A stretch of 64,000 bases of DNA from Rhodamnia argentea (Eukaryota; Streptophyta; Magnoliopsida; Myrtales; Myrtaceae): assembly GCF_020921035.1 (NCBI RefSeq), contig NC_063156.1, positions 28,506,283-28,570,282 of the forward strand. Reading direction: 5' to 3'. Below, piece by piece: positions 1 to 64,000 of the stretch. Each line of letters starts with the position of its first letter. The stretch's first letter is position 1. A model generated the notes under the pieces. The model worked only from the letters and a program-made list of their open reading frames with translations. It was not told the DNA's origin and ran no database searches. The position numbers and the translations under genes were made by a program.

Positions 1-44
1 TTGTTTGTGTGTTTATCCGTTGTTGACACTTTTATCTGTTGCAG

Positions 45-494
45 ACGTCTTCGGAGCTTGTATCTGCCATGAAAGGCACTCGTGAGAAACTGGGTGCTTC
101 TCCTGGGAAGCTTACAGTGAGATGGGCTCCTGACGTCTATGATCCGCCACCAACATCAGTTTCTCACTTTCTCAGTAGGGGCACAAAGCAACAGAAGGTG
201 CCCAAGAAGGATAAGAGAAATGGAAAGAGGGGCCAGAAAGGGAAAGACTTCTCACGAGGAACATCTGGCAAGGACTCGTCCAAGAGGGACAAGAAAAAGA
301 AGCATTCTCGCCGACCATCTGGAAGTTCTGATAGGTGTTTTAACAAGCTGGATGATAATAATTGCCGTCTTGGCATTCCAGATGACATGCGCCAATTTGA
401 TATTGGAAATCCTGTCCCAGACTCCTCCTGTGGGAGCAGCTTCTTCAAGCACTCCCTGACTCAGGTGCACTACTCTGCCGCAGAGGCACTGTGA
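45..494 (+). CDS. 3'-terminal exon of an uncharacterised basic plant protein (partial)
   Basis: Only the last exon lies in the window. A pyrimidine-rich tract ending in GCAG at 41-44 is the splice acceptor, and the frame then runs 150 codons (phase 0) to TGA at 492-494. The visible 149 residues begin TSSELVSAMKG, followed by a conserved-looking block (KLTVRWAPDVYDPPPTSVSH). A strongly basic Lys/Arg/Gly stretch (about residues 48-87) is of nuclear-localisation type, and the C-terminus is Cys/Ser-containing and ends SAAEAL. No enzymatic domain is visible. The layout recalls a plant-specific family of unknown function. Its position next to ArgJ, which is At2g37500 in Arabidopsis, makes a nearby At2g374xx/At3g536xx orthologue plausible, but that is inference. 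An AATAAA at 787-792 could serve as polyadenylation signal. The upstream exons are outside the window. Confidence 0.8.
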   Translation, partial: TSSELVSAMKGTREKLGASPGKLTVRWAPDVYDPPPTSVSHFLSRGTKQQKVPKKDKRNGKRGQKGKDFSRGTSGKDSSKRDKKKKHSRRPSGSSDRCFNKLDDNNCRLGIPDDMRQFDIGNPVPDSSCGSSFFKHSLTQVHYSAAEAL

Positions 495-1633
495 GATGAT
501 CCCCAGTTGATGACCTGAACTCTTTGGCAGGTCATGTATATAAATAATTCTAACAAGTGGTTTTGTTTGGCGGCTATCGTAAGACCTACCGAGTTACACA
601 TGTTTGGACAGCTCGTATTTGGTGTTTTGAGACACCTAGTGTGAATGTTTTGTCAATCCACGGTATTAGCTGTGGTCTATGTTTGGCTATTTAGTGAGCG
701 TTGCATATTTCCATATGTCCGATGGAGCCCTGCATTCGGATCTCTGTATTCCGTTCTTTTGCGGAAACTGAAAGTCAGTGTTTTCTAATAAATTCGTTAA
801 GGACATGGGTGTTGGCAAATGAGAATTTGTGACCAACTAAAAAGAGAAGGAACAATAAATTCGTCACTTACTGAATCTCGTGCCGAGTTCCTTCGGTCGT
901 CAATTGCCTCAACAAGTGGGTAGGCACGGTACCGATCTTGTGTTTTCTCTATTCTAATTGTGGTTAGTTTCTTCGTTCTAATTTTCCTATTTAGCCAGAT
1001 TGTATTTGTAGAGTAACTGATGACGGGTGAAAAGTGATTATTAATTAAAAAAGATGTATATGTCGACCGATTGTGTTGTCGAGGCTTTGTTTATAAGCAG
1101 GCTGTGTGAAGAACCTAACCCCTTTGATTCTGCCAACTTTCTGGCAATCGGATTTGCTTGGTACTGAGACGCCTCAACTCTCTGAGGGTCGTGGTCTTCC
1201 AGTGTCGTGAACAAAGGAGGGCAATCATGTCGGAAACCTGTAATAATTTGATCCCATTTCAAATAGCTCTGGAAAGTGCAAAATTTTGTGGAAAATTCTT
1301 CTTGCCGAGCTAATTCAAATAAGCTTACAAAATGGAATACCTCTTGCCTGCTTGATCACCTTCAAGAAAAGGAACCCAGACTACACAAAGCAGTAGAACA
1401 AACGGAGAGCGTGATTTGCTAGCCAATCTGCGCATGAATTACTATCCTAAAGCAGGGTTTATGACCACTTTCTGAAAGTGATCCAACTCCATTTGCGTCA
1501 AAAGAAAAAGCTGAATGATAAGCCCGCAATCGTCAAATCTCATTCACCAAATCAACTTTGTAAAACCGAGCTATAGGTGCACTAAATAGTTATGGCACTA
1601 GCAGACCAACAGGGTGACCAATGGATGTCGGCT
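495..1633. other. convergent 3' ends, no gene seen
   Basis: This stretch separates the stop codon of the left-edge gene (+) from the stop codon of ArgJ (-). It should hold both 3' UTRs; AATAAA at 787-792 fits the left gene. No open reading frame here resembles a known family and no repeat stands out. Confidence 0.5.
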
Positions 1634-4600
1634 TTAAGTTGTGTATTCGGCGTTTATTTTCACATAATCGTAGCTCAAGTCGCAGCCCCATGCCTTCCCA
1701 CTGCCTCGCCCATCACCTGTGTGAAAAGAATGTGAAGCCGAACAGCAGTTGCATATGAGATGAAGGTCAGAGTAACCGAAGCCAAAACAGAATCGACATT
1801 ATTGGGTTTATATCTTCAACTTTGGCATGGACAGGAGGATGTTGACATCTCACTTATGCAAGGACTAGAACTGTTAAAAGTGAACAGGGAAACTGAAGAT
1901 CGGGCAAGACAGCACATCAATACACGGAAGTCCATCATCTAAAGAAATGTCTACATGCGAAATGCATGAAAACTTTTATCACGTGGGACCTTACCACGCT
2001 TGCTATATTTTACCACGAAGGGGAACAAGCTGACTATTTTCCACCTAATAATACCACCAGTGAGTACACACAGGAAACAACTTAAAAGCCACATCAGTTA
2101 ACATGAGAAAGTAACCTACAGGAAGACGTGAGCTTTCTAAGCCTTCTAACAGATTTTAGTGGGTCTTACTAACTTTTATCATTTGGGAATATCTATGCTC
2201 ATCCAATGAATCAGAAAAGACCAGTTTTTTGTGACTCTCCAACTACATCCACACCCACAACCACAGACATGAAACGAGGAAAACAGATGCTTGCCACAAT
2301 TTCTCGGTATGCTACAGCGCTATCCCCTCAAACTATGAAGTACCTTGATGACGAGTGATGTTTGCTATCTTTACAGAACATACAAAATTAGCTACAGAGT
2401 CAACATGATAAGAGCAAGCAACTTGCAAACGAAAAGGTAAGTACAAGATCTTACCAACGGAGATTCGAATTCCAACTGAACCATGGACCTCACCAGCCTT
2501 CCTGAGATAGTTGCTGGCCACATCCCTGTATCCAGTTCATTTAGCACAAAGACGAATGAGAGAGATTTCACATGTTAAAATTGGTGAAAATGACTTCTTT
2601 CAAGCATGTTCAGTTCTTGGGCCAAACAACCAAGAAATACTCAGCAAACGCACTCTTTAACACAAAAAAGCTTCATTTCTGCCTAGATGAATGGTGATGG
2701 GATTAAAAATATGGTCGAGCAAAAAGCAATTTAGTTAGATTTTGACAAGAAATACATCCTTTCTGTCTTTGAACCTGGCGATTGGTTACCTTCTTTAAAG
2801 AATGAAAAAGAGAAAAATAGTTGTGCAACTCCGAAGGAACCACTCATACCGCTTATCCTGTATTTAACTACAACGTTCAACATCACAGCTAAGCTCTTAA
2901 GATAAACCCTAGATCCAACCACAGAATATATGCTCTCCCTAATACCTGTTGAATGATTGTGGCTGTCCACCATCCATTAAAAGAATGTCACCAAGTTCTA
3001 TACGGAGCCTGTTTAGCTGAAAAGGAATTCCAGCATAACCAGCAGCACAAGCAATGCGTCCCCAGTTTGGATCTCTTCCATATACAGCAGCCTAATTTCA
3101 CAAACTTCTCTGTCAGTTAGCCTGACAACCCACCTAGAGCTGAATGCTCAAGTTCATTATCATACCTTAACAAGAGACGAAGATGCAACTGCCCGTGCAA
3201 TTTTTGCTGCTTCAGCCTCACTGTTGGCTCCAGTCACATTGACCTGCATCAGTTTTAAAAGGTTAAAACTGTCTATCAACCTATATCCTTCATACTTTAT
3301 GTAAACTGCATCAATCTCGTCTGGTCACCAAAAGATCAGACAGCATTAATTATTGGGTTGCCATTTAACAAATAAAAAAGTCTCTAAAGGACTAAATAAA
3401 TGAAGATCAGCCATCAGACCACGATTTCGAGAAACAAAGAGCACATGCAGATTTATCAAGAACTAATATGTTTAAGCTTCATCAAGGATTGGGCATGACA
3501 TATTAATAACACGATAATCCTTACTTTTGCCCTTTTTTTTCTTTGAATACAGAATAATTCCTTAATCAGTAGGGGACTATCCGAGAGCATCTCAGCCACT
3601 GTAGCCTATGGTGTAGTTTAAGACCATCTCCAATCACAAAACATGAAAATAATGCCCCGATTTCTGCCCTGCCACCCTAAAACCATATAATTTGTAACTG
3701 TATAAAAAAAGACGCTGTTACAAGACATGGACAAACTACGGATTTGCCAGTGTATCTACCTGGCATCTCAGTGTTTATACTGCAGAAATGTAACCTGGTA
3801 TATCACACTCAATACATTGTGGGTCTGATTCGCAACGATGCCTTCTAATTATCATTGATTTTTTGATTGCAAGATTAAAATAAATTTTAGAGTGCTACTT
3901 GGGAAATATAACATGCGAACCTCAATTAAGCATGTCGCTCCTTCTCCATCCCATGCTATTGATTTAGCAAGACCTTGCATCACCTGAAAATAATGTGTAA
4001 ATCATCAGAAGCAAATTCACAATAAAAAAAGTAACGAATATAGACTATCATGAGCATCTACAGAATGCAGATTGCATCATACAAAACATCTATTCATTAT
4101 GCTTGCTGTGTTTGCTTTTAAGTCTTTTGTAATGCCATATTTTACCAATACATGTGGCATTCAGATCCAGTATTTCATCAATCTGTACATCTATCCCCAT
4201 GCTTCACGGAATTTTACAAACTAAAGTACAGTTCGAACAAGCATTCACCTATATAGACTATGCAGTTTGAGGCTCTGAGCAAATGAAAGGAGATGATGCA
4301 TATTAAATAGCGTGCTAGTAATAGTCAAAATCCTCGTGATGTGCACTAAAAATAAACCAAAGGAAAAGTTGCCCCAAGCTTACCCCATCAAGGCATGCTT
4401 GAAGTTGCATTGCCTCGTCACTGTGCAAAGAAGATATCCTGTTTGATCCAGATAAGCCACTAGCCAAAGCAATGACAGTATCGTTGGTACTGGTATCTCC
4501 ATCTACCTGCAGGAAATCAACTGCAGGTGCTTTAATTGTTAATAAGCTCATAAACTTCATTGTACAATGATGGATATCTTTAACTAACTTGAAATAGTGG

Positions 4601-7600
4601 ATGGCATATAAAGGCAAATATTAGCTGTTAACGAGACAATAAATGAAATAACAGAATCATGTGAGTATATCTATGAAGATATATAAACAAAGATGGAGTT
4701 GTTTTACTATAGCAAACACACCGATAGAACATCATGATGCACCATACTCGACATAGTACCAAAAATCATGCTTGACATAGTACCAAAATCATGTTTAAAT
4801 TGAAAAAGCATAGATGACATTGGGATGGATGAAATGGGAGAAAACTAAGACAGATAACGGACGTCAGTTACAAAGACACTAATAACAGATCAGGGAGACT
4901 AAAAAAGTCAAAACACAAAGATAACAAAGTCAGCACTAATTTCATCTTACAGACCTCCTTAATATTCAAAAGGGAGGCTAGTATGTGATGTCAACCCCAC
5001 AAAAATAGTGCAGGTTCTCCGACACTTTAATCTTCCCATAGTTTGGGCAATTTGTGGTGAAGGCTCCTATATGTGCCTTCTCCTGTACATGGTAGGTACT
5101 CCTCAATGGAAGCAACTTAATCAATTCTCAAAAAGCAATTTCTGTCTAACCGAATCAAGGTTTGCATGTGTTGCTGTAAGACAAGCTTATGCCAATAGAA
5201 TGAATGGTAGCCTCCTACAACATAGCCAAAGTTCTAGTCTCTCAAACTTGTTCAATGAGAACAGCCGAACGTTAATATAGCTCATTTTTTTCTGTGACAC
5301 TTTGTCTTTGGCTTTGGCTTTTCAATAGTGTTTTTCGCTACAAGTGCTTACTGGCCATGATTTTGTCTTGGCTAGCAATTGCCGAAGAGCTTGCAGTTTC
5401 ACCACAGAAAGGTTTTAAAAAACAGAATGCTGCACTTGATACCCATATCGGCCAAAATAAAAATAAAAAATGATTACAACTGACGGAAGTGCAGATGAGC
5501 AATGGTAAAATGGAATGAAAACTCTCTCCTGTTTTAGCCCTATATGGAGATGAGCTGTCAACCAAGCATTAGTTTTGGGATAAAAATACTAACAAAAGAT
5601 GATTAGCTAACTCAGATCTAAGTTACAAATTGAGCAGCCAAGCAGGAAGAGGAAACCCGAAATAGATTATCAGGAGCATCTGTAAATGTCCTACAATTTC
5701 AATGGAATTTTTAGAAGAATGAAATCAATACATACAGTAATTTGGTTGAAACTCCGGTCAACAGCAATCCGTACCATCGTTCTCCAAACATCACTTGTGA
5801 CAAGAGCATCAGTTGTTACAACCTAACGAAACACAGCTATCAATCAGTTGATGAGTAACTAAATGTATACTGAAATAAGCATAAAAATACTTACACCAAG
5901 CATGGTAGCCATATTTGGGTGGATCATGCCAGAACCTTTTGCCATTCCACCAACTCTAACATTTGTCCCACCAACCTGTAAATTCCATAGAAGGAATAAG
6001 GCTGCGGATGATCAACATTGTAGTACTATTAATTTCAGCACCTTGACAATTTCAACCCTCAAGGTGAATGGGAATCAGGCTGCATCTTTGTCCCCAAAGA
6101 TCTTTGACTCAAGGTTGCTCAAAGCAAACTGAGCAAATACTGTTTGGTTAGTGACTTTTGGTGTAGTTATTTGCAAAATAGCTTTGAAGTTAAAAACAAA
6201 GGAACTTCATGGATGTCCTCTGATACTTCGTCAAAATCCCAAAGCTCTGGACATCCTCTGATTTCCTCCATTAAAATCCTCCTTCGATCTTAGATATTAC
6301 ATAAATTGCTCATCCTCTCTCCACCTCCCGCGACAAATGCTCATCGCCAACCTCTCTTTCTCCTCCTTCCACTCTCTCTCCTCACTCCCCTGTTCGCACT
6401 CCACTCCTTTTCCTCCACCATATCTATCACCCGCTATTTTGGCCGCAAACTATGATGACATGCTCAGGAAGTTCAGAATCTTTGTCTACGATGCCCACAG
6501 GACCTTCAAGTTCAAATCCAAAGCCGAATTGCTCCTTCTCGCTTCCCTCCATGGAAGGCCCTTCTTTACCGAGAACCCTAGCAAGGCTCACCTCTTATTT
6601 GTTCACTTCGACGGCAAACTCTCCGAGCGCTCCTAGCTCGCTTCATCCGGGACCTCTGCGTGGACCTCCTCTACTGGAACCACACTCTCAGGGCCGACCA
6701 CTTCTACGCCTCCAGAGCCACGAATCTCCAGATCTTGCCTAACAGTTGCAAGCGAGGGCAACGCAGGATAGTATGAACTAGGCGCAGAGACCCTTGGAGG
6801 TGACCCAAAAATTCAATAGTCGGAAAAGATGAACAGTGGCTGAATGATGGCAAGGCCGGAATTTGAAAAAAAATAGCAAGGGCAAATTGGAAGAAAAAAA
6901 GTTCATTAACCTTGGAAGTTGCCTTCTGAAAAAGCTAAAGTTCCAAGGCAGGTTTTGCCAAAGTTGGCATTTCCCCAAAGTGGTCCAAAAATATTTTCCA
7001 AATGCCCCTTCCCCAAGGGACTTTAGAGCCCAAAGTCCCTAAAGCTGAACCAAACGCACGCTCATTTATTTTATTTTTTATAATAGTTCCTGAATAGGAA
7101 AATTGAAACACGATAGATTTTGACCCCAGGTTTATGTTATGCAATGTGCAAACAAGTAGTCACACAAGATATATGCACACAAAGTGCAATAAAAATTTTT
7201 GTTGTGATCACAAACTCCTGTTAAAATTGGGCCCCCTTTGATATCAGGTAGTCATAACAGTAAAATCTGACAAATGCTATCACATAGTCAGAACAGGTAT
7301 ATCACAGATGTTAGACGTGTCAGTTGATACATACGATGACAGAGAGAAGTGAAAAGGGCAAATGATAAGTACAGAGGCTTCAAGCTTACCTTAACCTCAA
7401 CAGCAACACTCTTACTCACAAGGTCAGTTGTTGTTATTGCAACTGCTGCAGAGTCTGCACTGCACAGCCCGGCACAAAACCTTAACTTTTGATACACGTA
7501 CAACGGGTAACAAAAGGACAGTTCGATTCTCAAAAAAATGAATGCAGAAAAAAAGAAATAAGAAATACTATGAAGTTAAGAAAAACAATCACGTCGGTAA

Positions 7601-10208
7601 GTTTATGCTAGAAGGTTGTACATAAAACGAGAAAGTAAATAAATACCCTTCAGTAGTTGGTGATAGTGAATTGACTAATTCTGGAAGCGAATTGAGAAGA
7701 GCATCCTGCATATGACAGTGGTATGATAAACTCTCAGTTTAAATCATAGGGGCCGCAAAGCAATGTCTTCTACCAAAAGTGTCCCACAAAACTTCAAAGT
7801 ATTTACAGGTCACATGAACATGCTGAGTTGTGCATGGAAGAAAGAATTTAAAAATACAAGAACCAATGCCGCACATACCTTCTTAATTCTTTGACCTATT
7901 ACACCAGTGGATTCAACCAAAATCTCCTCAGGCCTTACTTGAAGCCGCTGCAATTATGAATTTGTAATTTCAAACTGAGAAAATTATGACAAATACACTG
8001 CCTCTCAAAATAGAAAGGTAAAGGTGTCACATACTTCAGCCAGATATTTTACACAGTCTATCACGTCCTGGTAACCAGCATCTCCCTGGAAAAAAACAAT
8101 TATATTCAGCCAGTCAAACCCCTAGCTATTGAGGAGTTGGGCCTAAATCAAGGGAAATTATTTCAGATGCCACTCTATGAACTTGATTTTCTCTTTGCAG
8201 CGAATAAACTTCACTTAATGAAACATTTTCCTTAGCACTCCCGAGCAGAGCAGGGACATGGGTAGATGCAATTGTTGTGAACTACACAAAGAGTCAGCTT
8301 ACAGTTGCTGCATTGGCTTGACCAGCATTTATCAACACCGCACGTGCCTGAAAAATTTGCATATCTAGTAAATCAGAGGGTCTTTGAGGAGCCAAATCAA
8401 GGTTTAATCTATAGATTATAATAAAGATGTCCATCGAAACAGTGATACATTAAATGTAACAAAAAAAAAAAAAATTGGCTAGGACTTCTCTGGGAAAGTA
8501 CAGATAGGGAAAACAACAACAAGGCCTACGCCCCAAATGGGATTGGTTACATGGCTCCTTTGAGGCTGTTGCGCTTTATCTTGTGTTAAGATGAACATTA
8601 AAAATCATTTGTAAGTCTTCTTTGATGTCTTTTTGGATTCTTATAAGTATTTTAAACATTGCATTGCATGTCATGAGACATCTTTTACTAAATAAAGACT
8701 GTCAGTAGAACAACTACTTCACCATGTAAACAAGAGATAGCCTTCTGGCCCCTCCCACCTCCATATTATTCTGTTTTCTCCCATTTCAAGGATTCACGCA
8801 TGAGTGCAAGAACATGCACAATCAAATGAAAAGTGAACAAATCTACACGAAACACCCCCTCGAAAAGATACGGCAAACCGATCTATGTGACATAATCCAG
8901 CCATCAGACAAAAAGTACAACTATTCACTGTGCTTCTATATCTGATTACAAAGAAAAACAGAATACTATTGAGAACAACATAATGCTTTACTCACAGTTC
9001 TTGATGATTCTAATACATTTCTGCAGTACACAACGGGTGCTGCTGCAACTATGTTTGTAGTGAACGACCCTACCATGAATTGGGGTTAAATAATCAGCAA
9101 AATTCTCATAAACTCAGTGCCCTAAGAGCACATGAATCTAGAAACATACCAATTCAAGACAAACCTGCTGAAATGGCATCCACATCACAAACAACAAGTG
9201 CTAGATCTGGTTTTTCTCCTTTGGCACGTAAACCACCAAATATGCCAGCAGCTCCGAATCCCTCTGCAGCAGTAACTCCTCCAGGGATCTACAGTGTCAC
9301 AGTACTTGGTTTGATCAGAGAAATGTTGCCACAGATAATTAAAACAAGTGTAGAAGGAGATTATGAGAACTCTTACACAAAGCGTTTTAAGCAGTTCACG
9401 AATTACAGAATAACAATTCCTCCCTTCCCTCCCCTCCCCCCTCCCCCAAACCACACCAACACACACAAAAAAAAAAAAAAAAATTATGTGCTCTTGCCAC
9501 CCTGTTAAACAATGTAGCTTTTCAAGCCTTGCAATTCCAGAACTCATCAACAACCCGACACGTGAGTGCACGTACAGACATTACAACATCAGTAGAGTTA
9601 CTATTGGATTTTGTTTCCAATATCACGAGTTACCATATTAATGTCACACCTCAATGAAAGAAAAAAAAAAAATCTAAAATTGTTCAATAGACTCAGCCTC
9701 AAAGATATCGCAAACCCCATTTGCTCGTTTGCATAATTATCACCAAAATACAGGACCTTCAACCATAAAGAAACACGGAAAGAAAAAAAACAAACTTAAC
9801 TAGAACCAAACCATTTTCAAAACACAAGCCCTCCCCATTCCTGGCACAGCTATTCCCATTTCAAGAATGTCGATCCTTGAACATAAAATATATAGACAGG
9901 CACGTGAACCTCAATTTATGAATGGATGCGTCCTCACCTGCTTCCATGGTCCATCCGGGAGAAAAATTGGAGCTGGAGGAATGTAGCTTGATGCCTCTTT
10001 TATTTTCGGGGAACTGCAATGTACTCTAAATTTCCTCCAAAAAACCTGTAATTCGACCAAAATCACCCCTTTCTCATACTATTCATTTTGAGCGGCGCAG
10101 AAATTGGATTTTTTCACGAAGAGCTAGAAAGAAAGGAGATACCTTCGGGCCAGTGAGACCATGGAGCTTAACTGAAGCGTGTTGAGGAGGAGGGGGAGAT
10201 AGATACAT
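1634..10208 (-). CDS. ARGJ: ArgJ: bifunctional ornithine acetyltransferase / N-acetylglutamate synthase, chloroplastic
   Basis: ArgJ moves acetyl from N-acetylornithine to glutamate and can also acetylate glutamate from acetyl-CoA, the cyclic route of arginine synthesis in plastids. Exons on the minus strand: 10208-10143, 10045-9938, 9288-9165, 9069-8996, 8347-8303, 8085-8035, 7947-7879, 7705-7647, 7459-7390, 5975-5895, 5822-5736, 4506-4384, 3983-3921, 3243-3166, 3091-2946, 2525-2455, 1716-1634. They sum to 1398 nt (465 aa), the usual plant length. The N-terminus is Ser/Pro-rich and transit-like; [15 protein letters not shown] opens the enzyme core. HPNMATMLG holds the self-cleavage Ala245-Thr246, Thr being the nucleophile. 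[10 protein letters not shown] and [10 protein letters not shown] are family signatures. The start is the first ATG after an in-frame TAG upstream. Intron 9 (7389-5976) carries a foreign gene fragment. Confidence 0.96.
6337..6776 (+). pseudogene. exostosin-like (GT47) glycosyltransferase fragment inside an ArgJ intron
   Basis: The fragment lies in intron 9 of ArgJ, antisense to it. The first frame (6337-6636) encodes [34 protein letters not shown] and then a stop. A second frame, resuming near 6624, reads [31 protein letters not shown] and ends at TGA 6774-6776. Both halves match the order of blocks in plant exostosin-like GT47 proteins (N-terminal RFRIYVY..., then FIRDL...PYWNRTLGADHFY). The shift between frames near 6620-6630, the missing C-terminal half, and the intron location show a non-functional copy. 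No intron interrupts the recognisable part, so a retrocopied or transposon-captured origin is possible but unproven. The DNA immediately after (about 6900-7070) ends with GCTGAACCAAACGCACG, which looks like a MITE terminus. Confidence 0.75.
8507..8562 (+). repeat. possible SINE-like 3' tail motif in ArgJ intron 4
   Basis: The motif 'acaacaacaaggcctacgcc' followed by 'ccaaatgggattggttacatg' resembles the ACAACAACAAAGCC...CCCAAAT...GGTTACATG string found near the ends of plant Au-like SINEs and related short retroelements. An A-run at 8461-8474 lies just before. No internal Pol III boxes were confirmed, so this may be only a fragment. Confidence 0.3.
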
Positions 10209-12879
10209 CCTTTTCTTATGCGCACTGCAAAGGTTTTCCTAGGGCTTTTGAGGTTTAGTAGGGCACGCGACGGCGAAGCGATGCACTAATTGGCAAGCCT
10301 TTCTTCCCTCTGACCGTCGTTTTCCGGAGTCAAAACTGTTCACTGCTCGGACCAAACAAAAAGCGGAGGTCAACTGCTGTTCATTGAGTCGTTTTCCGAC
10401 AAGTGACCCACGATGCTGATTCAGTGTCAGGGTTTTGCTTGGTGGATGATGTAAATGGCATGCGAAACCGAAGGGTTGCTTGGAAATGAAAATTTACGGA
10501 GAAATTGAAATGAAATGCATAAACAACCATTATTGTTATTAGTCGTGTGAGATATCGTTCTAGGGATTACAACGCCGGCTTTCATATCCTCCTAACAATA
10601 GTTGTTACAGACCATTATGGATTTTGAATTCATACCCAATCTTATCTGAAGTTATAGATCCATAATTATAACCTCTAGACACAATCAACTTACAAGAAGT
10701 TAATAATCTCGAGAATATGACTAACCATTCAGTAATTATACGTCCCGTCTCGATTCATTGTATTGTGTTTGACTGATGTACCGACAGGCATATGCTCAAT
10801 TCATGAAAAATTTTGTCTCGAAGCTTAACTTAGCTGTCACTGACTTTGACAATCAATTTCTTTCGAATTCACTCTCATCGAAAACGCTTGCACAGTGTAT
10901 TGCCGATTTCCTTTACTGTCAACCAAGCTTGTGGTGTGCCCAATGTCTTGTTTACTGATGACTTGTATTTTGACCAAAACTTTGTTCTTGTCGACAAAAG
11001 CTCACTACTTGTGACAGCCCAAAAGGCAGTGATTTTTTTTTTCTTTCATAATCGTAGGTATGGAAATATGAGGAGATAATTTGATATGTGTAGTAAAGTT
11101 AAAAAAAAAATGTATTTATTTCTCCATTTTTTAATGTATATTTTAGATTTTGACGGAACAGTAAAATGTTGACCTTTTAAACCAAAGCAAAAGCAACATG
11201 CACAAGAAAATGACAGGGTTACGAACTAACCGGAAAGAAGAGCAAATCGTCGGGAATACATATAGTTATTCGATTCGTTTCATGTGAATTAAGCCTCTCA
11301 AAAGAAGTAAATGGTGGGTACGAATGTTTACCTATAGATCACTCAACATACTCTTTTCTTTTAGACGCGTTCTTCGGAAAGTCGCGCAAGACGTGCGGCC
11401 ACACGGAGCGAAGTTGGCCAGCGTCGAAAACCACTACGACTATACCTCCGCTGCTTCTTCAGATGGTAGAAAGAAAGGCAAGAAAAAAGAAAAAACAAAC
11501 CCACAAAGGCGAGATCAAATCAAGGAGCTTGTACTTGCATGGAGGTGGAAAGAACAAAGGGAATCGAGAAGGAGCTACAGAGAAATCTTTCCAAATGTTA
11601 TAGCTTTGAAGATGGGTTAGCTTCCTTGCACATCTTTTGTCAACCCGACCTCAACATTTCCCGGATTTTCATCGAAAAGTTCCTGTCTGATCCATACCTA
11701 CATTGAAAATTAATGCGCAGAGTCTAAGTAATTATATAATTTAGAGATAATGGTATTGGAATGTGATTCGTACTTCTTAATAACAAGAAAATACATGAAT
11801 CCCATTCTAGGATGAGCAGGCAAGGGTCCGAAGGAGCCGTCTTGATGGGGTCTTAAGGAAGTAACGCCCTCTGGACACCAAAAGGCCTTTACAACCCATA
11901 AAAAAAAATGTAGGAACTTCTATTAAGAAATTCACAAAACCTGTTTAATTAGAGAGTCTAGCAAAAGCTGCTAATGCCCACTTTATAAAATTAATTTGCT
12001 TCCTTAATTCGTGCTTTGGTGAAATGTATTGAGATGTTGGGTGCAAAGAACTTGAGAACTTGGAAATCGGGACCTGCATTTGTACGATGAATTTGATCTC
12101 CGACAAGAACCTCGTTCTTTTTTTTCCAATATAAATATCGACGACGATGCAGAAGTTTTGCTGCTCTGTCTCTTGGAACTACTGCTGAATTTGATAATGA
12201 TACTCTCTCTGTCTCCCAACCAAATAATGGACCTAAGTCAAAGCTTGAATGAACCAAATCCCAAAGGAAAAAAAAAAATGTTGTGGCATTGAAGACTTGA
12301 AGGGTCATTCATGTATTCACATTGTAATTCTTAAAACATAGGATGTTGATTTTATTTTTTTAACCGACGATGACATAGGTCGCCTTCAAATTTTTTTCTT
12401 TGTAATATAGTCCATGAACTTTAGAGAATCTACATATTTGGCCATTTCGTTTAAAATTCTTACACTGTTAGATGACGTGGCAACAGCTTTTGTTAACTTG
12501 ACATTAGATTTGTTGTGGTAAAGAGAAAATTATCCAATCAGCCATAATATTATTGTACGGCTATTAATTTAGTCATAAATTTTTTAATTTTTTCCGATTT
12601 AGTCATAAGCTTTTGCGCAGTTCATGCCAGCAATTTATGGCGAACATTGGCCGAAAGGATTATATTGGAGTTTTGCACAAAAATTTGTGATTAAATTGGC
12701 AAAATCGAAAGGTTTAGAATTGAACCGACTTCTGTTGGATAAGTATATGACCCATAGTACAATTTCGGCAAACAAAGGGAAAGAGAAAGCTCGACTTGCA
12801 TGACGATTTTCTCAAATTTGGTTTATAGAAGGTAAGCACTTAAAAATGGCAAACTCATCTTCCCACTGAATTACAGCGC
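10209..12879. other. intergenic DNA upstream of ArgJ
   Basis: The first few hundred bases should contain the ArgJ promoter (transcription leftward). The rest is AT-rich with no recognisable protein. Around 12540-12740 there is a short hairpin-like repeat with 'tttagtcataa' on one arm and 'aaaggtttagaattgaacc' on the other, a decayed member of the repeat family also seen near 14745, 28400, 57256 and 60838. Small open frames here (for example 11324-11620) lack family signatures and are not called. Confidence 0.45.
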
Positions 12880-13051
12880 GGCGGTTATGCGCCGCCTTTT
12901 TCAAGTTTGTGATCCTTCCTAATTCTCGATCGATGGCCGTTATGCGCCGCCTTTTCTAAATTCGCGGGATCCTCGATTATCCTCAATCGACAACCGTTAA
13001 GTGCTGCCTTTTCTAAGTCCGCGGTCCTCGATGATCTCCCGGCCGATCGTA
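12880..13051 (+). repeat. three tandem copies of a 55-57 bp GC-rich unit
   Basis: A unit built on 'gttatgcgccgccttttc' plus a 'gatcctcgat'-like end recurs with copy marks at 12884, 12939 and 12996 (spacing 55 and 57). The third copy has diverged (gttaagtgctgcc). It is clearly more GC-rich than its surroundings and lies about 450 bp upstream of the TATA box of the small Pro-rich gene, so it may be a minisatellite in or near the promoter. Confidence 0.8.
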
Positions 13052-13328
13052 TTGCGCACTCGTGCTGCCATCACACCACGTTATGGCTGTCAGGGCGCGC
13101 CGCGCCGGGCTGTGGTCGTGGATAGATCTCGGACTCATCACACCTCGTGACCCGAAAACCCAACAGAAATGGCTAAGTTCCAAGAGGATATCCTACCAAA
13201 AATGGAGTGCATCGACCGAAGCCTAAAGGGGTCAAGTCATTAAATGAAAGGAACGAAGTTGTCCAAATGGCCATGTATGTCATGTTTTGGTCCAACTTCT
13301 TGACTGCCCTTGGATGGTAAAGGCACAT

Positions 13329-13335
13329 ACGTGTC
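13329..13335 (+). promoter_or_regulatory. ABRE-like ACGTGTC element
   Basis: ACGTGTC, the core of abscisic-acid response elements bound by bZIP factors, lies about 60 bp upstream of the TATA box of the 13474 gene, a typical position. A single element is only suggestive. Confidence 0.45.
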
Positions 13336-13396
13336 CCAGCAATTAATGAATCATCCCTACCCCCACAATCAATCACCCCCTCTCTTTTGCCCCATG

Positions 13397-13404
13397 TATA
13401 AAAA
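13397..13404 (+). promoter_or_regulatory. TATA box (TATAAAAA) of the small Pro/Ala-rich gene
   Basis: A consensus TATAAAAA followed by GGG sits 77 bp before the ATG at 13474. With the usual 25-30 bp spacing, transcription would begin near 13430 and give a short leader of about 45 nt. Confidence 0.75.
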
Positions 13405-13473
13405 GGGTGTCAAAGCCGATGCCCTTGCATCATAACTTGGTGTCTAGTCAGTGAAGGAAGAGAAAAACCAAAG

Positions 13474-13737
13474 ATGTCTCACCGTCCAGGTCGCCACCAG
13501 AGGAAGCCATCCCAGGACATGTTCATCAACTTCGGCAGCCTTCCGACCCTCGTGACCGGCGACAACAATGCCGGAGCCCCCGCCCCTCCGATGACACCTC
13601 GCGTGGCTCCTCCTGTGGCGGCTCGGCCTCCGCTTCCAGCTCAGGCTCCCGCTCCTACTCCGGTGCCCAAGCCAGCTGCCCCGAAGGAGAATGCTGCCGG
13701 AGATGGTGCTGCAAAGGCCAAGGATCTGGCGGATTAG
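13474..13737 (+). CDS. small Pro/Ala-rich protein, function unknown (87 aa)
   Basis: A single-exon frame of 87 codons stands out by GC content and codon regularity from its AT-rich surroundings. It has a strong TATA box at 13397 and an ABRE-like element at 13329. The N-terminus (MSHRPGRHQRKPSQDMF) is basic, with no signal peptide or membrane segment. Residues about 35-70 are repeats of Ala-Pro and Pro-Xaa, and the C-terminus is Ala/Lys/Asp-rich. The composition resembles low-complexity, disordered plant stress or seed proteins. It is unlikely to be an arabinogalactan protein because a secretion signal is missing. I do not recognise a named family. AATAAA occurs just after the stop (within 13759-13768). 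Confidence 0.72.
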   Translation: MSHRPGRHQRKPSQDMFINFGSLPTLVTGDNNAGAPAPPMTPRVAPPVAARPPLPAQAPAPTPVPKPAAPKENAAGDGAAKAKDLAD

Positions 13738-14035
13738 AGTGGTCTTGCCTTTGCTGTGTTAATAAATTAAACCGTTCGTTTGGTGTCGAAGAAAGGGCTT
13801 GGGAAAAGGAAATCAAAGGCTGTAGTTGAGAACTTTCGAATATCAATGAAGCGATTTCCCTTGAAGAGTGCTTGATTTGTTCATTTTCCTTTCATTGTTG
13901 AGAGTCGTACCTCAGACCATTGTATTCTTATCCTAATGGCAAAGCAATCGGGTAAATGTTCGACCTACATATATATAGGATGATCATGCCAATCATATTA
14001 TAACGGCCTGTTATAAATGGAGTTCGATATATCTA

Positions 14036-14160
14036 AGGGATGACCGATCCGAATATTGTTAGAATCGTTAATCTATGACTCTGAAGTCCGCTATTATAAC
14101 CCTTAATGGCTATTAACTGTTGCTAACGATTCTAAAAAGTCTGGATCGATCGTCCATTAA
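14036..14160. repeat. short hairpin element (MITE-like)
   Basis: The left arm runs from about 14038 to 14073 (gatgaccgatccgaat... ttagaatcgtta). It is matched in reverse complement by about 14124-14158 (taacgattctaa... ggatcgatcgtcca), leaving a loop of about 50 bp. The size and imperfect arms fit a small non-autonomous DNA element; no target duplication was established. Confidence 0.5.
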
Positions 14161-14744
14161 AAAAATCGGACAGCGAGTCCCCTAGTTTCGAGAATGCGGG
14201 TAGTCATTCGTTCTATCTGTATACCACGCAATAAGCCCAATTGAATTACGGCCTTAAAAATGCCCGAATTAAACGAAAGTTTAGAGAAATCGATCTGTTG
14301 TGGGTTCACTGATTTCAAACATGCCCCCGGCTAAACAGGACACTACACAGTATCGGTGCATCTCTCTGTAATTAATGAGCCAATTAAGTTGAATATCTGC
14401 ATGCAAATCCCGTAATAAATTACTTATATGCAAAGGAAAAAATCGGCGGGAAAAACCGTCTTTGAATTCACTTTCTTCACAGCAGTGCTTTTGTCTTCTT
14501 TAGAGGCTAGAGCCATCGAGTTGTCAATTGTCCAAAATGACTAAATTACTCGATTATGGCTAATTGAGTCAGCTTGCTTTTCATTGTCAATGGTCAAAGA
14601 ATAATTAATTAAGATCCCAAAATCGAAAAGATGAAAAAAATAAATGAATGATTAATTACTCAATTGAGTTAGGAGTACCCATTGAGATGAGTGAAATTCT
14701 AAATCATGCAAAAGCTTGTTTCCAGTCCAGGGGAAAATACGAAA

Positions 14745-15050
14745 AAATTTCTAAACTTATTGCATTTAAACAAATTAAGTCATACACCTTTCAGTTGGAT
14801 AAATTTAATCATAAACCTTTTTCACATTGGTATCAAGTTGAGTCCATCCAACCACTTTAGGCCGAAAAATTGCTGACGTAAACGCCAACCGTCCTCTGTT
14901 GCGCGATCAGCATCGACATGGATGTTTCTTATAATTTTTTATTGATTTTTTTTTCTTTTTCTTCCTTGGCTTGCACAGGACATGCCTCGCCTGAGCAAGG
15001 GTCGCTCTCACCGGGTCTCGATTGGGCAAGGACGACCCTTGTTAAGTTTA
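14745..15050. repeat. truncated member of a dispersed hairpin repeat family
   Basis: This stretch reads 'aaatttctaaactt', 'aaacaaattaagtca', then a 'gctgacgtaaacgccaaccg' block and a GC-rich 'gcctgagcaagggtcg' core. The same order of blocks is seen at 57256-57803 and 60838-61554. The mirrored right arm is not evident here. Confidence 0.5.
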
Positions 15051-16269
15051 GAGCTTTTTTGGTACTTTTTCTTTCAATCGACGGGATTGACAAACAGTCG
15101 AACACAACATGCTCTAACTCAAAAAAAAGTTCTTGCTAAGTTTGCAAAAGCACAAGAAGAGCAGTGTTTTGTGCAATACCGTCCTTTAATTTCCTTTCTA
15201 GCGCAATTGAGTCCTGTGATGTTCTTGATTTTGTGCGACATTATCCTTTCGCTGCCCCCTCTAGCCAGACAAGACATTTCCCATGTAGCAAAGCTTCCAA
15301 TTTTGGCGAGCACCCTTAATGCCAACCAATGCCACAAAACCAAAACAGCGGGAGAGGGAAGAGCTGATCCTCGCAAGAACCGGGCCGGTATGCTCCCGAT
15401 TTATAATAACCATCAAAACTCGGGAGTTTCATGTGACACCCACGGATCGAATGGTAGTGATAAACTTGTTCGTATGAATTCTTCATTGCAGCTTTCCTTG
15501 ATTGATTCGAGCATTGAAATGCATTGGTAAGCACAGACAAGACGCGAATATGTGCTCGACGAAAAAGAAGAAATTCGCCGCACATTGCTCTCCATCTCAG
15601 ATTAGACTGGTCATTCGGCAAATCAACGACTCTGTTTTTCGTATCACGAGTTCGAATTCAGATGGAGAAGCTCTAAATCCGCTCCTATCCTAAAGCTAAT
15701 AGGTTGTCTAAAGTGGCAATAGAAGAAGAAGGCTGCAAGGAAGTATCTGAACCTCGTAAGTTTCACAAAGAGCCACAACCTTCAGAGCATAGGGAAGGAT
15801 GAGTTCATACTTTCTATACTGGTGTTCTCTTTAGCCCGGTCATGGCAAAAGTAACAAGACACCGATGGCGGAAAAACATCAACCCAGCCATTCAGCACTC
15901 CATCCATTATCCAGCGAAAACTTTCACCCCCAATACGCATGATACAGTCTACTAATCCAACAAATAATTCAATACAAATGAATACAGGTTTTTGTACAAA
16001 GATCAAGAAAGAATTTCGACTTTGTTCCTCTCCTTTCGTCCAACCCTGGTCCCTGACAACTTAACAACAAGATGGTGACCGTACAAGTCGTATAAAATGA
16101 AAAAGGACAGGGAAGAAAAGTCCATCCCCATGCCTACTAGAGATACGGACTAAACAAACCCAAGTAACTGCACACGACTTGCAGATAATTATGTCGACAA
16201 GTTGCCCTTCACGTCTGATTGGGTCGAACAAAGCACCTGCCCAGCTTTTCCAACCGATCACCATTTGTC

Positions 16270-19200
16270 TCAAAGGAGTTGCCACTCGTCTTCGCCTGCC
16301 GACTCCTCACCATCGCCCATGGGAATCACAGAAAAGGAATTGTTCCCTTCGACAGCGTTGCCCTTGGTCGAATCCCCATCGTGGCCAACCGGCTTTGCTG
16401 TGCTGTGGGTCTGAGCCACCGTGAACAGTGGAGCGCCATTCGATTCATCGGCCAGCTTGGATGCGCGAGAACAGAAGTCATCGAAATCATCTGCAACCAG
16501 AAAGAGAGCAATTGTTGCTAATGAAAACAAAAAAGGCGTCGTGACAGGTGACAATCAATCTAAGAGCAGTCAAACCTTTGTCGCGACAATAGAAACCGAT
16601 TGCCAACGAGGGATCCAGTGAGTCCAGTGGAATATGTCTTATTACACTAGAACAGAAGTCCAAAAGAACAAATGAATAACCACATTGAGCACGGGGCAGA
16701 CCAGGATACAAAATATAAGAAATGGGCATGTCCCAGAAGAAAGCTTACTTGCAGTGGTATGACGAGGTATCAGTGTCTAAGTTATCTGTACTAATGGAGC
16801 ATACCTGTACAAACAAAACATGTACATATCAGAGAGATGCAGACATGATTGTAAAACTGAGCCAACACTGAGCACCACTGCAATTTTTTCTTTTGTCATT
16901 TCCCTTTGTAGATAAGTAACAAGCAAAGCTGCTAGTTTCATCTACATTTTGAAATTTTGAATCAGTATACAAGTTGTGAAATCTTCGATCTTAATTGTAA
17001 AAAAGTACAGGTACGCAAAATCAACCTTCATTTACATAAAAGGGTGGGGGAGATTTTCCATTTTAACCAGCTTCTGGAAGCCTTTGTTTTGTACCCTTCT
17101 AAATTAAATATTATCATGCTCTACATGGAAACATTATCATGCACCATATGGATGCCTGATTCGGTGCTTTAAACTAAAGTTGGCTGGGTAAACAAGTGAA
17201 CATATGTTTTCTATTGTCCACAAAAATGGCATAATTGTTATTCAACATGTTGAACGACCAATTATTCTAAAAGAAAGCGAAAAGTGTAAATATTTGGGTA
17301 CACATATTGGGTAGTGACACTTTCGAGTTTCCTCAACATCGGACACTAACACATAAGAATCCACAGAAAAGGAAAATCCTCTTATGATAATATATATAAA
17401 TCCCTGATCAATGATATATAAATACTGCATATTTGATTCCACTTGTAAATCGTCTCCATACACAAACTTAAGATTTGCAATCCCATGCGTCACCCTCATT
17501 TAAGTGTAGTAGCATGCAAGTATAGATAGTTGACAAAGGAGCAGCACAGGAGAGTAGGTCGTAACAAATTAGCTCAATTAATGTAAAGAAAGACATACTG
17601 GCTGAACGTCATGAGGATCGAGATAGAAAGCTTCCTCATCTTGCACACCAATTAAATAGGTAGATGCACCAGGTTTCCCACCCAAGATGCCAAGACTATG
17701 AGGAAACGAAAATGTTGCACGCAACAAAGGAATGTACCTGAGAAGGATGTAGAGACACAAATGATTAACTCAGACAAGTTTCTGGCGTTCTATTATTGTT
17801 TCATTTCAAGGATTCATTAGTTCCACACAACCTACAAGTAATTACATGCTCTTTGAATCTTTGTCACACCAGGCATGATAAATCACATTAAAACATCCCC
17901 TTCCCCCCTTGCACAATATCCAGCATTTTGTTATCCTCGTGCATAGCAATGGCATCAGCAAAGGTGCAAATTTTAGATACTCTAGGACTCTGTTGCTAGC
18001 AATTTTTTTTTATAAGAGAGAGCACTTCTCTAAGGAAAACGCTGGAGAGCAATATATATAGTTTTGACAGGTAAAAGGGTGGGGGCGCAGTTATCAACGC
18101 AGCTAACCGCCCCCCAAACAAAATATTTGGTTGAGCCAATATTACTCATTCCACTCGAAACCCAAAGCTTCTAAATTGATTAGCCTGTCATGAGCCCTAA
18201 TGGCATGCAATAAAGATCCATCATTGCTACAGAATGTTCGCCGGAGGGTGTGGACCATGTAAACTAGCAACAGTTTCTACTGATAAAAGAAAGTTAATTA
18301 GAGAGGTCCATTGACACTATGAAGCTCTATTTAGTACCAGATTTATCAATATCTACATGTTAAAGAAAAAATATATATATTATTTTATTTTTTGCAATTT
18401 TGAGTAGTTGCTCTTGACCTTGTGAATCAATTGGACAAAAAAGTACACCTTTAGGCAGCACCTTATTAAGACTCAATTTGTTAAATATTATGGAAGCCTC
18501 TCGGTCTAACAGCATACAATCACTCTCTTTCCCAGAAACAACTTGTATCATCGCCACAAAGTGTTCTAGTACTGGCTACAGATTTGCACTGCAATAATTT
18601 TTTAAGCAAAATTATCTCCTTAATACAAGATAACACATCCTCCACTCAGTACCCTCAATTGTCGGGGCAGGCTCACTCCGTGAATTTAGTGGATTTTTGT
18701 TTTCGCCCCAACATTGTCAATCTGGTATTTCAAACTGATGGGTGCAGAAATCAACAAAATAGTAGGAAGATAACTACCCTGAGGAAAGCAAAATGATTAA
18801 CATGTCAGCTTACGGAGGTAAAAGGAATCTAAACCAACAAGTGAACACGTTATTGATCTGATGGAGAGATAAGTTAAAGCAATGAGAATGTAGAAAAGGT
18901 ACTCATATACGAATTTAGAGAAGTACAAAGAATCAACCGTCCTGCAGGTACATATAAGAAACGGAAGCAGCAGTCTTCACTCAAAGTAGGACTATCCTTT
19001 TTGACAGAATAATATTGTTGTGCTTGATCACTTCTCTGTGATTTTACTAAAATTGCCTCAAGCCACAGCTTAACTATTAAAAACAGACGAAAGTTCATAA
19101 AAAGAAAGAATCACGGATGAAGTAGATTAAGAATGCAAACCTGGGATTAACTTTTTCAAGACCGAGAACTAAGGGTACCAACAAAAGGATAGGTTTCCAT

Positions 19201-20875
19201 TCATCCTGACCCCTCGAAAATTCTACACAATATCTTCTTGCATCTTCAATGCACAAAACAGGAGCTCCACCACGCTCCCCATCTTCATCACCAGAAACAA
19301 TATAAATGGCAATGGGAAAAGCCCGTTCCACCAGATCAACTGCCTCTCTCTTGCTGCGGACCAGATTCTCCCATGAACGACATATTGCATATGGACCAAT
19401 CCATGACCCAGCCGCAAGATCATAAGCTTTTCCCGCTTTAATAAGATTGTGGATGGAGAAAGGAGCAGCATTTGAATCACCAAAGAGATGCAAGATGTCA
19501 ACATACTCCAGTTCACATGGCTGCCAAATCAAAATGGCAAAAACAGGCTTACCCACTGTGTACCTTAATAGACTATATTACCAGTTAAAATAACTAAATT
19601 CTCTCATGAAGTTTACCTTACACGAGTTTTTCCTCCATGACCTACCCAGATGATGAAAAAGCAATGCCTGCAAAGAAATGACCAGTTCAACTCGAGAAAA
19701 ACATGCGCTTGCGACAGTAAATCCCAATGTCGTCTGTTAAACCTGATGTTCTCTAAATGGAATCAGTACATGAAGTAAGGTCACTGAAACAAAGTAACAG
19801 CAACACACCTGAGCAACAAGCATCTGACTACTCCTAAGCATGCAACCCCAACCTACATCACTTGTATAGTTTGAGTCATCAATAGCTTCAAACCCTGCAA
19901 ATATCACGGATTAAGATTTCTACAATATGAGGGCAACAACTACAACAGCACCCAAGCCTTATCCCTAGTGGAGATATATGACGATGCGGGGACCGGACAT
20001 TCAACAAGATTGTTATTTCATTTTATTTCTTCATATGCGATAGTAGATTATATCTTAGGTAGTTGACATAGATCTTAGATGATTTATTTTTTCTTTTGTA
20101 GTTAACTTACTTCCTAGTTTGAGTTTCTAATTTCCTTTGTTTGTTAGGATTTGTTGTCCATATATCCGTTAGGTTTACATCGTAAAACCAGTTTATCTCT
20201 TTGAATATTGATAAAGTTGAGATTTTTCTTTGTTGTGCTTCTGCTTGTACGCCTCTGTGCACGCTTGTGAATGTGTTATTATCGCATTCACATTGTCACC
20301 ATTGCCACCGGATCAAGTCTATAGTTTTAAACTATCTAAAAAGAAAGACCCTAATAATCAATAAAAGAAGTTCCAATTCAAAGAAAGATCAACTGACAAG
20401 AACACTGCGGAAGAAAACCTTTGCGATATGTCAATATGATTCTTGAAGAAAAATCTTGCTCGAATGCCGGCAATCCAGGGACGTCATCACCAGAAGAATC
20501 GTCCTGAGATATCTTGTAGCACACACCTAGGAGCCATATATCACTAGTTGAGTTAGAAATGCCAGTTCTAGCTATACCTAGAACGCGCTCTTGAATCCTC
20601 CTCATTGATCCACCAGTCACGACTTTTCTCATGGCTGCTGTCCAAGCATTTGGTCTGCTATGAAGTGCCTTTCTTGGGCAAGCTGAGGACTCACTATGTG
20701 AATCAAATATTGAGAAAGCAGAACCAAAGAAGGTTGACCATGAGGAATTTTGGGATGACTTACTATCCGGGAATCCTGCCTCAGGGCAAACCGAAGGAGG
20801 ACTGGTATTTGAAGTATCAGAAGGACTTTTAGACAAACATTTTGAAGCAACTGCTTTCTCACAAAATCCTTTCAT
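16270..20875 (-). CDS. ATG4: cysteine protease ATG4 (autophagy)
   Basis: ATG4 trims the C-terminus of ATG8 before lipid conjugation and later releases ATG8 from membranes; it acts in the cytosol. Minus-strand coding exons: 20875-20419, 19894-19809, 19667-19617, 19520-19141, 17737-17599, 16804-16749, 16646-16576, 16490-16270 (1461 nt, 486 aa), normal for plants. The start MKGFCEKAVASKC matches the N-terminus of Arabidopsis ATG4. The C54 peptidase core shows TSDVGWGCMLRSSQML with catalytic Cys170, and FYLDPHDVQ with Asp365 and His367. GILGGKPGASTYLIG is another signature. The last residues, EDEWQLL, form an acidic W-x-x-L motif of ATG8-binding type. A 5' UTR intron is likely: an acceptor-like CAG lies about 15 nt upstream of the ATG and a GTGAGA donor lies near 22490. 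It transcribes away from MEE40. Confidence 0.96.
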
Positions 20876-23800
20876 TACCTAGTCATGGAGTACTGTGCAG
20901 TAATACAATCAGCTCATAGAAAAAAGCTGAGTTGTGAATATAATCTGCGATTCAGAAGAACAATGAGAAGCATTGTCAACACTAATATAATCAAATCGGT
21001 CACAGTTTGCAAAATTACATGATCCAGGAAGGACATGCCACATCACCACCACCGTAAAGAGGAAAGCGACAAATATCATCTTCTTGAGAAAACTAATCCG
21101 AGGTGAACACAATTTAAATTACCGTTCTGAAGTTGGAAAAAATGACAAAACACACTATACGAAAAGCAGGATAGCAATCGCATTAATAGAACTAAAAATT
21201 ATTTCCAAGCTTTGATAAGCTGAATCAAGTAGGCGAAGCATGCAACGAGTGTGAACAACCTACTTTATGGCTGGAAGCCTGGACATGGAACAAGAGTGTT
21301 TGTGGTAAACTTTTGAAGTGCTCTTGTTTTAAGCATGTCATGGAGACCATAGATGGAAAGATACAGGAAATTCGAAGGCCAGAAACTGCCACTCACAAAA
21401 CTTTTAACTGTTATTTGTAGAATGGTGGATATAACACCTTGAATTTTTGTGTACATCTTACTCTTTTCCTTCCTGAGTCTTCTGGTTGATCGAGTAGTTT
21501 GATGTTCTCTCTCTACGTTCTTTCATACACTTCCTACGAACCAAGTACTTTTCTTCCACTCGTTGAACGCCATCTCACTATTGAAAAATTGTACTCAAGC
21601 ATCTTAAACTAGACCTGACAATAAAAACAGACGAATGGTACCCACAATACCAGAGTGCACTTGGACTCACTGCAGTACCCAAAAACAACATCAAAAGTAC
21701 CATCCTCATGGTACACTTCATTCCTAAATATCTGCTTCCAGAACATCCATATGCGTCCTTCAGATTATAGTCACATAGTCTCCCTCTAACTCGCTCATTC
21801 TGGATTCTCTTAAATTACTGATAGAGATAACACCAAATGCATATTAAAGCAATCTGAACAACAGTTCTTAGTAGACTTGCTAACTCGTAAAGCATGAGCC
21901 ATCACACTGTAGTAAATTATAATCAACGAGACCTGCCAAAAGGCATTCAATTCTTCGAACTATTAATACGATCATTCTCTGCATGTTGGTAAAAATCAGC
22001 ATAGCCACTAAAGATTTCCAATTTTATGAATTTGCCAATCCAAAATCCCTTAAGAACTCTATTCAGAACACAGTCTCCATCATTTACAGCATGCAAAAAT
22101 GAACTAAGAGATAATCCAGATCAGAATCCAACCATGGAGAAAACATGTCTAACTGAAACTGGCTCCACCGATCAATTCAATATTTAGAGATCACCCATCA
22201 GGGTCCACCCACTCAATGTTGCATCGAATTCAACAATTTATCAGAACCTCAATAATCCCAATTCACCTAATTAATCCTAAACCAGGACAAGCCAACTTCC
22301 AATCTTCTCGGGTGAATAATCACAACAATACACACAGCCTATGAATTAAAAATCCCAACAGGCTGAAGAGAGAGATAGAGGGAGAGAGAGGGATTCATAA
22401 AAAATGTCAAAGAAAGAAAATTGATTCAGAATTTCTGGAGAAAATAATGGGAAAGTTCAGACCAACGAAAACAAACCCGCAGAAAAACATTTCTCACCAA
22501 TCAAAAACCCATCGCTCAGCAAATACAGTCCCCCAGCATCAAAAGCATGAAATTTTAGCCCGAGGACATAAAAACGAAATCCCCAGGCCGAAAACTCGCA
22601 GTGGCCCCGTTCGCGGCTGCCAGCGGCCGTCGATGGCGGGTGGGTGGAGCCGGAGATTTGCTGGCGGTGCCCGTCGAGGTTGGCCGGAGGCGGGTCTTCG
22701 TTATTTCGGGAATCTACGCAATCTACGAACAGCACGAGAAGAAGCAACGTGTTCCTCTCTGTCTTCTCTTGGTTTTGGGTTTCCGGATTTTCTACGAAGT
22801 AATAATCTCGGTCAACAGACCCAACCTCGCAAAACACCAATTTTCAGAATATATGATTATGAGACTTAACGAACTGGATTTTCTAGATTCTAATTTGAGA
22901 AATCCCTTGCCTTAAGAGATCCATGGATGAAGATTCTCAACAACTTGATTTTCTCGTTTTTCTTTTTTTCGGCAATATTTAAATTCTGCACCTTCTTTTT
23001 TCAAATAAGAATAAAAATATTCCCACCTCCAAATCAGTGGTCCACCCAAAAGCTCCGAACAGTATTTACCGACAACTCTTGTATCACATTTACTCCAAAT
23101 TTATTTCGCATCATAAAAAAATTGTAAGTGATGCCTCCTTGCCATGTATAACAAATTCACCAAATTCTTAAAGCGAAATCAGGAATTTTTTTCGAAATGT
23201 AAGCAAGCTCTGAAGATAAACTTATTAGATTTCTTAATCGCATTTCATTTTCTTCAGATTTGCCTTTCTTAAAATGGCGCCCTTTAGGAGATCATTTGTG
23301 CTGAATTTTCAAGAACCATGCCGATTAGAAGTGACAAAATAGGTCTAGATCCACGTTTAATGGTGCATGACATAAATAAGCTACCTTAAGTTTTAAAAAC
23401 ATGCTTAAGCGGGTCCAAGAAATAACCGCATAACAATTTAGGACGCGCACAATAATATTTTTGCTTTAGAAATCAACTTTTGATCAGAAGTTGATTTTTC
23501 CACTTCTACTCAAATGCAAAATATGATTTTTCTACTTCTGCTCTAGAAGTTGATTTACGATCGGAAAAATTTGTTTGATAAAGGTTGAAAATTTCTATTT
23601 CCGGAACATTATTAACACAAAATCTTCTACAACGAATTATTGTCAGCGGCTGAAAAATTTCTACTCTATATTTAATGTTTTAAATTTATTTTAAAAATAA
23701 TAATAAAATTGATTTTTTTTTTAAAAATATGTATTTTATTTTTCGCGAAATAAATGGAGCAGTGCAACAATTAACCAGGGTTCATTATACTATCACTATA

Positions 23801-23955
23801 CGCTGCGTTTCGTTCTCTTTCTCCTTCCATGCCAGACCGCGAATCTGCGAAATACGACACTGTCCAACTCTCTCTCTCTCCTCATCTTCTTTGCTTCTGC
23901 AAGAACTTGTCTTGCCTGGCTGATTTGGATGCCATATCTTTGTTAGAAGCCTGCG
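20876..23955. other. ATG4 leader and promoter, then shared divergent promoter region to MEE40
   Basis: About 20890-22490 behaves like an intron in the ATG4 5' UTR, flanked by consensus splice sites on the minus strand. A GC-rich patch at about 22590-22720 is the likely first untranslated exon or promoter of ATG4. From 23082 on there is a repeated segment (annotated separately). 23450-23760 is AT-rich and holds several copies of 'agaagttgattt' and its complement, possibly a decayed hairpin. No other gene is visible. Confidence 0.5.
23082..23450 (+). repeat. diverged direct repeat, copy upstream of MEE40
   Basis: Blocks 'aatttatttcgcatcataaa', 'ccaaattctt', 'gtaagcaag', 'catttcattttcttca' and 'aagttttaaaaacatgctta' occur in the same order as in 27500-27765, downstream of MEE40. 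This copy has an extra stretch of about 110 bp (about 23268-23378). Confidence 0.8.
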
Positions 23956-26265
23956 ATGGCTCTCTCTTCCTGCCTCAAGTGCTTCTCTTGGTCTTTCCCG
24001 GACACCGCGAACCCCCACCCACCTCCGCTCTTCCTCCCCCACAAACCCTCCTCCTCGAATCACTTCGCCACCGTCTCTTTCGCCACCGCGCAACACCGCG
24101 ACCACCTCTCCCACCACCTCCCTCCCGACTTCACTCCGAAGCAGCTCCTCGACACTCTCCGCCGCCAGAACGACGAGACGGCCGCGTTTCGCATCTTCGA
24201 CTGGGCCTCGAAGCAGCCCAACTTCACCCCCGCCCCCTCCGTTTACCGAGAGGTCCTCCTCAAGCTCGCCAAGGTAGGGTCTTTCGATTCTATGAAGCGC
24301 GTCCTCGATGAGATGAAGCTCGCTGGTTGCGAGATGGATAGCGGTAGTTTCTTGATTTTCGTCGAGAGTTATGCGAATTTCGACATGTTCGACGAGATTC
24401 CTGGTGTTGTGGAGATGATGGAGGTGGAGTATGGGACTAAGCCCGATACCCATTTCTATAATTTCTTGTTGAATGTGCTTGTGGATGGGAATAGGCTGAA
24501 ATTAGTCGAAACCGCACACTCGGGTATGGTTAATCGCGGAATTGAGCCGGACGTGTCGACTTTTAATATATTGATCAAGGCTCTGTGTAAAGCCCATCAA
24601 ATTCGGCCTGCCATGTTGTTGATGGAGGAGATGCCGAGTTATGGGTTGTCGCCTGATGAGAAGACGTTCACTACCCTTATGCAAGGTTACATTGAGCAAG
24701 GGAATCTGGATGCTGCTCTGAGGATCAAAGAACAGATGGTGGCGACTGGATGCTCGGCCACCAATGTGACTGTAAATGTACTGATCAATGGGTTGTGTAA
24801 AGAGGGAAGGATTGTTGAGGCGCTTGACTTTATTCAGCGGATGTCGAGTGACGGGTTCTATCCAGATCAGTTCACATTCAATACGTTAGTGAATGGTTTG
24901 TGTAAGGGCGGACATGTGAAGCATGCTTTAGAGATCATGGATTTGATGCTTCAGGAGGGTTTTGATCCGGATGTTTTCACTTATAATTCCCTTATTTCTG
25001 GGCTATGTAGAATAGGTGAAGTTGATGAGGCAGTGGAACTTCTTGAACAGATGGTTTCCAGAGATTGCGCTCCTAACACTGTTACTTACAATACACTGAT
25101 TAGCACACTATGTAAGGAGAACCAGGTTGAAGAAGCTACAGGACTGGCTCGTGTCCTTACGAGCAAGGGGATTCTACCTGATGTCTGCACGTTCAATTCT
25201 CTGATACAAGGTCTCTGCATGACAAGAAACCTCCATACCGCAATGGAACTGTTTGAAGAGATGAAGAACAAAGGTTGCCAACCTGATGAATTTACTTATA
25301 ATATGTTGATTGACAGCTTCTGTTCTAGAGGGAAACTTGAGGAAGCATTGGGTCTCATGAAAGAGATGGAATTGAATGGTTGTGCTCGAAATGTGGTGAT
25401 ATATAATACCTTAATTGATGGGTTCTGCAAGAACAAGAAAATCAAGGAAGCGGAGGAGATTTTTGACCAGATGGAGCTTCAAGGTGTTTCTAGAAACTCG
25501 GTTACATACAATACCCTCATCGATGGCCTATGTAAGAACAGAAGGGTTGAAGAGGCCGCTGAGCTTATGGACCAGATGATAATGGAAGGTTCGAAGCCAG
25601 ATAAATTTACGTATAATTCTCTGCTTACGTATTTCTGCAAACAAGGTGACATAAAGAAGGCAGCAGATATTGTGCAGGCGATGACTTCTAATGGCTGTGA
25701 ACCGGACATTGTCACATATGGAACCCTAATTGGGGGACTGTGTAAAGTTGGTAGAGTCGAGGTTGCAAGTAGGCTCCTCAGAACTGTCCAGATGAAGGGA
25801 ATGAATCTGACTCCTCAGGCGTACAACCCTGTTATCCAAGCTCTGTTCAAACGGAGGAGGACTACAGAAGCCATGAGGCTTTTCCGAGAAATGATGGAAA
25901 AGGGTGATCCTCCTGATGCGATCACCTACAAGATTGTTTTTCGTGGACTTTGCAACGGGGGAGGACCAATTGGAGAAGCAGTTGATTTCGTGTTGGAGAT
26001 GACAGAAAACGGGTATATCCCTGAATTCTCATCCTTTTATCAGTTGGCTGAAGGTCTTTGTGCTTTATCCATGGAAGACACATTAACTAAGCTTGTCAAG
26101 TTGGTCATGGCTACAGCTAAGTTCTCGGAAGGTGAAGTTTCCATGATTAGTGGCTTCCTCAAAATCCGTAAATTTCAAGATGCTTTGGCTACCATTGCAA
26201 ACATATTGGGCGATGAGAGATCACAAAGAGGTCGTTGGCAAGCACAACCTAAGAGAAGAAGTTAG
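23956..26265 (+). CDS. MEE40: P-class pentatricopeptide repeat protein, MEE40 orthologue (At3g53700 type)
   Basis: This is an organelle-targeted RNA-binding protein of the P class. Such proteins bind single-stranded RNA with one repeat per base and stabilise or process transcripts. In Arabidopsis the orthologue is known from a maternal-effect embryo-arrest mutant. The gene is intronless, 769 aa. The N-terminus (residues 1-60) is Ser/Pro/His-rich and transit-like. From about residue 198 there is an almost unbroken series of 35-residue repeats with the pattern P-D-x-x-T-Y-N-x-L-I-x-x-L-C-K; VTYNTLIDGLCK is a clear case. I count 14 consecutive units to about residue 690, with weaker ones before. 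No E, E+ or DYW tail is present, so RNA editing activity is unlikely. The sequence matches my memory of At3g53700 along its whole length. Confidence 0.95.
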   Translation: MALSSCLKCFSWSFPDTANPHPPPLFLPHKPSSSNHFATVSFATAQHRDHLSHHLPPDFTPKQLLDTLRRQNDETAAFRIFDWASKQPNFTPAPSVYREVLLKLAKVGSFDSMKRVLDEMKLAGCEMDSGSFLIFVESYANFDMFDEIPGVVEMMEVEYGTKPDTHFYNFLLNVLVDGNRLKLVETAHSGMVNRGIEPDVSTFNILIKALCKAHQIRPAMLLMEEMPSYGLSPDEKTFTTLMQGYIEQGNLDAALRIKEQMVATGCSATNVTVNVLINGLCKEGRIVEALDFIQRMSSDGFYPDQFTFNTLVNGLCKGGHVKHALEIMDLMLQEGFDPDVFTYNSLISGLCRIGEVDEAVELLEQMVSRDCAPNTVTYNTLISTLCKENQVEEATGLARVLTSKGILPDVCTFNSLIQGLCMTRNLHTAMELFEEMKNKGCQPDEFTYNMLIDSFCSRGKLEEALGLMKEMELNGCARNVVIYNTLIDGFCKNKKIKEAEEIFDQMELQGVSRNSVTYNTLIDGLCKNRRVEEAAELMDQMIMEGSKPDKFTYNSLLTYFCKQGDIKKAADIVQAMTSNGCEPDIVTYGTLIGGLCKVGRVEVASRLLRTVQMKGMNLTPQAYNPVIQALFKRRRTTEAMRLFREMMEKGDPPDAITYKIVFRGLCNGGGPIGEAVDFVLEMTENGYIPEFSSFYQLAEGLCALSMEDTLTKLVKLVMATAKFSEGEVSMISGFLKIRKFQDALATIANILGDERSQRGRWQAQPKRRS

Positions 26266-27499
26266 GAGACTTCATTCTAAGATAGGAGTTGGCTTTCTAC
26301 AATTGCTTATTGGCATTGGAAGGAGAGTAACTCTGGAATCGCGGTGATCGCAGTTTCTGTCTAGGTTCTAGCATATGAGGCAACTGTTAACAAGACTCAA
26401 TGCAAGTAGCTATTGCAAATGTGTCTCTCGCAGTGTTGTGGTGCAGAAGCTGAAACTCAATTTACAAGCGATGAAGGACCTTGGTGGTTGCAATTACATT
26501 CATTACATGGGTAAGGTGTAAGATTGGAGATAATGCAGAATACATCAGGCTGATCCCCTCTTCTGCAGAGAAGAGATTAACAACTGCAGCCTTTGATTTG
26601 ACAGGGTGAACTTGTAGGAGCTTTTTGCTGATATAAGCCTCTTCCTCAATTTTCAAGGAGCAAGAGTGAAGACCAAATGGATACCCAGTTTGCCGTCTTG
26701 TAGGAATATTTGCGCCTGTCGTATTAGTTTAGAAAATCCTACTGGAGCTAAATTTGAGGGTTAAGGAAGCCATTAGATAAGCACCCTCTGTGTAGTTCAT
26801 CTTGGATATTTCGAATCTTCTTGTCGTACATTGGATTGGAAAATTGTGATTAATTTGGCAAGGTAGATAACCGAGTAGGACTAGGACCATAGTCTCTTGT
26901 GAGGTCTTGGAAAGTGGTTCTCTCCGAGTACATATAGGTTTTGCTTCGTGGCGAGAAGATTAAGTTCAGAAGACTTGAATTTTAAGCTGCTAACTTACCT
27001 TCTACCCGGTCGCTGAGAACGCAACTGCCGGATGCTCGACAAAGTTCCGAGTTACCGTACTTATGTATATATCAATTTTACTTTTTTCATTGCTTGTCTA
27101 TGATCTTTTGCTTCCTGAACTTGGTTACTTTGAACTTCAGATTGCCAATCCACATTTCACTCCGGGTATCATTTTACATCTTTGTCTGATTATGCTCTGC
27201 ATTATCGCGAACCTAATTGATTGGTTGATTTTTTGCTAGCACGTAGTTAGACGCTACGACCATAATGACATAACAAGAGGCAGACTTCTACAGGAGGAAT
27301 CTTGTAACAGCTCATTTCAATACAACACGGTTCGTTCCCAGACTTTCTTCGCTTTTTAATTGAGCCAGAAAGATCAAACTGGAACTCGATGGTGCGCGAG
27401 CTGTAAGGTTCATGTTTCAAATGAACTCTGTATATGCACAACTTTCAAATGAGCTCTGTAAAAGCTCCAAACTGCATTTACCTTAGACAGGTACCTCGT
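26266..27499. other. MEE40 3' region containing split pieces also found downstream of the GDU-like gene
   Basis: 26466-26525 and 27085-27225 match, in order, the sequence at 32474-32530 and 32540-32665 that follows the GDU-like stop codon (shared words: 'gttgcaattacat', 'gggtaaggtgtaagatt', 'gtctatgatcttttgctt', 'cgggtatcattttacatctt'). In this copy the two parts are separated by about 560 bp that the other copy lacks. This is either a degraded duplicate of the GDU-like 3' region or a repeat shared by both. No coding part of GDU is clearly left here. Confidence 0.6.
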
Positions 27500-27765
27500 G
27501 TCACATTCACTTCAAATTTATTTCGCATCATAAAAAATTCTAAAAACACACGCATCCGTGCCATCTGTAACAACTCTACCTCTACCAAATTCTTGGAGCG
27601 AAACTAGGAATTTTAGTAGATTTTCGAGAAGTAAGCAAGTTCTTAGGGTAAAATTATTCGATTTCTCATTCTCATTTCATTTTCTTCAAATTTGGCTCCT
27701 TACTTTAAGTTTTAAAAACATGCTTAAGTGGATCCAATAAATAACTGCCTAACAACTTGACAAGT
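27500..27765 (+). repeat. diverged direct repeat, copy downstream of MEE40
   Basis: Partner of 23082-23450, in the same orientation and about 4.4 kb away, so the PPR gene lies between the two copies. Confidence 0.8.
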
Positions 27766-28099
27766 TGAGAACTAACCCATTTCAAACACGTATGACAAAT
27801 ATAGAGTTTTTTCACCGTTCTTCTAGTAGTAAATGACATGGATGCTTGGTTTTCGGTCCAGGCCGGTCTCACTTAGAAATTGGTGCATTATTAGTATGGG
27901 TGAGGAACGCAGACTTTAATTTTAATAAGAACTGAAAAAAAAGAAACCAGGGGATTATTAAATTTACATGAAAAAAACATAAATTGAAAATAATTGATCC
28001 TACTTGGGTTGTTACAGATTTTGTCGTTCCATCTTGCTAGCCCCTAGTAAACGCCCATTGCTTTGGAGTTGGAGATGTTGGGACTATTTCTTATATTTA

Positions 28100-28570
28100 A
28101 AAAAAAGGAAATTTTAAAATTTTCACTTTATTTTCTTTTATTTTATTTTTTTTATTTATAAAAATTACGATGAGGTTGCCGGGCCGGACCCTCACAAACA
28201 AGGCGAGGGCCGTGAAGCCTTTGTCGATCGCGGGTGAGGGTCCTAACCCTCACTAGGTCTATGTGAGGGCTTGACCCTTGCTCGCAGTCACCAAGGGCCT
28301 CACAACTCTCGCCAGTCTTAAGAGGGAAAAAAAAAAGGAAAAGAAAGAAATTAAAAAAATACAGAATTTAAAAAAAAAAAAAAAAAAAATTGTGTACATC
28401 GGCGCCAACTGTACCATATAAAACAGCTGGCATCCACGTTAGTAATTTTTGGTCAAAATTGGCTGAAATGATTAATTTAGAAAATCGCCAAAAGGTTTAG
28501 GACTGAATTGAAAAAATTGAAAGGTTTAAGACCAAATTAGAGCAAGTGCGATCGATTTAGAACTTTATTT
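28100..28570. repeat. dispersed hairpin repeat, truncated member
   Basis: A GC-rich core of repeated 'cgagggc/ccctcac' words (28165-28320) and an A-run are followed by 'catccacgttagtaattttt', 'aggtttaggactgaattg' and 'gaaaggtttaagaccaaatt'. This is the right half of the element seen complete at 57256-57803. The left arm is not clear. Confidence 0.55.
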
Positions 28571-30101
28571 TTCAATTTCTCCATATGTTTTGTCACAACA
28601 TATGCATATTTTTCTAGTTCTTTATGTGTATTTCAATCTTTAGGTTTTTTTTTTTTATGTTTTTTCTTCAATTATTAACAAATTTTATTTAGTTAGTTGA
28701 CTTTTTAATGTGATAAAAAAAATCTCTCTGAGTAACATATTCTTATGAAGAGCTTAAAGTTGGTTAAATATTTCGAAATGCATATGAATATGTTTTAGTA
28801 ATATTGGTCGGGTCGCGAAACATAAAAATGGATAAATATGAGTTAAATGAGTCAATTTGGGTCGGAGCACTTTCTACCGGATCCAAACCCGACCCGACTC
28901 ACTTATTTAATCGGCCCAACACCGATCATTCGAGTTGTTTGTGCATGCATTTCCACGTCAGCAATTTAACGAGCATATTAGACTCCCGGTGGTAACATTT
29001 TGGGATTTTTTTGACATGAAAATTATTTTGGGATAAATATGATACGTGTGTACTAATTTGGGATTTTTTGCATGGAGTTTAATTTGAAATAAGTGTGGCA
29101 TGAGTGCATTGGTTTGGAATTTCTTATGGTATTAGCCTTTCATTTAAAAAGCACAGTTAATTATTTGCATTGTTTGGTTCAATTTATAAACCATTTAAGT
29201 ATTTTAAAGATATGAAAACGTCACACACACATACGTATATAGTGATATGATGAAGGTTCCGGCCGTTTTACACGAAAGAAGATTTGAAAAGCGCAAATAC
29301 CAACTTTAAGATACAAAAGTAATTCCAAATGAATTAACAACTCTCTTGTCGTAAAATAAAGATATTTTATTTCTCAGGTCGCGATTAACTAAGATGTATT
29401 ATTTTTCTTCGGCACATAAATAACAAAAAAATTCATGAATTTGAAGTCATTAGAATAGACGTGATGATTTATGAGTAGGAAGTTTCTCCAATTTTACTAA
29501 ATTGTCCGCAATAAAACCGACCAAGGTGGGAATAATTTCTCAAATTAGCACTTCGGTCTAAATGAAGTTCTTTCAGTTCTTCTAATCTTCAAGGTAGATT
29601 CTTTGGCGACGGTCTCTATAGTCCCTAACATAAGGACGAATCTGAAAGTCCACTCCATGCTAATCGATGCTCTGCAATTTTGCTCCTCGACAAATAGAGT
29701 ATTACTAACTCCTGTAGATGCAGACTGAATTCCTTTCAACACTAGCCATAAATGTAAATTTTCTGAAAATCTGTAGTAAAGCTACTATCCCTCACTCAGA
29801 AGAAACCTTAAGCTCTATAAGTAGGCCAAAATTCTTCATTTGTTTTTATCTAGTTCTCTTCATTAACTCCATTTCAATTAATCTGGGCAAAAAAAACGAT
29901 TTGAACTCGTCATTTTTTCGGCCAAGACATGTTTGCCAGGCAAATCGCTTGGAATTTTCGGTAAAAAGTAGAATTGAGGATCGAAGATGGTAGAGGTCTT
30001 TGATTATTTACAGCCCATTTAATTGCAGCATTGCAATAGGGCAGCATTATAATAGAGCTTCAATAACTATTATGAAGTTTGATTTAAGTAATGTAGTACT
30101 T

Positions 30102-30796
30102 ATGCTCCGTTTGTTTCGCGAAAGATGTGGCATTTCTGGAAAATATTTTCAAGAAAGTCGTTTTTCAGGAAAATGACGATATTTTCCGGTATTTGACTGA
30201 AATATGAAAAAGACTTGGAAAATGTTTTCCATCGTTTGGTATGAAAATTTTCCTCCATGTACTCCTTTTAATGATTTTTTTTTATTTTTTTTCATTTTTA
30301 TATTTTTTTAAAATCAAGTTTTTTAATTATTTATCTTTATCTTTTTTTTTTCTCTTTTCTTATTTTCTTATTTATTTTTTTCTTATCCTTTTGGTTTTGG
30401 GGCAAGGCCCGATTCTGCTAGATCCAGAGAGCTCAGGCCGAGCCTCGGGCGAGCGGTTGTGGCCGGTCGCCATTCGTTGACCTGGCCGACAATCGACAAA
30501 GAAAGAAAAGGAAAAGAAAAAAAAAGATAAAAATAATTAAAAAGTAAAAAAATTAAAAAAATTGTACTTATTTTTTTAAATTACAAAAATATAAATGTAG
30601 AGGAGTGAGCAACCGAAGATGAGGGAAGATGTTTTCCTCTTCTCAAAAAGAGGAAGACATTTTCCCCACTTTTGAAGGAATTTTTTCCATGGATGGAAAA
30701 TGTTTTTCTTAACTAGCTTATTTTCCGCAAATCACAAGTCGAAATATCCAGAAAATATTTTCCTGAAAGTTATTTTCCGCGAAATAAACGGAGCCT
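30102..30796. mobile_element. hAT-like MITE, about 695 bp
   Basis: The left end reads ATGCTCCGTTTGTTTCGCG and the right end, reverse complemented, AGGCTCCGTTTATTTCGCG. Both are followed by 'ggaaaatattttc'-rich arms. TAGTAC occurs directly outside both ends (30094-30099 and 30797-30802), consistent with an 8-bp target duplication with two mismatches. The inside is AT-rich with a GC-rich island at 30400-30490 and no transposase. Termini of this kind are typical of non-autonomous hAT elements. Confidence 0.65.
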
Positions 30797-32171
30797 TAGT
30801 ACACTGTTTTGTTTTTGGTTAACAATGTATAGTAAGGTAAAATAGGATCGAAATTTCCAAAACATGAAAAGTAGCTAACTACCGACTAGAATGTAGACAT
30901 TCAAGCTAATCGGTATTAGTTACAACTCCATATATCAAACCCGAGACATGATCTAGTGTACATAAATCATATTGGACTGGACATCGATTGACCACCATCA
31001 TCGAATGGAAGCATAAAATTTTAAATTAGGCTAAAAATGCACTAAAAATCAATTTTCTTTTTCCAAATTTTTCTCCTTTTTTTCTGATTTTTAAAACATT
31101 TTTATGAATTTTTAAAAATTAAAATTTTAAAAAATAAAACTGTATCAGGTTTTCGCTGTTCTGCGCTGAACTCAAAACGACACCGTGCGGTTGATCCTCA
31201 AAATGGTGCCATTCGCGGGGTTCAGAAAACGGCACCATTTCGCTGGCTTTGCACACTATCAGAATTGCCGTCTTTCGGTTCCAATGCCCATGAAGTTGAT
31301 ATGAGAACCGACCTGATTCGCCCAACCAACTCGGCTTGCGCCCGTAACCCAAGAACGACATCATGGCATCCCTTGCCCAAAACGATGTCGTCTCGTGGGT
31401 CTACAAAGAGGCCCAAGACATCGTCGTCTCGTTCCGGTACTTCATATCCATATGCGACCCAACTCCACTAACCGACCTAGCTCTGTCCGCCAAGGTCGTC
31501 ATTTTAACTAATATAAGTTGTTATCGATAATGAAAACATTATAAACTAGCTAATTATTTTAACTAATATGAGTTATCATTTTCAAGAGAATAGTTTTGGA
31601 ATCATTCAGTTTTTGAGAAACAAATGGAGACTTAGTACATGTTCGAGTTTAGATATGGACGATTCAAGGAAAAAACACAAAAAATTATCACGTGTCCAGA
31701 TAGCAGCATTCATTTATGTGGTGGGACAATAGTAAAACCTTTCCTTTTGTTTTTTCTCATGGCAAGTTTTCTGTACTCAAACAATCTTAAAGTGTTATTA
31801 TAAGAGTTTCATGTAACTCATGTTTGTCGAAACTTTAGTCGTAAATACCAAGAAAAAATATAGATTGAAAATGTTCGATTTATTCCTATATCGAATAGAC
31901 CGAAATGAAAGCTACTCAAGGGCCCTACAACGATACTTCTGCAAAATGACGATATAAAACACCAAAATCCAAAACCTGCCTCTAAAAACCAATGAACAAA
32001 AGAAGCTCATGCTGAAAAATAAATAAAACGAAAATACACACTCTCTCTATATGTAAACCCGACCAGCCATCCTCCCTTTCTCATTCTCATCCCGATTTCT
32101 TGCTTATTTTGGACCTCCGCCTTCGCAAGACAAAAGAGAAGAGGAAAGATTTTACAGGAAAAAAAGGGGAA
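30797..32171. other. intergenic, nothing firmly recognised
   Basis: AT-rich DNA with a more GC-balanced stretch at 31140-31500. A 55-codon frame starts at ATG 31363 (MASLAQNDVVSWVYK...) and ends at TAA 31530; it looks protein-like but matches no family I know. The last 150 bp form the probable promoter and leader of the GDU-like gene. Confidence 0.4.
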
Positions 32172-32479
32172 ATGGAAGCTGCAACTCCGGCTATGAGGAC
32201 GCCTATGCCGGCGGCTGCGGAAAGGTCGCTGTCGCTGTTGCATTCTCCATTACCTTACCTGCTTGGGAGCCTAGCGGCGTTGGTGACCCTCATAGCTTTC
32301 ACACTTGTCTTGCTTGCCTGTTCCTGCCGGAAGGTCCCCGAGTTACTCGGAAGGTAACGGCGACAGAGGAGACGGGCATTGAGGCCGGCGAGGATGATAA
32401 GAAAGAGGCGGCTTCTAAAGAGATGATACCCTTGATACTGGTGGGTCAAGTGAAGCCGACCTTCTTCTTCAAGCGGTGA
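32172..32479 (+). pseudogene. GLUTAMINE DUMPER-like gene, frame broken by a 20-bp segment
   Basis: GDU proteins are small single-pass plasma-membrane proteins that promote amino-acid export. The frame opens at ATG 32172 with MEAATPAMRTPM, then LHSPLPYLLGSLAALVTLI and FTLVLLACSC, matching the GDU block (W/L-HSP-PYLFGGLAA...LILACS). It then stops at TAA 32355-32357. A second frame continues with TATEETGIEAGEDDKKEAA and IPLILVGQVKPTFF to TGA 32477-32479, the place and pattern of the GDU VIMAG-type motif, here degenerate (LILVG). The two frames would join if the 20 bp at 32328-32347 were absent; those 20 bp are bounded by a direct repeat CGGAAGGT (32328 and 32348). Without them the frame would be 95 aa. 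Loss of function is likely, though a sequencing or allelic difference cannot be excluded. Confidence 0.7.
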
Positions 32480-32939
32480 AGGACTTTGGTGATTGCAATT
32501 ACATGCATTGCGTGGGTAAGGTGTAAGATTTTTCCTTTTTCTTTGCCTGTCTATGATCTTTTGCTTGATGAACTTGAATTTCAGATTACCGATCCACATT
32601 TTATTCCGGGTATCATTTTACATCTTTCTCTCGATTGTGCTCGCCTTATTAGGACCTACAATTATATCCGTTAAAGCGGTGGGTCGGCTCGGGATTATAA
32701 ATGGTCCGATTCAAATTGACTCATTAATCCATTTATGATCCATTTATGCGTAGTGCAAATTGCTTGACCTATACCCGATTGATATTACTAAAAATATTTA
32801 ATCAAATCTAAGGAAACTTATTTCTTATAAATCTATAAAAAGAATTACGTTACTAAATCAATGTTCACAATTTTTCTTCTTCGAAAACTCCCCTCGACCC
32901 CGACTTTCTCCATTTTTGAAGGCATTTGCGCGTTTCTCA

Positions 32940-33430
32940 TTTTCTTCGGATGACTCGTTTATGTGAGATGCACATATATTGCACGAGCATTGCACTAGCA
33001 CTACATGTCATGACCAATATATCCAAATTCAAGTTTAACCAAAACCAAATGATGCGAGGAGATTGGCCGGTGCGTGCGCGTACACATGGAGTGGAGGCAT
33101 TGGCCCAATAAAAGTTTCTCGAATAAAATAATTACAGATTGGATGGCACGGGGAGAGAGATTTGTTGAAGAGGAGGCGAAAGGGATGATAATAATTGTGG
33201 CGACCACGTGTCGATAGACGACGAGTACATAATTGCTCGTGCCCTGGTTTAAGGCAGCCTTGCAAGTGATGTCCATCTCAGCTAGTTCGAGTTGCAAGAA
33301 GACCATGAAAATGAACGACTTCCAGGCTAGCTTGCTCCAATCCCGTGAACTAGCTTGCTCTTCTAATATGTATTGGGAATGAAACTGAACCTTTAAATCC
33401 AAGGCACTTATTTGAAAAGTTGAAAACATT
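32940..33430 (-). pseudogene. WAT1/nodulin MtN21-like (EamA transporter) fragment, copy B
   Basis: On the minus strand a frame reads FIFMVFLQLELAEMDITCKA, ALNQGTSNYVLVVYRHVVAT and IIIIPFA. This is the first membrane block of plant WAT1-related transporters of the DMT/EamA fold (usual form: LQFGYAGMDIISKAALN...YVLVVYRH). Just after PFA the frame slips: the next frame reads RLLFNKSLSP, as expected for the family. The C-terminal membrane segments are absent. The 3' part (about 32950-33050) shares words such as 'gtgcaatatatgtgcat' and 'ccaagtttaacc'-like sequence with copy A, so the two are duplicates. Confidence 0.75.
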
Positions 33431-33511
33431 AATTAGCTATCTCATGACTGATGTTGTCCGTTCCCTAGCCCGCTGCGGCCACCCAGCTCTGCCTAGCCCG
33501 CTACAGCCACC

Positions 33512-35241
33512 GGGTTTTTTTCCAATTTAATTTTTTTAAAATAAATATTTACAAAATTATTTTTTAAAAATAAGTATTTACCGATTTGGGCCTTGCTCGG
33601 AGGGTGAGTTGTTGAGCGAGGCCCGCTCGGCAGCCCAACCGTCGAGCAAACCCCGGTGGGCCCGATCAGGGCTGCTCGGCGGCTCAGCTGCCGAGCTGGG
33701 CATTTTTTTTTTTAATTTCATTTTTTAAGTGTTTTAATTATTTATATTTATAATATTTAGTTTATTTCGTATTTTTTTAACATGTTTATATTTATTTTAT
33801 TTATAATTTTTTTCTTGTGAAGCTTATCTTTATAACATAATTAGCAATAATTAATGTAAAAATTTATTAAGATCTATAATTAATAAATAATGTTGTAATT
33901 ATGTAATTAATTTAAAATATTCATAAAATAAAATTAGTAAGATAAATGAAAAAAAATGAGATTTTCATGATATATTCATCTATTGAATGACAGTAAATTC
34001 AATCGGAAGACGAAATGGTGATGTGTCAAGAACCGGCGGATTGGGTCGACGACATCGGATCGGGCTCAAATTTGGTCGGTTGAAGCGAAACGGCGTTCTA
34101 ATCAATATTCATTGCCGTTGGCGGGGATGAACGATGGATTTTTGTGATTCGAGATTGTCTAGATGGGTTTTCTTATTTTTTTAGTATTTTCGGGAAACCG
34201 CAATAAAAGAGTTAAAAACCGCATGGAAAGATTAAAAACCACACCGAAAGAGTGGAAACGAGTAAAGAAAGGGCAAAACTTTGGAAGAGCATATCTCATC
34301 GCTCGGGCGTCCGTTTGAGACAAATTTTTTTTTTATTTCACGTAATTTTTCGAGACGAATCCATTCCAAACCGCCATAGGCGGTTTGCCCGACTTTTTCC
34401 CCAAAAAACTCCGTTTTCCTTCTCAATTTTGCATTTTCTCCCTCCGGTGCTACTTCTCTATATCGAATGAACCCTCTTTTCCTTCTCTCCTCTTTCAATC
34501 TTTCCACACCGGACTCATTCAATCACGTCTTTTGTAGTGGGAAAGGGGTCTAGGTAGTTTTTCATGTCCAAATTAAAGAGGAAATAGGGAAAGGAGGGTT
34601 CATTCGATATAGAGAAGTGGCACCGGAGGGAGAAAATGCAAAATTGAGAAGGAAAACGGAGTTTTTTGGGGAAAAAGTCGGGCAAAACCGCCTATGGCGG
34701 TTTGGAATGGATTCGTCTCAAAAAATTACGTGAAATAAAAAAAAAATTCGTCTCAAACGGACGCCCGAGCGATGAGATATGCTCTTCCAAAGTTTTGCCC
34801 TTTCTTTACTCGTTTCCACTCTTTCACCGCGGTTTTTAATCTTTCCATGCGGTTTTTAACTCTTTTGCTGCGGTTTCCCTTCTATCTATTACTGCGGTTT
34901 CCAACATATTCCTGCGGCTATATTACATTATATCACAACATTATTTATTAATTATATATCTTAATAAATATTTATATTAATTATTGCTAATAATGTTATA
35001 AATATAAGCTTCACAAGAAAAAAAATTATAAATAAAATAAATATTCTAAGTATCAATAATTAAAAAAAAAACGAAAAAAAAGGAATCGGGCCGGATTTCC
35101 ACCTTGTTCGGCAGTGGGGTTGCCGAGCGGGCCTCGCTCGGCAATCCACCCGCCGAGCGAGGCCCAAATCAATAAATACTTATTTTTAAAAAATAATTTT
35201 GTAAATATTTATTTTAAAAAAATTATTTTGGAAAAAAACCC
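33512..35241. mobile_element. 1.73-kb foldback element (Mutator-like) with long inverted arms
   Basis: The whole stretch folds on itself. The ends are GGGTTTTTTTCC (33512) and its complement ending at 35241. The flanking 9-mers are acagccacc (33503-33511) and gcagccacc (35242-35250), an 8/9 match that fits a 9-bp Mutator-type target duplication. The outer arms carry GC-rich 'gctcggc' words and then AT-rich DNA. The inner arms (about 34192-34495 against 34577-34879) match closely for roughly 300 bp around an 80-bp loop. The left side has about 280 bp (about 33905-34190) against about 40 bp on the right, so the arms are unequal there. No transposase is encoded. It sits between the two WAT1-like copies. 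Confidence 0.8.
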
Positions 35242-35298
35242 GCAGCCACCCAGCTCCGTTGGCAGTGCTATTTGCTCATCGATCGATGAAGATGACTT

Positions 35299-36991
35299 TT
35301 AGCCTTTGCTTTTGCCCCAAACAACAAGGTACAAACTAGCCACAGGATTGCACCAATAATCCTAATTTAACGGAATTAATTAGCATAATATAATTTTTAA
35401 AATTTGATAGTTAGCATGAACCGGGCAGAAATTTGAGTAGGAGAATAAGTATCTTCCCAAGGTAAGCTGCTCAGCCAACATGAAGGTGCTCAAGACAACC
35501 ACAATCACCATGCCTAGAGGATTGAAGGCCGTGACGAAAACTGGTCCTCTTTCTTTCATGACCACACCTTAGACGCAGTAGGCCACACTAGCACACTGTT
35601 CCCTACATTTACCAATTAAGGCATAACTACAAATAAACTCTTAAGATTAACAAAAAAATTAAAACTGCTTGGAATTTGTTACTTTCTCAAATTAAGAAGT
35701 GGGTTAACCACAACATAACCTTATGATTCTCACATTATGCTGCTCTGTCGCCAAAATTTCTGTTCCCACTCATGAAAATGAAAATAAATGAAGCTTAATT
35801 CACAAGATAATAGTGGTAGGCATTATAATGAAGGATAACCGATGACTAAGAAGTGATAATAATAGTTCTCCCTTAAAATTTCCTAAGTCATTTGTAAGGG
35901 AAAATCGGTTAAATAATCGTGAAGTTGCGAGTGCTTACGCTATAGACAGACGCAAGTAATTTGGTGTTCCAATGTATGGACCAAACGGTAGCACCTCCTC
36001 TTTCCATGACTAGAGCTACCATGGCATCCTCAATGGCATTCAAGTTATTGTGCTATTGTTGCTTATGATTAGTCTTTAAGAAAAAAGTATTAGGTCTAAC
36101 GTGCGAAGATCGACTGCATTAAATAATTACTTGGCGAATTGTGAAGCAAGCCGAGCAGAACATTCCAACCGTGATCATGAGAGAACCCTTGATGGAATCG
36201 AATTAACATGCATCCCTGGCCTTGGTCCACCATGTAGTGCTCGTGCAATACACGTGCAATATATGTGCATGTCACATAAACGGGTCATCGATAGCCGTAA
36301 AAGCCAATCATATATCTTTGTCAAGCATTGTTGCACCCTAATTGAAAGGCCATAAAGGTGGATAAATCCAAAAGCACCAACTTGGTCATACATTTGGTTA
36401 CTTTGCTTGTAAAGGCTGAAGGGATTTTTCCGACTGGTAATCACATCAGATAACTTGAGGAATATTGCACCGGACCAGTTGTAGTCCATGTGATTTTCTC
36501 CATTAAGGATAATGATGAACAATTTCTTGTGAAACCCAAAAGAAATTTTCATGAAAACCTTATGATCATCTTAATTGTTGCCACTGTCCGTATGCACAAA
36601 ACAAAATGAATTGCCCAAATTGCACCGGAAGTAACATGTCCTTCTCCTAGGGCAGTCCATCATTAATCTCATACTTACTCTAGTAAGCCCAGCGCCATCA
36701 GTGCGATGAAGATGCGGACTGTCATCTTTGGCCTTGTTGTCCTAAAGAAAAAAAGTCACATGATCAACATATCTAAAGCCAAGTTTAACCGGAAATTGTA
36801 TGTAGACAAGGAGACATACTTGTCAAAGAAAATGGCGAAAGGGATGATGACCATTGTGGCGAGCCGACGAGCACATAATTGCTCATGCCCTCGTTTAAAG
36901 CCGCCTTGCAGATGATGTCCATCCTGGCCAGCCCGAGTTGCAAAAACGCCACCAAAATGAGAGGCTTCACCTTCTGAATCCGGGCCATCAA
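35299..36991 (-). pseudogene. WAT1/nodulin MtN21-like transporter pseudogene, copy A
   Basis: Family blocks appear in gene order on the minus strand. About 36991-36790: KPLILVAFLQLGLARMDIIC, KAALNEGMSNYVLV, then a frame slip, with FAIFFDKY in another frame. About 36063-35935: LNAIEDAMVALVMERGGATV, HWNTKLLASVYS, followed by a GTAAGC donor. About 35605-35449: SVAYCV, stop, GVVMKERGPVFVTAFNPLGM, AEQLTLG. About 35345-35299: SLYLVVWGKSKG and TAA. The TAA at 35571-35569 replaces the Gln of the usual YYVQG motif. Several middle exons are not recognisable. With a frameshift and a nonsense codon it cannot make a normal transporter. WAT1-like proteins are membrane carriers (the founder moves auxin from the vacuole). 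Confidence 0.8.
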
Positions 36992-37440
36992 CGTCTGAAT
37001 CTAGGCCATTGCTATCGCTCAAATCGTCCTACCTTCGCTCTTCTAATAGGTGTTGGAGTATGGAATGAAACTTGAGTTCAAAGCTCTCTCCGTGATGTGA
37101 AGACGAAGATGGGAGGAAGAGAGATTCTGTCACTCTCCCTCCAGCAACGGAGCGGAGGAGAGAGAGCGCGACGGTCGGTGAGAGAGAAGACAAGGCAGTA
37201 ATTTTACTAGCGGGACCACCTTGCCACGTGGCCATTATTGAGTGGAGTATCATATGAATGACGTGGAAAGCAATCGCTACCTCATGTTTTCTCACGAGGA
37301 GTAAAAATTAGTAGAAAACATTGCGCAACACCGGCTCACCTACGCTTTTGATAAATTTGGGGTCTCATTGATTTTTACTCTGATTATATCTTGATGGGCT
37401 TTGGCAAGTACAGCTTGCTTTGCATGCCGTGAAGGAAACA

Positions 37441-37520
37441 TGCGGTACATTCTTTTCGAGTTTGAGCCGTAAAGGGAACTTACAGTGCATTCTTTTCGAG
37501 TTTGAGCCTTAAAAAAAAAT
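37441..37520 (+). repeat. two copies of a 40-bp tandem unit
   Basis: 'cattcttttcgagtttgagc' occurs at 37448 and again 40 bp later at 37488, each followed by a similar c(g/t)taaa tail. Confidence 0.7.
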
Positions 37521-37605
37521 CCGATCGAATTTAAATAGGTTTTCAAGTTTGAATGCATTCCTTATTTGAGTGATTTACCAATTTAGATATTTAGTTATTA
37601 CCAGG

Positions 37606-37705
37606 CTCGATGGACGTGGGCCTGACCTTGGCCCGAACCTCTAGACTCGAGTTCGCTCGATGGACGTGGGCCTGACCTTGGCCCGAACCTCTAGACTCGG
37701 GTTCG
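37606..37705 (+). repeat. two copies of a 50-bp tandem unit
   Basis: The 50-bp unit beginning 'ctcgatggacgtgggcctga' is present at 37606-37655 and 37656-37705. The copies differ at a single base near the end (actcga versus actcgg), so the duplication is recent. Confidence 0.95.
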
Positions 37706-40090
37706 CTGTAAAGGACCCTAAATGAGCATTGGGGTTTTCATGCCCAAGCGTAGAGTTTTTAATAAACAAAAGAACTAGAACAATCAAGAAATTTGATGTC
37801 TCATCAATTACAGAGGACAAAAAAACCAAAGAATTGTGAGTAGTCCTCCATTTATTGCTTCTAAACTTCTCAGCTCCTATTATATTTTACTCAGTACATC
37901 AAGATATTTGGTCCCAGTGTTTTATCAGATCAAACTCGATTCCCAACAATTGGAGATATATTGCAGAGTTCGTCCGTCAATGATCGATGACGTATTGAAG
38001 ATAAAACCGACTTTAGTTTCGCCCCGCTTGAAGAAATAAGCCAATTAAAAACTTCGAGCACAGCATAGTACTTACTCTTTAAATCGATATCGGGTTCTCT
38101 CTTTATAGTAGCCCAAGCTGGATCCATCCAGCTCACAACAGAAGAGTTTGCTCTTGTTTCGCAGCATCGGCTTGCCATGCAACAAGAACCAAAGGTGCAT
38201 AGAGACAGCAGCAGCATTCTTTTCTTAGCTTGTTTCCCCTAAAAGAATGTCAAGGTAATCTCCATATCACTATGAAGCTCAAAGTAAAGAGACAATTACA
38301 TAATGCTGGTGCTTGAATAACATGTTCTTCCTGATATTTCTTGCAACAGATATTGGACAGATGGAGAGCTAGAACTGCATACAGCCATACAGAGAGGGTT
38401 CAATCAATTTATTAAGGAACAGAATATAAAGACAGGAAAAGTTTAACACTAGGAAAGGCCAAGCCACACTAAAAAACCTCTGCTGTTTTAGCAAGGCTTA
38501 CTAAGTAAGATCTCAACTTGGTGACTACTTTTCATTTCTCTGGAGAAGAAGCAAGCTGTTAAGTAACCTGATAATGGAATCGACAAACTCATTGCGAGTT
38601 ACATGGAGTACAACAAAATTTCCAAATGCTGCTCACATTTTCACTCCCTGTAAGATTTGGTTCATCGTTCTTCGAGCATGTGTGTTCAATGATACAAACC
38701 GACGGAGAAACTCTTAGAAAGGCGGAGCCTTGTGGCCATGGTAAACTCAACTGGACTTCTTGGATTACGACTATGTATCGTGAAGCTAAGAGAAAAACCT
38801 CCGGCAACTCAGTTTTACCCAAAATCTGATGAACCTTTTAGACCCTTGTTCTGAGAAGCCGTAGCAAGATAATTGGATATATCCTACTATCAATATTCAA
38901 GACCCTACGCATCTCCATAGAGGGTGACAACCATCTCAGGCTCGCGACGTCAGGATCCTTGATCTTGAACTATTGATTCCGCTGATGCAAAAGCCGATTG
39001 CTCATTGAAAACTCAAAATCGGATCTAACAAGGTCCTCTAACAGGGAGCACGCCGGAAAAGCATTGTTCCTAACTCCCAGTCCTCAACACTACAGGAGAA
39101 TGTCGCCACGATAAACGGAACTTCTGCAGGAGAGCGCACTGATCTGAAGGGCCAGAGCTAGTCGGCGAAACCCTCGTACTCATCATCTTAATAGGACTTT
39201 CCTTTGAATAGAAGACAGTAGTAATGTACAACTAGAACACTGGAAAAGTTGAGTGTCGAGTTGTAGAGATCAACATTGATTAGAAGAAACCGGCAAGTCC
39301 TACTGTTATAAAGACCGACTGAACCGTGATTCTTTTTGTCAGCTAAGTTGATCTTTTTTTTTTTTTCTTGGCTCAGTAGCTAAGTTGATCTTCAAGTGTT
39401 GACATTGCTTCATTTTCACTTCATCGACTAAAACTGGCTTTCTGGTCAACTAGGTTTATCGAACGGTAGCTCTCGTCGTCGATCTATCGGATCTCTGTCG
39501 ATTTGACTATCGATGATAACACTTGACATGTTTTTTTGGTCGATACTGACGCATGTGCAATTTAGCAAGCATAAGTCCCACGAAAAAGGTCGATTGCCAC
39601 TTCCGATGCCGACACGACCGGATCGATCAAAATGACTAACTCTTCTTGAGAAAAAAAAAAAAGTACAAAGTATCTAATTGAATAAATTTGGATAATTATA
39701 TAATTGAAAAAGAAGAAAATTATTTTTGAGCCTGCCTCAGACGGCCATCGGCAGTTGGGCATCTCCCGCACGGGAAGTTGTCTCCGAGTGCGCCAAAAGT
39801 CACTGCCTTTCACCTTCTCCCTCCCTCGTCCTCTTCCTCTCTGCAATCGTCTCCTTGTCCTATTCCCAGATTCTTCCTCCCAATTCCAAGCCCTCTTTTG
39901 ATCCCTCGATACCTTCTGCTGTCTCGGAACACATGTTGATGGCGATGACTCTCCTCGTCCTGTAGCTCATCATGACCCTCGCCGGCACGCCTCGCGTTGT
40001 TCTGGGCCCACCCTCCTCCTGGACTGTACCGAGCGCCTGTGCAGTTATATAGCGGTCGCTGCGGCGGCGAAGTCGGAGGCCTGGTGTGAG
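37706..40090. other. intergenic, no supported gene
   Basis: Several short frames exist (for example 38589-38822 on the minus strand) but none carries a recognisable motif or a credible splice context. The last 350 bp before 40091 should hold the promoter and leader of the UNC93-like gene. Confidence 0.4.
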
Positions 40091-43000
40091 ATGGATTCCG
40101 CAGATTCTCGCCGTGACGAGGAAGCTCCATTGGTCGCTGCCGAGGCCTCGCCGGCTCCGTCGCTTCGGAGAAGCCATGCCCGAGACGTTCATATACTGAG
40201 CTGCGGGTTTCTGCTCATCTTCTTGGCCTACGGCGCTGCTCAGAATCTCGAGAGCACTGTGAACACTGTGAGTTTCGGGGACAATTTCGTTGAATTGCGG
40301 GCTCCAAGTTCGCACTTTTTTTAACCCCCGGGTAGACTGAGAGAAGTCGATGGTCGGGAGATGAAAACCTAGGAGCAGATTTTGCACTTCTGTGTCTGAC
40401 GTTGCTTTAAGGAATGCTTTTTGTCGTTTGACTTTGCGACTTGGTCTCGTGAGTTTCTTGATTTTGTTGCAGACGGATAATTTGGGCACGATCTCGCTTG
40501 GGATACTGTACGTGTCCTTCACATTCTTCTCCTTGGTCGCTTCTCTGGTGGTTCGGGCAATTGGCCCCAAAAATGCTATTCTTCTTGGGACTACTGGTTA
40601 CTGGCTGTTCATAGCAGCGAATTTGAAACCATCCTGGTATGCCCTTCAGGGTTTGTAGGTTGTTTGTATACTGCTCAGCTGCTTGCAGATAATTTTCCTG
40701 CTCCGATGTTTCAAAGAGTCGATGAATTCGTTGTGTACATTGGCATGCCTTTTGTTCCACCACAATGTGGTATATGGGGTGGCTCCCAGTAAACATAAGA
40801 ACCTCCGAGAGTCTTAATGAGACGTTGCCACAGGCAGATCACTATGTTCTAAACTTCAGAGATCTAGTTAGTTAGCTCATAAGCATAGCTGGTCATCTAA
40901 CTTTGTGCAAGTGCAGAAGTACTATGGATCTGTAGGTTACTGGGGTACTCAATAGACTATCAATCTTTTGGCCATCATAAAGCCTCTTTCTCGCAAAAAC
41001 AAAATAAAGGTGCAGATAGAGATAGTGAAGACATCCTTGGTACTTATAAATTAGACAGTTCATTTTTGGGCTGAAAAAGAAATTGACAGTCTAAATATCT
41101 GTTCATTACTTAAAAACTTTGTGGTGGACTACAAACTCTTCATTTTTTAGATGTTCCTGATGCAGGCTCACAATGGTTCCCGCTTCTTTCTATCTTGGGT
41201 TTGCTGCGTCAATAATATGGGTTGGGCAGGTGGATTTGCTTCCTTCTGATTTGTGTATAAACTCAGTCTGTCTTTATTGTAGGTCCACTGCTCTTGTCTT
41301 GCTATCGGTTGTTTCCCTTACCTAATTTTTTCTGTTAGGGGACATATCTTACCTCGACTGCACGTAGTCATGCAAAAGAGTGCAGCTTACATGAAGGAAC
41401 AGTTATTGGTGCCTTTAATGGAGAGTTTTGGGGAATGTTTGCTAGTCATCAGGTCGTATTTGCTAATTGAGTTTTTTAAGATTGGCTTTTTATCTTAAAC
41501 ATCCAGCACGTTGTCCTGATCTTTTTGACCATGTCTTTGCAGGTTGTTGGAAATCTAGTATCTCTAGCTGTTTTGAGAGAGGAAACAGTATGTGGCATCA
41601 TCCCTTTACTCATTCCTTCTCTTTTCTATCTGTCTGTTAACCTTCTAATGTCACCAGCTGTTTTTAGAGAGGAATCTGTATGTAGCATCCCCTTACTCGT
41701 TCCTTTGTTTTTCGATTGTTTTGCTTGTTAGTTAACATACATGATCATGCCACATGAATTCGTCTCATTTTGTCCATTTATAGAAGGCAAGCAATACTGC
41801 CTTTTGGTGAATACTTTCTTATGCAGGGAAAGATGATTATAACAAATGTTTCTGCGTTTGTTCTTATCTTCCCTTGATTCTAAGATTGTCATTATAATTC
41901 ATTGTGGATTTTGTTTCCCTTAAATGTAGGATGGGAGTGCAAGCGGAACAACATTATTGTTCATTGTGTTTCTGTGCAGTATGACCTTCGGAACCATACT
42001 TATGTGTTTCTTGAGAAAAAGAGACAGTAGAGAAGAAAGTGCACTTTCCCCAGAATACCCTGCTTGTTTCCATTCTTCTCTGGTGTCTCTATCAAAGTCT
42101 GTGATTAGTCCTTTGTTTGATGTAAGAATGGTGCTGATAATCCCGCTGATTGCATATTCGGGGTTGCAGCAAGCATTTGTTTGGTAAGTACTACATTACT
42201 CTGTGTCGGTAGTGATCTTATTTTATGTTCTCTTGCATACGCCAGTCATTGATTTTTTGTTTTGATGCATGCAATTGTTTGAAATCTTGGTTAAGTTGTC
42301 CGTTGACATGTCCAAAAGCGCCTTGAACTAGTCAACAAGTCATTTCATCCTGCAATTAAAGCCATAAAGCAATTTCATTGAAGGATTAGCATGTGGAGCT
42401 ACAGTTGTATGTGTACCTGTTGGTACTTAAACGCAAAGTAGTCCATCCTATAAAGCTCTGTCACCCTAATGGAGATCGTGTACTTTCTGTGGGGTTGTTA
42501 ACTTTTGCATTGGTGTTACAATTGTTGATTCACAGCAAGAAGTGTTACCATCGACTTGAGTTCATGGCAAGTACAATGAAAAAAAATAAAAATAAATTGC
42601 CACTGCATAAAATTACAACAGAATATACTAAAACAAATAGGTCTGGTTTGATTGACATTTTAATTAAAAGTCAAATAATAGATGCCTGCTAATGCTGTCT
42701 TAGTCATGCGTGTTTTTTTCTCTGTTTCTTCCCATCAGTTTCTATGAAAACGCTATTTGAAGATGCTTTAGATGATTACTTTAATATGCCGGTGATTAGT
42801 TGAACCATGTTTGTGCTCAATATGATGCCAATCTTAAAATGACAAGGTTCTGTGACATTACAATCGGCTTATCTGCATGGTACCATATGCAGTGAAAGAT
42901 TTCTTGATGCGGTGATTCAAGGTCTTTGATGTTTCATTTAAATTGAAGGACTTGCGTACCTTCAAACCTTGATGTTTGTTACATTGAGGTGTTCCTAAGC

Positions 43001-44463
43001 GCCAGTTGATAAACCATTTTCATATCTTAGGGCTGAATTCACGAAGGACATTGTCAAGCCAGCTCTTGGGGAGTCTGGCGTAGCTGGTTCTATGGTCGTC
43101 TATGGGGCGTTTGATGCTATAGTAAGTATTAAGATGCATGTAGGATTTGGATCTTCACTTTCTTCTTAGCCCTTGACAATTTCATTACTTTTATGTCTTT
43201 TTCTACTTTTTGGACAAACTAATTTTGCAAAGGCGGTGTTATTTTTTCCCTTCTTTGGTTGTGATCCGTGCATCATGGACTATTGAGTGTTATATTCTTT
43301 ATTTTCTAGTGTTGCTGCATGAATCCTGCGAATTATTAGTCCTTGAGTTATTTTTGTACTTGAGGTCTACTTGGATAGCTATTCTTAGGAACAAGCCATT
43401 AGGACCTAATACTGGAAAAGTAGCAACTAGCCTGCCTGAGTAAGCAAATATTTTCCAGTTGGTTGCTCTATGAGAGTGGGTATGTTAGCTTTCATGTCCA
43501 TTGCAGAAGTGTGGCTTCTTGGATAGACTGAAATACTATGATCTCTTCATTTAATACGTGTATCTTTCTCAGTGCTCCGTGGCTGCTGGTCGTCTCACCT
43601 CTGGTCTTACATCAATTACTTGGATAGTTTCCGGTGGTGCTCTTCTTCAGGCTTCTGCGTTCGTCTGGATGTTGGTGAAAAGCAGGTTCTCTCTTTACTC
43701 AGATTGAGTTACGGAGCAAATTCTAATCAACATTGTGATCTGAAGCATCTATTTCCACTGTTGTGATGTTGTAATGCAGCTTTAGCGGAGTCTTTCAGAT
43801 TATATGCCCCCTTGTACTGGCTGCAATTTTGGGAATTGGTGATGGTGTTCTTAATACACAATTGAATGCTCTTCTTGGATTGCTCTTCAAGAGAGATACG
43901 GTAAGGAAAAGTTAAGACACGACTCTTTCTATTAGTCCATGGATAAACATAAAATACTTTGAAGGATTCTGTCAGTGAATTTCAAAACTTCAACAATCCC
44001 TTGTTAAGAGTCAAATTATGCTCGTCACTCACTTCCATTTAACTTCTGAGTTGTGATCGATGAAATTCCATCTACCATATGGTAAATTTTATCTAGAGCT
44101 TTTTTGTGAACGTGCATTACTTCGTATTGTTGCTTGCCTAACTTTTCAGGAAGCAGAGTGCTTGCATTACATGTATTTAATTTATAGGGTAGATCTATCT
44201 GAGTTGTTTCTCTCTGATTCGACATGAATCATCAATAATCATGATTGTTCGTCCATGTTGATTGCTTCTGGGGACAGGAAGGAGCATTTGCGCAGCTAAA
44301 AGTCTGGCAGAGTGCATCAATTGCAGTAATCTTCTTCTTGAGCCCATACATCTCGTTGGAGGCTATGTTGTGGATAATGCTCGCCGGAGTCTGTGTCTCA
44401 TTTTCTGGGTTTTTGTACCTCTCTCTTCGTGTAGAAAAAACATTCTACCGTCCCAGTTCTTGA
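40091..44463 (+). CDS. UNC93-like protein (At3g09470 type), multi-pass membrane protein
   Basis: UNC93 proteins are 11-12-pass membrane proteins of the major facilitator fold; animal members regulate K+ channels or traffic receptors, and plant relatives are linked to K+ and stress responses. Exons: 40091-40267, 40473-40636, 41166-41229, 41339-41452, 41543-41587, 41930-42183, 43031-43121, 43573-43685, 43780-43900, 44278-44463 (1329 nt, 442 aa). The acidic N-terminus is followed by RDVHILSCGFLLIFLAYGAA and QNLESTVNT. Later blocks NLGTISLGILYVSF, IGAFNGEFWGMFA, YSGLQQAFVWAEFTK and EGAFAQLKVWQSASIAVIFF match the Arabidopsis UNC93-like 3 protein along its length. Every splice phase closes. A 90-bp intronic duplication follows exon 5 (annotated separately). 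Confidence 0.95.
41566..41735 (+). repeat. 90-bp tandem duplication covering the 3' part of UNC93 exon 5 and its donor
   Basis: The stretch 'agctgttttgagagaggaa' plus GTATGT and the following 'tttactcattcctt' (from 41566) recurs 90 bp later (from 41656) as 'agctgtttttagagaggaa' plus GTATGT and 'ttactcgttcctt'. The second copy lies in the intron, retains a consensus donor and is preceded by an AG (tcaccag). Confidence 0.8.
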
Positions 44464-46303
44464 AAGCTTTGAATCCTCATGTTTTGCTCTTCCAATATTC
44501 GCTGTCATGTGGAAAAGTTGTATCCTCTGTGCCTTTGGAACTTGTTCGAGGGCGCAAAGTTTGCGAAAGTGAACTGAGTTTGAAGTGTAATTATAATGTC
44601 TGAATGAGAAATCACTTCTCGAACAACCTTGTAGACATATGTGCTCTTCAAAAGGAAGGAAGAGGACACGACTATAGTTTCAGATGGTAAGTAAGGAGAA
44701 TCAGTGTCCTTTTCCAAGTGGGGGTTGTATGAGGCAGTGGGGTCATACGTTCATGTCATTTTAGCTGTCATAATGTCTGGATTTGAACGGACGGTTCATT
44801 CCCTGAGAAAGCGCAGATCTCGACATGGCCACTGGTTGACCAGGCAGGCGATGGTGGTTTAGTCGGCTCTCTCTTGTTGTCTATGCATGGGTTTGAGGTG
44901 GTGAGTACAAAACGAGACGAATAAACAAATTTCTAGACGTTTTTATACTTAGTCAAGGAAGAAATAATTCAGTCGGTGTAGTATATGTACTCAATTGAAT
45001 CGAAACCATTGAGAATAGTATGTTCAATGTGGTGGGCCTTCCCATTAGATCTGACAGTCGGGATTTAATTGGGGGGTATAACTACTGGGTGCTCCGAATA
45101 TGTTATCTATCCTCAAATCGAGTCAATTACATGCCTTTTCACATTGAAGCGAAATCAAGTTTTTTTTATTAGTTTAGATTGTATCATGAGTTATCTACAT
45201 GTTTACTTCAATTTCCTTTTGTTTGAAAGAAATATTGGTATTGGACACGACATTTGAAGAGCCGCGAAAGGCTAGTGCTCGCAATGGATTGAGCCCAACA
45301 AAGGCTTGGACGGCTGACAGTGGCTTGAGGGTTTGCGCTGTAGTATGCATTTCGCGTCTTTAACAGGGATTAGCTTGTGCGTTTGCCCTTGCAGTTCTTC
45401 CCAATCGTTAAGTCGTTGTGCCTTGCCGACGTTGAATTTGGCTTTCTTGCAGGGGTGGCGCAGAGCATGTTTGTATTTCGCAGAACTCGTTGAGTGAGTG
45501 CGACCACCATCGGAGGACGAAGTCCAAATTGAGTTGTGATGGTCGGAAAATAGTTGTCGCCGTTGTTCTCCATTGCGAAATATAAAATGCGATTAAATCG
45601 TTGCAAGGGGGAGGGAATAAATGATTCGACAAATAGGTTTATAGACGGAAAGTTTTTTGTTTTTTGTTTTTTTGGGTCGGGTGTTCAGTGGTCACCGGAC
45701 AACAACCTCTCTCTCTCTCACACACACTAAATTTACATTTTTTACCGTTTTGCTTGTGTGGCGCCACATCAGCGACACGTGTGACTGTGGAGCATGTCAT
45801 GACCACCGCCTTAGCAATTCCCCGTTAGACCCCAAGAATCTACTAATTTGGACAAATTGTGGAACTTTTAGGGACCCGCTTGAAAATAAAAGTTTGGAAG
45901 TGTCAATTTGTGGGAACAGCAAAAGTTAGGTTTAAATGCGAACTTAAATCGATCTCTTTCTTCAACCGAATGTTTACTCGGCGATTTTCTCTGTCATTCA
46001 TGATTAGTGACCTCGCGCTTTTCCATTTTACCCTCCTCTTCCCCCCCTCTTTCCCTCCATGCGGACAGCCCGCAAATCAGCGAATTCACGCACCAAATTC
46101 ATCGCATGACGCGATTTCACGGTGTCGGTGATCTCCGCGTTTTCTCCCTTCCGAGGAAATAGAGGGATCGGGCTCGAATCGAGGGTCAAATACGATAAAG
46201 CTCCGATCTTTATCCTTTCCTTCCCGAATCTCTCCGATTCCCAATTTCCCAGAATCCGATCCGGATCGACCCCCGAATCGTCCCCGATCACCACCGACCG
46301 GGA
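44464..46303. other. intergenic between UNC93-like and the ARF-GAP gene
   Basis: It holds the UNC93-like 3' UTR and, from about 45900, the promoter and leader of the ARF-GAP gene. A (CT)n(CA)n microsatellite lies near 45707-45727. No additional gene is recognised. Confidence 0.5.
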
Positions 46304-49300
46304 ATGGCGGCATCGAGGCGTCTCCGCGACCTGCAGTCGCAGCAGGTGAACAAGACCTGCGTCGACTGCGCGCAGAAGAACCCGCAGTGGGCGTCGGTGT
46401 CCTACGGCGTCTTCATGTGCCTCGAGTGCTCCGGCAAGCACCGCGGCCTCGGCGTCCACATCTCCTTCGTCCGATCCGTCACCATGGACTCCTGGTCCGA
46501 GATCCAGATCAAGAAGATGGAGGTCGGGGGCAACGAGCAACTCAACGCCTTCCTCGCCCAGTATGGGATCCCCAAGGAGACCGACATCGTCACCAAGTAC
46601 AACACTAAGGCCGCCGGCGTATACCGCGACCGGATTCAGGCGCTCGCGGAGGGTCGCCCCTGGCGGGACCCTCCTGTTGTGAAGGAGAGCGTGGGTGGGG
46701 GCAAGAGCAGGCCTCCCCTGGCTCAGAAAACCGGCGGTGGCGGTAGCGCAGACGGTGGTTGGGATAGCTGGGATAATGACGACAGCTTTAGATCTTCGAG
46801 CGATATGAGGCGGAATCAATCGACCAGCGATATTAGGGGTGGTGCTGGCGGTGGAGGGAGAAGTGGCGCTCCGGTGAGATCTAAGTCTACACAGGACATC
46901 TATACTCGGTCGCAGTTGGAAGCATCTGCGGCTAATAAGGAGAGCTTCTTTGCTCAGAAGATGGCGGAGAATGATTCACGGCCTGAGGGGCTCCCACCCT
47001 CGCAGGGCGGAAAATATGTTGGGTTTGGATCGAGCCCTGCGCCTCCCAGGATCAGTAACAACAATAATTCACAAGGGGACGTGCTCTCTGTTGTATCCCA
47101 GGTTTGTTGTGCGGAAATTGTTGGTAATTCGATAGATTGATGTAGCGTAGATGTATAATTCGTGACTCGAGGATTTCGTTTTTTGCAGGGATTGGGTAGG
47201 TTGTCTTTGGTTGCGGCATCAGCAGCTCAGTCAGCTGCTAGTGTGGTCCAAGCAGGAACGAAGGAGATCTCTGCGAAGGTATGCAGAATTTGGAATACTA
47301 TTGGTTTGGCTCATATTTATTTGGACAAGAAGTTGCCTCTTTGAGCTATCTCAGAATGTAATTCGCCTGAACTAGGCCAGCAACAAGTTCAGCACTATTA
47401 GTTTAGGATGGAGAAGATTGGCTGCAGATATTTTGTTCTTGATTTCTTTCTCATGCTTAACATTCTCCGTTGTCATGGTAGATTTTTCTTGGAAATGATG
47501 AGACGAGGAATACTTTTTCTTGGTGTATCCTTGAATCTTTCTTTTGCATGCTAATGGCACTGGTTAGATAAATCAGTGAATCAAAGGGTTCAATCAGGGA
47601 TGGCAATTATTTGTATGGAATAGTGATTGGAGCATTGACCTTTTGGATACTTTGGATGATAATGGTGCAAAGTAAGCTAGCTTAGCGTAGAAGTTTTGAG
47701 CAATGTTAAAGCATGTGGGTCATGAAAAAAATACAAGTCATATGTAGTCTCGTAGCCATCTGGTATATCTTGAATTTGCATTTGTTTGAGAATGTGTTTT
47801 GGACGATTATTTTGAGCTGACTTTTTGGGCAGAAATTTTAGTGGCTCTTGTTGTTATGATTCTGAACGATGCAACATAATTGGACAACTTAATTCTTGAT
47901 ATTTGGGAGCTAACTTACAGCAGAAAACTGACATTTGATAATTGCATCATTACGGGGGTGAGGTTACAGGCGAAGGCCCATGTAGTTTTTTTCTTTTTCT
48001 TCGGAGTGAGGGACAATGTCACATTCCATCGAATTGGAAAAGGTTTCGAAGAGCGTTCGAGTTTATTTATGGCTTGAAACGATTCAAAGCATGGGCGACT
48101 ACTACTACAGCATTTGCAATTGTGTTTGTGGATTAGGGATGAATTACAACACTTGTTTCATTTTGCTGGAGAGATATACCCTTTACTTGAGGCCAATACT
48201 GGATAAGTATTGTTGCTCTTTCCAGTCAAGCAACGTTATGGAACATATGTGGGATTTCCTTGCAGAAAGATTAAAAGTAACCTGAATGGTTTGAGAGTTG
48301 TCTCCACTAGTTCTGTAGATTGATGACCATATTTTAGAGATAGCACCCACTAGGACTCCTTTTTATCTTGTCAAATAGTTTATTTTTTAGTGGGTAGCGC
48401 ACTTACATTTTCATTAGTATCGTGAGTTCAGATTGGCCAGGAATTGCTTTAGTTTCTTGGACTCTTAAGTACCTCATCGTCTGTTTCCTGATGGTCTTCT
48501 CTGTGTCATTTCCACCATATGCTTTCAAAATCCTTAAAGTCATTGTGTTTTGAGTGGGAATGTGGTCGCCCTTGAAGCAAGTGATTCTTGCATTATGCCC
48601 TGTTTTTTTTCCTGCGCCACTTTGCTCTTTGAAGTTAATATGTGTCACTTTACTCCCTATCCTTTCACAACCTGTCCTAGTTTTACTTGAAATCCTTAGT
48701 ATCGTTGTACTTCTATGCGAATGTAGTCACTCACCCTTGAAATCCTTCCTTGTTAGTCACATGCATAAGGAGTAACTGAATCCCATCCTAAAAACACATT
48801 AAGGATTTGGGGAAATGTAGGTAGTGTAAATGTAAAGGACAATGTTCCCGTACTACCAAAACAAAAAAGAAGAAGCAGGGAATTGCAAGGGTAATATAAA
48901 CAAAACAATTTTAGCCAGAAAATTGATGTGGTTGGGTAGTGCAAAATTCGTTGGCAGGCTTCATCTTTTCTCATTGGACAAAAAAATAGAACAAACCTGT
49001 ATTTTTTTTTTTTTTTTGAATTAGTTGTACAAGGATGGTGAGTCCAAAATTGATGTCCCGATTAGACTGATAGTTTGAAGAGAGATCACAATGAAGATAC
49101 CTTGAGACAGATGAATCCCTTTAGGCATCATAACAGCACATCCCCGGAGTTCTTGAGCATCACACTTGAAAAAAATTGTCACCTATAATCCAAAAGCAAA
49201 CAATTGCTAAAACTCGATAAACTTCACTCACTCCATGGTTTCTATGCATTGGAGAGCATGTATTTATATAATCAAATCTCACTCCAAACTGAAGCAGGAA

Positions 49301-50942
49301 ACCTCTAGACAAGAGACATAACTGAAATAGGTATCCTAGTACAAGAAATGTGATATCCTACTTATACTAGAATGTGAAGATTCATAAATTGTTAGCAGTA
49401 CTCAAATCTTAATAGGAGAGATTCTACCCAGTTAGCACTCTTGTTTGAGTCGTGAATTGATACGACTGTCCATCATATTCAAAGCTTGGTAAAGCATCCA
49501 ATATTTGGACAAAAATGTCAACTTGTTTAACTGTGTGACTTCATCGAGTTACGGGGAAGTAGTTAGAGTTCTGGTGGCATAATGGGCCTTGTTCCCTTTA
49601 GCTCGTAATGTCTGAAAATAGCATAGTCAAAGTGCATCCAGAAGGAAAGGGATATTACAGAAGGAGTGAAAGAAGCTCGACTGATTAGAGAGGAGCTTAC
49701 TAATAACAAAGAGACTAATAGGTTTAGACTGGAAGCAAGGTGCCCATAAGGGTTTATAATTCTTGTGACCTGGTCGAATTGGGAGAAGCTGTAGGTATTA
49801 TTGCGGGTCGCATTAAGCGGGTGTTCTTGTTCTCTGCTGTCAGCTTCTGTGTTTTGATGTTAACAATAGGTTGCAGAAATGTGTAAGAAATGATGTGATT
49901 TCACTGTGGTCTTTGCAAGCGTTTCTCTGATGTACTTAAAAGTATGTAATGGGTAGCTTCTCCTTTTTCTCACATTTTGTTAGTTTTGTTTCAGCCTGTA
50001 GCTCTCGATGATTTTAAGAACTTGTTGTGGATTTTACAAATTTCAGGCACTTTTCTTTTCTTATTATTTTGCTTGAAAGGCTCCCTGTCTTCTTTTTTTG
50101 CCCAATAACTAAATTCTTATGCTCTGAGGACAACATTGGACGTTTAAATGACCTTTTTGCATATTGCTGTGTTGTTGCCAAAATATCTTCCGTGAAATGT
50201 CAACCATTTGCTGGCCTTTTAGCAATGTGGACGATGATGGTTTAGTATCTTTTTCAGATACTTTCATCTATGAAAACCACAAGGCTGCGGGTTGTTTTTT
50301 TGTTGGAGTAAAATCTAGGATCTTTGTGGTTGCTAAAATTGAGGCAATTGTCTGGATGACTTTCTGGGAGTTTTGACTGGTTCTTTTGATTCTGTTGATA
50401 TGAATTGCTTTTTGGTTATATTGAGATAATTGATTTTACAGGTGAAGGAAGGAGGCTATGATCACAAGGTGAATGAAACTGTCAATGTCGTGACCAACAA
50501 AACAACAGAGATTGGACAGAGGACGTGGGGCATTATGAAAGGAGTAATGGCGATAGCTTCCCAGAAGGTTGAGGAGTATACTAAAGATGGCATGAACCGG
50601 AACAATGAAAACTGGCAAAGAAATGACAGCGAGAGAAATGGATATTATCAGGAGTTTAAGCAAGAGAGCAAAGGAGGGAATGCTTCTTCTGGAGGGCAGT
50701 CTTCCTCAAGTGGAAATGCCCAAACCTTTAGCTCGACCTCTTGGGATGATTGGGATCACAAAGAGAATAAGAAGGAAGAAACAACAAAGGGAGGCACATC
50801 TGGTAACAATGACAGTTGGGCTGGATGGGATGATGCGAAGGACGACGGATATGATAACTGGTGTCAGAGTGCTCCAAATAAGGGAACTGCTGGTCCAAAT
50901 GGGAAATCAGATTCCACCTGGACAGAAGGAGGCTTCCTTTAA
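46304..50942 (+). CDS. AGD7: ARF GTPase-activating protein, AGD6/AGD7 type
   Basis: ARF-GAPs stimulate GTP hydrolysis on ARF1-type small GTPases at the Golgi and control coat release. Exons: 46304-47101, 47189-47278, 50442-50942 (462 aa, close to Arabidopsis AGD7). The N-terminal ArfGAP domain (about residues 1-120) has the zinc finger CVDC (19-22) and CLEC (39-42), and the arginine finger Arg47 in [16 protein letters not shown]. The middle is Gly/Ser-rich with [11 protein letters not shown] and RSKSTQDIY repeats. A hydrophobic/amphipathic part follows ([18 protein letters not shown], and a segment with [20 protein letters not shown]) that could sense membranes. The tail is rich in W-D-x-W motifs (SWDDWDH, SWAGWDD). 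Intron 2 is unusually long (3.16 kb, 47279-50441). AGD6 (At3g53710) is next to MEE40 and CHX20 in Arabidopsis, so AGD6 or AGD7 are equal names. Confidence 0.95.
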
Positions 50943-51985
50943 GGTATATATGACAACTTCTCTATCATGCTTTCAAATGAAAGTTTGTGTGGTGTGAATT
51001 GTTGCGAAAGCCGATGTTTATCTTAATGCTAAGGACCGAATGCCCTGTTCTTTTTCATTTGTATTTTTTCTCAAAGAGAAAGAGTTTTTCACATCTCGAA
51101 GAAGCTTCTTATTTAATTTTTTTTCCCACTGTCATACGCGGTACTTAAACTTCACATAGACTGATGGAGGTGTCGATAGTGTTGAGCTCTCAGCATTGAC
51201 CCCTCTGCTATGTCTGACTTGTTCTAATTATGAACTATTTAACAAGAACAGTTTTCGATCAGATAATTTTTTACGTGGCAAGGTAGATCATATTATATTT
51301 TCTCCTGACTCCATTTTATTTGACTTTTTGACAAGATTGTGGCTAGTCATCTGATGGCGAGGAAGACGGAAATCTATTCAATAGAAGGCATCAAACAGCT
51401 GCCGAGAATCGTTTCTAAACGTTTTTTTTCTAGATTTTGCGTCAATGTTTTGTTTTGAAATTTATGGACAGCTTTGGCATGTTCCGAAGTAGTTTATGTA
51501 TGTGTAACTGTCGTGAAAGGTTGAGAGAAGACTGATTTTTGTGAGTACAATATCATTATTTGTAACTGGAATTTTTTTTAAAAGCAATTCAACAGGCATG
51601 TCGACTTCAGTCGGATATATCGCCTTTTGCGATTGTTGGTTCCATGTTATTTCGTTTTTGGTTAGTATTTACAAGTTTGTTGCCGGTCCAAATTTGTTAA
51701 AGATGAAGCTATTGTGGTAAGGTTTAGGTTTACCACAATGGGCAGATGATACATGGCTGAAAATTGATAACTAGACATATTAGTAACATCCGTGGCACTT
51801 GGACCAAAAAAAAAAAAAAACATCCGTGGCACGCTCGGTGCTTATTTGACTCATATTGTTACACTACAAGTCAGTGACCAACCTCGTTACAGGGTTTCGA
51901 CCCAAAACAAAAAAAAAAAACCTCGCTACAGGGGACTGTACAGAAAAGGTTACGTACGACCTCCTTTCGCCTCTTGCCGGGCCGC
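50943..51985. other. convergent 3' region between the ARF-GAP and CHX20-like genes
   Basis: Should contain both 3' UTRs. Near 51790-51935 there are two A-runs, each preceded and followed by a near-identical word ('catccgtggcac' and 'aacctcg(t/c)tacagg'), which look like two small duplications around poly-A tracts. No gene is seen. Confidence 0.5.
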
Positions 51986-54900
51986 TCAAGCACATGATTC
52001 CTCGTTCGCGCCATTGATGATCTTGCAATTTTTCTCCGGAGCCTCGTTGCTTTGGACCGCCCTCTGTTGCTGCACCACAAGGATGGAGGATATGATTCCC
52101 TCGTCCGATCGAGCGAAAATGCTTCCTATGATCCCCAGTTCGTCGTGCTCAATCTCGTGGCCGGCCAGCTTTGCCTCCATCCACCATGGGAACTTACCCT
52201 TCCCTACAACAACCAAATCGTATTCCCGGCTTCGGCCTATTGCCGTCAGCGCTTCCATGAGGTGGTTGTTCACGGCCTTCGCCGAGTAGTTTGCCGAGCC
52301 CTGATAAGTCCTGAATTCCTCCACCCCCGCCTCGTCCATTTCCTGTTCGAGAGAATTTACTTCTGATTGTTTACTCTTTATTTCATCTACCCCTGGCTCC
52401 GCAGGGATGCATCGTCTCCCCTTGAACAGATTTGGTGAGGAAGAGCTTGTGACGCTCACAAGATCCTTCCCGGCTTCATCCATGAACCTTATGATGCTAA
52501 CCTTGACCGTAGAATTGTTTGCCATCCTTCGCACCAGAGCCAGAGCCTCGCGATCGTCAGGTCCGCCAAAGAACACGATGCAAATCCGTCTTTCCACAGT
52601 GACTTCCTGCTCTTCGCATTGCTTGAACTTGTCGCCAAGCCCGCGATCTAGGAGTACCGCCACTGTGCACGGCGCGCTTTCGAGCACTTTCCTGTTGACC
52701 TCTCTCCATTCGTAGCTCACGCTCTCTTCTTCCTCCTCGTTCTCTCCTCTCCATTGCTTGTGAAACGGCAAGATGATCATTTCCGCCCGCTTCTCTTGCG
52801 CCACGTGGTTGATGTCCTCGTGCATGGTGGACAAGACCGAGATGGCCGTCGAGTGGTGGATAGTCAGGCGACTCGCTTGGCTGTACGCCTGAAGGGCCAC
52901 CGCCACCTGGTCATGCATGGCGCCGTGACAAAAGCGGCTGACGAGGGGAAGCCCGTTCTTCCGAGCTCTCCTGACCATGATGATGGATGATGGACGGCTG
53001 GTGAGCTTGACGAGCCGCACCACGTGGAGCCGGAGAGGGGGACTTAGACTAGTCCTCGTGAACTCCACGAGTTTCATTAGCGACGGTATGTTTCCCGGTC
53101 CGTGTACGCAAGCGAGTACTCGGAGCTCGTCTTCCGAAAGGTGTGGTTGTCTTCTCAATCGGCGAATGACCAGAGGAGGGATGATTTGCCTTGGTTTATA
53201 GATGGCCATGACCGTAGGAGTCGTCATGAAGGTGGTGAATATCGCCATGAGGACTAGAATCGCGAAAACCTCGTCGTTCAGGACCTGTTTGTTGACAAGG
53301 AAAGCAAACGAATCAATCTCTTCATACACTTCAAAATATCAACTTGTAGCTTCTAGTCTGACTCAACAAACCAATTAGCGTATATAAATTGTTTTTTCGG
53401 AAAATTACTTAGTTCAACGCTAAATGGTGTTTTAGTAGTAAAACGACTTAATCCTCATCATTACTTGAGCATTTAACTTTCATCTTTTTGGAAAACAAAG
53501 AGAGAGAATTTGGTAAGACATTCTTCACCGACTAAAAGGAACAATTCTTTCGATGTAGTGCTCCTTTCAAAAGGGTAGAATAGAACACATGCAATCTCAT
53601 TTTATTCCAAAAGCGACCACCACGGATTCTATTTCAATCATAAACAAAACCTAATCTCCTCAATAATCCCTAAAAAGAGGAAAACATCTCGAACATAACC
53701 ACAACATAAAGCATAAAGATAGAAAGTAGAAAAATTGAATCGACACATCATCCCGCACTGCTTGTGCGGGTCCATACAAGTTCTATATAGCCTCGAAGAA
53801 GCCGTATAGATTATTATATTCCAAACTAAAACTCTAGGAAAAGATGAAAACGAGCACTCATAACGAAATTTTTAATGTCATGATTAATCTCCCACTATCA
53901 TAAAAAAAGAATCATATCACGAAACCCTATTTGGCTTAATTTAGTCCGATTCACTGGGTAAGTGCTGGCTTTGTTGGAGGTGGAAGTCAAAAAAGGCACG
54001 TGGCCGCCACAATGATGCATCCTCTCCCCACGTCTATTCTTCTTTCTGGAGCATATTGAAACTTGGTTTCGGCGGGGACATTGGCGAATCATTTGATCTA
54101 CACCACCTCCAACAAAAGCTAAACCAGACCCTAATCACATTTTGATTAACCCTCTGCACTTTTTGACAAGCGTGTTGTTCGAAGAGTTCTCCTTGTCCTA
54201 CCCAAAGATTAGGACAGCTCTTGACACGGCTTATAGATAGGTGAAACGTGCTTGTCATTGAGTAAAATATCTGTTAAGTGGGTGTTGCCCATTCGGTGCC
54301 ACGAACCAATATGATCATGACTTCTGTGAAGCTCACATATCGAAGTGGCCATCGTTTTTGTGCTCATTAAATATTGGAATTGGTTACATCTTCACAGGTG
54401 TGGCGACTAATTGACTAGCACTTTCTTGTGCACTGGAGGGTTAACAAGAAGGGAGGTCGGTAATCTTGTGGATTGCCACTGAAAAGATAAGTATAAACCC
54501 ATTTATGCACACAAGTTTCTGGAAGCCTGAATACCCTGCCATGAGACAACCAGAAATTTAGGATCATCATTTACTTTATGAGCATACCAAGGATGTGGAT
54601 TTTAGTTACATAGTTTGTACGCTAACTTAAGCATGAAGTTTCTCAGTTTTCCCCTTTTCTTGTTGGGAAAAAAACAACCTATGATTTACTGCTGATTGTC
54701 TAAATAGGGATCGGCGAACAGCAACTTAAAAACCCTAGTTACCATCACGACGGACTCTTTCTATACATCAATTTGCGGAAAGGTTTGCTTTGACATATTC
54801 ATGGGGTCCGGAATTTGCTTACGGCGGCGGGCCTTTTCGCCATCGAAAGAGAAGTTCTCGTGCATTATGTGTTCCAACCAAGGCTTATACATCTAGATTT

Positions 54901-56702
54901 GTCCTTGAGAGCAAAGTTCTCTTAAGTTGTTTGATCTTGCTAAGGGCGGAAAGCAGCAGGTTTAAAAATCAAAGAGTAAAGTGCACCGTAGAATGTCTTT
55001 TAACAAGTCAAGGGGAACATGGATCCAAACACTATTGGAAGGTGAGAGAGTAATCGTAGCTCGATCAATGTGAACTATACTAAGACTAGCAAATTCTACA
55101 AAATCGATTTACAAGATAATGCGTCGTCGATTGTCAACAAACTTTGGACACCCATCTTAGCTAAGTAAAGACACTAACAGTGGACTCGTGCAATAAAAGT
55201 TTAGGAACATAAATATGTCAGAGAGCTTAAAAAGTAAGTTTTGCCGTTCATGGATGAGTTGATTAATTAGACTTAAACATCCATTTTGATCTTGTCTCAA
55301 AATCTTGGAAGATGGAAACACTGACCTTCTTCTCTTTGCCAATGTTGAGAACGATGAGCTCCACCAACCCTCTAGTGTTCATCAACACACCCAGCGCAAG
55401 GGATTCCCTAATGGGAATCATACACACCATTGCCACCACAAATGTCCCTAGAATTTTCCCGGTACATGCCATGGATATTACCAGCACCGACAACCCCCAT
55501 GCCTCCGCCCCCTGGATCTTAGCGATGTTGGTCTTCAATCCGCTCGATGCGAAGTAGAGCGGGAGGAGCAAACCCGACACGAAGTCCTCGATCCTCTTGA
55601 TCAATCTAGTTGCGAACACTCCTCCTTTCGGGATCGTCAAGCCGAACACGAAGGCTCCGAAGATGGCGTGGATCCCTATAAGATCTGTCATGAACCCGGA
55701 TAGCATTACCCCGGCAAGGGTTATGCAAATATATGCCTCGTCCATGACATCGTACTCCGGCGAGCATTGTCGGGCCATCCAGCTCATCATGGGCCGGATG
55801 ACAACAAACATGAAGCCGACATAGGCCATACCCGAAATGAGGATCCACAAGGAAATCAACGGGCTTTTCGGGCAGCCGCTGCCACCCCCGGCGAGCGCTA
55901 CTGCCAGGGCCAGCATGATCCAAGCAGCCACGTCATTGAACGCGGCGGCGGCCATCGCGGTCTCGCCCACTCGGGTGGTGAGAAGCTTGAGCTCCGCAAG
56001 GATGCGGGCTAGGACGGGGAACGCGGTGATGGACAGGGCGACTCCCATGAACATAAGGAACTGGCTGTAACCGACCTTATCTTCCCCGTGGACGAGCTTG
56101 CGGAGGATGAAGGTGGCCCCCATTCCGAAGAGGAAAGGAAGGCATATGCCGGCAAACGCGATGCCAAAAGCCTTCTTGCCGCTCCTCCGGATGGAGCCCA
56201 AGTCAAGCTCGAGGCCTACTAGGAACAAATAGAAGAGTAGGCCGATGCTCGCCACGGACTCGAGTACTGGAATGCTCCACGCGGGGAAAACTAGGTTCAG
56301 GAAGCTGTCGACGCGCCCTAGTGCCGACGGCCCGAGCAGAATCCCACCCTGAAAAAAGAAATCGAACCCAAAACACGTCATGCGCGTTGCTTAACCTCTT
56401 ATGACATACAGATTTTTCACGAATCTCCTACGCTGGCCATTCGATGCCTTCACGATTTTGTTCTCAATTTACGATATCACAACCGGAAAGGCCAATCAAA
56501 AGCAATCATGTACCAAAATCTCAGCAATGACTTTGGGTTGGCGAAGCGGCTTGAGGAGGAAGGCGAGGAATCGGCTGAGGAAGAGGACCAAAACGGTTTG
56601 GACGATGAGCAAAGGGAAGGCGTGGTTCAGCGGGTTGTCTCCTTGCCACGCTCCGTCCGACGATGTCCTCACCGTCGTCACGTTGGGCGGCAACATCGAC
56701 AT
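51986..56702 (-). CDS. CHX20: cation/H+ exchanger, CHX20-like
   Basis: CHX20 is a CPA2-family K+(cation)/H+ antiporter of endomembranes; in Arabidopsis it acts in guard cells during stomatal opening. Exons on the minus strand: 56702-56514, 56348-55326, 53284-51986 (2511 nt, 836 aa). The N-terminal half is the Na+/H+ exchanger domain with about 12 membrane segments: NHAFPLLIVQTVLVLFLSRF, KPLRQPKVIAEIL, GGILLGPSALGR, then AAFNDVAAW near residue 202 (the conserved Asp of this family) and GFMTDLIGIHAIFGAFVFGL. The C-terminal half is cytosolic, with STMHEDINHVA, MIILPFHKQW and DLVVVGKG blocks. Intron 2 is 2.04 kb. The start could also be 56696 or, less likely, 56771, all in frame. The C-terminus is less like Arabidopsis CHX20 than the copy at the right edge. 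Confidence 0.94.
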
Positions 56703-57255
56703 GGTTGATGAGCAAAACTTCTTTGAGATTGAGCTCGACGAGGGTTCCGATAAGATTAATGGAGCTTTCACAAAATCTGAGGATGCCTTGGGCTATTTAA
56801 GGTCGATGGCATGGAACTTTCGATTGTGAATAAACACTAGCTTACTCCAAGTGCGCCTAGATTCATATAATATGTTGTCATATTCTCCGTAACGTAGAAT
56901 ATTAATTTTGGTGGATAACTTTGCGTTCCACTAAAACGGTTTTGATGTTAACATAGATAGGGTAAAGGCTGTGCGTGGACACGTTCCATCATTTTTTTTT
57001 TATTGGAACAATATGACCTTAATGCCTAACATATAAACGTGAATCGAGAAAATTCGTGGTCAATGCTGCTTTCGATCTTTCTTTTGAATTGTTACCGTCA
57101 CTAATCAATAGGATGATATTGATTTATTATGTGGTAATCTTCCCTATGCGTCGCAACAGTACAAGTACCTAAACCAAACTTTTAAGCCAAACACAATCGA
57201 AAGTTTCACCCTTCCCGCACCACTAGATTGCGGGAGAAAGTATCAAAGAAAACCC

Positions 57256-57803
57256 AAACTCATTTCATTGGTAGCACTTCAATTCTAAACCTTTCAATTG
57301 GACCAATTTAGTCCTAAAGCTTTACACATTTTTTTCAATGGGGTCCAATCGGCCAATTTTGGCTGAAAATCGTGACATGTACGCCAACCATCTTACGTGG
57401 TATGGCCAACACCAACATGGATAATTTTTTAATAATTATTTATGTTTTATAATTTTTTTGTTCTTTCTCTTTTTTTTTCTTTCTTTCAGTTTGGCTGGCA
57501 AGGGCTTGTAAGCCCTTGCCTAGTGGCTGGCAATAGTCTCCAACAACCGTCAGGTCCGTCACCCAACAAAATGAAAGGAAAAAAATAGAACAAATAGAAT
57601 TAAAAAAATTTGAATTTTTAAGAAGAAAATTGTAAAACTTGTTCACTTGAGCGCCTCGAGATGTAGGACCACTAGCATCCACGTTAGCAATTTTTCGCCA
57701 AAACTACTCAAATGAAATCAATTGGCACTAATATGAAAAGATTTAGGACTAATTAATCTAATTAAAAGATTTAGAACTGAATTGGTACCAATGCAATGAG
57801 TTT
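57256..57803. repeat. complete member of a dispersed hairpin repeat family, about 548 bp
   Basis: The left end 'aaactcatttcattgg' is mirrored by 'ccaatgcaatgagttt' at the right end. The arms carry 'cctttcaattggacc' and 'gctgaaaatcgtgacatgta' against 'gatttaggactaatt' and 'cgttagcaatttttcgcc'. The centre has 'ggcaagggcttgtaagcccttgcc', itself a perfect palindrome. No coding capacity is visible; related copies lie at 60838-61554, 28100-28570 and 14745-15050. Confidence 0.7.
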
Positions 57804-57815
57804 ATGACTTTTTGG

Positions 57816-58738
57816 AAGGTCTAATATCTAAAAAAAACTCAAACTATAGCCTTTGTCCTAGTTATATCCAAAACTTTTTTGTTATTTCATAAAAAACCCG
57901 CAACTTTAGCCTTTGTCCCAATTATATCCAAATATTTTTTTTTGTCTTATAAAAAACCCACAACTTTTACTTTTGTCCCAATTCTATCGGCATGATACCC
58001 AAAAAATCCTCAACTTTAACATCTGTCCCAATTTTATCCAAAAGTTTTTTTTGTCTCGTAAAGAACTTTCAACTTTTACTTATATCTCAATTCTACCACC
58101 GCTAGTCTTCCATCCATAATCACCATTAGTTAATCTTACGTAGCTCGTATTTTCTCGTCTAACTTATCAATAAATCTTTGAAATTCAAAAACATCGGGTT
58201 TCGAGAACGACCATATTTGAGGTCATTCGTCCAAATGATCAAATCTCCACGTTTAGCCATTATTTGGGCTATTGAGTGCCAGCAAGAATCTGAAACACGT
58301 AGTCTTAAGTGGCTCTATATCTCCGGACAATATGTAGGGGAAGCAGACAACATAAGAGAAGCTGTGGGATTTTCCATATCATCTTTGTTGAGGTGTAATT
58401 TATTAACGATGCGAAAATATCATGTAGAATTAAGTAACGGTGATTATGAATGGAAGGTTAATGGTGGTAGAATTGATACAAAAGTAAAAGCTGGGAGTTT
58501 TTTATGAAACAAAAAAAGTTTTGGATATAATTAGGACATATGATAAAGTTAGGGGTTTCTTTAGGTGTTAGGTTGGTAGAATAGGGGTAAAAGCTAAAGT
58601 TAAGGGTTTTTTTAGTATCATGCAAGTAAAATTGGGACAAAAGTAAAAGTTGAGGGTTTTTTATGAGACAAAAAAAAGTTTTGGATATAATTGGGATAAA
58701 GGTTAAAATTTGAGATTTTTTTTGGGTATTGGGCCCTT
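57816..58738. mobile_element. MITE-like inverted-repeat element with internal tandem units
   Basis: The left end 'aaggtctaatatctaaaaaa' is mirrored at the right by 'ttttttgggtattgggccctt'-like sequence. Each arm is built of 2-4 short tandem units of the form 'aaaaacc-caactttta-cttttgtcccaatt-tatcc', so the arms pair in several registers. About 58143-58440 is a unique spacer. No transposase was found and no target duplication could be set with confidence. Confidence 0.65.
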
Positions 58739-59446
58739 ATTGGATACTTAGGTTTGTTTATTTTGAAGAAAATAATTGATTTGAAAAATATTTTTCTAAA
58801 AAAAATTACCCGTATCACTTAAAATAATAAGGCAATAAATAATACTTTCATTGTGAATAAAACTTTATGTCTAAATATTTTTATGGACTATACATATATT
58901 TTTTATTCATTCATTTTTATAAGGGATATAAGAGATCGTATTTAAAAGAAATATTTTCAAATCACTTATTTTTCGCAAAACAAATACAACCTTACTTTCT
59001 CCCTAGATTACGGACTTTGTGGCTACCTTCGTTCTTCCATTCTTCGTCCGGATCGCATGTGAGAGGGCATATGTCAAGTCCCTCAAATATGTGGTTATAA
59101 GTTTATGTCGACCATGTGATGTCCTTCGTCTGTTAGCTAAGATTTTAGTCAAGAATAAACATATTACTAGGAAAAGAAAACAGAAAGTCCATGGGGTCAA
59201 TGTTGTCTGGACTTGGAAAAAAAATTGTTGTCCGGAAATTCTCGACCAAAAAAAAAAAAAAGAAATTGCTAGCTTGACAATCTAACAATACTGTAAATTA
59301 TTTATGATCACACGATCTTCCAATTAATGAGTGTTTTATGCAAAATACAGGATGATGATGTGTGAATCTACGATTGAAATTATATTGACCCTAACAGTAC
59401 TGTAAGGGAAAACAAAATATTGATTGGACACAAACTGCATTGGACA

Positions 59447-60470
59447 TGCATTATTATTAACTGGGTTAATAATATGAAGAACCTCAAATTCGTATACATG
59501 TGATAAATTTACTCCAAATTAATTTTTTAACCACCAAAAATCTCAAATTAGTACACTTATGACAAAGTAACCTTTCGTTACTATTAGGGAAGCATTTCCC
59601 AAAATAAAATGTTGTCTAAATACGAATTGCATTGGACATGCATTATTATTAATTGGGTTAATAATATGAAGAACCTCAAATTGGTACACCTGTGATAAAT
59701 TATCTTGAATTAATTTTTTAACCACCAAAAATCTAAAACTGGTACACTTGTGATAAATATACCCTTCGTTAGATACCGTTAAATTTTACTATCAAATTAC
59801 TGATTTGGATGACACGTGATAGTTGACGTGTATATCAATTTGAAATTTTTACTCTTCATTTGTTAGCTGCATACTAATTTTGGATTTTTCGTAGTATAAA
59901 CTCAATTTAATAGAGACTAACGGAGCACAAAATTTGTCACAGATATATCGGTTTGAGATTTTTGATGGTCAAAAAATTAGTTTGGATTAAATTTATCACA
60001 GGTATATCGACTTATAATTTTTCGTGATATTAAACCCTCATATTTATCCTTTTTTTCATGCATTGTTATTAATATTGTCAATAATATGAAGAACCTCAAA
60101 TTAGTGCACCTGTGATAAATTTATCCAGAATCAATTTTTTAATCACCAAAAATTTCAAACTGGTACACTTGTGATAAATTTATCCTTCGTTAGATGCCGT
60201 TAAATTTTACCATCAAATTGCTAATTTGGATGACGTGCGGTGGTTACCAAGTATATCAATTTGGAATTTTTACCCTTCATTTGTCACCCACATACTAATT
60301 TTGGACTTTTCGGGGTATAAACTCAATTAAATGGAAACTAACCGAGCACAAAATTTGTCACAAATGTATCAATTTGAGATTTTTAATGGTAAGAAAATTA
60401 GTTTAGATTGAATTTATCACAGGTATACCTATCTAGAATTTTTCGTGACATTAAACCTTCATAGTTATCC
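59447..60470 (+). repeat. 421-bp tandem duplication plus one partial copy
   Basis: 'ataatatgaagaacctcaaa' begins matching blocks near 59447 (partial, about 140 bp of similarity), 59638 and 60059. The last two are full copies offset by 421 bp, each ending 'attaaacc(c/t)tcata(t/g)ttatcc'. Within each full copy 'tacacctgtgataaatt' is answered by 'aatttatcacaggtata', so each unit is itself a hairpin. Confidence 0.85.
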
Positions 60471-60837
60471 TTTTTTTTTTTGCCGGAGGGGGTTGGTGGG
60501 GGGCCAAAATTGAGCATGGTCATTGGAGGACGTGACCGTGGACAGAACCCAAAGCGATTTAGTTTTCATGCGTGCGAAATTGAAGATTCCATCCTTATCG
60601 CTGCGAATTGGGAATCGGAGATGCGATACCATTACAGAAAAAGAGGAGGAAGACACGTCTTCTCCAAATAAGAAAGTGTGCCTAAAGCTGGAATCGCATC
60701 GGCCTCATCACTTGTAGTTGTAGGGGAACAGATTCCTGTGAGTGGCTATGGCCCCCGACCCCTGTACCTTGAAATCCCATTGACGGTATTAAGAAATTGC
60801 GCATTCACGAGACTCCTAGAAAATTTTCTAAAAAATT

Positions 60838-61554
60838 CTATTGATCGATTCAATTATCAATCTTTTAATTTGATCAATTTTGCCATAAATCTTTTGACAA
60901 CTATTAGTCGGGAATCATCGAGGTGAACGCCAACCGTCCTATGTGGCACGACCGATATTACTGGTGTCGAAAGATTTAATATTTTTTTTTATAAAAGATA
61001 CTTTTTAATTATTGCATTTTTCTCTCTATCTTTTTTTTTTTTTCATGATGGCGGCGAGGATACCGACGACCCTCGCTGGCCACAAAGACCTCATCTAGAC
61101 TTCATGAGGGCCACTAGCAAGGGTGTGAAGGCCCTTGCCAAACCTGAACGAGGGCCTTTGCGACCTTGCTTAAGTTGGGCGTGGGGGTTTGAGCTCGGAT
61201 CCGGCGAGGGCCTTGCGCTCTTGCTGGCAAAGCCGCGATGGCCTCACCTAGGACCTTCGTCGGCCGACGAGGGTCGCTGGCATAATGAAAAAACAAAAAA
61301 AAAAACACAGAGAAAAAAGAAAAGAAAAATAAAAATTCAAAAAAAAGTAATAGAAAATCCAATTTTTTTTTAAAAATAAAAATAAAAAAGCAATCCACGC
61401 TAGCGTCACTCGTGCCACATAGGACGATCGACATTCACGTTAACGGTTTCAGTCCAATATGACTTAATTGGCAAATTTTTGAAATGTTTAAAATTAAATT
61501 GGTCAAATTAAAAAGGTTAGTGTTGAATTGACACAAAGTTTAATAGGTTTATGG
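60838..61554. repeat. second complete member of the dispersed hairpin family, about 720 bp
   Basis: The left arm (aatcttttaatttgatcaat, gaacgccaaccgtcctatgt) is mirrored on the right (cacataggacgatcgacatt, aaattggtcaaatta). The core 61050-61275 is GC-rich with 'cgagggcc' and 'ccctcgc'-type words and is longer than that of the 57256 copy. The ends were placed by eye. Confidence 0.6.
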
Positions 61555-63497
61555 CTTTTTTTTTTTATATTTCCTTTGACAGCCATGATGGAAACTGCGC
61601 CGTCCTTGCTCGCTCCGATCGCAGCGATAACTTCTCTTCGTGATTGACACGATAGCCCGTCCCATCCCCACACTACAACTAGTCCGGCCTGGGCACGCGA
61701 GCGAGTGTTCGAACTCGACGTGCGAAGGTAAGGATTGAAGCAGAACCGCCACTTGCAGATCTGGTAAGGCAGGGTTAATACCATCAAACATCCTAAATTA
61801 TGACCATCGTAACATTAGTATCCCAATTTTTTTTGTTTCTTATTTTTGCGTCACATTAGCTAATAATTTCTCCTTCTTCTTCCTTTTTTTTTCAGTCAGA
61901 ACTCATGAAAAGTAAGATGAAAATTTGATGAAATCTGTCAGAAGAGATGCAAAATGCTCGGTTTCGCTTTGGTAAGTGGAGAAAGGAATGCACCATGGAT
62001 GCGGAATTGAACTGAAGAGGGGGATAGAGAGAGAAAGAATAAATTATGTCTCGAGTGTAAGCCCGTTGCTTGAAAGTCCAACCCAATTGAAGTCCGGCTG
62101 CGCGGAAACCCGAATCTGCGTGTGATTAGAACTTGGTTGCTGCCTTAGGTCATAATCGAAATCGAAGGCAAAACCACCAGAATCCGCATTGGAGTCAAAA
62201 GGAATTCCAATAAGTCCGACTCTTTCCAACTTATGCAAATCCTATGTTCTTTCATCTTATATAAATCACACATTCTTTTAGCATAATGGTATCCAATTTT
62301 AGCCTCAGATCAACAAAGTGACACCCCTTTGGCATTAGACAAATCATATATTCTTTCTAAGATATTCCTCATATCTTGGCTGACAAGAATGAACGTCACA
62401 CAATTTACATCCATTTGAATAATGTGATCACGATGTTTCGAGCAAAAAGAAAAGAAAGAATTTTTTCATGTGCCGGGTAAAGTCGGGTGATACCTGGTTG
62501 ACCCGACCCAATTCGTACATGAATTGAGCAGTGCGAGAGACATAGAGATTCCTCGGCTAAATTAATTTAGTAAGTGATGCGACGCTCTCAATTGCTTTGT
62601 AAACGAATCTATACGACGGCTGTGAGCCTTCTCTGCATGAATCCAACGATCCGTCTCTGCAAGAGTCTCCACAAGGAGATGTTCGAGTAAAAGATTCATA
62701 GTCAAAATGGACAATTACCGGCCGAGTCCAATGAAAGCTGTAATAAAGAGTATGTACCACTCAGACACGTTTGTTTCAAATTATCTTTCGAATCATAGAA
62801 ACCTAGTGGCACAGCATCATCTCAGATTTACCCTCCTGGCCTCCGTCAACTATTTTGTGCGTAGTCGATGTTACAGCTCTTTGATAGCGAACCCTTTTGT
62901 TTGGTCGGATACGGGGTAATGCCGTCTTAAGTCTTGAATAAGTGAGCTAAAAACGGCGTAGTTCCGGCCCAAAATTGGTCATCTTTTAGAAGGCCTCATG
63001 TATTAGAGAGAGTCCATGCGGGATTGGTCATGTTCTTGCCACCGTGAACTACTTCTATGTGGGACAATTCGGGGGCGAAACTGTACATAAGGACAAATTC
63101 AGGATAGCGGTACGATTTTGGGGTGTTAGGTAGGTAGAAAAAATGGTGGTGTGTCCAGGCGATACCAACTTAGGACTTTATGTGCTATTAGCCCTTAAGT
63201 TATTCGATCGCTCTTAAAGAATGATTGACACGTTTACAGCCAAATATTCTTAGAAACATTAAAGTCTTAGTCGCTCAAGTCAAAATGAGTAGGTGAATTT
63301 GCCTTTTGACCACGCAGGAGGGAGAGTTCCATTTCGCTTCCACTGCTCCCGCTTTCAACAAATTTCAGAAATGATATATGGTTTGCTCCAAAACACACCC
63401 AAATTGCTGTACAATAGCCATGCGATCTCATATGAACGAGTACTTAATTATTTGAGGAGAAACACGTGCAGCGGCTCGTGATAACTTCGATCCATGA
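61555..63497. other. intergenic, nothing recognised
   Basis: No frame here carries a recognisable motif. The right part probably includes the 3' UTR of the CHX20-like gene at the window edge. Confidence 0.45.
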
Positions 63498-64000
63498 TCA
63501 TACTATATCATCGATCTCTTTCGACTTGTTATGCTCGCTGCTCTCCACTTTAGACACGGGAGTATCCTCCCCATGGCCCATTTCATGCTGCTGGATCACT
63601 AGAACCGAACACGCGATGCCGTGGCTTGACGACGCCAGCACGTCCCCGACAGGACCTAGCTCCGGGTGCTCGGCCGACTGGTCCGCCAAGTCCGCCACCA
63701 TAGCCGAAGGGAACCGCCCCTTGCCCACGACTACAAGGTCATAATCTTTGCTCCGGCCGATTGCTAGGACTTGCTCGACCACGTTGCCGGCAACTTTCTC
63801 TATGTAGCCAGCCGTGCCGTCCCACCGCTCTTGGAATTCTGCGACCGCGGCCTCGTCCAGCTCCTGGATCATTAGCACGAAGAAACGGGCTTTAATTAGT
63901 CGATACTAGGAGAGTTAAGTATGCCGAATCATCAGCTCGCGTGTATAGATTTATTGGAAAAATTTGCAAGATAAAAGAAGGTACCTTTTCCTTTTGTCGA
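63498..64000 (-). CDS. 3' end of a second CHX20-like exchanger (partial)
   Basis: The last exon is 63863-63498 (121 aa and TAA). It reads ELDEAAVAEFQERWDG, AIGRSKDYDLVVVGKGRFP, AEHPELGPVGDVLASS, CSVLVIQQHEMGHGEDTPVS, matching the C-terminal cytosolic tail of CHX20. It fits my memory of the Arabidopsis tail (AEHPELGPIGDVLASS, VVQQH) better than does the complete gene at 51986-56702. Upstream the frame is closed by a TAG, but a good acceptor (TCCAG before 63863) and a donor (AAAAG, GTACC at 63984) define a 121-bp intron; 64000-63985 then ends ...RQKEK in phase, just as CHX20 has Lys/Glu before ELDE. The rest of the gene lies to the right. The same position in the complete copy has no intron. 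Confidence 0.85.

Follow-up and report, generated by a model that had tools for sequence, protein, structure and literature searches.

The window, by which we mean the whole 64,000-bp stretch of Rhodamnia argentea DNA analyzed here (C7:28506283-28570282), carries two decayed copies of a WAT1-like gene, and between their remains lies a 1,730-bp element that folds back on itself (Table 1). Searched as protein, the joined exon pieces of copy B find WAT1-related proteins with a best E value of 4.4e-30, and 30 of the 105 candidates reach E <=0.001. Against this assignment, the Pfam EamA domain was reached with the joined pieces alone and at an E value of 0.039, too weak for the cut-off; the single pieces retrieved no match in Pfam and PDB searches. 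The last exon of copy B contains a stop and, by our reading, a frame shift. Its minus-strand flank translates as YLVVWGKSKG*KSSSSIDEQIALPTELGG right up to the element, and the homologues P0124 and P0125 align as far as the tail that the element interrupts, which places the element in the C-terminal coding tail of copy B. The original prediction had put it between two decayed members of a transporter family, a position that we confirm and can narrow to the interior of this last exon. On the far side of the element is the first exon of copy A, which shares the strand of copy B.

Several other features were noticed in the window. A 59-bp inverted repeat (32949-33007 and 36231-36289, 91.5% identity), with an 11-bp ATTGCACGAGC tandem, flanks the element together with the adjoining gene sequence and is perhaps a small separate element. 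A tandem array occupies 37605-37707 (50-bp unit, 2.1 copies, 98% matches), and the region 57256-60477 is dense in direct and inverted repeats (57823-58134 against 58730-58429 at 76%; tandem units 59637-60056 and 60057-60477 at 86%) and may be a further decayed foldback or an array of repeats. Further genes include a CHX-type cation/H+ antiporter region at 51989-53338 (Pfam CHX17 domains) and a second partial CHX-type copy at 63501-63905 (48% over 104 aa). A protein search with the CHX sequence retrieved plant proteins, the nearest ones with a name being about 50% identical.

Table 1. Positions in the window of the foldback element, its modules and the flanking WAT1-like exons.
Feature	Position	Strand	Evidence
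First exon (decayed), WAT1-like copy A	33152..33322	-	DNA match to copy B first exon; translation
28-bp tandem repeat at target, second unit split by the element	33464..33511		Joined flanks restore two units, 25/28 agreement
Left 9-bp target site duplication ACAGCCACC	33503..33511		8/9 match to 35242-35250
Left outer arm (T module, U-type lineage)	33512..33907	+	Inverted match to 34922-35241; U-side group in tree of 60 arms
U module of 284 bp, confined to the left in the window's copy	33908..34191	+	On both arms of L028, L030, L035
Putative chimera join GGGA, common to U-type and J-type sequence	34192..34195	+	Same place in 21/21 loci with U-I junction
Left inner arm (I module)	34192..34496	+	291/305 against reverse complement of 34574-34879
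Loop, 77 bp	34497..34573	+	Between inner arms; matches in 8 other loci
Right inner arm (I module)	34574..34879	-	Pairs with left inner arm
J module, 42 bp, extra AAACCGCAG-type repeats, links I to right outer arm	34880..34921	-	J junctions on both sides in symmetric L019, L022
Right outer arm (T module, J-type lineage)	34922..35241	-	J clade, support 100/99
Right 9-bp target site duplication GCAGCCACC	35242..35250		8/9 match to left
Decayed last exon, WAT1-like copy B, C-terminal tail interrupted by the element	35242..35360	-	Translation; homologues P0124, P0125
Exon with MKERGPVFVTAFNPL, WAT1-like copy B	35452..35565	-	Translation and homologues
First exon, WAT1-like copy B	36810..36968	-	73% DNA match to 33152-33322; protein pieces

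Mirror structure and insertion site

Self-alignment of 33001-35700 yielded two nested anti-diagonals, one for the inner and one for the outer pair of arms, with minus-strand scores of 894 bits (inner, palindromic) and 246 bits (outer) against at most 34.6 bits in 30 first-order Markov shuffles of the stretch. The stretch thus mirrors itself, as the original prediction had stated. Judged from the alignment coordinates, 1327 of the 1730 bp of the element lie inside the two arm pairs. The inner arms are 95% identical. The outer arms (33511-33907 against 35242-34922) form the weaker half of the mirror, as they are gapped (288/400 positions identical, 82 gap positions; 272/319 ungapped positions in a global alignment) and belong to two different lineages, described below; at 396 and 320 bp they are nevertheless long terminal inverted repeats. 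Within the arms, a 20-bp unit is repeated in tandem in 2.9 copies at 34195-34253 and 34818-34876. The element ends exactly at 33512 (GGGTTTTTTTCC) and 35241 (GGAAAAAAACCC), and it shares the terminus GGGTTTTTTTCCAA with its family. These ends, the 8-of-9 match between the flanking 9-mers and a left-only segment of about 280 bp had all been given correctly beforehand; the right-only segment of 42 bp had not been mentioned.

The inner part has a predicted folding energy of -548.5 kcal/mol (z -51.5; 20 shuffles, mean -184.7), which, together with the identity of the inner arms, bears out the proposed capacity for a hairpin of roughly 300 bp. A search of 30000-40000 against Rfam returned no match at gathering scores, and the one inner-arm frame that was searched as protein (34648-34836) found no homologue.

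Removal of the element together with one duplication restores the 28-bp tandem repeat of the target, so that the window itself holds the empty site. Because of this restored repeat and the 9-bp duplication, we read the locus as plain transposition into one existing gene copy, and the earlier suggestion that the element may have taken part in duplicating or silencing the transporter genes is not supported.

A dispersed family with nine-base target duplications

With the window's chimeric element as query, a search of the plant's own genome (346.7 Mb, 74 contigs) returned 761 first-look candidates of a dispersed family, the best 40 of which were scored. From the matches listed, 40 places were grouped and all 40 were examined, the window's copy being L001; since the query is itself a chimera, chimeras are over-represented in this sample. 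With strict ends and no fitting, 24 of the 40 loci were bounded by the terminal motif alone, present once per end, and genomic copies with other ends, the outcome that the original prediction had named as speaking against it, did not appear. The flanking 9-mers of these 24 copies agreed at 9/9 positions in 12, at 8/9 in five and at fewer in seven; six of the seven recover 8-9/9 with a one-base shift of one end, a procedure that lets the duplication partly guide the choice of ends, and L034 stays at 7/9. Over the lengths from 1 to 12 compared in the strict copies, flank identity peaks at 0.81 for length 9 and exceeds 0.43 at no other length, and when right flanks were swapped, a mean of 0.70 of the 24 (maximum 5) reached 8/9, chance self-pairs included. 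In all, 33 copies were bounded, and seven of the 40 loci (L007, L018, L020, L022, L023, L026 and L027) either could not be given a boundary at each end or were left out of this set.

The combination of nine-base duplications and long inverted ends is the hallmark of the Mutator superfamily. As 17 of the 24 strict copies have flanking 9-mers that agree at eight or nine positions, we assign the family to the non-autonomous Mutator-like (MULE) foldback elements. Duplications of 9 bp are also stated for MuTAnT (PMC4486113) and Tm1 (PMC3169594). Target bases are mixed in the strict copies. L009 and L010 (G000:C1:25036003 and C1:25559434, 0.5 Mb apart) have an identical imperfect target duplication and are for that reason probably one insertion that was duplicated with its flanks in a segmental event.

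The position between two related gene copies could also suggest an inverted duplication that arose locally at the WAT1 cluster, without transposition. However, the same ends, modules and 9-bp duplications recur on many contigs, and the empty site restores the tandem repeat. The dispersed family refutes a local origin, to which we assign next to no probability.

With regard to the transposase, the MULE domain PF10551 is abundant in the plant's own genome, where all 150 of those scored (the best 150 of 474 candidates) pass the cut-off; none of these domains was tied to the ends of our family. A U-type search, inspected by eye, showed no two end arms separated by several kb among the matches listed (best 40 of 770). 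Since a transposase-bearing copy between these arms was not found, the assignment of the transposase rests on the 9-bp duplication and the long arms. A CACTA reading based on TTTTGTAGTG in the loop (34531-34540) was dropped in view of the 9-bp duplications and GGGTTTTTTTCC ends of the family.

Modules and symmetric relatives

We named the modules T (outer arm), U (the 284-bp segment), I (inner arm), lp (loop) and J (the 42-bp link), in which terms the window's copy has the layout T-U-I-lp-I-J-T. Two symmetric types are found in the same family. The J-type, T-J-I-centre-I-J-T, is represented by L019 and L022, and the U-type, T-U-centre-U-T, by L028, L030 and L035, with 217 of the 284 bp of U on one side of L030. 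L019 and L035 match themselves nearly end to end, and the centre of L028 and L035, about 160 bp, matches neither I nor the loop. L019 (G000:C7:28345079-28346428), almost fully symmetric with a self-match over 4-1352 of its 1357 bp, shares the contig of the window's copy, at a distance of about 193 kb. All four junctions of the window's layout (T-U, U-I, I-J and J-T) occur in 18 of the 40 loci, in three of which (L008-L010) the outer arm next to J is U-like.

The extra 280 bp or so on the left had been taken for a possible acquired segment. Its one-sidedness holds for the window's copy; its acquisition does not, because the sister elements L028, L030 and L035 carry U on both arms. Capture of a host gene fragment on the left side, a Pack-MULE feature, would likewise be less probable: U, the larger one-sided segment, is part of an arm of a sister element type. 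Elsewhere in the genome, pieces of U-type elements form a tandem run with a spacing of about 0.7 kb (G000:C4:14261313-14264074), and three similar U-type copies at G000:C3:18052174, 18139167 and 18241119, spaced by about 87 and 102 kb, are perhaps a segmental duplication array.

Two arm lineages within one element

We placed 60 outer arms from the 33 bounded copies in a tree. With bootstrap values that are not fully settled, 34 U-side arms fell on one side of a branch (support 82/95) and 24 of 26 J-side arms formed one clade (support 100/99), and none of 500 label shuffles was equally clustered. The left arm of the window's copy falls in the U-side group and its right arm in the J-side clade. 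Two J-side arms, those of L037 and L038, sit beside the U side instead, and L008-L010 have U-like outer arms at both ends; these exceptions indicate that exchange has continued.

The junctions give the same picture, in that U-type sequence reads C-GGGA-TTTA, J-type sequence A-GGGA-AACC and the chimera C-GGGA-AACC. Judged from its arms and this junction, the window's element is a chimera of two terminal lineages joined at a shared GGGA. A U-I junction is present in 21 of the 40 loci, and its position does not vary among them. GGGA is unchanged at the join in 15 of them and slightly changed in six (L007, L020, L021, L024, L025 and L033), the join of L025 being without GGG; L006, L007, L012 and L024 are missing one or two of the 20-bp repeat units just inside the join.

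That the inner foldback (34192-34879) had instead jumped into an outer MULE would agree with the two separate anti-diagonals and with an identity of 95% in the inner pair and less in the outer. Such a nested insertion is nevertheless very unlikely, as the inner borders show no target duplication (AGTATTTTC on the left, TTCTATCTA on the right), the J-type copies L019 and L022 have J between I and the outer arm at either end, and the U-I border does not move among the loci that have it.

One U-side and one J-side arm were found in 19 of the 33 bounded copies, and 14 of these 19 carry the U-I join. If the ends are allowed to shift by up to 2 bases, 13 of the 14 show target duplications of 8-9/9, no two of which share a sequence; strict ends could bound 13 copies, and 8 of these reach 8-9/9 unshifted. 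As copies with the same join have different target duplications, the chimera itself has transposed as a unit, and the U-I chimera would most likely have formed once. A second join, which connects I position 284 with U position 123, is common to L029, L031, L032 and L040; each has its own 9/9 duplication, obtained with strict ends in three copies and after a one-base shift in L029.

Inner arms within and between copies

Sixteen copies have both inner arms, whose identity to each other ranges from 0.858 to 0.957; in 15 of these copies the partner arm is not the nearest, an inner arm from a different copy being closer. The two inner arms of the window's copy group together (support 98/97). Over the 16 copies, 13 rare variants occur in both inner arms of the same copy (0.81 per copy), compared to 0.20 per pair over 240 arm pairs taken across copies. 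These counts give a weak hint of exchange between the arms of a copy. Arm homogenisation was considered as a claim in its own right and was not retained, the evidence being too weak.

Such copying bears on the order of events, as the chimera could be ancestral and the symmetric U-type and J-type elements could have arisen when one of its arms overwrote the other. The excess of shared rare variants within copies and the grouping of the window's own inner arms point weakly in that direction. In contrast, the centre of L028 and L035 is unlike I and the loop, the outer arms fall into two well separated lineages, and the partner arm is almost never the closest relative of an inner arm. As such, we consider an ancestral chimera unlikely and favor a chimera derived from the two symmetric types.

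The predicted hairpin and possible silencing

According to the fold prediction, a transcript across the inner arms would be double-stranded, and when the left inner arm is cut into its 285 windows of 21 nt, 147 recur unchanged in the other arm. The original prediction had proposed such a transcript as a natural source of siRNAs, an idea that is physically plausible. In maize, Mu killer is an inverted repeat of MULE sequence able to give hairpin RNA, and MuDR-silencing individuals are reported to have had short antisense transcripts, with flanking read-through seen in those that failed to silence (PMC3440606).

The window's element could be a locus of this kind, an inverted repeat retained because its double-stranded RNA silences related transposons. 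Its hairpin is predicted to be long and nearly perfect, insertion in an exon could permit read-through, and sequence of both lineages is present in one element. Nevertheless, it is one among many similar copies and not a unique locus, its host gene is decayed, and flanking read-through accompanied failed silencing in the maize case (PMC3440606), all of which makes a retained silencing locus decidedly improbable. Mu killer also differs in that it is one derived locus whose silencing effect is known, whereas the elements studied here form a dispersed family.

A broader scenario can be drawn, in which one MULE transposase pairs two lineages of end arms, foldbacks with two parents out-amplify those parents, and the transcript of any copy feeds siRNAs against both, so that the chimera would be a self-spreading silencer of two transposon lineages. 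We regard this as a long shot.

Discussion

Our preferred reading, to which we give a probability of roughly 0.85, is that 33512-35241 is a small, non-coding and non-autonomous Mutator-like foldback transposon of a chimeric U-type/J-type subtype, inserted in a WAT1-like exon. By analogy with the superfamily, the element would be mobilized in trans by a MULE transposase that binds its long end arms, excises it and inserts it with a 9-bp duplication. The left half (outer arm and U) derives from a U-type foldback element, and the right half with the central hairpin from a J-type element, the hairpin of about 300 bp being the inner-arm pair of that J-type parent. The halves may have been joined at the shared GGGA by template switching or gap repair. 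Breakpoints of animal Pack-TIR elements often show short microhomology, and template switching has been proposed for them (PMC8277862). The chimera then amplified as a unit, and one copy inserted into the C-terminal tail exon of the WAT1-like gene.

Foldback MULEs are already known, including FARE, MuTAnT and Tm1, and the unusual part here is an amplifying chimera of two lineages. MuTAnT of Medicago truncatula is likewise a MULE with long, modular fold-back end repeats and makes target duplications of 9 nt at sites other than perfect TA runs; it differs in targeting TA microsatellites, whereas the targets of our family are mixed, and in that the 292-bp element described has almost identical arms, whereas the outer arms here are of different lineages (PMC4486113). 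FARE of Arabidopsis, which we liken by description only, is a plant foldback element with long palindromic ends that is classed with the MULEs (PMC4486113, PMC3169594). Tm1, a Mutator/Foldback element of root-knot nematodes, shares composite end repeats of variable length, 9-bp duplications and mostly non-coding copies, and differs in having asymmetric 7-bp terminal motifs and a transposase-encoding copy, neither of which we saw here (PMC3169594). MULEs with multiple long TIRs resemble our family in being mostly non-autonomous, in their rearranged arms and in that some amplify, but their extra arms duplicate a similar TIR, whereas here two arm lineages meet in one element (PMC3310237).

The nearest known case in these sources is that of the chimeric Galileo copies of Drosophila mojavensis, in which end arms of different subfamilies are combined in one element; Galileo belongs to the P superfamily, and its chimeras are described as being without matching target duplications (PMC3573991). 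No report of amplifying MULE chimeras of two arm lineages was found in the literature searched, mostly papers open without subscription.

For gene annotation, the foldback and the interrupted WAT1-like gene are both explained by one ordinary event. For the family, the junctions and target duplications are evidence that a MULE with ends of two lineages can transpose and spread. Since two different joins were each amplified, the family would offer a natural test of how far a MULE transposase tolerates unlike ends, and it may equally serve as a natural test of hairpin-bearing copies as a source of family-wide siRNAs.
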